Shown one piece after another: positions 1-38,845 of a DNA stretch of 38,845 nucleotides; position 1 is the first letter of the stretch; each line of letters begins with the position of its first letter. Position numbers and translations under genes: made by a program. A model generated the notes under the pieces. It made no database searches and was not told the origin of the DNA. It saw only the letters and a list, made by a program, of their open reading frames with translations. The DNA is from Natronolimnohabitans innermongolicus JCM 12255 (lineage in GTDB: Archaea > Halobacteriota > Halobacteria > Halobacteriales > Natrialbaceae). The stretch spans positions 1 to 38,845 of the forward strand of contig NZ_AOHZ01000062.1 in assembly GCF_000337215.1 (NCBI RefSeq), given 5' to 3'.

Positions 1-102
1 CCGCGCCGGCACCTCCCACTCGAAGGATTCCCGTAACGCCTCGTAGTCGTCCCACTCCCGCTCGTAGAAGTGGTAGGTCTCGAGTCTGTCTGTCGGAGCC
101 AT
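1..102 (-). CDS. AMP-forming acyl-CoA synthetase, N-terminus only
   Basis: Only the first 34 codons lie in the window; the gene runs off the left edge. The visible residues (MAPTDRLETYHFYEREW, then EALRESFEWEVPAR) match, from memory, the N-terminus of haloarchaeal AMP-forming acyl-CoA/acetyl-CoA synthetases, which activate carboxylic acids to CoA thioesters through an acyl-adenylate. No AMP-binding motif is visible because the rest is missing. The start codon lies 2 nt after the stop of a small ORF on the same strand, so the two may be co-transcribed, with egsA just upstream. The family call rests on a short stretch and could be wrong; that this is a gene start is more secure. Confidence 0.55.
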   Translation of the reverse strand, partial: MAPTDRLETYHFYEREWDDYEALRESFEWEVPAR

Positions 103-104
103 GA

Positions 105-371
105 TCACTCCACCGCGATGGTGTCGACCGGCGAGTCGGTTCCGTGACCGATCTTCGGCGGCGATTCGCCGTCGCGGAAGTCGGCGTTTTCGTCTTCCAC
201 GCTCCACCGTCCCCAGGCGCTCGGTGCCGTCTCGAGTACCGTCGATATCGGTTCGTCCATGCTTTCGATTGCCACGGCAACGGCTGTCGGGTTAAGGATT
301 CGCGTCCGATAACTCGAGTCGACGAGCGCGACGGTCTCTTCGATCGTGCGGAGCCGTACGTCGATCGCCAC
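105..371 (-). CDS. Small hypothetical protein (88 aa) between egsA and acyl-CoA synthetase
   Basis: This 88-residue ORF has a GTG start 3 nt after the egsA stop and ends 2 nt before the acyl-CoA synthetase start, so it fits exactly between two same-strand genes. Its composition is moderately acidic, as expected for a haloarchaeal protein (segment WSVEDENADFRDGE). I see no signal peptide, membrane segment or recognisable domain. An internal ATG at about residue 38 would give a 51-residue protein. It may be a real small protein or fortuitous in a GC-rich genome; the tight packing is the main argument for it. Confidence 0.35.
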   Translation of the reverse strand: MAIDVRLRTIEETVALVDSSYRTRILNPTAVAVAIESMDEPISTVLETAPSAWGRWSVEDENADFRDGESPPKIGHGTDSPVDTIAVE

Positions 372-374
372 CGA

Positions 375-1436
375 TCAGTCGATGACGCCGGTCTTCGTCG
401 CGACTTCGCGGGCGGCCCGCTCGTTCATCCCATCGCCCAGAATCGTGTAGCGATCGCGGATCTCGTGGCAGGTCGTCAGCGCCTCGAGGACGGTCTCGTC
501 GTCGATGCCGAGCTCGTCGGCGGTCGTCGGCGCGTCGATGCTGTCGAGTGCGTTCCTGATATCGCGCCAGATGCCGTTCTCGCCGCCGTGGAGATAGGCC
601 GTCATGATCGAGCCGACGCCGACCTGGTGGCCGTGGAGGGCCGTCCCGGGGGTCAGTCGATCCAGCTGGTGGGAGAAGAGGTGTTCCGCGCCGCTTGCCG
701 GCCGCGAGGAGTCGGCGATGCTCATCGCGACGCCCGAAGACATGAGCGCCTTGCTGACGATCCAGGCCGACTCCTCCAGGCCGGGTCGGACGAGGTCGGC
801 GTTGCCGACGAGGATTTCGGCGGTCATCTCGGAGAGCGCGGCGGCGTACTCGGAGTACTCGACGTCTTTCAGTCGCTTCGCGAGTCGCCAGTCCATCACC
901 GCGGTGTAGTTCGAGATGATGTCGGCACAGCCCGCGGTCGTCAGCTCCCAGGGCGCCTGCGCCAGCACCGCGGTGTCGGCGACGACGGCAAGCGGCGGCT
1001 CGGCGGCGACGCTGTGGCGCGTATCGCCCTCCGGGACGGAGCCGCGATTACTGATGACGCCGTCGTGGCTCGCCGCGGTCGGGATCGAGAGAAATCCCAT
1101 CTCGAGGTGGTGACTCGCCATCTTGGCGATGTCGATGGCCTTCCCGCCGCCGATGCCGACGAGGTAGGAGGCCTCCTCGGCCTCGGCGGTCTCGATCACG
1201 CGCTCGACGGCGTCGAACGTCGCCTCCTCGACGGTGACGACCGCGGGGTCGACACCGGCCGCCTCGAAGTCGGCGGCGATCGGATCCGCGGCGACCTCGC
1301 GGGGCGTCGGGCTCGTGACGAACAGTGGCCGGCCCTGCAGGTGGAGATCGTCGACGACGTCGACGACGCGGTCGATAACGCCGTGGCCGACGACGACGTT
1401 TCGCGGCAGCCGAATCCAGGTCGACTTCTCGAACAT
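375..1436 (-). CDS. egsA: NAD(P)-dependent sn-glycerol-1-phosphate dehydrogenase
   Basis: This cytosolic enzyme reduces dihydroxyacetone phosphate to sn-glycerol-1-phosphate, the backbone of archaeal membrane lipids. The 353-residue protein has the family's order of motifs: an N-terminal LPRNVVVGHG segment, the NAD-binding GIGGGKAID at residues 94-102, the metal/substrate segment PTAASHDGVIS at 119-129 (Asp125), and later His-containing segments (GAEHLFSHQL and LHGHQVG) typical of this Zn-dependent iron-alcohol-dehydrogenase-like family. I chose the ATG at 1436 rather than an upstream in-frame ATG at 1460 because the homologous part begins MFEKSTW and a TATA-like TTTTAT lies about 27 nt upstream, as in a leaderless transcript. 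It is divergent from the MFS gene. Confidence 0.93.
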   Translation of the reverse strand: MFEKSTWIRLPRNVVVGHGVIDRVVDVVDDLHLQGRPLFVTSPTPREVAADPIAADFEAAGVDPAVVTVEEATFDAVERVIETAEAEEASYLVGIGGGKAIDIAKMASHHLEMGFLSIPTAASHDGVISNRGSVPEGDTRHSVAAEPPLAVVADTAVLAQAPWELTTAGCADIISNYTAVMDWRLAKRLKDVEYSEYAAALSEMTAEILVGNADLVRPGLEESAWIVSKALMSSGVAMSIADSSRPASGAEHLFSHQLDRLTPGTALHGHQVGVGSIMTAYLHGGENGIWRDIRNALDSIDAPTTADELGIDDETVLEALTTCHEIRDRYTILGDGMNERAAREVATKTGVID

Positions 1437-1460
1437 CGTTCGTCTCACTCGCGGGCACAC

Positions 1461-1466
1461 ATAAAA
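1461..1466 (-). promoter_or_regulatory. TATA-like box of egsA
   Basis: TTTTAT on the minus strand is centred about 27 nt before the egsA ATG. That spacing puts transcription start at or next to the start codon (leaderless mRNA) and decides the start choice. Confidence 0.5.
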
Positions 1467-1592
1467 CCGTTCTCGTCGATACGAACGCCGACGGGGCGGC
1501 CGATGGTCGAACCCGCTGCGCCGTCCCCGACTCGAGCGCGGTCGATTTCAGCAGGTACTTTACCGAACTCGGCCTCGAGCCGAACGTCTCGG

Positions 1593-2801
1593 ATGCGACG
1601 CGAGTACGGCATCAGGTACGGTCCACATCTCGCGGCCTTCAGCGTCGGCTACGTGCTCTTTTCGTACGCCGCCGTTCCGGGTGTCGTCGGCGACCACTTC
1701 GACGTGGGCTACACGGCGGTCGGCCTGCTGATGAGCGCGGCGCTGGCCTCGTTCGTCCTCGTCCAACTCTTCGGCGGCCGTCTGGTCGACGACCGGTCGA
1801 CGGTCGGCGTGCTTCTGGGCGTCGTCACCGTCAACGCGGCCCTGGCCGTCGTCATGGATCTGACCGACTCGTTCGCCCTGTTGCTCGCGCTGCGCGGGCT
1901 CTGGGGACTCGCGGGCGGGCTCGCGGTGACGGTCTGTGCGACCCACATCTCGCGGGTCTACGGGGGGCCGACTGCGACCTGGCACCAGGGTCTCAACGGG
2001 GGGATGTTCACCGCCGGCGGCGCCGTCGCGTATCTCGTGACGCCGCTGCTCGTCGACGCGACCGGCTGGTTCGGCGTTCACGCCGCCGGCGCGGTCGTCG
2101 CGGTTCCGGCCGCGGCCGTGCTCTGGATCGACCGCGACCGAGCCGCCCGAACGCGTCCGGAGACTCGCACGCGCGAAGATGAGACAGATACAGACGGAAC
2201 GTCCCTCGAGTCCGAGCCGCGGCGACGAGCCGACGGCGGAAAACCGGCGAGTGCGCTCGCGGTCGTTCGCTCGCCGGTCGTCCTCCTCGCCGCGGTCTGT
2301 AACTTCGCGACCCTCGGCGCGTACGTGACGCTCTCGACGTTCGTCGCGGCGTACTTCGCCGACCTCGGGATCGCGGGGCCGCTGAGCGCGTTCGCGCTCT
2401 TTGTCGCCTCGTTGGGACGCCTCGGCGGCGGCATCGCCGTTCTCAGACCCGCCATCCACGACGGCCGGGTGATCGCCGGCGCGGCGGGCGTCGGCGCCGC
2501 CAGCCTGTTCGCGCTGCTCGTCGGCGACGGAATCGCCCTCGTCGTCCTGCCGTTGCTCGCCCTCGCCGCGGTCTCGCTGCCCTTCGGGGCGGTCTTCAAG
2601 GCCGCGTCGACGGCGACGCGCCGCGACGGAACCGCGGTCGCGTTCGTCGTCGCGGTCGGCAACGTCGCCGCGCTCGTCCTCCCCGCGATCACCGGTCACC
2701 TCCGCGACGCGACCGGCGAGTACGCGCTCCCGTTCGCGCTGATGGGTGGCTTGAACGTCGTCGCCGCCGTCGCCGGACTCGCGATCGCCCGTCGCGGCTG
2801 A
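1593..2801 (+). CDS. MFS transporter, 12 TM
   Basis: This integral membrane protein of about 402 residues has two hydrophobic halves of roughly six helices, separated by a polar loop of about 45 residues rich in Arg, Asp and Glu near residues 190-235. The first cytoplasmic loop carries GGRLVDDRS, matching the MFS loop signature (G-x-L-x-D-R-x-G/S). Substrate cannot be read from sequence; the layout resembles CynX/NimT-like or nitrate/nitrite-type MFS permeases. The reading frame stays open far upstream (to 144) but that part is antisense to egsA. The ATG at 1593 is the best start: the first helix follows directly, and a TATA-like TACTTTACC lies about 30 nt upstream. It is divergent from egsA. 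Confidence 0.85.
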   Translation: MRREYGIRYGPHLAAFSVGYVLFSYAAVPGVVGDHFDVGYTAVGLLMSAALASFVLVQLFGGRLVDDRSTVGVLLGVVTVNAALAVVMDLTDSFALLLALRGLWGLAGGLAVTVCATHISRVYGGPTATWHQGLNGGMFTAGGAVAYLVTPLLVDATGWFGVHAAGAVVAVPAAAVLWIDRDRAARTRPETRTREDETDTDGTSLESEPRRRADGGKPASALAVVRSPVVLLAAVCNFATLGAYVTLSTFVAAYFADLGIAGPLSAFALFVASLGRLGGGIAVLRPAIHDGRVIAGAAGVGAASLFALLVGDGIALVVLPLLALAAVSLPFGAVFKAASTATRRDGTAVAFVVAVGNVAALVLPAITGHLRDATGEYALPFALMGGLNVVAAVAGLAIARRG

Positions 2802-2852
2802 CTCGGCTCGGCTCGACTCGACTCGAGTCCGAAGCGCGCGGAACCCAGCCAC

Positions 2853-3842
2853 TCAGAACGTATCCAGAATCCCGAGCACCCGCTCTTCGGCCTCCCGGTC
2901 GGGGCCGTTGTCGCCGCCGTCGCGGTCGCTCTCTCTGTGGTCCGCGACCGTCCGCTCCATCGCCGTCTCGAGCGGCGTCGACTCCCAGCCCAGCGCGGCG
3001 AGTTTCGCCGTCGAGAGCACGTGCGGATACGCGCGGTAGAGCGGATAGTCGTCGAGTTCGATCTCGCCGGCCTCGAGTTCGCGCGGGCCGGCGGTGACGA
3101 CGTCGACGGCGGCGTCGAGTTGATCGGCGACCAGGTCGACCATCTCCGCGAGCGTGACGAGTCGGCGATCGCCGACGTTGTACGCCTCGCCGGCGTCGCC
3201 GCGCTCGGCGACGATCCGGAGCGCACTCGCGACGTCCTCGACGTAGACGCGGTGGCGGACGTTCGTTCCGTCGCCGGGGACGAGCACGCGATCGAAGCGG
3301 TCGACGCGGTCGATCCACCAGTCGAGGCGCTCGGTGTAGTCGTGGGGCCCGTAGACGATCGGCGGACGGACGCTCATCGCGCGAACGCCGTTCTCCGCGG
3401 CCGCGAAGACGGCGCGATCACCCTCGGCCTTCCGATTGCCGTAGGTCGCTCCCGTCTCGTCGACGGCCTGGTCGGCCGTACACGCCTCGAGGGGCGTTTC
3501 TCCCTCACGTTTCGGGATCTCCTCGCGACCGTAGGCCGCGCCGCTCGAGACGTAGACGTAGGCCTCGCAGTCGTCGAAGATCCGCGTGGCCGCGCGAACG
3601 TCCTTCGGATGGTAGGCCACGCAGTCGAAGACAGCGTCGGGATCGACCGTCATCGCCGCCGATTCGAGCGCCGAGTCGTTCGTCCGGTCGCCCTCGACGT
3701 GTGAGACGCGCTCGTCGGCGTCGAAGGGGTTCTCACGGGTCCCGCGGTTGAGCAGCGTTACGTCGTAGTCGGCCTCGAGCAACTCGGCGACGAGGTGGCG
3801 CCCGATAAAGCGCGTGCCGCCGATGACGAGTGCGTCGTCCAT
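2853..3842 (-). CDS. NAD-dependent epimerase/dehydratase (extended SDR)
   Basis: This 329-residue cytosolic oxidoreductase of the extended short-chain dehydrogenase family has the N-terminal Rossmann motif GGTRFIG (residues 8-14), the NAD-region Asp (EGDRTND), the VSSGAAYG segment and the catalytic pair in TYGNRK (Tyr-x3-Lys). PPIVYGPHDY matches the VRPxxxYGP substrate-lobe motif. The GGTRFIG start and VPGDGTNVRHRVYVEDVA segment resemble the NAD-dependent sugar epimerase/reductase and chloroplast RNA-binding CSP41-like subgroup. The substrate is unknown. The gene converges on the MFS gene (51-nt gap) and is divergent from the RecA-like gene at 3964. A T-rich stretch about 27 nt upstream suits leaderless transcription. 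Confidence 0.88.
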   Translation of the reverse strand: MDDALVIGGTRFIGRHLVAELLEADYDVTLLNRGTRENPFDADERVSHVEGDRTNDSALESAAMTVDPDAVFDCVAYHPKDVRAATRIFDDCEAYVYVSSGAAYGREEIPKREGETPLEACTADQAVDETGATYGNRKAEGDRAVFAAAENGVRAMSVRPPIVYGPHDYTERLDWWIDRVDRFDRVLVPGDGTNVRHRVYVEDVASALRIVAERGDAGEAYNVGDRRLVTLAEMVDLVADQLDAAVDVVTAGPRELEAGEIELDDYPLYRAYPHVLSTAKLAALGWESTPLETAMERTVADHRESDRDGGDNGPDREAEERVLGILDTF

Positions 3843-3963
3843 GGGCTATCGTCGTCGCCGCGGCGGAAAAACGTCGACGATCGATCGACCTCCCCGCGAA
3901 CGGAACAGTCACGCTCGAGGCGAACGGGTTCTTTCCGGCCGTTCGTCGTAGCCGGGGCCACGG

Positions 3964-5016
3964 ATGACCCCGTCAGAACGGCCGCACCGGTCGACCGAGT
4001 CTCCGCTCGAGTGTACGCACTGCCAGTATCCGATTCCGGGCGACCCCGTCGACGGCGACGGCGGCGACTACTTCTGTTCGACGGCCTGCCTCGAGGCCGC
4101 CGAGGGCGAGAACACGATGCCCGACCCGAGTGCGTACAAGCGGATCGTCACCGGCGTCGAACCGCTCGACGCCCTGCTCCCGAACGGTGTCCCGGCGGAT
4201 TCGTTCGTCCGACTCGCCGGCGAGGCGGGCACGCGCCGAGACGAACTGTTGACGGAACTCGTCTGGCGCGCGTTAGAACGCGGCGAGCCCGCGACGGTAG
4301 TGACGTCGACGACCCCGCCGACGGCGGTCCTCGAGCGGTTCTTCGAGAGCGGCTGGAACGTCCTGCCGGCGCTCGAGGACGATCGACTTCGGCTCGTCGA
4401 CTGCGTCACCCACCGGCTGGCCGACCGCGAGGCGTTCCTCGAGCGCCGGGGGAAGTGGAACGAGTTTGTTGGCGAGGCGGCGGCCGACGCGATCGTCTCG
4501 GTCGAGTCGCCGGACGACCGCGCGGCGATCCGCTCGGCGCTGACCGAGACGCTCGACGACCTCGGAATGACCGGCACCGGCGTCGTGACGATCGACTCCC
4601 TCGGCGAACTCGAACGTCGGTTCGCGGCCGACGAAACGGACGGGGACGCCGCGCTCCTCGAGTTCCTCGCGACGGTTCGAGCGACCGTCTGCAAGGCCAG
4701 GTACGTGCCGATCGTCGCCGGCTCCGCCCCATTCCGTCGCGTCGCGGACGCCGAGCGCTCGAGCGCGCTTCGCGCCGCCGGTGCCGACTCCCGCTTCGAC
4801 GGGATCGTCGACCTTCGACTGGTCGAGCGCCGAGATACGGAGACGCGGCGGTGTCACCTCGGGGTGCGGAAGCTCGCCGGGGCTCGGCGCCTCCCGCAGT
4901 GGCTCGCCTACGAGTACGAACCCGCGCGGGGCCTCTACGCGCTCGAGTCGACGACCGAGCGCGCTCGTTCGACCGGCCGCGACCGACGCGTCGAGGACGT
5001 ATCGAACCGACACTGA
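3964..5016 (+). CDS. RecA/KaiC-like domain protein with N-terminal zinc site and degenerate P-loop
   Basis: This 350-residue protein has two parts. Residues 17-42 hold four cysteines (Cys17, Cys20, Cys38, Cys42) spaced like a small zinc ribbon. Residues 50-330 look like a RadA/KaiC-type RecA fold: GVEPLDALLPNGVP matches the entry to such domains. The expected Walker A (GxxGxGKT) reads GEAGTRRDE, so the phosphate-binding Lys is missing. A Walker B-like strand VVTIDSLGEL is present. Haloarchaea encode many such inactive RecA-like proteins (annotated as DUF7504-type), some near sensory genes; their role is unknown. No obvious operon partner is present. I infer that it does not hydrolyse ATP in the usual way. 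Confidence 0.75.
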   Translation: MTPSERPHRSTESPLECTHCQYPIPGDPVDGDGGDYFCSTACLEAAEGENTMPDPSAYKRIVTGVEPLDALLPNGVPADSFVRLAGEAGTRRDELLTELVWRALERGEPATVVTSTTPPTAVLERFFESGWNVLPALEDDRLRLVDCVTHRLADREAFLERRGKWNEFVGEAAADAIVSVESPDDRAAIRSALTETLDDLGMTGTGVVTIDSLGELERRFAADETDGDAALLEFLATVRATVCKARYVPIVAGSAPFRRVADAERSSALRAAGADSRFDGIVDLRLVERRDTETRRCHLGVRKLAGARRLPQWLAYEYEPARGLYALESTTERARSTGRDRRVEDVSNRH

Positions 5017-5050
5017 CGCCCTCGAGCGCCTGCACGAGAACTCACGCTCT

Positions 5051-5060
5051 GCTTTTAACC
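5051..5060 (+). promoter_or_regulatory. TATA-like element upstream of the Arg-rich protein gene
   Basis: GCTTTTAACC is the only AT-rich element between the RecA-like gene and the disordered-protein gene. It predicts transcription start near 5081, leaving a leader of about 90 nt to the ATG at 5172, or a leaderless GTG start at 5082 in the same frame. Confidence 0.35.
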
Positions 5061-5171
5061 GCTCGAGCGTGGTAAGTGGCGGTGGCGAATCGGTGCGGGT
5101 TCGAGAGACGACGAGCGACGACGAGCGGCGGCAATCGGCGCTATTCGAGTCACACTTCCAGCTTCCAGATC

Positions 5172-7100
5172 ATGACTGACCGAACTGACCGATACCCCGA
5201 CGAGAGCGGCACCGAGCGCTCGAGCGAGACCGACCGAGGCGACCGACGCGGTCGACGACGTGAGACGGCGGGTACTCGACGCGACGAAGGGGACCGTCGT
5301 CAGGCGGGACGCTCCGACCGCCAGCGCGGCGAGCAGCCGGCTCGAGAGGATCGCTCCGGGGGCGAACGACGGCCCGACCGAGAGCGCAGCTTCGAGACGG
5401 ACGCGATCCGGGAAGGCGACCTCGAGTACGGCGGCGAGGCGCGCCGAGACGAACGTCGCGGCGGCGGGCGCGAACGGCAGCCGACGGGTGGCCGACGCGA
5501 GGACGACCAGCCCGAACTGCGCGGTCGGCGATCGCAGGGTGGCCGGACACCACGGAACCACGACCAGCACTCTCGAGGCCGCCAGCCCCAACAGCACGTC
5601 GGACAGCAGGGCGGACGCGGACGACGAGATCCGCAAGAACACGAACAGCACGGACAGCAGCAACGAGACCGGCGTCGCCAGCGGGGTCGTGAGCAGCCAC
5701 GACAGGGTGGACGCGATTCTCAGCGGGGAGGACGCGGACGCCAGCAGAGTGGACACGGTCGCCAGCAGGGTGAACGAGGCCCCCACGAGCGGTACGGCCA
5801 GGGCCGAACGCAACAGGGAGACCGTTCCCGCGGCGGCGAACAACCGCGCGGCCGAGAGCGCGGCTTCGAGACGGACGCGATCCGAGAAGGCGACCTCGAG
5901 TACGGCGGCGAGGCGCGCCGAGACGAGCGACGCGGCGGCGAGCGCGAACGGCGACCGACGGGCGGCGGGCGGGGACAGCGCGATCGGCACCGGTCGGAGA
6001 TGCAACAGCGTCGGCGGGGGTCCCAGGGGGAGCGCCAACGCCAGCGTCAGTACCAGTCGGATATGCCACAGGGACGACGCGGCCAGGAGCATCAACGGGG
6101 CCACGAGCGGACGAACCCCGAGCGCGGTCGCGGCCAGCAGTCCCAGCGAGAACGGCGGGGACACGCCGGCAGCCAGTTCGAACCCGACGTGACCGACGAG
6201 GCGAATCTCGAGTACGGCGGCGTCAGGCGCCGAGCGTCCCGAGAGGAGCGCGGCGAGCGCTCCGAGTTCCGCGGCGACCGGAGCCAGCAGGGTCGGCAGG
6301 GCCAACGGGGTCAGGGAGACCGCCAGCCCCGGCGGGGGCAGCAAGGTCGGCGGTCCCAGCGAGAACAGCAGGGTCCGCAGTCTCAGCAAGACCGTCAGCC
6401 GCGACGCGAGCGAGGCCAGCAGCCGATGGACGATCAGCGGAAACGCGGTCAACAGCCAATGGACGAGCAGCGAGGGCGAGGACGGCAGCGCGACGAGCGC
6501 CGGGGCCGCGACGCCGACGACCGACAGCCCCGCGGCGAGATGGAGATGCAGGACCAGCAAGCGCGCCAGGACCGACGGGACCGCAGCTACCGCGGGCAAC
6601 ACCAGGAGCAACGCGGCCAGGACGGTCGAGAGCAGCCGGAACGGGACCGGCGGCAGGACCGGTCGCAGGGCGGCGACCGCGGTGATGTCGACCGACCGCG
6701 CGGCGGCCAGTCCGGTGGCGGCCTCGAGTACCGCCAGGAAGGCCACCGAGACGAGAGCGGCGCGTGGACCGACGACCCCGAGTTCGAGCGCACTCGAGCG
6801 CAGGACCGAGACGTCCAGCGTCGCGACCGGGGCGATCGGGAGTCCCGACGCACCGAGGAAGACCGACGTCAGGACGACCGCGGCCGGCAATCGCCCGCGC
6901 GCGACTGGAACCGCCAGCGCGACCAGCCGAGCGCGGGCGAGCGCGACGAGCAGTCGAACCGAGCGCGGGACCGCTCCAGCGACGGAGAGCGCCACCATGC
7001 CCAGCGTCCCGACACGGACACGACCAACCGCCGGCACGTCCACGAGAACGAGCCGGAACACCGGGACGACGAGAGTCGGAGCGATCCGCCGAACAGCTAA
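5172..7100 (+). CDS. Arg/Gln/Gly-rich intrinsically disordered protein with repeated LEYGG motif
   Basis: I do not recognise a family. The 642-residue protein is almost wholly Arg, Gln, Gly, Asp, Glu, Ser and His, with very few hydrophobic residues and almost no Lys, so it should be disordered and strongly basic, opposite to the acidic haloarchaeal norm. RGG, RGRG, GRQQ and QQ runs recall RNA-binding RGG/RG regions. Within this lies a conserved short motif, F-E-x-D-x3-E-x2-L-E-Y-G-G, at residues 74-88, 232-246 and 336-350, with a degenerate LEY at 518. The C-terminal third has a slightly different composition (AWTDDPEFER near 535). That the motif survives in an otherwise drifting sequence argues for real coding. 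The start may be the ATG here (MTDRTDRYPDES) or an in-frame GTG at 5076/5082. A role in RNA/DNA binding or condensates is speculation. Confidence 0.72.
   Translation: MTDRTDRYPDESGTERSSETDRGDRRGRRRETAGTRRDEGDRRQAGRSDRQRGEQPAREDRSGGERRPDRERSFETDAIREGDLEYGGEARRDERRGGGRERQPTGGRREDDQPELRGRRSQGGRTPRNHDQHSRGRQPQQHVGQQGGRGRRDPQEHEQHGQQQRDRRRQRGREQPRQGGRDSQRGGRGRQQSGHGRQQGERGPHERYGQGRTQQGDRSRGGEQPRGRERGFETDAIREGDLEYGGEARRDERRGGERERRPTGGGRGQRDRHRSEMQQRRRGSQGERQRQRQYQSDMPQGRRGQEHQRGHERTNPERGRGQQSQRERRGHAGSQFEPDVTDEANLEYGGVRRRASREERGERSEFRGDRSQQGRQGQRGQGDRQPRRGQQGRRSQREQQGPQSQQDRQPRRERGQQPMDDQRKRGQQPMDEQRGRGRQRDERRGRDADDRQPRGEMEMQDQQARQDRRDRSYRGQHQEQRGQDGREQPERDRRQDRSQGGDRGDVDRPRGGQSGGGLEYRQEGHRDESGAWTDDPEFERTRAQDRDVQRRDRGDRESRRTEEDRRQDDRGRQSPARDWNRQRDQPSAGERDEQSNRARDRSSDGERHHAQRPDTDTTNRRHVHENEPEHRDDESRSDPPNS
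5376..5490 (+). repeat. Direct repeat copy 1 in the Arg-rich gene
   Basis: This segment of about 115 bp encodes the first LEYGG motif block and recurs with few changes 474 bp downstream (5850-5964). The offset is a whole number of codons (158), so the frame is kept. It indicates an internal duplication. Confidence 0.7.
5850..5964 (+). repeat. Direct repeat copy 2 in the Arg-rich gene
   Basis: Second copy of the 115-bp segment at 5376-5490. Differences are mostly single substitutions, several of them synonymous, so the encoded motif (FETDAIREGDLEYGG) is unchanged in both copies. Confidence 0.7.
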
Positions 7101-7189
7101 CGCGACGCGAACCGGTCCCGTCCGATCGAACGCGAGCGCGAACGGACACGCCGCCACGAATCGCGTCCGTTTTTGTCGCCTCGAGCCGA

Positions 7190-7440
7190 CCGCCATCCAT
7201 TGGCGGCACGCACGTACTGGTCGTCGACGTCCCGCAAGCGACGACGCTCGAGGCGGTGGTCACGTTCCCCGACGCCGACCGAGAGTGCGAACTGGTCCGG
7301 ACGTTGCCCGGTGACTCGGTGCGGCGTTCGGCGCCTCCGACTGCGACTGCGCGAGTTACCTGCTCGCCACGGCCGGTCGCGAGACGATACTCGAGGCGGC
7401 CACGTCGGTCGGTGGCGTCCGCGAGCACGACCGGGGAAGT
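7190..7440 (+). pseudogene. Decayed, frameshifted fragment of an unrecognised haloarchaeal gene
   Basis: No intact gene spans 7101-7812, but two adjoining pieces read like real haloarchaeal protein in different frames. About 7201-7320 gives a HVLVVDVPQATTLEAVV piece followed by FPDADRECELVRTLPGDS. About 7325-7430, shifted by one frame, gives ASYLLATAGRETILEA followed by ATSVGGVREHDR. Neither has a clear start or stop. The pattern (hydrophobic strand, then a CELVR-type strand, then a helix with ETILEA) loosely recalls the N-terminal domain of Bat/HTH-10 regulators, but I am not sure of that. The remaining sequence to about 7700 shows nothing recognisable. Confidence 0.4.
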
Positions 7441-7754
7441 CGATCATTGCGGCTCCCGAACCGAGTTCCACATCGCTCGCGGCCTCCCTCGCGGTCCTGC
7501 AGCAGTGTGCAGCGGCTCCCGTCGCTGCTCTCGCCGTCGCAACGATCTCCCTCTTTTCCCCATCGATCCGCGTGACGTTGCAAGTCAGGAACGGTGACAC
7601 CGAACCGGGGATTCGTCCCGTCCGACTACCCATAGTCGACAGAGGCCGAGTTCACTGACAAGCCCCGCGCCACCGTGCGCGGAACAGTTGACTAGTCGGG
7701 TCTGATCCGTCACCGACTCCAACCGACAATAAGCCAACTATCAGCCGACTTTAT

Positions 7755-7766
7755 CAACCTGAGTTG
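7755..7766. promoter_or_regulatory. Inverted repeat CAAC-CTGA-GTTG upstream of the iron-uptake operon
   Basis: A short 4-4-4 inverted repeat lies 18 nt upstream of the TATA box of the transporter operon. Its position suits a regulator-binding site (an iron-dependent DtxR-type regulator would be the obvious candidate), but the arms are short and this is inference. Confidence 0.25.
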
Positions 7767-7783
7767 TTGTAATACAAAACCAC

Positions 7784-7790
7784 TTTATAA
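7784..7790 (+). promoter_or_regulatory. TATA box of the iron-uptake operon
   Basis: TTTATAA is centred 26 nt before the ATG at 7813, in an AT-rich stretch unlike its surroundings. It predicts a leaderless transcript and supports 7813 over the in-frame ATG at 7798. Confidence 0.65.
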
Positions 7791-7812
7791 CTGATGTATG
7801 TATTGTCGGCTG

Positions 7813-8979
7813 ATGGACGGCCAACTGAATCGACGACAGGTGATCACTGCTGGCGGGATTGGGATAGCGGGTGCGCTCGCAGGCTGTACCTCCAGTCCAG
7901 GGAGTTCATCAGGAGACGATAGCACAGGTGAGCGAACGCACACAGTCTCGATGGCGCCGATGGGCGAGGTCGAGTTCTCGAGCGTCCCCGAGACGTTTGT
8001 CGGACGGTTCGGCTTCGTCGTCGACATCGCGGCAGCACTCGACGAACTCGATTCGCTCGTCGCAATGTACAGCAACTATTCGGTGTTCGGACACAGTCAT
8101 TTCTACGACGAACTCGAGACCGTCTCGATCGATCCCACAGAGATCGAAGAGCTTCACACGGACGACTGGGACATCCGTCTCGAGCGGTTGTACGAACTCA
8201 CACCAGACTTCACCGCAATCGATCCGAACTACCTGATCCACTACACCCAGTTCGACGAGAACGAGGTCGACCAGTTCATCAATCGGATCGGGCCGTTTCT
8301 TCACAACGAGAGCCAGAGTGAACGGGCCGACGGGTGGCCAACCTGGCCCGATGGCGACTATCCGTACCTGACACTCGCCGAGTTTACGCGGATCTACGGC
8401 GAGGCCTTCCAGAAGACGGCGCGCGCCGAGGCCATCCGTGAGCTCAACGAGGAGGTCCGCGAAACGGTCACAGACCGCCTCCCGCCGGAGTCAGAGCGCC
8501 CAACCGTTGCCGTCGGGAGTCTCCACAACGGTACCTGGCACCTCGACACGTTCGCCGATGCGCCCGAGAACACCTACGGAGAGATGCACTATCGGGAACT
8601 CGGCGCTCGAGATGCCGTTGCCGAACACGGCAGTGGTCGCGTGCAAGCTGAAATGGAGTTGATGCTCGAGATCGATCCCGACGTCTTCGTCTGGCGTCAC
8701 GGCCTGTTCGATCCCGAGGGAGTGGTCGAAACGCTCGAGGAACTCGAAGACGACACGCTCGGCAGCCAACTGTCGTGTGTCGACTCGGGGCGCTTTTTCA
8801 TCGGCGGCAGCCCCGACCAGGGGCCAATCGTGAACACGTTTCAGACGGAGATGCTCGCGAAACAGCTCTATCCCGACGAGTTCGGCGAGTACTCCGGTCT
8901 CGGTGAGATCCCGACCGACGAGCAGCTGTTCGACCGCGGCCGGATCGACGAGATCGTTCGTGGGGAGGAACTCGCATGA
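7813..8979 (+). CDS. Iron/siderophore-type ABC transporter substrate-binding lipoprotein
   Basis: This 388-residue extracytoplasmic protein should capture a metal chelate and pass it to the permease at 9429. Its N-terminus is a Tat lipoprotein signal: RRQ at residues 7-9, a short hydrophobic helix, and a lipobox LAGC with Cys25 as lipid anchor. A Ser/Gly/Asp linker follows. The mature part has the two-lobed FecB/FepB pattern: VPETFVGRFGFVVDIAAALDELDSLVA in the first lobe, LYELTPDFTAIDP, then IDPDVFVWRHG and a C-terminal lobe. The ligand cannot be read from sequence. It is the first gene of an operon of six intact genes; its stop overlaps the next start (ATGA). I chose the ATG at 7813 from the TATA spacing. 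Confidence 0.88.
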   Translation: MDGQLNRRQVITAGGIGIAGALAGCTSSPGSSSGDDSTGERTHTVSMAPMGEVEFSSVPETFVGRFGFVVDIAAALDELDSLVAMYSNYSVFGHSHFYDELETVSIDPTEIEELHTDDWDIRLERLYELTPDFTAIDPNYLIHYTQFDENEVDQFINRIGPFLHNESQSERADGWPTWPDGDYPYLTLAEFTRIYGEAFQKTARAEAIRELNEEVRETVTDRLPPESERPTVAVGSLHNGTWHLDTFADAPENTYGEMHYRELGARDAVAEHGSGRVQAEMELMLEIDPDVFVWRHGLFDPEGVVETLEELEDDTLGSQLSCVDSGRFFIGGSPDQGPIVNTFQTEMLAKQLYPDEFGEYSGLGEIPTDEQLFDRGRIDEIVRGEELA

Positions 8980-9419
8980 GCACGCTCGAGACCGAAAAAG
9001 CGCTCGTCGAAGAGTTCGTCGTCGCCGCCTTCGAGAAAGACGACCGGAAGACGGTCCGCCGAATGCTCACCTCGGATGCCCTCGTTCACACGCCGAACGT
9101 ACCCGGCGGGGAACTCGACGTCGACGGGTTCGAGACGCAGATCCTCGACGCCTTCCACGACGCGTTCCCGGATCTCTCGATCGCGGTCGAGTCACTGATC
9201 ATGGAGGGGACGACCGTGATCTGTCGGTTCACGATGACCGGAACGCACGAGGATGTCTTTCGCGGGATCGAGCCGAGTGGTGAGACGATCGCCGTCACGG
9301 GGGTCGTAGAGCTTCGGCTCACCGACGCAGGAATCTCCGATCTGTGGCAGACGACCGACAGCCTCGAGTTACTCGAACAGATCACAGACGACGCCCACAG
9401 GGTCGATCACGGTGAATAG
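8976..9419 (+). CDS. SnoaL-like ester cyclase/NTF2-fold protein
   Basis: This 147-residue protein has the SnoaL-like pattern: an N-terminal helix (ALVEEFVVAAFEKDD), then VHTPNVPGGELDVDGF, FHDAFPDLSIAVESLIMEGTTVICRFTMTGTH and a closing strand (VVELRLTDAGISDLWQTTD). The alpha+beta barrel of this family binds small hydrophobic molecules; members include polyketide cyclases and many proteins of unknown role. It lies inside the transporter operon, overlapping the binding-protein gene by 4 nt and preceding the permease by 9 nt, so I infer a link to handling of the imported chelate, perhaps its modification or breakdown. No direct evidence for the reaction. Confidence 0.75.
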   Translation: MSTLETEKALVEEFVVAAFEKDDRKTVRRMLTSDALVHTPNVPGGELDVDGFETQILDAFHDAFPDLSIAVESLIMEGTTVICRFTMTGTHEDVFRGIEPSGETIAVTGVVELRLTDAGISDLWQTTDSLELLEQITDDAHRVDHGE

Positions 9420-9428
9420 CCCGAAGCG

Positions 9429-10562
9429 ATGAGCGAGAAGACCGGTGAATATGGCCGCCAGCAGGCGCACGCTGATCGACGTGTGGGTTCAGGCGGTCGT
9501 CTCGAATGGATCGATGGGACACTCATCTTGCTCTGTGTCGCGAGCCTCGCGGTCACCGTCGGTGCGGGGGCGATTCAGGTCACCTTCGGAGACTATTCGG
9601 TCTCGATTACAGCGGTCTGGGGAATCATCTTCGATCCGGCGGTACTCGCGAGTCCGACGACGCTGTACGCGCTCGTCTTCGGCGGCGACCTGACACACCT
9701 CACGACGGAGTCGCTGATCGTCTGGACACAGCGAATTCCACGAGTTCTCGTGGCAGTTTTCGTCGGGATGAACCTCGCTCTCTCGGGAGCGATCTTCCAG
9801 GCGGTGACGCGGAACGAACTCGCGAGTCCGTACATTCTCGGAGTTTCTTCTGGTGCGGGGCTCGCTGTCTTGCTTACGCTCGCCATTTTCGGTGGGCTGG
9901 CCGCATACATCCCACTTTTCGCCGCGCTCGGCGGTGCGCTCGCGTTCTTCCTCGTTTACGCGATCGCCTGGAACGGCGGCACGAGTCCGGTCCGACTCGT
10001 CCTTGCGGGCGTGATCGTCAGTACAATCTTTGGATCGCTTCAAACTGGACTGTACTTTTTCATCGACGATCTCGGCACCGTTCAGGAGGCACTCGCCTGG
10101 ACGACGGGTACACTGAGCGGGTCCGACTGGAGCGAGATTCGACTCATCGTTCCGTGGACGCTACTCACCGTCGTCCTCTCGATCGCCGGGGCTCGCCAGC
10201 TCAACGTCCTGTTGCTCGGCGAGCGAACGGCCCGGTCGCTCGGGATGTCGGTCGAACGTGCCCGATTCGGACTCTCGGCGGTCGCTATCGTCGCGGCGAG
10301 TGCCAGCGTCGCAGTCGCTGGGATCATCGGTTTCGTCGGCCTCATCGTCCCCCACATCGTCCGGACGATCGTCGGCAGTGACTACCGGGCGCTCCTGGTT
10401 GGCTGTTTGTTCGTTGGGCCCGCGTTGCTCGTCGTCGCTGACGTCCTCGCCAGACTCGCGATCAGTGGCTCGCAGCTCCCGGTCGGGATTCTGACCGGAC
10501 TCATTGGCGGGCCGTACTTCCTCTACCTGATGAAACGAAAGCAGAACCTCGGAGAACTATGA
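9429..10562 (+). CDS. FecCD-family ABC transporter permease
   Basis: This 377-residue membrane protein has about ten helices after a polar N-terminal extension of roughly 28 residues. Family hallmarks are RIPRVLVAVFVGMNLALSGAIFQ, NELASPYILGVSSGAGLAV, VRLVLAGVIVS, GLIVPHIVR (the cytoplasmic coupling segment after GFVGL) and a C-terminal LPVGILTGLIGGPYFLYL. These are typical of BtuC/FecCD permeases for ferric siderophores, haem or cobalamin. Only one permease gene is present, so it should act as a homodimer with the ATPase at 11389. The stop overlaps the following flavoprotein start by 4 nt. Confidence 0.95.
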   Translation: MSEKTGEYGRQQAHADRRVGSGGRLEWIDGTLILLCVASLAVTVGAGAIQVTFGDYSVSITAVWGIIFDPAVLASPTTLYALVFGGDLTHLTTESLIVWTQRIPRVLVAVFVGMNLALSGAIFQAVTRNELASPYILGVSSGAGLAVLLTLAIFGGLAAYIPLFAALGGALAFFLVYAIAWNGGTSPVRLVLAGVIVSTIFGSLQTGLYFFIDDLGTVQEALAWTTGTLSGSDWSEIRLIVPWTLLTVVLSIAGARQLNVLLLGERTARSLGMSVERARFGLSAVAIVAASASVAVAGIIGFVGLIVPHIVRTIVGSDYRALLVGCLFVGPALLVVADVLARLAISGSQLPVGILTGLIGGPYFLYLMKRKQNLGEL

Positions 10563-11392
10563 CAGCAAACGACACTGAACGGAGTCGTATCGACCGAAAC
10601 CAGCTTGAGTACGACGTGCTCGTCGTCGGCGGCGGTGCCGCCGGTCTCTCGGCGGCGATCTTCACCGCACGGTTTGGCCTCGAAACCGAGGTTTTCGCGT
10701 GTGGCCGCTCGGCGATCTCACGGTGTGGCCACCTCGAGAACTACCTCGGCTTTCCTGGAGGTGTCGATCCACCCACGTTCCTCGAACTGGGGCGCGAACA
10801 GGTGACCCACGAGGGAGCGACAGTACACTCAGAGATGGTCACCGAGATCGACAAACCGGACGAACGGTTCCGCGTCGAGACGATCGATGGGACAGTTGTG
10901 AGGCCACGGTACGTCATCGCTGCGACCGTCATCGACGGCGACTACCTCGAGTCGCTCGATCCGACGCTGTACCACGAGGACGACCACGCCGTCGACTGCG
11001 ACGAGCGCGGCCGAACCGCAGTCGACGGGCTGTACGTCGCAGGCCGGTTGGCGGACGCGACTCACCAGGCGATTATCTGTGCCGGTGACGGAGCGAAGAC
11101 GGCACACACACTCATCACCGACGTGTTATGCGAACGGGGATACTGGGATGCGATCGCGAGTCAGTACACCGACTGGGTCGTCCGCGAACGACCCGACGAC
11201 GACTGGCAGCCCCGCGTCGAATCGTGGATACGGGAGAGTGTTCCTGAAGACGGGGACATCTCGGAGGAGCGAATCCAGTGGGTCATCGACGACATCGTCG
11301 AACGGTTCGAAGCCAGAGCGATCAGCGACAGCGAGCGCCGCGAACGCGTCCAGCGCGGCCGAGAACTCGTCACCGCACACCTCGAGCCATGA
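10559..11392 (+). CDS. Single-domain FAD oxidoreductase, thioredoxin-reductase-like (copy 1)
   Basis: This 277-residue cytosolic flavoprotein shows the FAD-binding GGGAAG at residues 24-29, then LENYLGFPGG, which matches the VENYPGFP segment of thioredoxin reductases, and a second FAD motif GLYVAGRLADATHQAI. The whole NADPH-binding domain and the CxxC redox site are missing. Instead a Cys (Cys56, in SRCGHLENYLG) sits where thioredoxin reductase has the flavin-facing GGQ segment; the paralogue at 12310 keeps it (LRCSILENYLG). The last 90 residues form a charged helical extension that both copies share. It sits between permease and ATPase with 4-nt overlaps on both sides. I infer a reductive step on imported ferric chelate; the electron donor is unknown. 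Confidence 0.8.
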   Translation: MTANDTERSRIDRNQLEYDVLVVGGGAAGLSAAIFTARFGLETEVFACGRSAISRCGHLENYLGFPGGVDPPTFLELGREQVTHEGATVHSEMVTEIDKPDERFRVETIDGTVVRPRYVIAATVIDGDYLESLDPTLYHEDDHAVDCDERGRTAVDGLYVAGRLADATHQAIICAGDGAKTAHTLITDVLCERGYWDAIASQYTDWVVRERPDDDWQPRVESWIRESVPEDGDISEERIQWVIDDIVERFEARAISDSERRERVQRGRELVTAHLEP

Positions 11393-12300
11393 TCGGGAAA
11401 CTCAGCCTCGAGACCCTCACCGAGCGCGGGATCACTGAAGAACCCGGCTGGGGACCAGTCTCGAGTGACGACACGGCTACCCGAAGCGAGCAGCGTGACC
11501 ACATCGAGTGTCGCGATCTCGTCCTCGAGTACAACGCGAGTGACGAACCGGTCGTCGACGGTGAGACGATCGGCGTTCCCAAAGGGAAGGTAACGGCCCT
11601 CGTCGGGCCCAACGGCAGCGGCAAGAGCACCCTCCTCCGAGGTGTCGCACGCGAACTCGAGCCGACCGACGGGCACGTCCTCCTCGACGGGACGGACATC
11701 GGGAGCTATTCGCGCAAGGAACTCGCTCGCGAGCTGGGGTTGCTCTCCCAGCACAACGTCGCACCCGAGTTACTGACCGTCGAAGATCTCGTCAGACACG
11801 GCCGGTATCCCCACCGGCGGCTGTTCGATACCATGACAGATAGCGACTGGCAGGCTATCGACTGGGCGATCGATACGGTGGGAATCGACCACCTCCGCGA
11901 CCGGGATGTTGGCTCCCTTTCGGGCGGACAGACGCAACTCGCCTGGATCGCAATGGTCCTCGCACAGGAACCTCGGGCGATGTTACTCGACGAACCGACG
12001 ACGTACCTCGACTTGCGCCACCAGATTCGTCTCCTCGAGGTAATCCGCTCGCTCAGCGACGACGTCGACATGACTGTCGTCGTGGTTCTACACGACATCT
12101 CACAGGCGGTCCGCGTCTGTGATCACCTCGTCGCACTCGAGGACGGTGCGGTCTACGACAGCGGTCCGCCGGCAGCGGTCGTCACGGAGGAGCTGATGGC
12201 CGAAGTATTCGGCGTCGACACCCGCGTCGAGTCCGGGCCTGACGGGCTGCAGATCCATCCGATCGGAGAGATCGAGCGAACAACGGGCGAAGACTGCTAA
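11389..12300 (+). CDS. Iron/siderophore-type ABC transporter ATP-binding protein
   Basis: This 303-residue ATPase powers the permease. It has an N-terminal extension of about 38 residues before the ABC domain, Walker A GPNGSGKST (73-81), a Q-loop (LLSQHNVAPELLTVEDLV), the signature LSGGQTQLAWIAM, Walker B MLLDEPTTYLDL and the switch His in VLHDISQA. RHGRYPHRRLF is typical of the FepC/FecE family. The C-terminus (EDGAVYDSG ... EVFGVDTRV) is also family-typical. The start at 11389 overlaps the previous stop; the frame extends upstream but that part is antisense-free overlap with the flavoprotein and can be discarded. The tail of this protein recurs as a broken copy at 13176-13318. Confidence 0.94.
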   Translation: MIGKLSLETLTERGITEEPGWGPVSSDDTATRSEQRDHIECRDLVLEYNASDEPVVDGETIGVPKGKVTALVGPNGSGKSTLLRGVARELEPTDGHVLLDGTDIGSYSRKELARELGLLSQHNVAPELLTVEDLVRHGRYPHRRLFDTMTDSDWQAIDWAIDTVGIDHLRDRDVGSLSGGQTQLAWIAMVLAQEPRAMLLDEPTTYLDLRHQIRLLEVIRSLSDDVDMTVVVVLHDISQAVRVCDHLVALEDGAVYDSGPPAAVVTEELMAEVFGVDTRVESGPDGLQIHPIGEIERTTGEDC

Positions 12301-12309
12301 CCGATACCG

Positions 12310-13164
12310 ATGACCGAAACCGACGAACGAACGGAGACGGATCGACCGAGAACCGACACGGCGCAGTTCGACCACGACGTGGTGATCGTCGGCGGCAGTG
12401 CTGCCGGGCTCGCTGCAGGGGTATTTACCGCCCGCCACGGACTGGATACGTTGGTCCTCCGAGGCGGACACACGGCATTGCTGCGCTGTAGCATCCTCGA
12501 GAATTATCTCGGGGTGCCGAACGTTGATCCGGCGGACTTCCTCGATGTCGCAACCGAGCAGGCACGCGACGCAGGCTGTCGAGTCGAGAACAGGCGTGTC
12601 AAACGGCTCTGCCGCGTCGGCGCTGGCTTCGCCGTCGACGCAGGCGATGAAACGATCACCAGTCGTCGGGTCGTCGCAGCGTCCGGCCCGGAAAACGACT
12701 ATCTTCAGGAGATCGCCGACGGCGCGCTCTACCGCGGCCCGGCGACACACGACAACCTCGAGTACTACGTCCCGTGTGACGACGCCGGCCGGACGGAGGT
12801 CGACGGACTGTACGCCGCTGGTCGGCTCTCCGGCATCGAGCACCAGGTGTTGATCGCCGCCGGAAACGGCGCGCGGGTCGGCCTCGCGGTAGTCAGAGAC
12901 TGCCTGCGGGACGCCGGACTCTGGGACGAACTCGCCGACCACTACCACGACTGGGCAGTCCACCCACACAGACATGACGGGTGGGAGATCGACGACTGGC
13001 TCCTCGAGCGTGTTCCCGACGACGTCGACTCCGACAACGAAGCGGTGGCCGAGCGCCTCTCGTCGTACCGTGAGCGCCTCGAGACGCGGGTTCGTACCGA
13101 GGGCGAAAAAGCGCGCCGCCTCGAGCGTGGTCGTACATTGCTCAAACGATATCACAATGAGTGA
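12310..13164 (+). CDS. Single-domain FAD oxidoreductase, thioredoxin-reductase-like (copy 2)
   Basis: This 284-residue paralogue of the protein at 10559 has GGSAAG (residues 28-33) for FAD, the conserved Cys60 in LRCSILENYLGVP, the second FAD motif GLYAAGRLSGIEHQVLIAAGNGA and the same C-terminal extension (WDELADHYHDWAV ... WEIDDWLLERVPDD ... RGRTLL). Like copy 1 it lacks the NADPH domain and CxxC. It begins 9 nt after the ATPase and is followed by the ATPase remnant. The arrangement flavoprotein-ATPase-flavoprotein-ATPase remnant suggests tandem duplication of a two-gene unit. The copies have diverged a good deal, so they may act as a heterodimer or on different substrates; this is inference. 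Confidence 0.8.
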   Translation: MTETDERTETDRPRTDTAQFDHDVVIVGGSAAGLAAGVFTARHGLDTLVLRGGHTALLRCSILENYLGVPNVDPADFLDVATEQARDAGCRVENRRVKRLCRVGAGFAVDAGDETITSRRVVAASGPENDYLQEIADGALYRGPATHDNLEYYVPCDDAGRTEVDGLYAAGRLSGIEHQVLIAAGNGARVGLAVVRDCLRDAGLWDELADHYHDWAVHPHRHDGWEIDDWLLERVPDDVDSDNEAVAERLSSYRERLETRVRTEGEKARRLERGRTLLKRYHNE

Positions 13165-13175
13165 CACAACGTGTC

Positions 13176-13318
13176 TACGAGGATGGCTCGGTGTACGACA
13201 GCGGCTCCCCCTCGACCGTCGTCACGAGGGGCTGCTCCAGGAGGTCTTCGGCGTCGATGCGCGCGTCGAGTCCGGGCCCGCCGGCCCGCGAATCCATCCC
13301 GTGTGCGCGATCGAGTGA
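13176..13318 (+). pseudogene. C-terminal remnant of a second ABC ATPase, frameshifted
   Basis: About 47 codons match the C-terminus of the intact ATPase upstream. The first part reads YEDGSVYDSGSPSTVVT (intact copy: LEDGAVYDSGPPAAVVT). One base is then missing (23 nt where the intact gene has 24), and the next frame continues LLQEVFGVDARVESGPAGP and RIHPVCAIE before a stop at 13318, matching EVFGVDTRVESGPDGLQIHPIGEIE. Walker motifs and everything upstream are gone. It abuts the end of the second flavoprotein, so the deletion joined that gene almost directly to the ATPase tail. Confidence 0.85.
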
Positions 13319-13342
13319 CTCAGACGGGAACGCCACCGTAAG

Positions 13343-13348
13343 TTATTA
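13343..13348 (+). promoter_or_regulatory. TATA-like box of the AhpD-family gene
   Basis: TTATTA is centred about 27 nt before the ATG at 13372, consistent with leaderless transcription and with this ATG rather than the TTG two codons upstream. Confidence 0.5.
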
Positions 13349-13371
13349 CGGAGGCATGCGAATCGTTGCCC

Positions 13372-13971
13372 ATGGACGACGCTGCCGACGAGACACCGCA
13401 ACTTCACGACGACGCGATGGAACGCTTTCCTGTCCCCGACTACGAGGATCTCCCCGACGACCTCAAAGATCGCATCGACGAGGAAACCGATCGCTCCGGG
13501 TTCACGCCGAACGTGTTCGCCGCGATGGCGTACAAACCCTCGCACTTCCGGGCCTTTTTCGAGTACCACGACGCAATCGTCGGGGATACCGCCCTCGAGC
13601 GCGAGGAAATCGAGATGATCGTCGTCGCCGTCTCCGGCGTCAACCACTGTTACTACTGCAACGTCGCCCACGGCGCACTGGTGCGGATCTACGCCGACGA
13701 CCCGCTGCTGGCCGATCAACTCGTGGCGAACTACCGCACGGCGGATATCAACGACGCTCACCGGACGATGCTCGACGTCGCCGTGAAACTGACCGAACGA
13801 CCGACCGAAGTCGAAGCGAACGACCTCGAGATGCTCCGCGAAGCGGGATTCAGCGAGGAAGCGCTGTGGGATATCGCCGCGGTGGCGGCCTTCTACAACC
13901 TGAGCAATCGACTGGCGATGTTCGCCGATATGCGGCCGAACGAGGAGTTCCATACGCTCGGGCGGGAGTAA
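13372..13971 (+). CDS. AhpD/carboxymuconolactone-decarboxylase-family peroxidase-related protein
   Basis: This 199-residue, mainly helical protein carries the AhpD core NHCYYCNVAHG with redox Cys93 and Cys96 and the family's His100. The segments FTPNVFAAMAYKPSHFRAFFEYHDAI and LREAGFSEEALWDIAAVAAFYNLSNRLA are typical of the uncharacterised-peroxidase-related subgroup. Members reduce peroxides using the CxxC pair, usually as oligomers. It has its own promoter and stands between the iron-uptake operon (a source of Fenton chemistry) and gltB, on which it converges. A functional link to iron uptake is possible but not shown. Confidence 0.88.
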   Translation: MDDAADETPQLHDDAMERFPVPDYEDLPDDLKDRIDEETDRSGFTPNVFAAMAYKPSHFRAFFEYHDAIVGDTALEREEIEMIVVAVSGVNHCYYCNVAHGALVRIYADDPLLADQLVANYRTADINDAHRTMLDVAVKLTERPTEVEANDLEMLREAGFSEEALWDIAAVAAFYNLSNRLAMFADMRPNEEFHTLGRE

Positions 13972-14060
13972 GGGATGGCTCGAGGACGGCGAAATAGCTG
14001 AAGATAACAGATCCCGTGAAACGAACGGTCGAGTAACCGCGGTCGGGTAACCGACTCCGA

Positions 14061-17000
14061 CTAGTCGTCGCTTGCGGCGTAACTGGTCGACTCCGATTCG
14101 ACGGCCGCCTCGGGCGCGCCGGGCAGTTCCTCGCGGACGTCGTCGCTGCCCTGCTCGGTGATCGCCTCGTGGTAGGCGTCGGGCATGACCTTCACGAAGG
14201 CCTCGAGCGCGCGCTCCCAGTTCTCGAGGATGAGTTCGCCGCGCTCGGAGCCGGTGTAGGCGACGTGGTTCTCGACGAGGCGACGCAGCATCTCCTCGTC
14301 TTTCTCCTCGAGTTCGTCGTGCAGCGAGACCATGCCGGTGTTCGCGCGGTCGGCGAAGTCGTCGTCGGGGTCGTAGACGTAGGCGACGCCGCCGGACATG
14401 CCGGCCGCGAAGTTCTTCCCGGTCTCACCGAGGACGGCGACGACGCCGCCGGTCATGTACTCACAGCCGTGGTCGCCGACGCCCTCGACGACGGCCTTGG
14501 CGCCAGAGTTGCGGACGGCGAAGCGCTCGCCGGCGACGCCGTTGACGTAGAGTTGACCGCCGGTCGCGCCGTAGAGCGCGACGTTGCCGATCGAGATGTT
14601 TTCGGTCGGATCGTAGGTGGCCGTCTCCGGCGTGCGAACGGTGATCTTGCCGCCCGAGAGTCCCTTCCCGACGTAGTCGTTCGCGCTGCCATCGAGGTGC
14701 ATCGAGACGCCGCTGGCGAGGAATGCGCCGAAGCTCTGTCCGGCGGTCCCCTCGAGGTCGACCGTGATGGTGTCCTCGGGGAGGCCGGGCTCGCCGTAGC
14801 GGCTGGTGATGCGGTTCGAGAGCATCGCACCCACGGTGCGGTCGACGTTGGTGACGTCGGTCTCGAGGGTGACCGGTTCCTCGCTCTCGATGGCGTCGGC
14901 CGCAGCCTCGATGAGGTCGCGATCGAGTTGCTCCTCGAGTTCGTGGTCCTGCTCGCGGATCTTGCGGCGGACCTCGCTGCCGGGATCGGCGAGTACCGCC
15001 GAGAGGTCGACGTTGCGAGCCTTCGGGTGGTCGACGTCGTCGCGCTGTTGCAGGACGTCGACCTGGCCGATCATTTCGTCGACCGTCTCGAAGCCGAGTT
15101 CGGCCATGATCTCGCGTAGCTCCTGGGCGATGAACGTCATGTAGTTGATGACGTGTTCGGGCTCGCCGGGGAAGCGCTTGCGCAGGTCCTCGCGCTGGGT
15201 GGCGACGCCGACCGGGCAAGTGTTCTTGTGACACTGGCGGGCCATCACGCAGCCACCCGTGACGAGCGAGGCGGTTCCGAAGATGTACTCCTCGGCGCCC
15301 AGCAGCGCGGCGACGGCGACGTCGCGGCCGGTCTTCAGTCCGCCGTCGGCGGAGACGCGGATCCGGTCGCGCAGGCCGGTCTGACAGAGCATCTGGTTGG
15401 CTTCGGCGAGGCCGAGCTCCCAGGGGAGGCCGGCGCTCTTGATCGAAGTGCGCGGGGAAGCGCCCGTCCCGCCGGAGTGTCCCGAAATGTGGACCACGTC
15501 GGCGTTGGCCTTCGCGACGCCGGCGGCGACGGTGCCGATGCCGGCTTCGGAGACGAGTTTGACGTTGATGTCGGCGTCCTCGTTGGCCGCCTTCAGATCG
15601 AAGATCAGCTGTTTCAGGTCCTCGATCGAGTAGATGTCGTGCAGTGGCGGCGGAGAGATGAGACCCACGCCGGGCGTGGACTTGCGGACGTGGGCGATCA
15701 TCTCGTTGACCTTCGAGCCCGGGAGGTGGCCGCCCTCGCCGGGCTTTGAGCCCTGGGCCATCTTGATCTGGAGTTCGTCGGCCGAAGAGAGATACGTCGA
15801 GGTGACGCCGAACCGCCCGGAGGCGACCTGCTTGACGTTACACTCGCGTTCGGTGTCGAACCGTTCCGGCGGCTCGCCACCTTCGCCGGAGTTGGACTTG
15901 CCGCCGATACGGTTCATCGCGATCGAGTTGTTCTCGTGGGCCTCCGGGGAGAGCGACCCGAGGCTCATCGCGGCCGTCGAGAACCGCTGAACGATGTCCT
16001 TGATCGGTTCGACGTCCTCGACCGGGATCGATTCGCGGTCGGAGTCGAACTCCATGAGCCCGCGTAAGGTCTGGAGGTTCTGTTGCTGATCGTTGATCAG
16101 TTCGGCGAAGTCCTGGTACCGCTCGTAGTCGTTCGAGCGAACCGACTGCTGGAGCGCGCCGACGGTCTGTGGGTTCCACTGGTGGTAGATGCCGTCGGAA
16201 CGGTGCTCGAACTCGCCGTGACGGTCGAGCGAGGACTCTTCGGCTTTGCTGGCGAAGGCGCTCGCGTGACGCTCGCGAACGTCCGCCTCGATCTCGGCGA
16301 GACCGATCCCCTCGGTACGGTTCTCGGTCCCCTCGAAGTAGTCAGCCACGAGATCCGAATCGAGGCCGACGGCCTCGAAGATCTGGGCGCCCTGGTAGCT
16401 CTCGACGGTCGAGATCCCCATCTTGGCCATGATCTTCAGGAGGCCGTCCTCGAGGGCGCCGACGTAGGCGTCGATCGCCACTTCGGTATCCGCGCCGTCG
16501 TCGCCGGCGGTGAGGTCCTCGATCGTCTGGTAGGCCAGGTACGGGTTGACCGCGCCCGCGCCGTAGCCGACCAGCGTCGCGAAGTGGTGGACGGTCCGCG
16601 GGTCGGCGGACTCGACGACGAGGCCGACGTGGTTGCGCAGCCCGTTGCGGACGAGGTGGTGGTGAACGCCACCGGTCGCGAGCAGGCTCGGGATGGCGAC
16701 GCGGTCCGCGTCGACGCCGCGATCGGAGAGAACGATGACGTCGTGGCCGCCGTCCTCGATCGCCTCGACGACGTCCTCGCGGACGCGTTCGATCGCGGCC
16801 TCGAGGTCCTCGCCCGATTCCTCGCTCGTCGGCTCGTAGGTGATATCGATCGTCGCGGCCGTGATACCGTTGGCCGAACAGTCGCGAATCGACTCGAGTT
16901 CGGCGTCGGTGAGAATCGGCGAGTCGAGGACGAGCTGGCGGGCGTGTTCGGGGGACTCGTCGAGCAGGTTGCGCTGGAAGCCCAGTCGGGACTCCATCGA

Positions 17001-18620
17001 GGTGACGAGTTCCTCGCGGATGTAGTCCAGCGGCGGGTTCGTGACCTGCGCGAACAGCTGCTTGAAGTAGGAAAACAGCGGCCGGTTGAACTCCGTGAGG
17101 ACGGACAGCGGCGTGTCGTCGCCCATCGAGCCGACGGGGTCTTTCCCCTTCTGGGTCATCGGCTCGATCATGTTCTCGAGTTCGTCGTGCGTGTAGCCGA
17201 ATGCGGCCTGCTGGTCGCGGAGGCCGTCGACGGACTGCCGTGGGGTACTGTCACCCGTCGTCCGAATGTCGTCTATGTGGACCTGCTCTTCGGCGACCCA
17301 CTCGCCGTAGCGGTCGTCGGTGAGGTCCTCGAAGACCTCGTCGTCGGGAATGACGCGCCCTTCCTCGGGATCGGCGAGGAACAGCTGGCCGGGCTGGAGT
17401 CGGCCACGCTCGTCGATCTCCTCGGGGTCGGTCTCGAGCGCGCCGGCCTCGCTGGCCATGATCAGGCGGTTGTCGGTCGTCACGTCGTACCGGCAGGGAC
17501 GAAGGCCGTTACGGTCCAAGACGGCGCCGACGCGTTCGCCGTCGGTCGCCGCCACGAGCGCGGGGCCGTCCCACGGCTCGACCAGGGAGGCGTGGAAGTC
17601 GTACCAGTCCTTGCGATCCTGGTCCATCGCGTCGTCGCCGCGCCAGGCCTCGGGGACGAGCATCCGTAGCGCGTGCTCCAGATCGCGTCCGTCCTGCATC
17701 AGCAGTTCGAGCGCGTTGTCGACGCTCGCGGTGTCGGACTGGTTCGGATCGTCGATGATCGGCTTGACCGCCTCGAGGTCGTCGAGGACGTCGCTCTCGA
17801 TGTCGGTCTCGCGGGCGCGCATCCAGTTGATGTTGCCCCGAATGGTGTTGAACTCGCCGTTGTGGATGATGTTCCGGTAGGGGTGTGCGAGGTGCCAGGC
17901 GCCGAGCGTGTTCGTCGAGAACCGCTCGTGGACCATGACGAAGTTCGACTCCATCCGCTCGTCGGTGAGATCCGGATAGTACGACGGAACCTGAACCCCC
18001 TTGAGAAGGCCCTTGTAGACGACGGTTTTCGAGTCAAGCGAACAGACGTAGAAGCGTTCCGTGTTCTCGATATCGGCAGCCTCGACGGAATTCTCGAGTG
18101 CGCGTCGGGCGACGTAGAGACGACGGTCGAACGCGTCGCCGTCGACGTCGTCTACGGGCGAGACGATGACCTGCCAGACGTCGGGTTCGGAGTCGACGGC
18201 CGTCTTCCCGAGGTCGTCGTTGTTCGTCGGGACGTCGCGCCACTCGAGTACCTCGAGATCGTACGTCTCGAGGGCGTCTTCGATGACCGCGATCAGTTCC
18301 GTCCGTGCCGTCTCGTCCTGTGGCAAGAATAGCGAGCCGACGGCGTACGTCGCAGGAAGATCGATTTCGAGGACATCGGCGAAGAAGGCATCCGGGGTCT
18401 GTAACATGATGCCCGCGCCGTCGCCGGTGTTTTTCTCCGCACCGGTCGTCCCGCGGTGTTCGAGATTTCGGAGTAGTTCGAGCCCGTCGGCGACGACGTC
18501 GTGGCCCCCATCCCCGTCGAGGTCCATGACGACGCCGACGCCGCAGTTCGACCGTTCGTCCGTGGGGTCTGCAAGTCCCCGCGAACGCTCGGCGGATGAC
18601 GCTCTCTGTGGCTGTGGCAT
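14061..18620 (-). CDS. gltB: Glutamate synthase large subunit
   Basis: This full-length 1519-residue enzyme makes two glutamates from glutamine and 2-oxoglutarate. The domains in order are an Ntn-type glutaminase beginning near Cys26 (SNCGVG; the residues before it are presumably removed), a central linking domain, the FMN-binding synthase domain (GSLSPEAHE, SGEGGEPPERF, AQGSKPGEGGHLPG, ADGGLKTGRDV) and the 3Fe-4S cluster motif C-x5-C-x4-C in CVMARQCHKNTC. A C-terminal beta-helix GXGXG domain follows (GATGGQLYVNG, GEYMTGG-like HGCEYMTGGVVAVLG). No small subunit (gltD) is nearby, so it is probably ferredoxin- or NAD(P)H-linked through another protein. A TATA-like element lies 25 nt upstream. 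Confidence 0.97.
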   Translation of the reverse strand: MPQPQRASSAERSRGLADPTDERSNCGVGVVMDLDGDGGHDVVADGLELLRNLEHRGTTGAEKNTGDGAGIMLQTPDAFFADVLEIDLPATYAVGSLFLPQDETARTELIAVIEDALETYDLEVLEWRDVPTNNDDLGKTAVDSEPDVWQVIVSPVDDVDGDAFDRRLYVARRALENSVEAADIENTERFYVCSLDSKTVVYKGLLKGVQVPSYYPDLTDERMESNFVMVHERFSTNTLGAWHLAHPYRNIIHNGEFNTIRGNINWMRARETDIESDVLDDLEAVKPIIDDPNQSDTASVDNALELLMQDGRDLEHALRMLVPEAWRGDDAMDQDRKDWYDFHASLVEPWDGPALVAATDGERVGAVLDRNGLRPCRYDVTTDNRLIMASEAGALETDPEEIDERGRLQPGQLFLADPEEGRVIPDDEVFEDLTDDRYGEWVAEEQVHIDDIRTTGDSTPRQSVDGLRDQQAAFGYTHDELENMIEPMTQKGKDPVGSMGDDTPLSVLTEFNRPLFSYFKQLFAQVTNPPLDYIREELVTSMESRLGFQRNLLDESPEHARQLVLDSPILTDAELESIRDCSANGITAATIDITYEPTSEESGEDLEAAIERVREDVVEAIEDGGHDVIVLSDRGVDADRVAIPSLLATGGVHHHLVRNGLRNHVGLVVESADPRTVHHFATLVGYGAGAVNPYLAYQTIEDLTAGDDGADTEVAIDAYVGALEDGLLKIMAKMGISTVESYQGAQIFEAVGLDSDLVADYFEGTENRTEGIGLAEIEADVRERHASAFASKAEESSLDRHGEFEHRSDGIYHQWNPQTVGALQQSVRSNDYERYQDFAELINDQQQNLQTLRGLMEFDSDRESIPVEDVEPIKDIVQRFSTAAMSLGSLSPEAHENNSIAMNRIGGKSNSGEGGEPPERFDTERECNVKQVASGRFGVTSTYLSSADELQIKMAQGSKPGEGGHLPGSKVNEMIAHVRKSTPGVGLISPPPLHDIYSIEDLKQLIFDLKAANEDADINVKLVSEAGIGTVAAGVAKANADVVHISGHSGGTGASPRTSIKSAGLPWELGLAEANQMLCQTGLRDRIRVSADGGLKTGRDVAVAALLGAEEYIFGTASLVTGGCVMARQCHKNTCPVGVATQREDLRKRFPGEPEHVINYMTFIAQELREIMAELGFETVDEMIGQVDVLQQRDDVDHPKARNVDLSAVLADPGSEVRRKIREQDHELEEQLDRDLIEAAADAIESEEPVTLETDVTNVDRTVGAMLSNRITSRYGEPGLPEDTITVDLEGTAGQSFGAFLASGVSMHLDGSANDYVGKGLSGGKITVRTPETATYDPTENISIGNVALYGATGGQLYVNGVAGERFAVRNSGAKAVVEGVGDHGCEYMTGGVVAVLGETGKNFAAGMSGGVAYVYDPDDDFADRANTGMVSLHDELEEKDEEMLRRLVENHVAYTGSERGELILENWERALEAFVKVMPDAYHEAITEQGSDDVREELPGAPEAAVESESTSYAASDD

Positions 18621-18640
18621 ACACTCTGATAGCGAGAACT

Positions 18641-18648
18641 GCTATAAG
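18641..18648 (-). promoter_or_regulatory. TATA box of gltB
   Basis: CTTATAGC on the minus strand is centred about 25 nt before the gltB ATG, predicting a leaderless gltB mRNA. Confidence 0.55.
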
Positions 18649-18669
18649 AGAGTACTCCATAATGGCTAA

Positions 18670-18691
18670 GTGTATTATATACACATATAAT
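18670..18691. promoter_or_regulatory. Overlapping palindromes upstream of gltB
   Basis: Two perfect inverted repeats share bases: GTGTATTATATACAC (18670-18684) and ATTATAT-ACAC-ATATAAT (18674-18691). They lie about 50-70 nt upstream of the predicted gltB transcription start, beyond the TATA box, where an activator or repressor could bind. The AT content contrasts with the surrounding GC-rich DNA. Which regulator binds is unknown. Confidence 0.45.
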
Positions 18692-19290
18692 CGAGTATAA
18701 GGGGTATTGTTCTCGTTGAATATTCGTGCAGATCTCTGGTGCTCGCGTCGCGAACGAACCGAACGGAAAACGAAACTCAAGTTTTGTCATTCCTGTAACT
18801 GCTCGAGAACCGAGGGCAACGCCAAAACGGGCAGGGATGGCTGCCCGAGCAGGGCAGCAGTGTCAGAGGCACGTAGTGCTCACCCACCAGAGTGAACACC
18901 ACGTCTCACCCTTCCACATCCATCGGTAAGCAGTATTTGGTTAAAGGATTAGGTTCCTTCACTCCGGGGATCGCGACCGTTCGTTCCCGTTCACCGTCCT
19001 CGAGTCCCGAGACCTCTCGTTTCGGTTCTTCGGACGGAGGACGGTCGACAGATGGTTACCAACAGATTGGCACCCAGTACCATATGTCCTTCGGCTGTAG
19101 TATCTGCGATCGGCGAGCGAAGACGATGTGCGACCGTTGCAGCCGTTGCAACCGTCGCCGTCGAGCGACGGACGGCGGTATCAGCGCCGAACCCGTGGGA
19201 TCTGATACCGCTCGCGACGAACTCCCAGATACACAGTGGACTCGATACACTCGAGTCGCGGTCGCGCAAATCCAAAACTGTCGGAAAACG
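18692..19290. other. Gene-poor intergenic region between gltB and proS
   Basis: I find no convincing gene in this stretch. Short ORFs exist in several frames but are basic, rich in Arg/Ser/Cys and lack acidic haloarchaeal character. One hairpin (GGGCAG-ggatgg-CTGCCC, 18829-18846) is visible. No tRNA-like T-loop was found. A small RNA or the remains of an old gene cannot be excluded. Confidence 0.4.
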
Positions 19291-19293
19291 ACG

Positions 19294-19314
19294 ACGCCCG
19301 AAAGAGGGCGTTTG
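19294..19314 (+). terminator. Hairpin ACGCCC-gaaaga-GGGCGT followed by T residues
   Basis: A 6-bp stem with a 6-nt loop is followed by TTT on the plus strand. It could end a plus-strand transcript from the intergenic region or form part of the proS 3' UTR on the other strand. Confidence 0.3.
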
Positions 19315-19341
19315 CCTCATACGGTTTACTGTCCGTCAGTA

Positions 19342-19377
19342 CCGGCGCAACCGCCGCCCGGGTCGCAGTTGCGCCGG
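19342..19377 (-). terminator. Strong 10-bp hairpin just downstream of proS
   Basis: CCGGCGCAAC and GTTGCGCCGG form a perfect 10-bp stem around a 16-nt loop, starting about 22 nt past the proS stop. No U-run follows on the minus strand, so it may be a 3' stabilising structure or part of a terminator rather than a classical intrinsic one. Confidence 0.45.
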
Positions 19378-19399
19378 GACATCGGTACAGCAATCCGTA

Positions 19400-20881
19400 T
19401 CAGTAACTCTTCGCGAAGTACGCGATTTCGTCTGCAGGGTCGCCGCAGACGCCACACTCGTCGCGATCGGGTTCGGGGACTTCGCCGGCCGTCCGTCCGC
19501 CCTCGTCGTCGAGGGGTTGCATGACGATCTCGGCCGCGATCTTCTCCTTAATCGCTTCCTCGCAGGCCTCGTCGCCACACCACGACGTCTTTACGTAGCC
19601 GCCGTGTTTCCCGATCGTCCCGAGGATCTCTTCGGGGCTGTGGGCCTCGCGGACGTTGTTCTCGAGGTTCTCCTCGGCCGCCTGGTAGAGCTTGTCGTAG
19701 ATCGTCTCTAAGTGCTCGTCGACGGCGTCGACGATCTCGTCGCGGTCCTCGACGGACTCTTCGTTGTCGGGTCGGTGGACGAGCGTCACTTCCTCGTCTT
19801 CGACCTCGTAGGGGCCGATCTCGAGACGGAGGGGGACGCCGTTTAACTCGTGTTCGTTGAACTTGAAGCCGGGATTGCGCTCGTCGCGGTCGTCGAGTTC
19901 GACGCGGAAGCCGGCCTCTTCGAGGTCGTCGGCGATCTCCTGGGAGTACTCGAGGACGTCTTCTTTCGTGTCCTCCTGCCAGATCGGGACGATGGCGACC
20001 TGCGTGGGCGCGACGGTCGGCGGGAGCACGAGCCCCTGATCGTCGGAGTGGGTCATGATGAGCGCCCCGATGGCGCGCCAGGAGAGCCCCCACGAGGTGG
20101 TGTAGGCCGTCTTCTCGTCTTCGTCCTCGTCGGCGTAGGTGATGTCGAACGCCTCGGCGAAGCTCTGACCGAGGTTGTGGCTCGTCGCCCCCTGGACGGA
20201 CTTGCCGTCGGGCATCAGCGCCTCGACGGTCGTCGTCGTGTCCGCGCCGGGGAACTTGTCGTGTTCGGGCTTCTTCCCGCGGAGCACCGGAATCGCCAGC
20301 ACGTCCTCGTAGACGCGCTCGTACTGGTCGAGGCGGGTCCAGACCTCCTCCCAGGCGCTCTCGTTGGTCGCGTGGGCGGTGTGGCCCTCCTGCCACATGA
20401 ACTCCTTCGTTCGGAAGAAGGGCTTCGTCTCGGTGGCCTCCCAGCGGACGACCGAACACCACTGGTTCAATCGGAGGGGGAGGTCGCGGTGGCTGCGCGT
20501 CCAGTCGGCCATAAAGGGCGCGATGATCGACTCGCTGGTCGGTCGAACCGCGAGGCGCTCCTCGAGTTCGTCGTGACCGCCCTGGGTGACCCAGGCGACC
20601 TCGGGATCGAACCCTTCGACGATGTCCTTCTCCCGTTCTAAGAAGCTCTCGGGGATGAACATCGGGAAGTAGACGTTGTCGACGCCGGTCTCTTTGAACC
20701 AGCCGTCCAGCGCGTCCTGGATGGCCTCCCAGAGGGCGTAGCCGCGGGGCTTCGTGACGATGAAGCCGCCCATCGGGGCGTAGTCAGCGAGGTTCGCCTT
20801 CTGGACGACCTCGGCGTACCACTCGCCGGGCTTGTGCGATTTCGACTCGGTGATCCCGAGTTCCTGGCTCTCGTCGCTCAT
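19400..20881 (-). CDS. proS: Prolyl-tRNA synthetase, archaeal/eukaryal type
   Basis: This 493-residue class II enzyme charges tRNA(Pro). Class II motifs are visible: the motif 1 region (YALWEAIQDALDGWFKETGVDNVYFPMFIP), motif 2 (VRWEATETKPFFRTKEFMWQEGHTAH) and motif 3 (GLSWRAIGALIMTHSDDQGLVLPP). The RPTSESI segment binds substrate. An anticodon-binding domain follows (QVAIVPIWQE), and the archaeal-type C-terminal zinc-binding domain supplies Cys in SWCGDEACEE and ECGVCGD. The bacterial editing insertion is absent, as in this type. The protein ends in FAKSY, with the C-terminal Tyr typical of the family. A TATA-like TTTAAG lies about 28 nt upstream. Confidence 0.97.
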   Translation of the reverse strand: MSDESQELGITESKSHKPGEWYAEVVQKANLADYAPMGGFIVTKPRGYALWEAIQDALDGWFKETGVDNVYFPMFIPESFLEREKDIVEGFDPEVAWVTQGGHDELEERLAVRPTSESIIAPFMADWTRSHRDLPLRLNQWCSVVRWEATETKPFFRTKEFMWQEGHTAHATNESAWEEVWTRLDQYERVYEDVLAIPVLRGKKPEHDKFPGADTTTTVEALMPDGKSVQGATSHNLGQSFAEAFDITYADEDEDEKTAYTTSWGLSWRAIGALIMTHSDDQGLVLPPTVAPTQVAIVPIWQEDTKEDVLEYSQEIADDLEEAGFRVELDDRDERNPGFKFNEHELNGVPLRLEIGPYEVEDEEVTLVHRPDNEESVEDRDEIVDAVDEHLETIYDKLYQAAEENLENNVREAHSPEEILGTIGKHGGYVKTSWCGDEACEEAIKEKIAAEIVMQPLDDEGGRTAGEVPEPDRDECGVCGDPADEIAYFAKSY

Positions 20882-20906
20882 TGTGTCGATATGCAGTCAG
20901 CGCGGT

Positions 20907-20912
20907 CTTAAA
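20907..20912 (-). promoter_or_regulatory. TATA-like box of proS
   Basis: TTTAAG on the minus strand is centred about 28 nt before the proS ATG, consistent with a leaderless or nearly leaderless mRNA. Confidence 0.45.
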
Positions 20913-21036
20913 CCATGCGAAGGGCGGACGGCACGGGAGCGATTCCGTACCGCCAGTCGGCGCCGTCCGACGTCGCTGTCGCCGTCGATTCGACCGGACA
21001 GCACAACAGGACGCTGGTTCACTCCGGTTCTCGGAG

Positions 21037-21042
21037 CTTTAT
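21037..21042 (+). promoter_or_regulatory. TATA-like box of the quinone-oxidoreductase gene
   Basis: CTTTAT is centred about 28 nt before the ATG at 21068. This supports that start over the in-frame codons further upstream. Confidence 0.45.
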
Positions 21043-21067
21043 GCGGCCGTGTCCCACACTAGTGGGT

Positions 21068-22039
21068 ATGAAAGCGATCCAGGTAGCCGAGTACGGCGAC
21101 AGCGATCAACTCGAGGAAATCGACGCCGACCTGCCCGAACCGGGCGCCGGCGAGGTCCGCATCGAGGTCGAGGCGGCGGGGATCAACTTCGCCGACATCA
21201 TGCAACGGCGCGGCGTCTACCCGGGCGGACCCGACGCACCTTACGTCCCCGGGATGGAAGCTGCGGGCACCGTCGACGCCACTGGCGAGGGCGTCGACCT
21301 CGATGAAGGCGACCGCGTTGTCGCGATGCTCAACACCGGCGGCTACGCCGAGTACGCCACCGCGAACGCCCAGATGCTCTTTCCCATCCCCGACGGGATG
21401 AGCTTCGAGGAGGCCGCCGGCTTCCCCGTCCAGTTTCTCACCGCCCACTCCTGTCTGTTCGAGTGGGGCGGCCTCGAGGCGGACGAATCGGTGCTGATCC
21501 AGGCCGCCGCGGGTGGCGTCGGGACGGCCGCCGTGCAACTCGCCTCGAACCACGGCGCCGAGGTCTTCGGCACCGCGAGCACGCAGGAGAAACTCGACCT
21601 CGCGGCCGACCTCGGCTGCGATCACCCGATCAACTACACCGAGACGGACTTTCGCGAGGTCGTCGACGAGGAAACCGACGGACAGGGTGTGGAACTCGTC
21701 TTGGAGAGCGTCGGCGACGACGTCTTCGAGCGCAGCCTCGACGCGATGGCCCACTTCGGTCGCATGGTCACCTACGGCGTCGCCAGCGGCGTCCCCGGCG
21801 AGGCCGAGAACCGCCGGCTGCTCTTCGAGAACAAGACCGTCAAAGGATTCCACCTCGGCCAGGCGTCCGTCCACGATCCGAGTCGGATTATGAAAGCCGT
21901 CCCTGAACTCACACAAGGGCTGACGAACGGCGATCTCGAGGTCGTTCTCGGCGAGTCGTTCGCGCTCGAGGACGCCGGAGACGCACACCAGTACATCGAA
22001 GACCGCAAGAGTTCGGGAAAAGTCGTCCTGAAACCGTAA
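21068..22039 (+). CDS. NADPH:quinone reductase-like MDR-family oxidoreductase
   Basis: This 323-residue cytosolic oxidoreductase of the medium-chain dehydrogenase/reductase superfamily belongs to the zinc-free quinone-oxidoreductase group. The N-terminal GroES-like part has AAGINFADIMQRRGVYPG and VPGMEAAGTV. The Rossmann part has the cofactor-binding AAAGGVGTAAVQLA. The zinc-binding Cys/His residues of alcohol dehydrogenases are absent. The C-terminus ends in the family's HQYIEDRKSSGKVVLKP. It probably reduces quinones or enones with NADPH; the true substrate is unknown. The frame is open upstream to 20915, but that stretch has no homologous character and the TATA position favours 21068. Confidence 0.9.
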   Translation: MKAIQVAEYGDSDQLEEIDADLPEPGAGEVRIEVEAAGINFADIMQRRGVYPGGPDAPYVPGMEAAGTVDATGEGVDLDEGDRVVAMLNTGGYAEYATANAQMLFPIPDGMSFEEAAGFPVQFLTAHSCLFEWGGLEADESVLIQAAAGGVGTAAVQLASNHGAEVFGTASTQEKLDLAADLGCDHPINYTETDFREVVDEETDGQGVELVLESVGDDVFERSLDAMAHFGRMVTYGVASGVPGEAENRRLLFENKTVKGFHLGQASVHDPSRIMKAVPELTQGLTNGDLEVVLGESFALEDAGDAHQYIEDRKSSGKVVLKP

Positions 22040-22104
22040 CAGGCAGGTAGTTTCTTCATCCGGCGGATAGTTCGTTTTGTGTCGGCCGGTTGTCGATCCT
22101 TTTC

Positions 22105-22689
22105 TTAGTCGTCGTCATCGGCGTCGTCTTCGTCGTCCTCGTCACCGTCTTCGGCCCCATCATCTTCGTCGTCTTCGTCATCGTCCTCGTCACCGTCTTC
22201 GTCCCCATCATCTTCGTCGTCGTCACCGTCTTCGTCGTCGTCGTCATCGTCCTCGTCACCGTCTTCGTCCCCATCATCTTCGTCGTCGTCGTCACCGTCT
22301 TCGTCATCTTCGTCGTCATCGTCATCGTCCCCGTCGTCATCGTCCTCGTCATCGTCGTCATCATCTTCGTCGTCCTCGTCATCGTCCTCGTCATCGTCGT
22401 CATCATCTTCGTCGTCCTCGTCATCGTCGTCATCATCTTCGTCGTCCTCGTCATCGTCGTCATCATCTTCGTCGTCCTCGTCACCGTCGTCGTCATCGTC
22501 CTCGTCGTCATCATCGTCGTCTTCGTCGTCACCGTCGTCGTCTTCCGACCCGTTTCCGAAAATGTCGTCTTCGGTCTCGCCGTCGTCGTCGGGATCGTCG
22601 TCGAAACTCCCGTCGAAACATCCTGCGAGGGTACCGAGAACGCCAAGAAGCGCCGTAATGACTGCCCGCCGACGAGTCGTATCGGTCAT
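22105..22689 (-). CDS. Tat lipoprotein consisting almost wholly of Asp/Glu (poly-acidic)
   Basis: This 194-residue protein has a Tat lipoprotein signal (TTRRRAV, hydrophobic helix, lipobox LAGC with Cys24), then FDGSFDDDPDDD and about 150 residues nearly all Asp, Glu and Gly. It should be membrane-anchored outside the cell with a disordered polyanionic tail, which might bind cations (Ca, Mg, K) or basic proteins. The coding DNA is a nest of short tandem repeats, including a 30-bp unit encoding a ten-residue D/E block. Signal peptide and promoter resemble those of the beta-helix lipoprotein at 22966. An acidic tail ends that protein too, so this gene may be a duplicate that lost the beta-helix. 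The ATG at 22689 follows from the signal peptide; the reverse-strand Val-rich ORF is its complement. Confidence 0.8.
   Translation of the reverse strand: MTDTTRRRAVITALLGVLGTLAGCFDGSFDDDPDDDGETEDDIFGNGSEDDDGDDEDDDDDDEDDDDDGDEDDEDDDDDDEDDEDDDDDDEDDEDDDDDDEDDDEDDEDDDDDDEDDDDGDDDDDDEDDEDGDDDDEDDGDEDGDEDDDDDDEDGDDDEDDGDEDGDEDDDEDDEDDGAEDGDEDDEDDADDDD
22351..22482 (-). repeat. 30-bp tandem repeats in the poly-acidic lipoprotein gene
   Basis: Four identical 30-bp units lie at 22351-22380, 22393-22422, 22423-22452 and 22453-22482; a 12-bp spacer separates the first two. Each encodes a ten-residue Asp/Glu block. The surrounding 22110-22560 holds further imperfect repeats of the same codons. All units are multiples of three, so copy-number changes would alter length without breaking the frame. 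Confidence 0.85.
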
Positions 22690-22716
22690 GCTCTCGGTCC
22701 GGGCTACCACGAAGGG

Positions 22717-22722
22717 ATAAAA
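22717..22722 (-). promoter_or_regulatory. TATA-like box of the poly-acidic lipoprotein gene
   Basis: TTTTAT on the minus strand is centred about 30 nt before the ATG. It lies in a block (22700-22726) nearly identical to the same region upstream of the lipoprotein gene at 23775, including GGGCTACCACGA followed by AAAAGAG. Confidence 0.5.
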
Positions 22723-22965
22723 GAGTATTTGTGCGATACTCAGCAGGGTAACTCCCTCGAGGCGGGACTGTTCACGCACTCATCCCCGGATATTCGTCGA
22801 TCAACAGGCGCTGGAACCAGTCTTCGGGTCGCGAGCGCAGACGGTCGGTCCGAACTGGCGACGGACGGCGGCGGCCGCTCGTCCAAATCGTGTCACTACT
22901 GCCCGTGGTCTACTGGCCGATACAGCAGTTCAGACAGCATCGAGATCGCTCGAGGGCCGTTCCGA

Positions 22966-23775
22966 TCACTCGTCGTCGTCATCGCTGCCGAAATCGAACC
23001 AGTCGAATCCGTCGTCATCGTCATCGTCTTCGTCGTCGTCACCGTCATCGTCATCATCCTCGTCGTCCTCGTCGTCGTCCGAATCCGATACCTCCGTTTC
23101 GTCGACGTCCCCGTCGATATCGACGTCGTCACCCTCCGAGACGGTGGCGCCGGTAACGTCGCCATCGATTTCGGTACCGTCTCCGAGGTCGACGGTACCG
23201 CCAGCCTCGAGATCGCCGTCGATTTCGACGTCGTCGCCCGTCGTCACCGAGCCGTCGACGCTCACATCACCGTCGATTTCGGTATCCGCTCCGAGATCGA
23301 CGCTGCCGGCGGCCTCGAGGTCGCCGTCGATCTCGACGTCGTCGCCCGCCGTCACTGAGCCGTCGACCGCGACGTCGCCGTCGATTTCGACGTCCGCCTC
23401 GAGCGAGACGTGGCTGCCGGCGTCGAGGTCCCCGTCGAGTTCGGCGTCGGGACCGAGCGTGACTCCGTCGGCGGCGTCGATCGAGCCGTCGATCCCGACG
23501 CCCTCCTGAACGTCGACCGAGCCGTCCGACTCGACGTCGCCGTCGACGTCCGACGTGACGATAACGTCGTCGCCGTCCGTTTGCATGCCGTCGTCGGAAC
23601 CGACGTCGACACCGTCGCCGTCGTCGTCGCCGTTCGCGAAGAGGTCGACCTCGCTGTCGTCGTCATCGTCGTCGTCGGGGCTGTCGTCCGACGATCGGTT
23701 CAGACAGCCCGCGAGCGCCCCGACGGTTCCGGCGGCCGCTGCGACGAACGTCCGTCGACGAGTCGTATCGGTCAT
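22966..23775 (-). CDS. Tat lipoprotein with bactofilin-like hexapeptide beta-helix
   Basis: This 269-residue protein has a Tat lipoprotein signal (TTRRRTF, lipobox LAGC, Cys24), an acidic linker, then from about residue 71 to 226 a long run of hexapeptides such as EIDGDV, SVDGSV, TTGDDV and DLGADT. With 18 residues per turn this makes eight or nine coils of a right-handed beta-helix, the fold of bactofilins (DUF583, polymer-forming cytoskeletal proteins). An acidic tail with an aromatic FDWFDF near residues 257-262 ends the protein. Known bactofilins are cytosolic or membrane-bound on the inside; here the signal predicts an anchor on the outer face. Its role could be structural. It lies between two other Tat lipoproteins on the same strand. 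Confidence 0.8.
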   Translation of the reverse strand: MTDTTRRRTFVAAAAGTVGALAGCLNRSSDDSPDDDDDDDSEVDLFANGDDDGDGVDVGSDDGMQTDGDDVIVTSDVDGDVESDGSVDVQEGVGIDGSIDAADGVTLGPDAELDGDLDAGSHVSLEADVEIDGDVAVDGSVTAGDDVEIDGDLEAAGSVDLGADTEIDGDVSVDGSVTTGDDVEIDGDLEAGGTVDLGDGTEIDGDVTGATVSEGDDVDIDGDVDETEVSDSDDDEDDEDDDDDGDDDEDDDDDDGFDWFDFGSDDDDE

Positions 23776-23803
23776 CGTGGGAAACCGGGGCTACCACGAC
23801 GGG

Positions 23804-23809
23804 TTAAAA
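23804..23809 (-). promoter_or_regulatory. TATA-like box of the beta-helix lipoprotein gene
   Basis: TTTTAA on the minus strand is centred about 32 nt before the ATG at 23775, within the block shared with the gene at 22689. Confidence 0.5.
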
Positions 23810-23865
23810 GAGCGTTCGGATGGAGTCAACGTCTGTCTCGATCGGTCGCTCGAGTCTGCGGTCGG

Positions 23866-24432
23866 TCAGCCGTCGCCTCGTTCCTCGATGGTGCCGTCGA
23901 CCGACGCCTCGGTAGCCGTCCGAACGACCTCGCCGATCGCGTCCCCGCCGACGGTCGCTCCGACGTCGAGGTCGACGTCGTTGCCCCCGTTGACGTCGCC
24001 GGCGACGGTCCCGTCCGTGCCGATCTCGATCGCGCCGCCGGCGATCACGTCGCCGTCGACCGTTGCGTTGCTCCCGAGTTCCACATCGCCGCGAACGTCG
24101 AGGTCCCCTTCGATGCGGACGTACCCGTCGGTAGTTAGATCCCCCGCGGCAGTAACGTCGCCGTCGACGACGACGTCGGCTCCGAGATGGACGGCGCCGT
24201 CGACGTCGATCTCGCCGGTAATCTCGAGGCCCGGTTCGACCTCGACGGCGCTGATACTCGAGAGACCGTCGGTGGATTCCTCGACGACGACGGCGTCGGT
24301 ATCGGGGTCCTGATTGACGGCATCGTCGTCCCCGTCGGACGTGTCGGGGAGAATACCGAGACAACCCGCGAGCGCGGCGGTCGCTCCGGACGCCGCCGCA
24401 GCGATCACCTCCCGGCGAGTTGGGTCGGACAT
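23866..24432 (-). CDS. Second Tat lipoprotein with bactofilin-like beta-helix
   Basis: This 188-residue protein has a Tat signal (PTRREVI), lipobox LAGC with Cys24, an acidic linker, and from about residue 62 to 165 hexapeptide repeats such as EIDVDG, HLGADV, VVDGDV, RIEGDL, ELGSNA and TVDGDV. That gives five or six coils of the same predicted right-handed beta-helix as the protein at 22966. It lacks the poly-acidic tail and ends in a short charged segment. It is the first of the three same-strand lipoprotein genes and is 90 nt from the next. Its promoter does not share the block seen before the other two genes, so regulation may differ. It could co-assemble with the larger protein; this is inference. 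Confidence 0.78.
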   Translation of the reverse strand: MSDPTRREVIAAAASGATAALAGCLGILPDTSDGDDDAVNQDPDTDAVVVEESTDGLSSISAVEVEPGLEITGEIDVDGAVHLGADVVVDGDVTAAGDLTTDGYVRIEGDLDVRGDVELGSNATVDGDVIAGGAIEIGTDGTVAGDVNGGNDVDLDVGATVGGDAIGEVVRTATEASVDGTIEERGDG

Positions 24433-24587
24433 CGGCTGGTGACGACGTAGGTCGAACCGTCGGAAAACATTTGTGTCTTGAACTGTTTCCTGCCGATCGG
24501 TCTCGTGGCCGCTGACCGGACGAGACGCGGACGAGAATCGGACCGAACGAGCGACTCGAGTCGCGCGTTACGGTTGCGATCGGCGCG

Positions 24588-25124
24588 TTATCGGTCGAAC
24601 CGACCCGCGACGTCCCACTCGAGGTCGTGATCGACGAACGCGGCCTCGTCGAGCGGTCGGCCGCCCTCGAACCGGAACTCGCCGGCGACGGTTCGGCCCT
24701 CGAGGACGCCCGGCAGCCAGAGCCGGTCGTCCTCCCACATCTGGTCGTAGGGGACGTCGTCGACGGGAACCCACTCCGGACGAGCCTCCTCGGTGACCGT
24801 CGGCTCGCCGGAGAACGACCGCGTGCGGTAGACGTGACAGAACGTGTGCGGATCGCCGTCGAGCAGAAAGGTGAGTTCGCCCGCCTTCTCGAGGCCCTCT
24901 GGATCGACCGCGAGGCCGACCTCCTCGCGCGTCTCGCGGATCGCACACTCTCGGGGCGTTTCGCCGGGCTCGAGCTTGCCGCCGGGACCGTTGTACCAGC
25001 CCTCGCCGAGGCCGCGTCGCTTCTCGATGAGGAGCACCTCGTCCGCCTCCGCGTCGTCTCCGTCGCCGGAACCGTCGTCGCGGCTCCGAAGCGGAAAACA
25101 CAGCGTCGCCTCCGTCTCGACCAT
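24588..25124 (-). CDS. Nudix hydrolase (8-oxo-dGTP diphosphatase-like)
   Basis: This 178-residue cytosolic hydrolase has a complete Nudix box: GGKLEPGETPRECAIRETREE then VGL, fitting G-x5-E-x7-R-E-x2-E-E-x-G. YNGPGGKLE before it and FSGEPTVTEEARPEWVPVDDVPYDQMW after it resemble the MTH1/8-oxo-dGTP diphosphatase group, including the WYNGPGGK sequence of human MTH1-like enzymes. It probably removes oxidised or non-canonical nucleotides. A Gly/Asp/Glu-rich insert follows the first strand. The start at 25124 (MVETEATLCF) is preceded by TTTATT about 27 nt upstream; the longer in-frame ATG at 25157 is less likely. It is divergent from the EamA pair. Confidence 0.9.
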   Translation of the reverse strand: MVETEATLCFPLRSRDDGSGDGDDAEADEVLLIEKRRGLGEGWYNGPGGKLEPGETPRECAIRETREEVGLAVDPEGLEKAGELTFLLDGDPHTFCHVYRTRSFSGEPTVTEEARPEWVPVDDVPYDQMWEDDRLWLPGVLEGRTVAGEFRFEGGRPLDEAAFVDHDLEWDVAGRFDR

Positions 25125-25147
25125 ATCGACCCCTTCGGCCGGGACGG

Positions 25148-25154
25148 AATAAAG
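25148..25154 (-). promoter_or_regulatory. TATA-like box of the Nudix gene
   Basis: CTTTATT on the minus strand is centred about 27 nt before the ATG at 25124 and supports that start. Confidence 0.5.
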
Positions 25155-25253
25155 CACCCGAATCGGTCGACGTCCAGGTCGCTCGAGTCGGTCCTCGAGG
25201 TGCCGTCTCCCATTCGATAACCGTTAACCCGGTCCGACGGATGAACCGTGAGT

Positions 25254-25676
25254 ATGGAGTATCTCCTGTGGGTCCTTCTCGCACTCGTCACCTACTCGTT
25301 CGTCGCACCGCTGACGAGCATCATCATGCAGGACGTTCCGGCGGCGCCCGGACTCTTCCTCGCGACGGTCGTCTTTCTCGCTATTGCGTCGGTCGTCCTC
25401 GTCGTAACCGGCACCGCCGATCCGTCCTACGCCGTGTCGCTCGAGGCCGGCTACGTCTACGTCGCCGGCGCCTTCCTGACGGTCGGCATTCTCGCCTACA
25501 CGGCCGCACTCGAGACCGGCCCGGTGAGCGTCGTCGTGCCGATCTTCGGCATGTTTATCGTCGGCAGTTCGATACTCGGTATCGTCTTTCTCGACGAGGC
25601 GCTGACGACGACGCGAGCAGCGGGGATCGCCTGTGCGGTGCTCGCGATCGTCTGCAGCGCGGGTGGTGACCGATGA
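25254..25676 (+). CDS. EamA/DMT-family half-transporter (first of a pair)
   Basis: This 140-residue membrane protein has about five helices and one EamA domain, half of the usual ten-helix drug/metabolite transporter. ALETGPVSVVVPIFGMFIVGSSILGIVFLDEAL is the standard end of an EamA domain. Small single-domain members often work as paired heterodimers. The next gene encodes a clear paralogue and overlaps by 4 nt, so the two probably form one transporter. The substrate is unknown. I prefer the ATG at 25254 over GTG at 25248 because TTAACC elements lie about 30 nt upstream. Confidence 0.87.
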   Translation: MEYLLWVLLALVTYSFVAPLTSIIMQDVPAAPGLFLATVVFLAIASVVLVVTGTADPSYAVSLEAGYVYVAGAFLTVGILAYTAALETGPVSVVVPIFGMFIVGSSILGIVFLDEALTTTRAAGIACAVLAIVCSAGGDR

Positions 25677-26092
25677 CGAACCGATACCTGCTGCTCTCGG
25701 TGATCGCGTTCATCGCGTACAGCCTGGTCGCGCCGCTGTTGAAGGTCGCGATGGAGTCGATCCCGAGCACGGCCGCGGTCTTCATGTCCAACAGCGTGAT
25801 GCTCGCCCTGCTGGCCCTTCTGATGTGGTATCAGGGACTCTCGCCGCGACCGTATCTCTCGCACCCGAAGACGCCCCATATCGTCGCCTGGGGGACGCTG
25901 CTCGCCGTCGGGCTGCTGGCGTACTACCGCGCGCTGGAGTTGGGTCCCGTCAGCGTCGTCGTCCCGATCTACGGGCTGTTCATCGCGGTCAGCGCCGTCA
26001 TCGGGATCGCCGCTCTCGAGGAGGAGCTAACGGTGCGAAACGCGTTGGGGATCGGCTTCGCCGTGCTCGCGGTCGTGTTGATGTCGCTGTGA
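25673..26092 (+). CDS. EamA/DMT-family half-transporter (second of a pair)
   Basis: This 139-residue membrane protein with one EamA domain is a paralogue of the preceding gene: YSLVAPLLKVAM matches YSFVAPLTSIIM there, and ALELGPVSVVVPIYGLFIAVSAVIGIAALEEEL matches its C-terminal half. The start overlaps the previous stop (ATGA), implying coupled translation and equal amounts of both subunits. It converges on the helicase-nuclease gene, leaving 48 nt between stops. Confidence 0.88.
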   Translation: MTNRYLLLSVIAFIAYSLVAPLLKVAMESIPSTAAVFMSNSVMLALLALLMWYQGLSPRPYLSHPKTPHIVAWGTLLAVGLLAYYRALELGPVSVVVPIYGLFIAVSAVIGIAALEEELTVRNALGIGFAVLAVVLMSL

Positions 26093-26140
26093 TCGGGCCG
26101 CGCCGTTCGCCCGCTCGAGATCGGTCGGGCGGCGGGGCCG

Positions 26141-29100
26141 TCAGTCGTCGCCGTGTTCGGCTCCGGTTCCGGCGGTCTCGAGTCCGCCGTCGTCTCGGTT
26201 CGTATACGCCGCGGGCGCACAGCCGAGCGAGCGGTGCGGGCAGTACCGACAGTGGTCGCCCGGCGTCGTCTCCGTGTAGGCGGGATCGTCGACGGCCGCG
26301 AGCGTCTCGCGGACGGCGGTCCACGCCGGCAGGTCGTCGAGATCGACGAGTTCGACGTGCGGGCCCGTCTCCGCGCCGACGTAAACGTAGCCCACCCGCG
26401 AGACGGGCTCGTCGAACCGATCGGCGCAGGCGCGGGCGTACAGCGACAACTGCGTCGCCTCGGTCGCGTCGATGCGTTCGGCCGTCGCTTTGTAGTCGAG
26501 CACCGCGAGGTCGCCCGCCGGCGTCCGTCGGATCGAGTCGACGTAGCCCACGACCTCGCCGGAGACGCCGTCGACGTCCGCGAGCGCGAACGGGAGTTCC
26601 GCGGCCAGGGGATCCCAGTCGACCACCGGTGCGTCGAACGCCGGCGCCGTCGCCTCGAAGAAGCGATCGATACAGGCGAGGACGTCTTCGCGGTGCTCGA
26701 GCAGGTCCCGTGCCGTGAGCTGGCGAACGGCGGCCTCGCGCCACGCCGTCTTCGTCTGATAGCCGCGGTAGAAGGCCTCCTCGGCGACGTCATGGAAGAC
26801 GGTGCCGACGATTCTGGCGGCGGGTTTCGGGGCGGACACGACGTCGGACTCGGGGTCGTCGTCGGCGTCGATGTCGGACTCGAACTCGAGCGATCCCGCG
26901 ATCCCCGACCCCGTCGACGCGGTCGCGACGGGGTCGTCGAACGCCCGCACGACGTGCTCGAGGTAGTGCTTTCGCGGACAGGTCTCGTGGGTCTCCATCG
27001 CGGTGTAGCTGTGGCGCAGCGCCGCAGGGAGTTCGGTCGCACTCGAGAGCGATTCGACGGGGAAGCGAACGGTGTCGGTCGACAGCGCGGAAAGCTGTCG
27101 CCCCGTTGGCACGCGGTTCGCTTTCGCCATTCCGTCGACGGTTTCCTCGAGGTCGCCGTAACTCGCCGCGTCGGCGGCCGGCAACAGCGTCCCGTTCCGG
27201 AGTTGGCGCCCCAGTCGGTGGACCGTCTCGATCGCCTCGCGCGTCTCGAGGGGTTCGACGCGGCGGTCGTCGTAGCCGGCGTAGTAGGTGATCGTTCCGG
27301 GCGTCCGACTGGCGGCGACGGCGAGTTCGTCCGTGCGATCGGCGACGGTCTCGGGGTAGCGCTCGCGGACCTGCTCGAAGCTCTCGCGCAGGGCGGTCCA
27401 GAGCGCCATCCGCTCGCCGGCGATCGACCACTCGATCGGCTCGGCCAGGCACGCGTCGGCCGTCGTGACCCCGAGTTCGTCTTCATCGCCGTCGTAGGCG
27501 TACTCCGAGCCGAACACGAACAGGTGGTTGGCCGCCCGCGTGAGCGCGACGTGGAGGACGCGCCACTCCTCGCCGACCGTCTCTGTTGCCAGATCGGCGA
27601 GCAGCGGCGACTCGACCTCTTCGTCCAGGGTCGCCGCGAGCAGCCGATACCGCGCGCGTTCGGCGTAGTCGCGTTCGACGCACCACTCCTCGTCGGAGAG
27701 GTAGGGAACGAGGACGGTGTCGAACTCGAGGCCCTTCGCCTGGTGGACCGTCATGACGTCGACCGAGTCCGTCGACTGCGTGCCGCGGGTGCGTTCGCTG
27801 CCGCCGCCGCGCAGCGCGCCCTCGAGCGCGTCGACGAACGTCGGCGTCAGCGTCTGGATCACCGAGTCACCGGTGTAGGCGTCGACGAACCGTTCGACGC
27901 GCTCGACGTCTTCGCGCTCGGCGGCCGTGAGGAACCACTCGAGTCGAGTCACCTCGCGGAACCGACGGACGAACTCCGATAGCGGGGCGACGTCCCGCAG
28001 TCGCTCGAGTTCGACGAGGTGGTCGCGAGCGCGGGCGACGCGATCGGGCGACTCGAGGGTGGTGTCCCCATTCGATTCACTCCCGACGTCCAACACCGCG
28101 TCGTACAGCGATCCCTCCCGTCGCTGGAGCGCCGCGAGGTCGCTCTCGGAGAGTCGGTAGCGGTACAGCAGGACGCGCCGCAGATGCGCGTCGGCACCGG
28201 AATCAACGAGGACGCGGAAGTACGAGAGCAGGGTCCGGATTCCGGGATCGATCTCCCCGCGCGGCGACCCCGAAATCTCGTAGGGGATCTGGCGCTCTCG
28301 CAGCTCGTCGGCGACCTGCTGGGCCTGGTAGTTCGTGCGGACGATGACGGCGACGTCCTCGAGCGAGCGCTGCGGGACGTTCTCGGCGGCGCCGTTGAGC
28401 AGCCGGGACACCGTCGTCGCGACCTGTTCGGCCGTCGACGGGCCGAGGTCGTCGCTTTCGATCTTGACGACGCGATCGGGCGGCTGCGCCGTCGCGTCGT
28501 CGCCTCGAGTCTCTTCGTCTCCGTCTGCCCAGTACTCGCCCGGCGTTCGGTCGACCTCTCGGAGCGTCTTCGAGGACTGCGGGCCGTAGTCACAGCGGTT
28601 CGTGAGTTCGAGGATTTCCTGGCGCGATCGGAAGTTGAGTTCGAGTTCGATCCCCCGGTGGTCGTCGTACGTCTCGGCGAGCCGATCGAGTCCCTCGCGG
28701 TCGGTACCGCGCCAGCCGTAGATCGCCTGGTCCTTGTCGCCGATGGCGAGCAAGTCGGGACGGTCGGGGCCGTCGGTGAGTTCGGTGATCAGCGCGAACT
28801 GGGTCTCGTCGGTGTCCTGGAACTCGTCGCAGTAGACCTGCCTCCACTGACCGGTGATCTCGTCTGCGATCGCGTCGTCGTCGAGCAGATCGGTGGCCGT
28901 CCGGACGAGTTCGTCGAAGTCGAGCGTTCGCTCGCGCTCGAGGTAGTCGTGGTAGTCGGCGTAGACGTCGGTGTAGTGGCGCGCCAGCCGGAGGAACTCG
29001 ACGTAGTGTTTCAGCCGGCCGAAGGGGCTCTGCTCTATGCGGTCGGCGTTCCGGCGCCAGATTTCGTTGCCAAAGAGCGCCCGCGGGAGCTGTTTCGTCG

Positions 29101-29977
29101 TCGGATCGTCGAGGGACAGCGCCTCGATCGTGTTCGTCACGCACTGCTGGAGCACCCGGAGATAGCGGTCGACGTCGCGGACGACGGCGTCCTCGCGGAA
29201 CGGCTCGGGCGCTTCGGCGATCTTCTCGCGGCAGTACTCGAGGAGCTTGCCGTAGCTGATAAGCGACGACTGGGCCGCCTCGAGGTGGTCGTCGGCGTTG
29301 AAGAATCGCAGCGCCTCGTTGTCGAACGACAGCTCCTCGCGGGCGGTGCGCTCGAGCCAGAGGACGAACTCGTTGCAGAGCTCGAGCGTCCTGACGGCCG
29401 GCAGCTGGTCCTGGAGGTCGTCGGGCGTGATATCTTCCTGGCTCATCGCCTGGATGAAGTCGTCGACGGCGGCGGTGACGTCGTCCGGCGAGTCGTTGCC
29501 CGCGGTCGCGAAGCCGTAGTCGTTAGCCGCGAGCAACTGGCCGACGATCCGGCGGCGCGTGCGCTCGGTGACGACGTCGAACTCCGGCGAGTAGCCCAGG
29601 TAGTAAGCGTACTCCCGGACCAGCCGGTAACAGAAGGAGTGGTAGGTGTAGATGTCGATCGCCGCGGCGGCCTCGGGATCGAGGCGTTCGGCGACGGCCT
29701 CACGGATGCTGCCCGCGGCCTCGTTGGCGAACGTCAGGACGAGCACGTCGTCGGGGTCGACCTCGCCGCGCTCGATGGCGCGTTCGATCCGCATAAGCAT
29801 CGTCGTCGTCTTCCCCGTACCCGCGCCGGCGTCGACGGAGGTACAGGCCGCCGCGCTGTCGATAACGGCCGGCTGATTCCCGCGGGGCTCGAGCGACTCG
29901 GCGCTCGAGTCGGCGTCTTCGGTAGGTACCGTATCGCGAGCGTCGGCGTCCGCTGGCGCCGATCGATCCTCACCCAT
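26141..29977 (-). CDS. UvrD/AddA-type helicase fused to an Fe-S PD-(D/E)XK nuclease
   Basis: This 1278-residue protein has a complete superfamily 1A helicase: Walker A GAGTGKTT (51-58), FANEAAGSIREA, Walker B CDEFQDTD (about 383), GDKDQAIYGWRG, LNFRSRQEI, DVMTVHQAKGLEFD and HVALTRAANHLF. A RecB/AddB-like nuclease follows: CPRKHYLEHV (about 998), GTVFHDVAEEAFYRG, GYVDSI and the catalytic LDYKAT (about 1159), with CRYCPHRSLGC (about 1241) completing a likely 4Fe-4S cluster. Such enzymes unwind and resect DNA ends before recombination. It is last of three overlapping genes, sharing 8 nt with the one before. The ATG at 29977 is preferred to an in-frame codon at 30010 that lies inside the upstream gene. 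Confidence 0.93.
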   Translation of the reverse strand: MGEDRSAPADADARDTVPTEDADSSAESLEPRGNQPAVIDSAAACTSVDAGAGTGKTTTMLMRIERAIERGEVDPDDVLVLTFANEAAGSIREAVAERLDPEAAAAIDIYTYHSFCYRLVREYAYYLGYSPEFDVVTERTRRRIVGQLLAANDYGFATAGNDSPDDVTAAVDDFIQAMSQEDITPDDLQDQLPAVRTLELCNEFVLWLERTAREELSFDNEALRFFNADDHLEAAQSSLISYGKLLEYCREKIAEAPEPFREDAVVRDVDRYLRVLQQCVTNTIEALSLDDPTTKQLPRALFGNEIWRRNADRIEQSPFGRLKHYVEFLRLARHYTDVYADYHDYLERERTLDFDELVRTATDLLDDDAIADEITGQWRQVYCDEFQDTDETQFALITELTDGPDRPDLLAIGDKDQAIYGWRGTDREGLDRLAETYDDHRGIELELNFRSRQEILELTNRCDYGPQSSKTLREVDRTPGEYWADGDEETRGDDATAQPPDRVVKIESDDLGPSTAEQVATTVSRLLNGAAENVPQRSLEDVAVIVRTNYQAQQVADELRERQIPYEISGSPRGEIDPGIRTLLSYFRVLVDSGADAHLRRVLLYRYRLSESDLAALQRREGSLYDAVLDVGSESNGDTTLESPDRVARARDHLVELERLRDVAPLSEFVRRFREVTRLEWFLTAAEREDVERVERFVDAYTGDSVIQTLTPTFVDALEGALRGGGSERTRGTQSTDSVDVMTVHQAKGLEFDTVLVPYLSDEEWCVERDYAERARYRLLAATLDEEVESPLLADLATETVGEEWRVLHVALTRAANHLFVFGSEYAYDGDEDELGVTTADACLAEPIEWSIAGERMALWTALRESFEQVRERYPETVADRTDELAVAASRTPGTITYYAGYDDRRVEPLETREAIETVHRLGRQLRNGTLLPAADAASYGDLEETVDGMAKANRVPTGRQLSALSTDTVRFPVESLSSATELPAALRHSYTAMETHETCPRKHYLEHVVRAFDDPVATASTGSGIAGSLEFESDIDADDDPESDVVSAPKPAARIVGTVFHDVAEEAFYRGYQTKTAWREAAVRQLTARDLLEHREDVLACIDRFFEATAPAFDAPVVDWDPLAAELPFALADVDGVSGEVVGYVDSIRRTPAGDLAVLDYKATAERIDATEATQLSLYARACADRFDEPVSRVGYVYVGAETGPHVELVDLDDLPAWTAVRETLAAVDDPAYTETTPGDHCRYCPHRSLGCAPAAYTNRDDGGLETAGTGAEHGDD

Positions 29978-31076
29978 CGAAGCGCACCTCCGCGGCGACG
30001 TAGTCGCCACAGCAGACCGCGTACTCGCAGTCGGGACAGACCTCGCTCGAGATCTCGTCCCATCGATCGGTCGGGTCGACGTCGCCGGCGGCCAGACTCG
30101 CGACTCGGCGCTCGAGTCGATCGTCGACGGTTCGGTTGCGGTGTTCGTGGGTCATGCCGTAGGTGTGGTGGTCGATGTAGGGTTTGGTCAGATCGATCGG
30201 TTCGAGGCTGGTTTCGACGGTCTCGCGAACCCAGTTGACCGACGTCTGCGAGCGCTCGGCCAGCGGGATCTGGACGTAGCGACAGGTCCGGTCCTCGAGA
30301 CCCAGCCGCTCGCAGCGATCGCGAAGTCCGTCGAGAACGACGCTCGTCTCGAAGAGCGCGCCGACGAACGACGGCTCGAAGGCGTCGGCGTCGGGATCGA
30401 AGTGGTCGGTAAACGCCTCGGCGACGGCGCCCTCCCAGTCGGTTCGGTACCGAAGGAGTCCGAGCGACCGCAGCGTCGGGACGAACCGAACCCCGACGAT
30501 CGACGAGCCGTCGGCGTAGCAGTAATCGACGGCGGCGTCAATCGAGACCGCGTCGGACGTACCGTGCGTCTCGTCGGGAATCGAAATACGACTCGAGAGG
30601 GGCAACTCGGGGCCGATCAGCGCGCCGTCGGCGTCGAGCTCGTCGTTCAATCGCGCGATCCCCGCCGCGTGCTCGACGCCGACGGCGTCGACGTAGGCCT
30701 CGAGCGTCGCCTCGAGGACGCGCCGCTCGTGACGGCGCTGGGTCAGCGAGTGAAACCGCTCGTCGTAGTCCGCCCAGAGCGCCTCGAGACGATCCGTCGC
30801 GGCCTCGAGCAGCGCGCGCTCGCCCGGCTCGGGGCCGACGCCGCGGAGGGCGTCGCAGATCGCGGTTCGAAGCAAGGCGACGCGGTCCTCGAGCGGTCGG
30901 TCGTCGACGTCGGTCCCCTCGAGTCCCTGCACGTGCGCGAACTCGTACCGGCGGGGACAGCGCAGGAAGGTCTCGACGGCGTCGACGGGGAGCCGTTCGG
31001 GAGCCGTCGGCCGGTCGTTCGCTTCGGTCGGTTCCGGGCCCACCGTCCTCGCCTCGAGTTCGTCGCCGTCAGTCAT
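29970..31076 (-). CDS. Cas4/RecB-like PD-(D/E)XK superfamily protein with Fe-S cysteines, probably catalytically dead
   Basis: This 368-residue protein begins its domain with a single Cys in FLRCPRRYEFAHV and ends with CPDCEYAVCC, the four-cysteine layout of Cas4/AddB Fe-S nucleases. Between them the nuclease core seems recognisable: VSIDAAVDYCYADGSSIVGVRF aligns with the GRID ... VvDYK strand pair. But the second Asp is Gly and the Lys is Arg (VGVRF for VDYKT), and the usual catalytic His near LLRTAICDAL is not obvious. I infer a structural or DNA-binding subunit rather than an active nuclease. It overlaps both neighbours by 8 nt, so it should be part of one complex with them. Confidence 0.7.
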   Translation of the reverse strand: MTDGDELEARTVGPEPTEANDRPTAPERLPVDAVETFLRCPRRYEFAHVQGLEGTDVDDRPLEDRVALLRTAICDALRGVGPEPGERALLEAATDRLEALWADYDERFHSLTQRRHERRVLEATLEAYVDAVGVEHAAGIARLNDELDADGALIGPELPLSSRISIPDETHGTSDAVSIDAAVDYCYADGSSIVGVRFVPTLRSLGLLRYRTDWEGAVAEAFTDHFDPDADAFEPSFVGALFETSVVLDGLRDRCERLGLEDRTCRYVQIPLAERSQTSVNWVRETVETSLEPIDLTKPYIDHHTYGMTHEHRNRTVDDRLERRVASLAAGDVDPTDRWDEISSEVCPDCEYAVCCGDYVAAEVRFDG

Positions 31077-33354
31077 CGCGGACCACCTCCCCCGCCGCGA
31101 ACTCGAACTGCGAGCGGACCGCTTCGGCGAGTTCGGGGTCGATATCCCCCTCCTCGAGGACGAGCGCGATCTCCTCGAACAGCGCCTCGGTGGCGCCGAG
31201 ATCGGCCTCGCCGCCGGTGCTCGCCTCCCGGAGGATCCGCTCGAGTTCGCCCCGGGGCTGGTCGAGCAGGGCCTCGAGGGCGTTGGCTTCGCCGTGGATC
31301 GCGGCGGCGGTGTCGGCGTCGACGTCCCGGAGCTCGAGGCCGGGCGTCGCGTCGATCCCCTGGAGGTAGCGCGACTCGTCGTAGGTGCGCTGGAGGCTGC
31401 CCGAGCCGCGTTCGTACGAACAGCAGTAGAGGCGACTGCGCGCGGCGCGGGCCGCGAGCGCGAGGCGGCGCCGCGAGCGCTGGGCGTGGTAGGTTTCGAA
31501 CGGATCGCCGACGGCGGTGCCGGCGGTGGCGAACGTCTTTGCGATGGTGTCTGGGTCGGGATCGGTGACCGCCGGATAGCAGTCCATCTCGCGGAGCCAC
31601 GCGGTCGGAAACAGCTGCGTGAGAAACTGTTCGCCGGGGTAGTTGTCGTCGGTCAGATCGAGCAGGAAGATCGCTTCCCGAGAATCGTACTTGCAGTCGT
31701 CGACGGCACAGACCGTGACGCCGCCGGTCGGCGGCTGCGTCTCGACGGCGTGGACGTAGGGCGCGTCGTACTGGATCGTCCGCCGGAGCATCCGTCGCAG
31801 CCCCTGCCAGTCGGGGCCGACGAGGTCCGTCTCCTCGACGAACCGGGCGATCTCGAGGACGCGACGGACGCTCTCGTACTGCTCGCGGGCGTCGACCCAC
31901 GATTCGTCGCGGGCGATCCGGCCCTTGAGGTCCGTCCGGCGGATCCTGCGCTCGAGCGACCGGACGACGCTCGAGCCCGCACAGGCCTCGAGCAGCGCCG
32001 GCGAGAAGTCCTCGACGCGCGCGCGAAGCCGATCGAGGGCGATCTCCGCGGGCTCGAGTTCGTCCTCGGAGTGGCGCGCTCGAGTACGGCCGCGCTCGCG
32101 GGTTCGGGCGTCCGCATCCGCCGCGACCGCGTCGATGCGGTCGCCGTCGCGCTCGCGAGCGCACTGTAGCGTGACGAACGCGTAGCACTCGTTGACGACG
32201 GGGTCCTCGGCGAGCGACGGAGTGCCGATCGTCGCCGTCGGAAGGCCGGCCTCGCGGAGCCGCTTTCGCGTCTCGGGAACGCGCTCGATCCGCGGGACCG
32301 CGACCGCGAACTCGTCGTAGCTCCAGCCGTACCGGTCCCGAAGCGCCTGAATTTCGGTGGCGACCGCCCGGAGCTGTTGGCGGGCGGTGCGAGTTCGGAT
32401 ACGGTAGGCGTGGCCGGCCGGTGGCGATTCAGTCGCCGGCGATCGGGATCGGTCCGCGCTCGCGTCCGGCGGTTCGCCGGTCGCCAGATATCGCGCGATG
32501 GGGGCGTGAGGCGGCTGTTGTGGTGTCCGCGATCGCTCGAGGCTCGTCACCTCGAGACCGTCGCCGACGCGGGCGTCGATACGCGCCGGCTCGACGCAGG
32601 TGCGCTCGACGCTGGCGTGGCGCTCGCCGACGCAGACGAGGTCGGCGTCCGCGGACAGCGCCGCCAGATAGCGCCGGTCGAGTCGGCGGTACTCCTCGAA
32701 CTCGACGGCGAGGACGGCGTCGATCGAGTCGCCGACGCGGTCCCGGAGGCCGTCGGCGTTCGACTCGAGCAGGTCGACGGCCCGGGGGATCACGTCGGCC
32801 CGCTCGACGTAGCCCCGTGAGTCGATCTCGCGGTGGAATCGGTCGTTCATCGCGTAGAGAAAGGCCAGACAGTCGTGGGGGTCGTCGTCCGCGACGTCTT
32901 CGAGTCGCAGTTGCTGGCGGGTCGCCTCGAGCAGCAACTGCCCGACGTCGCGGGCGAAGCTCTCGTGTTCGGCGGCGCGCTCGAGGTAGGCCGGCACCTC
33001 GCGGCTGGCGCCGTCGATCACCAGCGAGATGAGCTCGATACGTTCCTCGTACTCGAGGCGGTCGAGTGTCGGATCGTACTCCTCGAGGGTCTTGGAGGCG
33101 TGTTCCGGCAGCGACTCGACGCGGGGCGAGCGCGGCGAGCCGTCGGTCGCGTCGACCCCCGCGAGGGCCTCGGCGAGGGGCTCGAGGCCGGCCGGATGCC
33201 GTTTCAGGACCAGCACGTTTCGCGGGCCGTACGCGTCGGCAAGCGCGGCATACTCCGCGGCGAGTCGTCGGAAGAGCGCGTCGCTCGGGACGGGTTCGGG
33301 GAGGAGCTTACAGGTTCCCTCGAGGGTGAGCGGTGTCGGGGACGGGGACGCCAT
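31069..33354 (-). CDS. AddB/RecC-like inactive helicase subunit
   Basis: This 761-residue protein is the first gene of the operon. Its start resembles AddB/RecC: a strand-helix unit without the P-loop Lys (GTCKLLPEPVPSDALFRRLAAEY), VLVLKRHPAGLEPLAEAL, then helical regions. A GYVERADVIPRAVDLL segment, AYRIRTRTARQQLRAVATEIQALRDRYGWSYDEFAVAVP and a late motif like AddB's GVTVCAVDDCKYDSREAIFLLDLTDDNYPG follow. No nuclease motif or Fe-S cysteines are seen at its C-terminus. By analogy it would hold the complex together or scan DNA for a recombination signal. Assignment rests on pattern and context and could be wrong in detail. An inverted repeat abuts its start codon. Confidence 0.68.
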   Translation of the reverse strand: MASPSPTPLTLEGTCKLLPEPVPSDALFRRLAAEYAALADAYGPRNVLVLKRHPAGLEPLAEALAGVDATDGSPRSPRVESLPEHASKTLEEYDPTLDRLEYEERIELISLVIDGASREVPAYLERAAEHESFARDVGQLLLEATRQQLRLEDVADDDPHDCLAFLYAMNDRFHREIDSRGYVERADVIPRAVDLLESNADGLRDRVGDSIDAVLAVEFEEYRRLDRRYLAALSADADLVCVGERHASVERTCVEPARIDARVGDGLEVTSLERSRTPQQPPHAPIARYLATGEPPDASADRSRSPATESPPAGHAYRIRTRTARQQLRAVATEIQALRDRYGWSYDEFAVAVPRIERVPETRKRLREAGLPTATIGTPSLAEDPVVNECYAFVTLQCARERDGDRIDAVAADADARTRERGRTRARHSEDELEPAEIALDRLRARVEDFSPALLEACAGSSVVRSLERRIRRTDLKGRIARDESWVDAREQYESVRRVLEIARFVEETDLVGPDWQGLRRMLRRTIQYDAPYVHAVETQPPTGGVTVCAVDDCKYDSREAIFLLDLTDDNYPGEQFLTQLFPTAWLREMDCYPAVTDPDPDTIAKTFATAGTAVGDPFETYHAQRSRRRLALAARAARSRLYCCSYERGSGSLQRTYDESRYLQGIDATPGLELRDVDADTAAAIHGEANALEALLDQPRGELERILREASTGGEADLGATEALFEEIALVLEEGDIDPELAEAVRSQFEFAAGEVVRDD

Positions 33355-33370
33355 CGGTGATACGTCACCG
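33355..33370. promoter_or_regulatory. Operator-like inverted repeat at the helicase-nuclease operon start
   Basis: CGGTGA-TACG-TCACCG is a perfect 6-4-6 inverted repeat directly next to the start codon of the AddB/RecC-like gene. It covers the transcription start predicted from the TTTAAGT box, a position typical of repressor sites. Confidence 0.4.
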
Positions 33371-33388
33371 AGTATAGCCGCTTCCGTA

Positions 33389-33395
33389 CTTAAAT
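33389..33395 (-). promoter_or_regulatory. TATA-like box of the helicase-nuclease operon
   Basis: ATTTAAG on the minus strand predicts transcription start near 33365, about 11 nt before the ATG and inside the inverted repeat. Confidence 0.4.
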
Positions 33396-33452
33396 GTGCG
33401 CCGTGGCGTGGATGTGGTCGTCGGTCCGGTAGTTCTCGATGGGAGATGGAGA

Positions 33453-33484
33453 GGGAAAGAGGGGAAAGAGGGGAAAGAGTGGGG
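33453..33484 (+). repeat. GAAAGAGGGG tandem repeat with four G-runs
   Basis: Runs GGG, GGGG, GGGG and GGGG are separated by AAAGA, AAAGA and AAAGAGT, fitting a G-quadruplex pattern on the plus strand. It lies in the 450-bp gap between the helicase operon and the ThDP gene, upstream of the operon promoter. The rest of this gap holds no gene I can support; a tandem AATTGTCG pair occurs at 33765-33780. Confidence 0.55.
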
Positions 33485-33806
33485 TGGAGCGGAACCCCTC
33501 GTTACAAGGATAGTCTGGCAGCCTGACCGCGATCAACGTCCGTTCGGGTTCCGTCCTGTTGGCGTTGCATACTAGTTGGTTCACAGCACTCCGACACGTC
33601 GCACACACTGGCAACGAGGATATCCACAGCCTCCCCAGCCGACTCGCTCACGGCCGTTCGCTCGTCCCTCGCGCGATATCGTCGATCGGTCCTCGCCCCG
33701 CTCGGACACGATCACCAGCGCGCGCCACCGCAGGTGGTTCACCGAGGATGGACACTCGTCGTTCAATTGTCGAATTGTCGAGCGGACTACGCGCCCGCAC
33801 ACCGAC

Positions 33807-35519
33807 TCACTCGGCCATCCAGTCGCTCGCCTGCGGCTCGTTCGGATCGGTCGGAATCGCAACGAGGATGGGTTCGTCGGCCTCGACGGCGGACTCGAGC
33901 GTCGACCGTATCGCCGCCGGCGTCTCGGCGCGCTCGGTTCGCATTCCGAAACTCGCCGCGAGGCCCTCGAAGTCGATGGGGGCGTCGGGCCAGCCGTAGA
34001 CGTCGGCCGCGAGGCCGTAGTTTCGCTCGGCCTCGTCGCTGATGATCGCGTAGTCGTCGTTGACGAAGACGACGACGGTCAGCGGCAGGTCTTCGGCGAC
34101 GGCTGTGTGCAGCTCGTGAACGCACATCATGAGTCCGCCGTCGCCGGTCAGGACGACCACGTCGCCGGAGGGGTTCGCACACTGGGCGCCGATCCCCGAC
34201 GGGAGCCCGGTTCCCATCGACGCCCACGAGCCCGGATTGACGTAGGACCGCGGCCCCGCCGCATCGAAGACGTTCAGCCCCCAGACGCGGAAACCGCCCG
34301 CGTCGGCGGTGACGATCGCGTCCGCCGGGACTCCCTCGCGGACGGCCTCGAGCGCGCCGACCGACGTGAGCGGCGGCGATTCGTCCCGAAGTGCCTCGAG
34401 TCGGTCGCTCGTGGCCCGCCGAACGGCCGCTGCGCGCTCGCGGGCGGTGTCGGTTTCGACTCCGGAGTCGGCCTCCGGGCCAGCTACGGTCTCGAGTCCC
34501 CGCTCCTCGAGTGCCGCCTCGAGGGCCGCGAGCGCGTCCGTCGCGTCGGCGACGATCCCGACCGCCGGCTCGTACCCCGTCGCGATATCGTCGGCCTCGA
34601 GCGTGACGTGGACGAGTTCGTCGGGAAGATCGACGGTCCAGCCGCGGGTCGCGACGGCGTCGAGGTCAGTCCCCACGGCGAGTGCGCCGTCGGCCGTCGC
34701 GAGCGCCTCGAGCAGTTCCGGCGCGGCGCTCCCCGAGAGCGTGCCGGCAACGAGACCGGCCGCGCTACCCGCTCCGTCCGGGAGGACGCCCTTTCCGTTG
34801 TACGTCGTCACCACGGGCGCGCCGAGCTGGCAGGCGACGCGCCGAAGTTCGTCGCTTGCAGCCGCTGCCCGAACGCCACCGCCAGCGACGATCACGGGTT
34901 CGTCGGCGTCGGCCAGCAACTCCGCGGCTCGCTCGAGGGCGCCCGCGGGAACGCGGGATCGGTTCCTTTCGCCGCCTCCTCCGGCGCACCCCCGTTCTGA
35001 CCCGCCGCCGGCGACGAGCGGGACGTCCATCGAGAGGAACGATTTCGGAATTCCGACGCGGACCGGTCCCTTCGGCGGCGTCTCGGCGACGGAAATCGCC
35101 TCCTCGAGGACGGCGGCCGTCTGCGCGGGTCGTTCGACGAGTCGGTTCGATTTGACGACGGTGTCGTACGTTTCGGGGGGCGTCTCGTGGATGGCGTCGC
35201 CGCCGCGGCGCTCGGGGTCGGTTTCCACGGCGAGATGTATCACGGGCGTACAGTCGTTGTACGCGTTTTTCAGTCCGTTCATGGCGTTCATATCGCCCGG
35301 TCCGGGGACGACGACCGTCGCGGCCGGGCGACCGCTGGTCTCGGCGTACCCCCACGCCTGATGGCTCACGGCGGTTTCGTGGCGAGCCATCACGAACCGG
35401 AACTCCGCGCGGGCCTCGAGGCGCTCGTTTAACGGGAGCGTCTGCGTTCCCGGAATCCCGAACACGGTGTCGATACCCGCAGCCGCCAGTCGGTCGACTA
35501 CCGCCTCGCTGACGTCCAT
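33807..35519 (-). CDS. Thiamine-diphosphate-dependent enzyme, acetolactate synthase-like
   Basis: This 570-residue protein has the three-domain plan of the acetolactate synthase/benzoylformate decarboxylase family. The N-terminal domain has FGIPGTQTLPL and the cofactor-activating Glu48 in ARHETAVSHQAWGYAE. The central domain contains PVIVAGGGV. The C-terminal domain has the ThDP/Mg motif GDGGLMMCVHELHTA (about residue 459) with ND some 20 residues later (FVNDDYAI). A Gly/Ser/Arg insert follows the first domain. It is not next to ilvN or ilvC, so a role outside branched-chain amino acid synthesis (decarboxylase, sulfoacetaldehyde- or oxalyl-CoA-type) is equally possible. The start at 35519 (MDVSEAVVD) fits the family; the frame extends 8 codons further. 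Confidence 0.88.
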   Translation of the reverse strand: MDVSEAVVDRLAAAGIDTVFGIPGTQTLPLNERLEARAEFRFVMARHETAVSHQAWGYAETSGRPAATVVVPGPGDMNAMNGLKNAYNDCTPVIHLAVETDPERRGGDAIHETPPETYDTVVKSNRLVERPAQTAAVLEEAISVAETPPKGPVRVGIPKSFLSMDVPLVAGGGSERGCAGGGGERNRSRVPAGALERAAELLADADEPVIVAGGGVRAAAASDELRRVACQLGAPVVTTYNGKGVLPDGAGSAAGLVAGTLSGSAAPELLEALATADGALAVGTDLDAVATRGWTVDLPDELVHVTLEADDIATGYEPAVGIVADATDALAALEAALEERGLETVAGPEADSGVETDTARERAAAVRRATSDRLEALRDESPPLTSVGALEAVREGVPADAIVTADAGGFRVWGLNVFDAAGPRSYVNPGSWASMGTGLPSGIGAQCANPSGDVVVLTGDGGLMMCVHELHTAVAEDLPLTVVVFVNDDYAIISDEAERNYGLAADVYGWPDAPIDFEGLAASFGMRTERAETPAAIRSTLESAVEADEPILVAIPTDPNEPQASDWMAE

Positions 35520-35640
35520 ATCGGGGTCTCGCGGACGACACACTTAGTCGTCACTCCGCGGCGGTTCGATCGGCCGAATCGCCGCGACCCGGCTGGACGC
35601 ACCGCCCCACTGCGTGCGTCGTGTTCCCCTTTGGCAAATC

Positions 35641-35646
35641 TTATAA
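35641..35646 (+). promoter_or_regulatory. TATA box of the CBS-pair gene
   Basis: TTATAA is centred about 27 nt before the ATG at 35670, predicting a leaderless mRNA. Confidence 0.6.
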
Positions 35647-35669
35647 CGGCGACGCCGTACTGATCAACC

Positions 35670-36074
35670 ATGCAGGATATTTTCGTCGCGCGGATCATGT
35701 CGTCGACGGTCCACTCCGTCGAATCGGAAACGCTCGTCGAGGACGCTGCGGGGTCGATGCTCGACAACGAGATCGGTTCGGTAGTCGTCACCGACGAAAA
35801 CAACCACCTCGAGGGGATTCTGACGACGACGGACTTCGTTCGGATCGTCGCCGAACGGAAGCCAAAAGACCAGACGCCGGTCGAGCGCTATATGAGCGAA
35901 GACGTTATCACCGTCTCTGCACAGGACGGCATCCGCGACGCCGCGGACGTCATGGTCGACCACGGCTTCCATCACCTCCCCGTCGTCGACGAGGACGAGG
36001 GCGTCATCGGCATGATCACGACCTCCGACCTCGCGTCGTATCTCTCGCGGGAAGAAGCACCGAGCCCGGAGTAA
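35670..36074 (+). CDS. CBS-domain pair protein
   Basis: This 134-residue protein consists of two CBS domains. The first (residues about 8-60) has VARIMSSTVHSVESETLVEDAAGSML and GILTTTDFVRIV. The second (about 72-128) has YMSEDVITVSAQDGIRDAADVMVDHGFHHLPVVDEDEGVIGMITTSDLASYL. Both end in the typical TTxD signature, where the Asp contacts the ribose of bound AMP, ATP or similar nucleotides. Stand-alone CBS pairs are usually energy or ligand sensors that act on partner proteins; the partner is unknown. It is divergent from the ThDP gene with its own promoter. Confidence 0.92.
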   Translation: MQDIFVARIMSSTVHSVESETLVEDAAGSMLDNEIGSVVVTDENNHLEGILTTTDFVRIVAERKPKDQTPVERYMSEDVITVSAQDGIRDAADVMVDHGFHHLPVVDEDEGVIGMITTSDLASYLSREEAPSPE

Positions 36075-36125
36075 CGGCACCGTCGAGGACGGATCGATCG
36101 TCGCTTTCGTTTTCAGTCCGGCGGT

Positions 36126-36144
36126 GACTCGAGCGTCTCGAGTC
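36126..36144 (+). terminator. Inverted repeat GACTCGAG-cgt-CTCGAGTC downstream of the CBS gene
   Basis: A perfect 8-bp stem with a 3-nt loop lies about 50 nt past the CBS-gene stop. It could help end that transcript, but no T-run follows directly and CTCGAG is very common in this genome, so chance is possible. Confidence 0.25.
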
Positions 36145-36271
36145 GTCCGAACGCGCTGAATAATTCAAATAGTCGATAGAAAAACCACGCTGCATCGGTC
36201 GTCAGGCGATTCCCGTAGACGGTCTGCCGAACCGATGTCCCGTCACACTCATCGGACGGGGCAGGTCTCGG

Positions 36272-36580
36272 TTACGTCGGGCGGATGTACGGTCGCCCGC
36301 CTCGGTCGTCGTCACCGCTTTCGGGATGACCGCCGGGGCCGCCGGGGCCGCCGGGACCGCCCTCGTGGCCGTGCAGCAGCGACATATCCTCGCGAAGGTG
36401 ACACGACCGAGCCGACGACGTTTCCGATCGAGACGAGTTTGAACACCGGCAACGGGAGCTTGTAGGCCGAGTATTCGTAGTGCTGCGGGAACGTCTTGGG
36501 ACGGTACCAGAGTGCGATGGCGCTGATCACGTCCGAGAGAAACGTGCCGGTGACGACGGCCAGCCAGTCGTACCAGTATC
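36272..36580 (-). pseudogene. Truncated, frameshifted membrane-transporter remnant (APC-permease-like)
   Basis: Reading the minus strand, about 36576-36417 encodes YDWLAVVTGTFLSDVISA, then IALWYRPKTFPQHYEYSAYK and LPLPVFKLVSIGNVVGSVV, clearly the end of a membrane protein; an in-frame TGA lies two codons before it, so the N-terminal part is gone. A frameshift follows near 36414, after which the next frame gives LREDMSLLHGHEGG, a GPG repeat and PESGDDDRGGRPYIRPT before a stop at 36272. Helix-WYRP-polar-helix recalls the last helices of APC-type amino-acid permeases, but the family call is tentative. The interval 36145-36271 holds nothing recognisable. Confidence 0.6.
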
Positions 36581-36626
36581 AAATAGCTACGTTTTCTCTG
36601 ACGAGCCAGTACCTCCCAGTGTAACC

Positions 36627-36992
36627 TCAGCGATCTCGGTGGCCCCCCGCTTCTCCGTCCGTCGCCCAGCGAACGGTCTCGTCGAGGTGGTCCCGTAACG
36701 TCCGCGCCTCGGCGGGCGTCAATTCGACGTCCGCGTGCCCCGTGCCGTGGTCACCTGCCATCGCGTCGATACTCAACACGATTCGGTCACCGCCCCCGTC
36801 GTCCGCTTCGGGTCGAATCGACACGTCCGCCCGATCGGGATAGTCACGCGGCGGTCCGATCTCGAGGTCGGTCTCGCCGCGGGTGACGCCGATACGGACG
36901 CGTTCGGTCTCCTCGAGGTCGATCGAGTCCGTCGGTGCCTCGGCGAGCGACTCCCGGTCGTCCTCCCGATCGGACGTGCTATCGTTGCTCAT
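36627..36992 (-). CDS. Small acidic hypothetical protein
   Basis: This 121-residue protein has a strongly acidic N-terminus (MSNDSTSDREDDRES), then a possible beta-rich domain (RVRIGVTRGETDLEIGP, ADVSIRPEADDGGGDRIVLSID) and an amphipathic helix ADVELTPAEARTLRDHLDETVRWA, a pattern seen in many haloarchaeal proteins of unknown function. It has no signal peptide or membrane segment. It is 69 nt downstream of the Hsp20 gene on the same strand and might be co-transcribed with it. The function is unknown. Confidence 0.65.
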   Translation of the reverse strand: MSNDSTSDREDDRESLAEAPTDSIDLEETERVRIGVTRGETDLEIGPPRDYPDRADVSIRPEADDGGGDRIVLSIDAMAGDHGTGHADVELTPAEARTLRDHLDETVRWATDGEAGGHRDR

Positions 36993-37061
36993 ACTCGGTC
37001 GTACGATCGCCTGCGTCTTGGGTGTACGGCCGGAGTCGGTCAGCGAAGGCGGACGGAGCGA

Positions 37062-37559
37062 TCACTCGAGGTCGATCCGGTGGCCGGGCTCCCTGCGATC
37101 GTCGTCGACGACGGGGAGCGTGACCTCGAGGACGCCGTTGTGGTAGCTCGCGGCGATCTCCTCGACCGCGATCTCCGCCGGCACCGGAACGCGGCGGCTG
37201 ACGCGGCGCGAGCGAACCGCACGGTGCGCGTCGGTCCGCTCGTCGACGTCGGCGTGGGCGCGAATACTCAGCGCGCCGTCGTGGAAGCGAAGGTCGATAT
37301 CGGCCGTCTCGAAGCCCGGCAGGTCCATGACGTAGACGTAGGCGTCGCCCTCGTCCTCGAGGGTCGCCGCCGGCTCGAGTCCGAATCCGGCGCTCGCGTT
37401 CCAGTCGGCGCCCGCCTCGAGGGCAGGTCGCCGGCGCCCGTCAGGGCGCTCCTCGTCGCCGTGGCTCGGGCCGAACTCCTGGAGCCAGGTCGAGCGGAGC
37501 TGGTCGAACGTGCGGTCCATCTCGCGGAACATGCGGTCCATCTCGTCGAAGGGTCTCAT
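37062..37559 (-). CDS. Hsp20/alpha-crystallin small heat-shock protein
   Basis: This 165-residue ATP-independent holdase prevents aggregation of unfolded proteins. The N-terminal region (MRPFDEMDRMFREMDRTFDQL) is amphipathic, followed by a charged linker and the alpha-crystallin domain from about residue 68: DAYVYVMDLPGFETADIDLRFHDGALSIRAHA, an Arg-rich stretch VRSRRVSRRVPVPAEI and the conserved YHNGVLEVTLP (the A-x-x-x-n-G-v-L signature). The C-terminal tail is short and I do not see a clear IxI/V motif, so oligomer size may be limited. A TTAATC box about 28 nt upstream supports the start at 37559 over the upstream ATG at 37619. Confidence 0.92.
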   Translation of the reverse strand: MRPFDEMDRMFREMDRTFDQLRSTWLQEFGPSHGDEERPDGRRRPALEAGADWNASAGFGLEPAATLEDEGDAYVYVMDLPGFETADIDLRFHDGALSIRAHADVDERTDAHRAVRSRRVSRRVPVPAEIAVEEIAASYHNGVLEVTLPVVDDDRREPGHRIDLE

Positions 37560-37583
37560 GGATGATCGGCGTATGTAGGTCAC

Positions 37584-37592
37584 GATTAATAA
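37584..37592 (-). promoter_or_regulatory. TATA-like box of the Hsp20 gene
   Basis: TATTAATCG on the minus strand, in an AT-rich stretch, is centred about 28 nt before the ATG. It predicts an almost leaderless mRNA. Confidence 0.5.
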
Positions 37593-37767
37593 TAATCTTC
37601 TCGAGAGCTGTGATAGCACGCCCTGGCGCTACGACGGCGAGAAATCGCGAGGCTCGCTGCCGACACACTGCTGGTGCCCTCGGGGTCCCGGCAGGTCAGC
37701 GAAAGTCCGTCGAGAGCATCAGCTTCGGTTTCGGCCGTCGTCGAACGGAACGGCGCGATCGACCGGC

Positions 37768-38721
37768 CTACCGCGAAATCTGCTGGCCGTCCTCGGCGAC
37801 GACGGCCTCGAGTTCGTCTCGCGTGACGAGCGCGGCATCGCCGGGGATCGTCCGCTTCAGCGCCGCCATCGCCGCGGCGTACTCGAGGGCCGTCGGGACG
37901 TCGTCGCCGTCGAGTCGGCGGGCGAGGAAAGCGCCGGTGAACGCGTCGCCGGTTCCGACCGGCGAGACGGTGTCGGTCTCGTAGGCGCCCTGTTCGTGGA
38001 CGACGCTGTCGTGCCAGCCGACGGCGCCCTCCGAGCCGCGGGTGACGACGACGGTGGTGAAATCGAACTGCGAGCCGAGTCGATGGGCGAGCTGTCGCGG
38101 GTCGCCCTCGATGCCGAGGACGGTCCGCGCGTCGCGAGCCGCGATGACGAGGACGTCGATCCCCGGAAACAGCTGCGTCAGCGTCTCCCGGGCCTCCTCC
38201 GGCGACCAGAGCTTCCGCCGGTAGTTGAAGTCGAAGGCGGTCGTCGTTCCCCCCTGTCGAGCCGCCTTGAGCATGTTCGCCGTCGTCTCTCGCAACGTGG
38301 TCGAGAGCGCGGGCGTGATGCCCGTCGTAAAGAAGACACGCGCGTTCTGGATTCGCTCGATATCGAATTCCTGGGCTTTGGCCGTCGAGACGGCGCTGTT
38401 CTCCCGGTCGTAGACGACGTTCGATCCGCGCGGTTCGCCGGCGTTCTCGAGGTAGTACGTCCCCTGTCGACCGTGGCGACTCCAGACGACGTCGGCCTCG
38501 ATACCGTAACTTCGGAGCTCGCTCACGACGCGTCGTCCGAGCGGGGACTCCGGCACCTTCGAGAGCCAGGCCGCCGTCGCCCCCAGTCGGCTGGCCGCGA
38601 TCGCGACGTTACTCTCGGCGCCGCCGACTCGAACCTCGAGTTCGGTCGCGCTCTCGAGTCGCTCGTTGCCCGGCGGCGAGAGTCGGAGCATCGTCTCGCC
38701 GAAGGTGACGATATCGCTCAC
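37768..38721 (-). CDS. kdgK: 2-keto-3-deoxygluconate kinase (PfkB family)
   Basis: This 317-residue sugar kinase phosphorylates 2-keto-3-deoxygluconate at O6 in the semi-phosphorylated Entner-Doudoroff pathway of haloarchaea. PfkB features: the N-terminal FGETMLRLSPPG, GGAESNVAIAASRLG, the substrate-region YYLENAGEPRGSNVVYDR typical of KDG kinases, FDFNYRRKLW, VVVTRGSEGAVG and the active-site SPVGTGDAFTGAFLA, where Asp of GTGD is the catalytic base (many PfkB proteins have GAGD). The start is GTG and overlaps the stop of a 16-codon ORF (GTGA), so translation is probably coupled. The enzyme could also use related ketosugars. Confidence 0.9.
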   Translation of the reverse strand: MSDIVTFGETMLRLSPPGNERLESATELEVRVGGAESNVAIAASRLGATAAWLSKVPESPLGRRVVSELRSYGIEADVVWSRHGRQGTYYLENAGEPRGSNVVYDRENSAVSTAKAQEFDIERIQNARVFFTTGITPALSTTLRETTANMLKAARQGGTTTAFDFNYRRKLWSPEEARETLTQLFPGIDVLVIAARDARTVLGIEGDPRQLAHRLGSQFDFTTVVVTRGSEGAVGWHDSVVHEQGAYETDTVSPVGTGDAFTGAFLARRLDGDDVPTALEYAAAMAALKRTIPGDAALVTRDELEAVVAEDGQQISR

Positions 38722-38768
38722 AGCTCGGTCCCCCAGACCGAACCATCGATCCAGTGTACGTCGGCCAT
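38718..38768 (-). CDS. 16-codon leader ORF overlapping kdgK
   Basis: The ORF encodes MADVHWIDGSVWGTEL and its TGA overlaps the kdgK GTG start. A TATA box places transcription start at or next to its ATG, so it would be the first, leaderless reading frame of the kdgK mRNA, with ribosomes then restarting at GTG. A GGGGGA stretch about 7 nt before the GTG could serve as a ribosome-binding site. It may be regulatory or simply a way of loading ribosomes. Confidence 0.45.
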   Translation of the reverse strand: MADVHWIDGSVWGTEL

Positions 38769-38790
38769 ACCCGCACTAATGAACGGTGGT

Positions 38791-38798
38791 GGTATAAG
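38791..38798 (-). promoter_or_regulatory. TATA box of the leader ORF-kdgK transcript
   Basis: CTTATACC on the minus strand is centred about 26 nt before the leader ATG at 38768 and 73 nt before kdgK. Confidence 0.55.
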
Positions 38799-38822
38799 TT
38801 ATCGTGTTGTGTCGGATCGCTG

Positions 38823-38845
38823 TTAGTCCAACTCGAACGGCGGGG
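38823..38845 (-). CDS. Possible C-terminal end of an upstream gene
   Basis: The last bases of the window, read on the minus strand, give PPFELD followed by TAA. This looks like an acidic haloarchaeal C-terminus, but seven codons are too few to be sure or to name a family. If real, the gene lies just upstream of kdgK on the same strand. Confidence 0.3.

Follow-up and report, generated by a model that had tools for sequence, protein, structure and literature searches.

Bactofilin-fold proteins with predicted Tat lipoprotein signals and a polyacidic partner in the haloarchaeon Natronolimnohabitans innermongolicus

Two neighboring genes of Natronolimnohabitans innermongolicus JCM 12255 code for proteins, here named P1 and P2, that belong to the bactofilin family by sequence and by fold. 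They are soundly described as exported, lipid-anchored, bactofilin-fold proteins, with export and lipidation predicted from their signal peptides. Both genes lie in a window of 38,845 nucleotides (contig NZ_AOHZ01000062.1, positions 1 to 38,845), which is the whole stretch of DNA analyzed here. Their most distinctive trait, not stressed in a first-pass annotation of this DNA, is the private pairing of P1 with a polyacidic lipoprotein, P3. The reading that we favor, with moderate confidence, is that P1 and P2 are Tat-exported lipoproteins and that the P1 rod and P3 form a polyanionic coat between the membrane and the S-layer.

Lipoprotein signals of P1, P2 and P3

The three genes are transcribed leftwards, and the features that concern their export and anchoring are as follows.

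22966..23775, minus strand: P1, 269 aa, Tat lipoprotein with a bactofilin-type beta-helix (open reading frame, Pfam, AlphaFold2, 6rib_A)
23704..23775, minus strand: P1 signal peptide with lipobox Cys24 (sequence, TatLipo rules of PMC2945643)
22969..23091, minus strand: P1 acidic C-terminal tail, ending in DWFDFGSDDDDE (alignment, tails)
23866..24432, minus strand: P2, 188 aa, Tat lipoprotein with a bactofilin-type beta-helix (open reading frame, Pfam, AlphaFold2, 6rib_A)
24361..24432, minus strand: P2 signal peptide with lipobox Cys24 (sequence, TatLipo rules of PMC2945643)
22105..22689, minus strand: P3, 194 aa, polyacidic Tat lipoprotein (open reading frame read from the ATG at 22689; orthologues adjacent to P1)

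Both P1 and P2 begin with a twin-arginine signal (MTDTTRRRTFVAAAAGTVGALAGC and MSDPTRREVIAAAASGATAALAGC, respectively) that leads to an LAGC box with its Cys at residue 24, in agreement with the earlier description of two neighboring Tat lipoproteins. The rules for haloarchaeal Tat lipoboxes specify an LAGC core, 12–21 residues separating the Cys from the second Arg, no charge on the residues that precede the box, and a Leu after the Cys (PMC2945643), and the signals of P1 and P2 conform to all of these. The combination of TRRR and LAGC is common to P1, P2 and the haloarchaeal Tat lipoproteins (PMC2945643), but that class is set by the signal alone, and here the mature part is either a beta-helix (P1 and P2) or polyacidic (P3). 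The 'three-lipoprotein cluster' mentioned in the first-pass annotation is completed by P3, which adjoins P1 and is a third Tat lipoprotein with Cys24; this residue is present in 18 of the 18 P1 and P3 sequences examined.

It is hardly credible that the signals go unused and that the helices remain in the cytosol as in ordinary bactofilins. The bactofilins studied so far are mostly cytosolic, but a complete Tat lipobox with Cys24 is found in every P1 and P3 relative examined, and related forms keep a Tat signal that ends in an AxA-type site.

Mature P1 contains 104 acidic residues and a single basic one, and long, strongly acidic segments lie on either side of its helix. Some P1 orthologues retain an aromatic C-terminal end (GWFSFGSDDDE) in the alignment. 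In P2 the C-terminal tail after the helix is almost absent.

Bactofilin fold and relation to halofilins

P1 and P2 match the Pfam family Bactofilin (PF04519) with 42.2 and 36 bits, respectively, against a curated cut-off of 27.9; their relatives likewise score above the cut-off, and the family is present in 372 of 392 genomes of the order. Shuffled helices (n = 5) had no match in Pfam, and composition alone is thus no explanation for the Bactofilin match. With the shuffles unmatched and the P1 orthologues under purifying selection (dN/dS 0.16–0.44), the beta-helix lipoproteins described here are not a product of chance. The helices are located as follows.

23092..23568, minus strand: P1 beta-helix, residues 70–228, about 8.7 turns (AlphaFold2, 18-residue periodicity)
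23875..24294, minus strand: P2 beta-helix, residues 47–186, about 7–7.7 turns (AlphaFold2)

AlphaFold2 models, which are of single chains and built on a shallow alignment of seven sequences, show a right-handed beta-helix with a strand spacing of 18 residues in both proteins, with pLDDT values of 96–99 for P1 residues ~70–228 and mostly 95–98 for P2 residues ~47–186. Hydrophobic residues are periodic at lags of 6, 12, 18 and 36 (z ~6–7 in P1 and ~4–5 in P2), and the P1 helix contains no aromatic and no basic residues. The confident monomer models bear out the right-handed helices with 18 residues per turn that had been foreseen; of the coil counts given at the same time, 8–9 for P1 stands, and 5–6 for P2 is too low.

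When aligned with VIA-align, P1 superimposes on the Thermus bactofilin 6rib_A with Z 13.8 and an rmsd of 1.6 Å over 100 of 101 residues, and the same structure is the top match of P2 (Z 14.8, 1.5 Å, 100 of 101 residues). For P2, Foldseek alone returned nothing at E ≤ 0.001, and a second look with VIA gave the matches. The proposed kinship with bactofilins (DUF583) is therefore upheld by both the profile search and the fold. Known members of PF04519 (DUF583), such as Thermus TtBac (6rib) and Caulobacter BacA (2n3d), form the same right-handed beta-helix with 18 residues per turn, but P1 and P2 differ from them in carrying export and lipid-anchor signals and long acidic flanks.

Proteins of the LpxA/GlmU type were also matched, in NCBIfam and in the PDB, and with similar Z, but were rejected at an rmsd of ~11 Å versus 1.5–1.6 Å for bactofilin; we read them as left-handed hexapeptide look-alikes, and take the ~11 Å to reflect the opposite handedness. 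Matches to ice-binding proteins and tapirins were judged to be generic beta-helix likeness.

Tapirins and other beta-helix adhesins share with P1 and P2 a surface beta-helix fold, but no sequence kinship to them was detected. A surface adhesin or ligand-binding rod, one face of which would bind polysaccharide, S-layer glycan or a surface as tapirin does, is unlikely, in that a P1 helix free of aromatic and basic residues presents no obvious carbohydrate platform; the tapirin C-terminal domains, which are cellulose adhesins, nonetheless rank near the top of the fold matches (4wa0, with Z 15.3 and an rmsd of 2.7 Å for P1), and secreted relatives that have no lipobox exist.

HalB of Haloferax volcanii, a haloarchaeal bactofilin-domain protein like P1 and P2, is reportedly found on the outer surface of Haloferax cells, which suggests that location may not define the bactofilin family. 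Halofilin B sits at negative curvatures in Haloferax disks (review PMC12186497). The window genome encodes a HalB-like candidate (L005) with a Sec-type signal, a bactofilin helix, and C-terminal membrane helices, whereas P1 and P2 are Tat lipoproteins without these membrane helices, and hhalign aligned them with L005 in the signal region alone. A HalA-like protein of the same genome (L001), probably the HalA orthologue, is the better match, aligning with P1 and P2 by profile over 90 columns with a probability of 95%; it shares the bactofilin domain with them but has no signal peptide and contains two helix domains (Hexapep and Bactofilin).

Several exported architectures are seen in the archaeal family, including Tat lipoproteins, proteins with a Tat signal and no lipobox, and proteins in which long helices follow a membrane segment at the N-terminus. 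With these designs in one family, and with HalB as reported, an outside location has precedents among bactofilins and is less novel than the first-pass annotation took it to be. Three beta-helix relatives (L039, L042 and L085) have a Tat signal with an AxA-type site and no lipobox, and are probably secreted and unanchored. Five others (L016, L018, L026, L028 and L031) are bactofilin-type proteins that also look exported; they combine an N-terminal membrane segment with long helices, in open frames of ~380–580 aa.

A halofilin-like extracellular polymer, in which P1, P2 or both would stack end to end into filaments on the membrane's outer face and stabilize shape or curvature, as the first-pass annotation suggested and as HalB may do, is a serious but doubtful alternative. 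The bactofilin fold lies within 1.5–1.6 Å of a filament structure (6rib), and the helix ends show aliphatic residues (I of DIDGDV in P1 and V of SVDGTI in P2) at the hand-placed position of TtBac F105, an interface residue at the C-to-C contact of the Thermus bactofilin (PMC12364344); this position has no aromatic residue here, however, and a hydrophobic end is typical of any beta-helix. The nearly tail-less C-terminus of P2 leaves little to block stacking, but the long acidic segments at both ends of the P1 helix weigh against it, as does the presence of HalA-like and HalB-like proteins already encoded in this genome.

The P1–P3 pair and its shared upstream element

The lipoprotein genes occupy an insertion site between two conserved flanking genes, and P1 and P3 are each preceded by a promoter-like element.

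24588..25157, minus strand: NUDIX hydrolase, conserved flank of the insertion site
20915..22039, plus strand: quinone oxidoreductase (QOR), conserved convergent flank
23787..23814, minus strand: promoter-like element upstream of P1, CGCTCTTTTAACCCGTCGTGGTAGCCCC
22700..22727, minus strand: promoter-like element upstream of P3, TACTCTTTTATCCCTTCGTGGTAGCCCG, an exact match to the pattern

Genome contigs searched with a single-protein query gave no relative, and with an alignment query gave relatives; the close relatives of P1 and P2 cluster in the family to which Natronorubrum, Natrialba and Natronoglomus belong. Seven relatives keep the gene order UvrD-EamA-EamA-NUDIX-(lipoproteins)-QOR-ProS, comprising six genomes of one genus (including Natronorubrum texcoconense and N. 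halalkaliphilum) and one genome of another genus (G023), with the EamA genes missing in L078. The insert in these seven contains one P1-type rod, accompanied in five of them by an acidic P3-type lipoprotein, and P2 was found in this window alone among the genomes compared. The conserved unit in these relatives is P1 with P3, and the P1–P2 tandem that had been put forward as the functional unit is not supported. P3-type genes occur without P1 in the sister species G098 (L127, where P2 is also absent) and in genus g10. Conversely, no P3 was detected with P1 in two genomes (L073 and L078); neither gene thus strictly needs the other.

Asp and Glu make up 85% of the mature part of P3, which lacks basic residues, and 40–83% of that of the orthologues beside P1 in five relatives; dN/dS values for P3 were set aside, as Asp/Glu low complexity makes both the alignment and the site counts unreliable. 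The P1 and P3 signals are of equal length (24 residues), and an (I/L/M)-F dipeptide is present in the acidic linker, at residues 41–46, in 10 of 10 P3 and 6 of 8 P1 sequences. This linker motif is absent from P2.

The ~42 bases immediately 5' of the P1-type and P3-type start codons align nearly gap-free, whether species are compared or P1-type with P3-type genes, the exceptions being the L075/L076 P1 genes and L127. The element is composed of a TATA-like CTCTTTTA and, after it, TCGTGGTAGCCCG, and its distance to the ATG is constant. Whole-genome scans allowing ≤3 mismatches found two sites each in the window genome (G000), G107 and G109, in every case those at P1 and P3, and one site in G105, at P3; a reversed-pattern control gave zero sites in the genomes scanned, and shuffles of the window never recovered the element. 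The sequence upstream of P2 differs and does not contain it. This pattern suggests that P1 and P3 are switched on together, although the shared element and signal could instead be a relic of duplication and not a mark of co-regulation.

NUDIX and QOR are convergent in all 85 family genomes that have both genes on one contig, and are separated by <150 bp in 33 of these and by 0.7–4 kb in 34. A weakly constrained acidic surface filler, with repeats that grow and shrink and have little specific function, would accord with the short gaps, with the patchy presence of these genes among close relatives, and with their low-complexity tails. It is nevertheless a very unlikely account, given the purifying selection on P1 orthologues and the conservation of the fold, the linker motif, and the private promoter-like element.

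Several of the large NUDIX–QOR gaps contain acidic Tat lipoproteins, some of which have a helix (window 22039–24588; L088–L127). The helix relative at this site in L114 (G091) and L064 has IAGR in place of IAGC, with the lipobox Cys apparently lost. Elsewhere in the window (5172–7100, plus strand) there is a long low-complexity open reading frame rich in Arg, Gln, Gly and Asp, with repeats like FETDAIREGDLEYGGEARRDERRGG.

A proposed polyanionic coat

The large acidic excess of mature P1, its non-aromatic helix, and its acidic flanks therefore lead us to prefer a coat rod to an adhesin or a long filament, a spacer or coat role that we infer from composition and geometry. P3 is proposed to act with P1 because the two have matching promoter-like elements, a common anchor, and a common linker motif. 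P1 and P2 would be exported by the Tat pathway and lipid-anchored, reaching the external side of the cell membrane, where the mature part would consist of a disordered acidic linker followed by a single rigid bactofilin-fold rod, ~4 nm long in P1. P3 would be a lipid-anchored, almost purely acidic disordered protein, presumably co-expressed with P1 and perhaps interacting with it, such that the P1 rods may serve as rigid spacers or as a scaffold of local extent, with P3 as a brush. P2 would be an additional rod gained in this lineage.

A bolder proposal, that of a lipid-anchored bactofilin exoskeleton in which P1 rods (with P2 where present) would assemble with a P3 brush on the outer membrane face in molar salt, forming a scaffold under the S-layer that is turned on through a private promoter element, is rather unlikely. 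P1 represents a reuse of the bactofilin fold as a lipid-anchored, apparently surface-exposed module, paired with a near-pure Asp/Glu lipoprotein through a promoter-like element exclusive to these two genes. P1 and P3 thereby offer a two-gene system in which ideas on the contents of the haloarchaeal space between membrane and S-layer can be tested, and also bear on the capacity of bactofilin helices for extracellular assembly in high salt.
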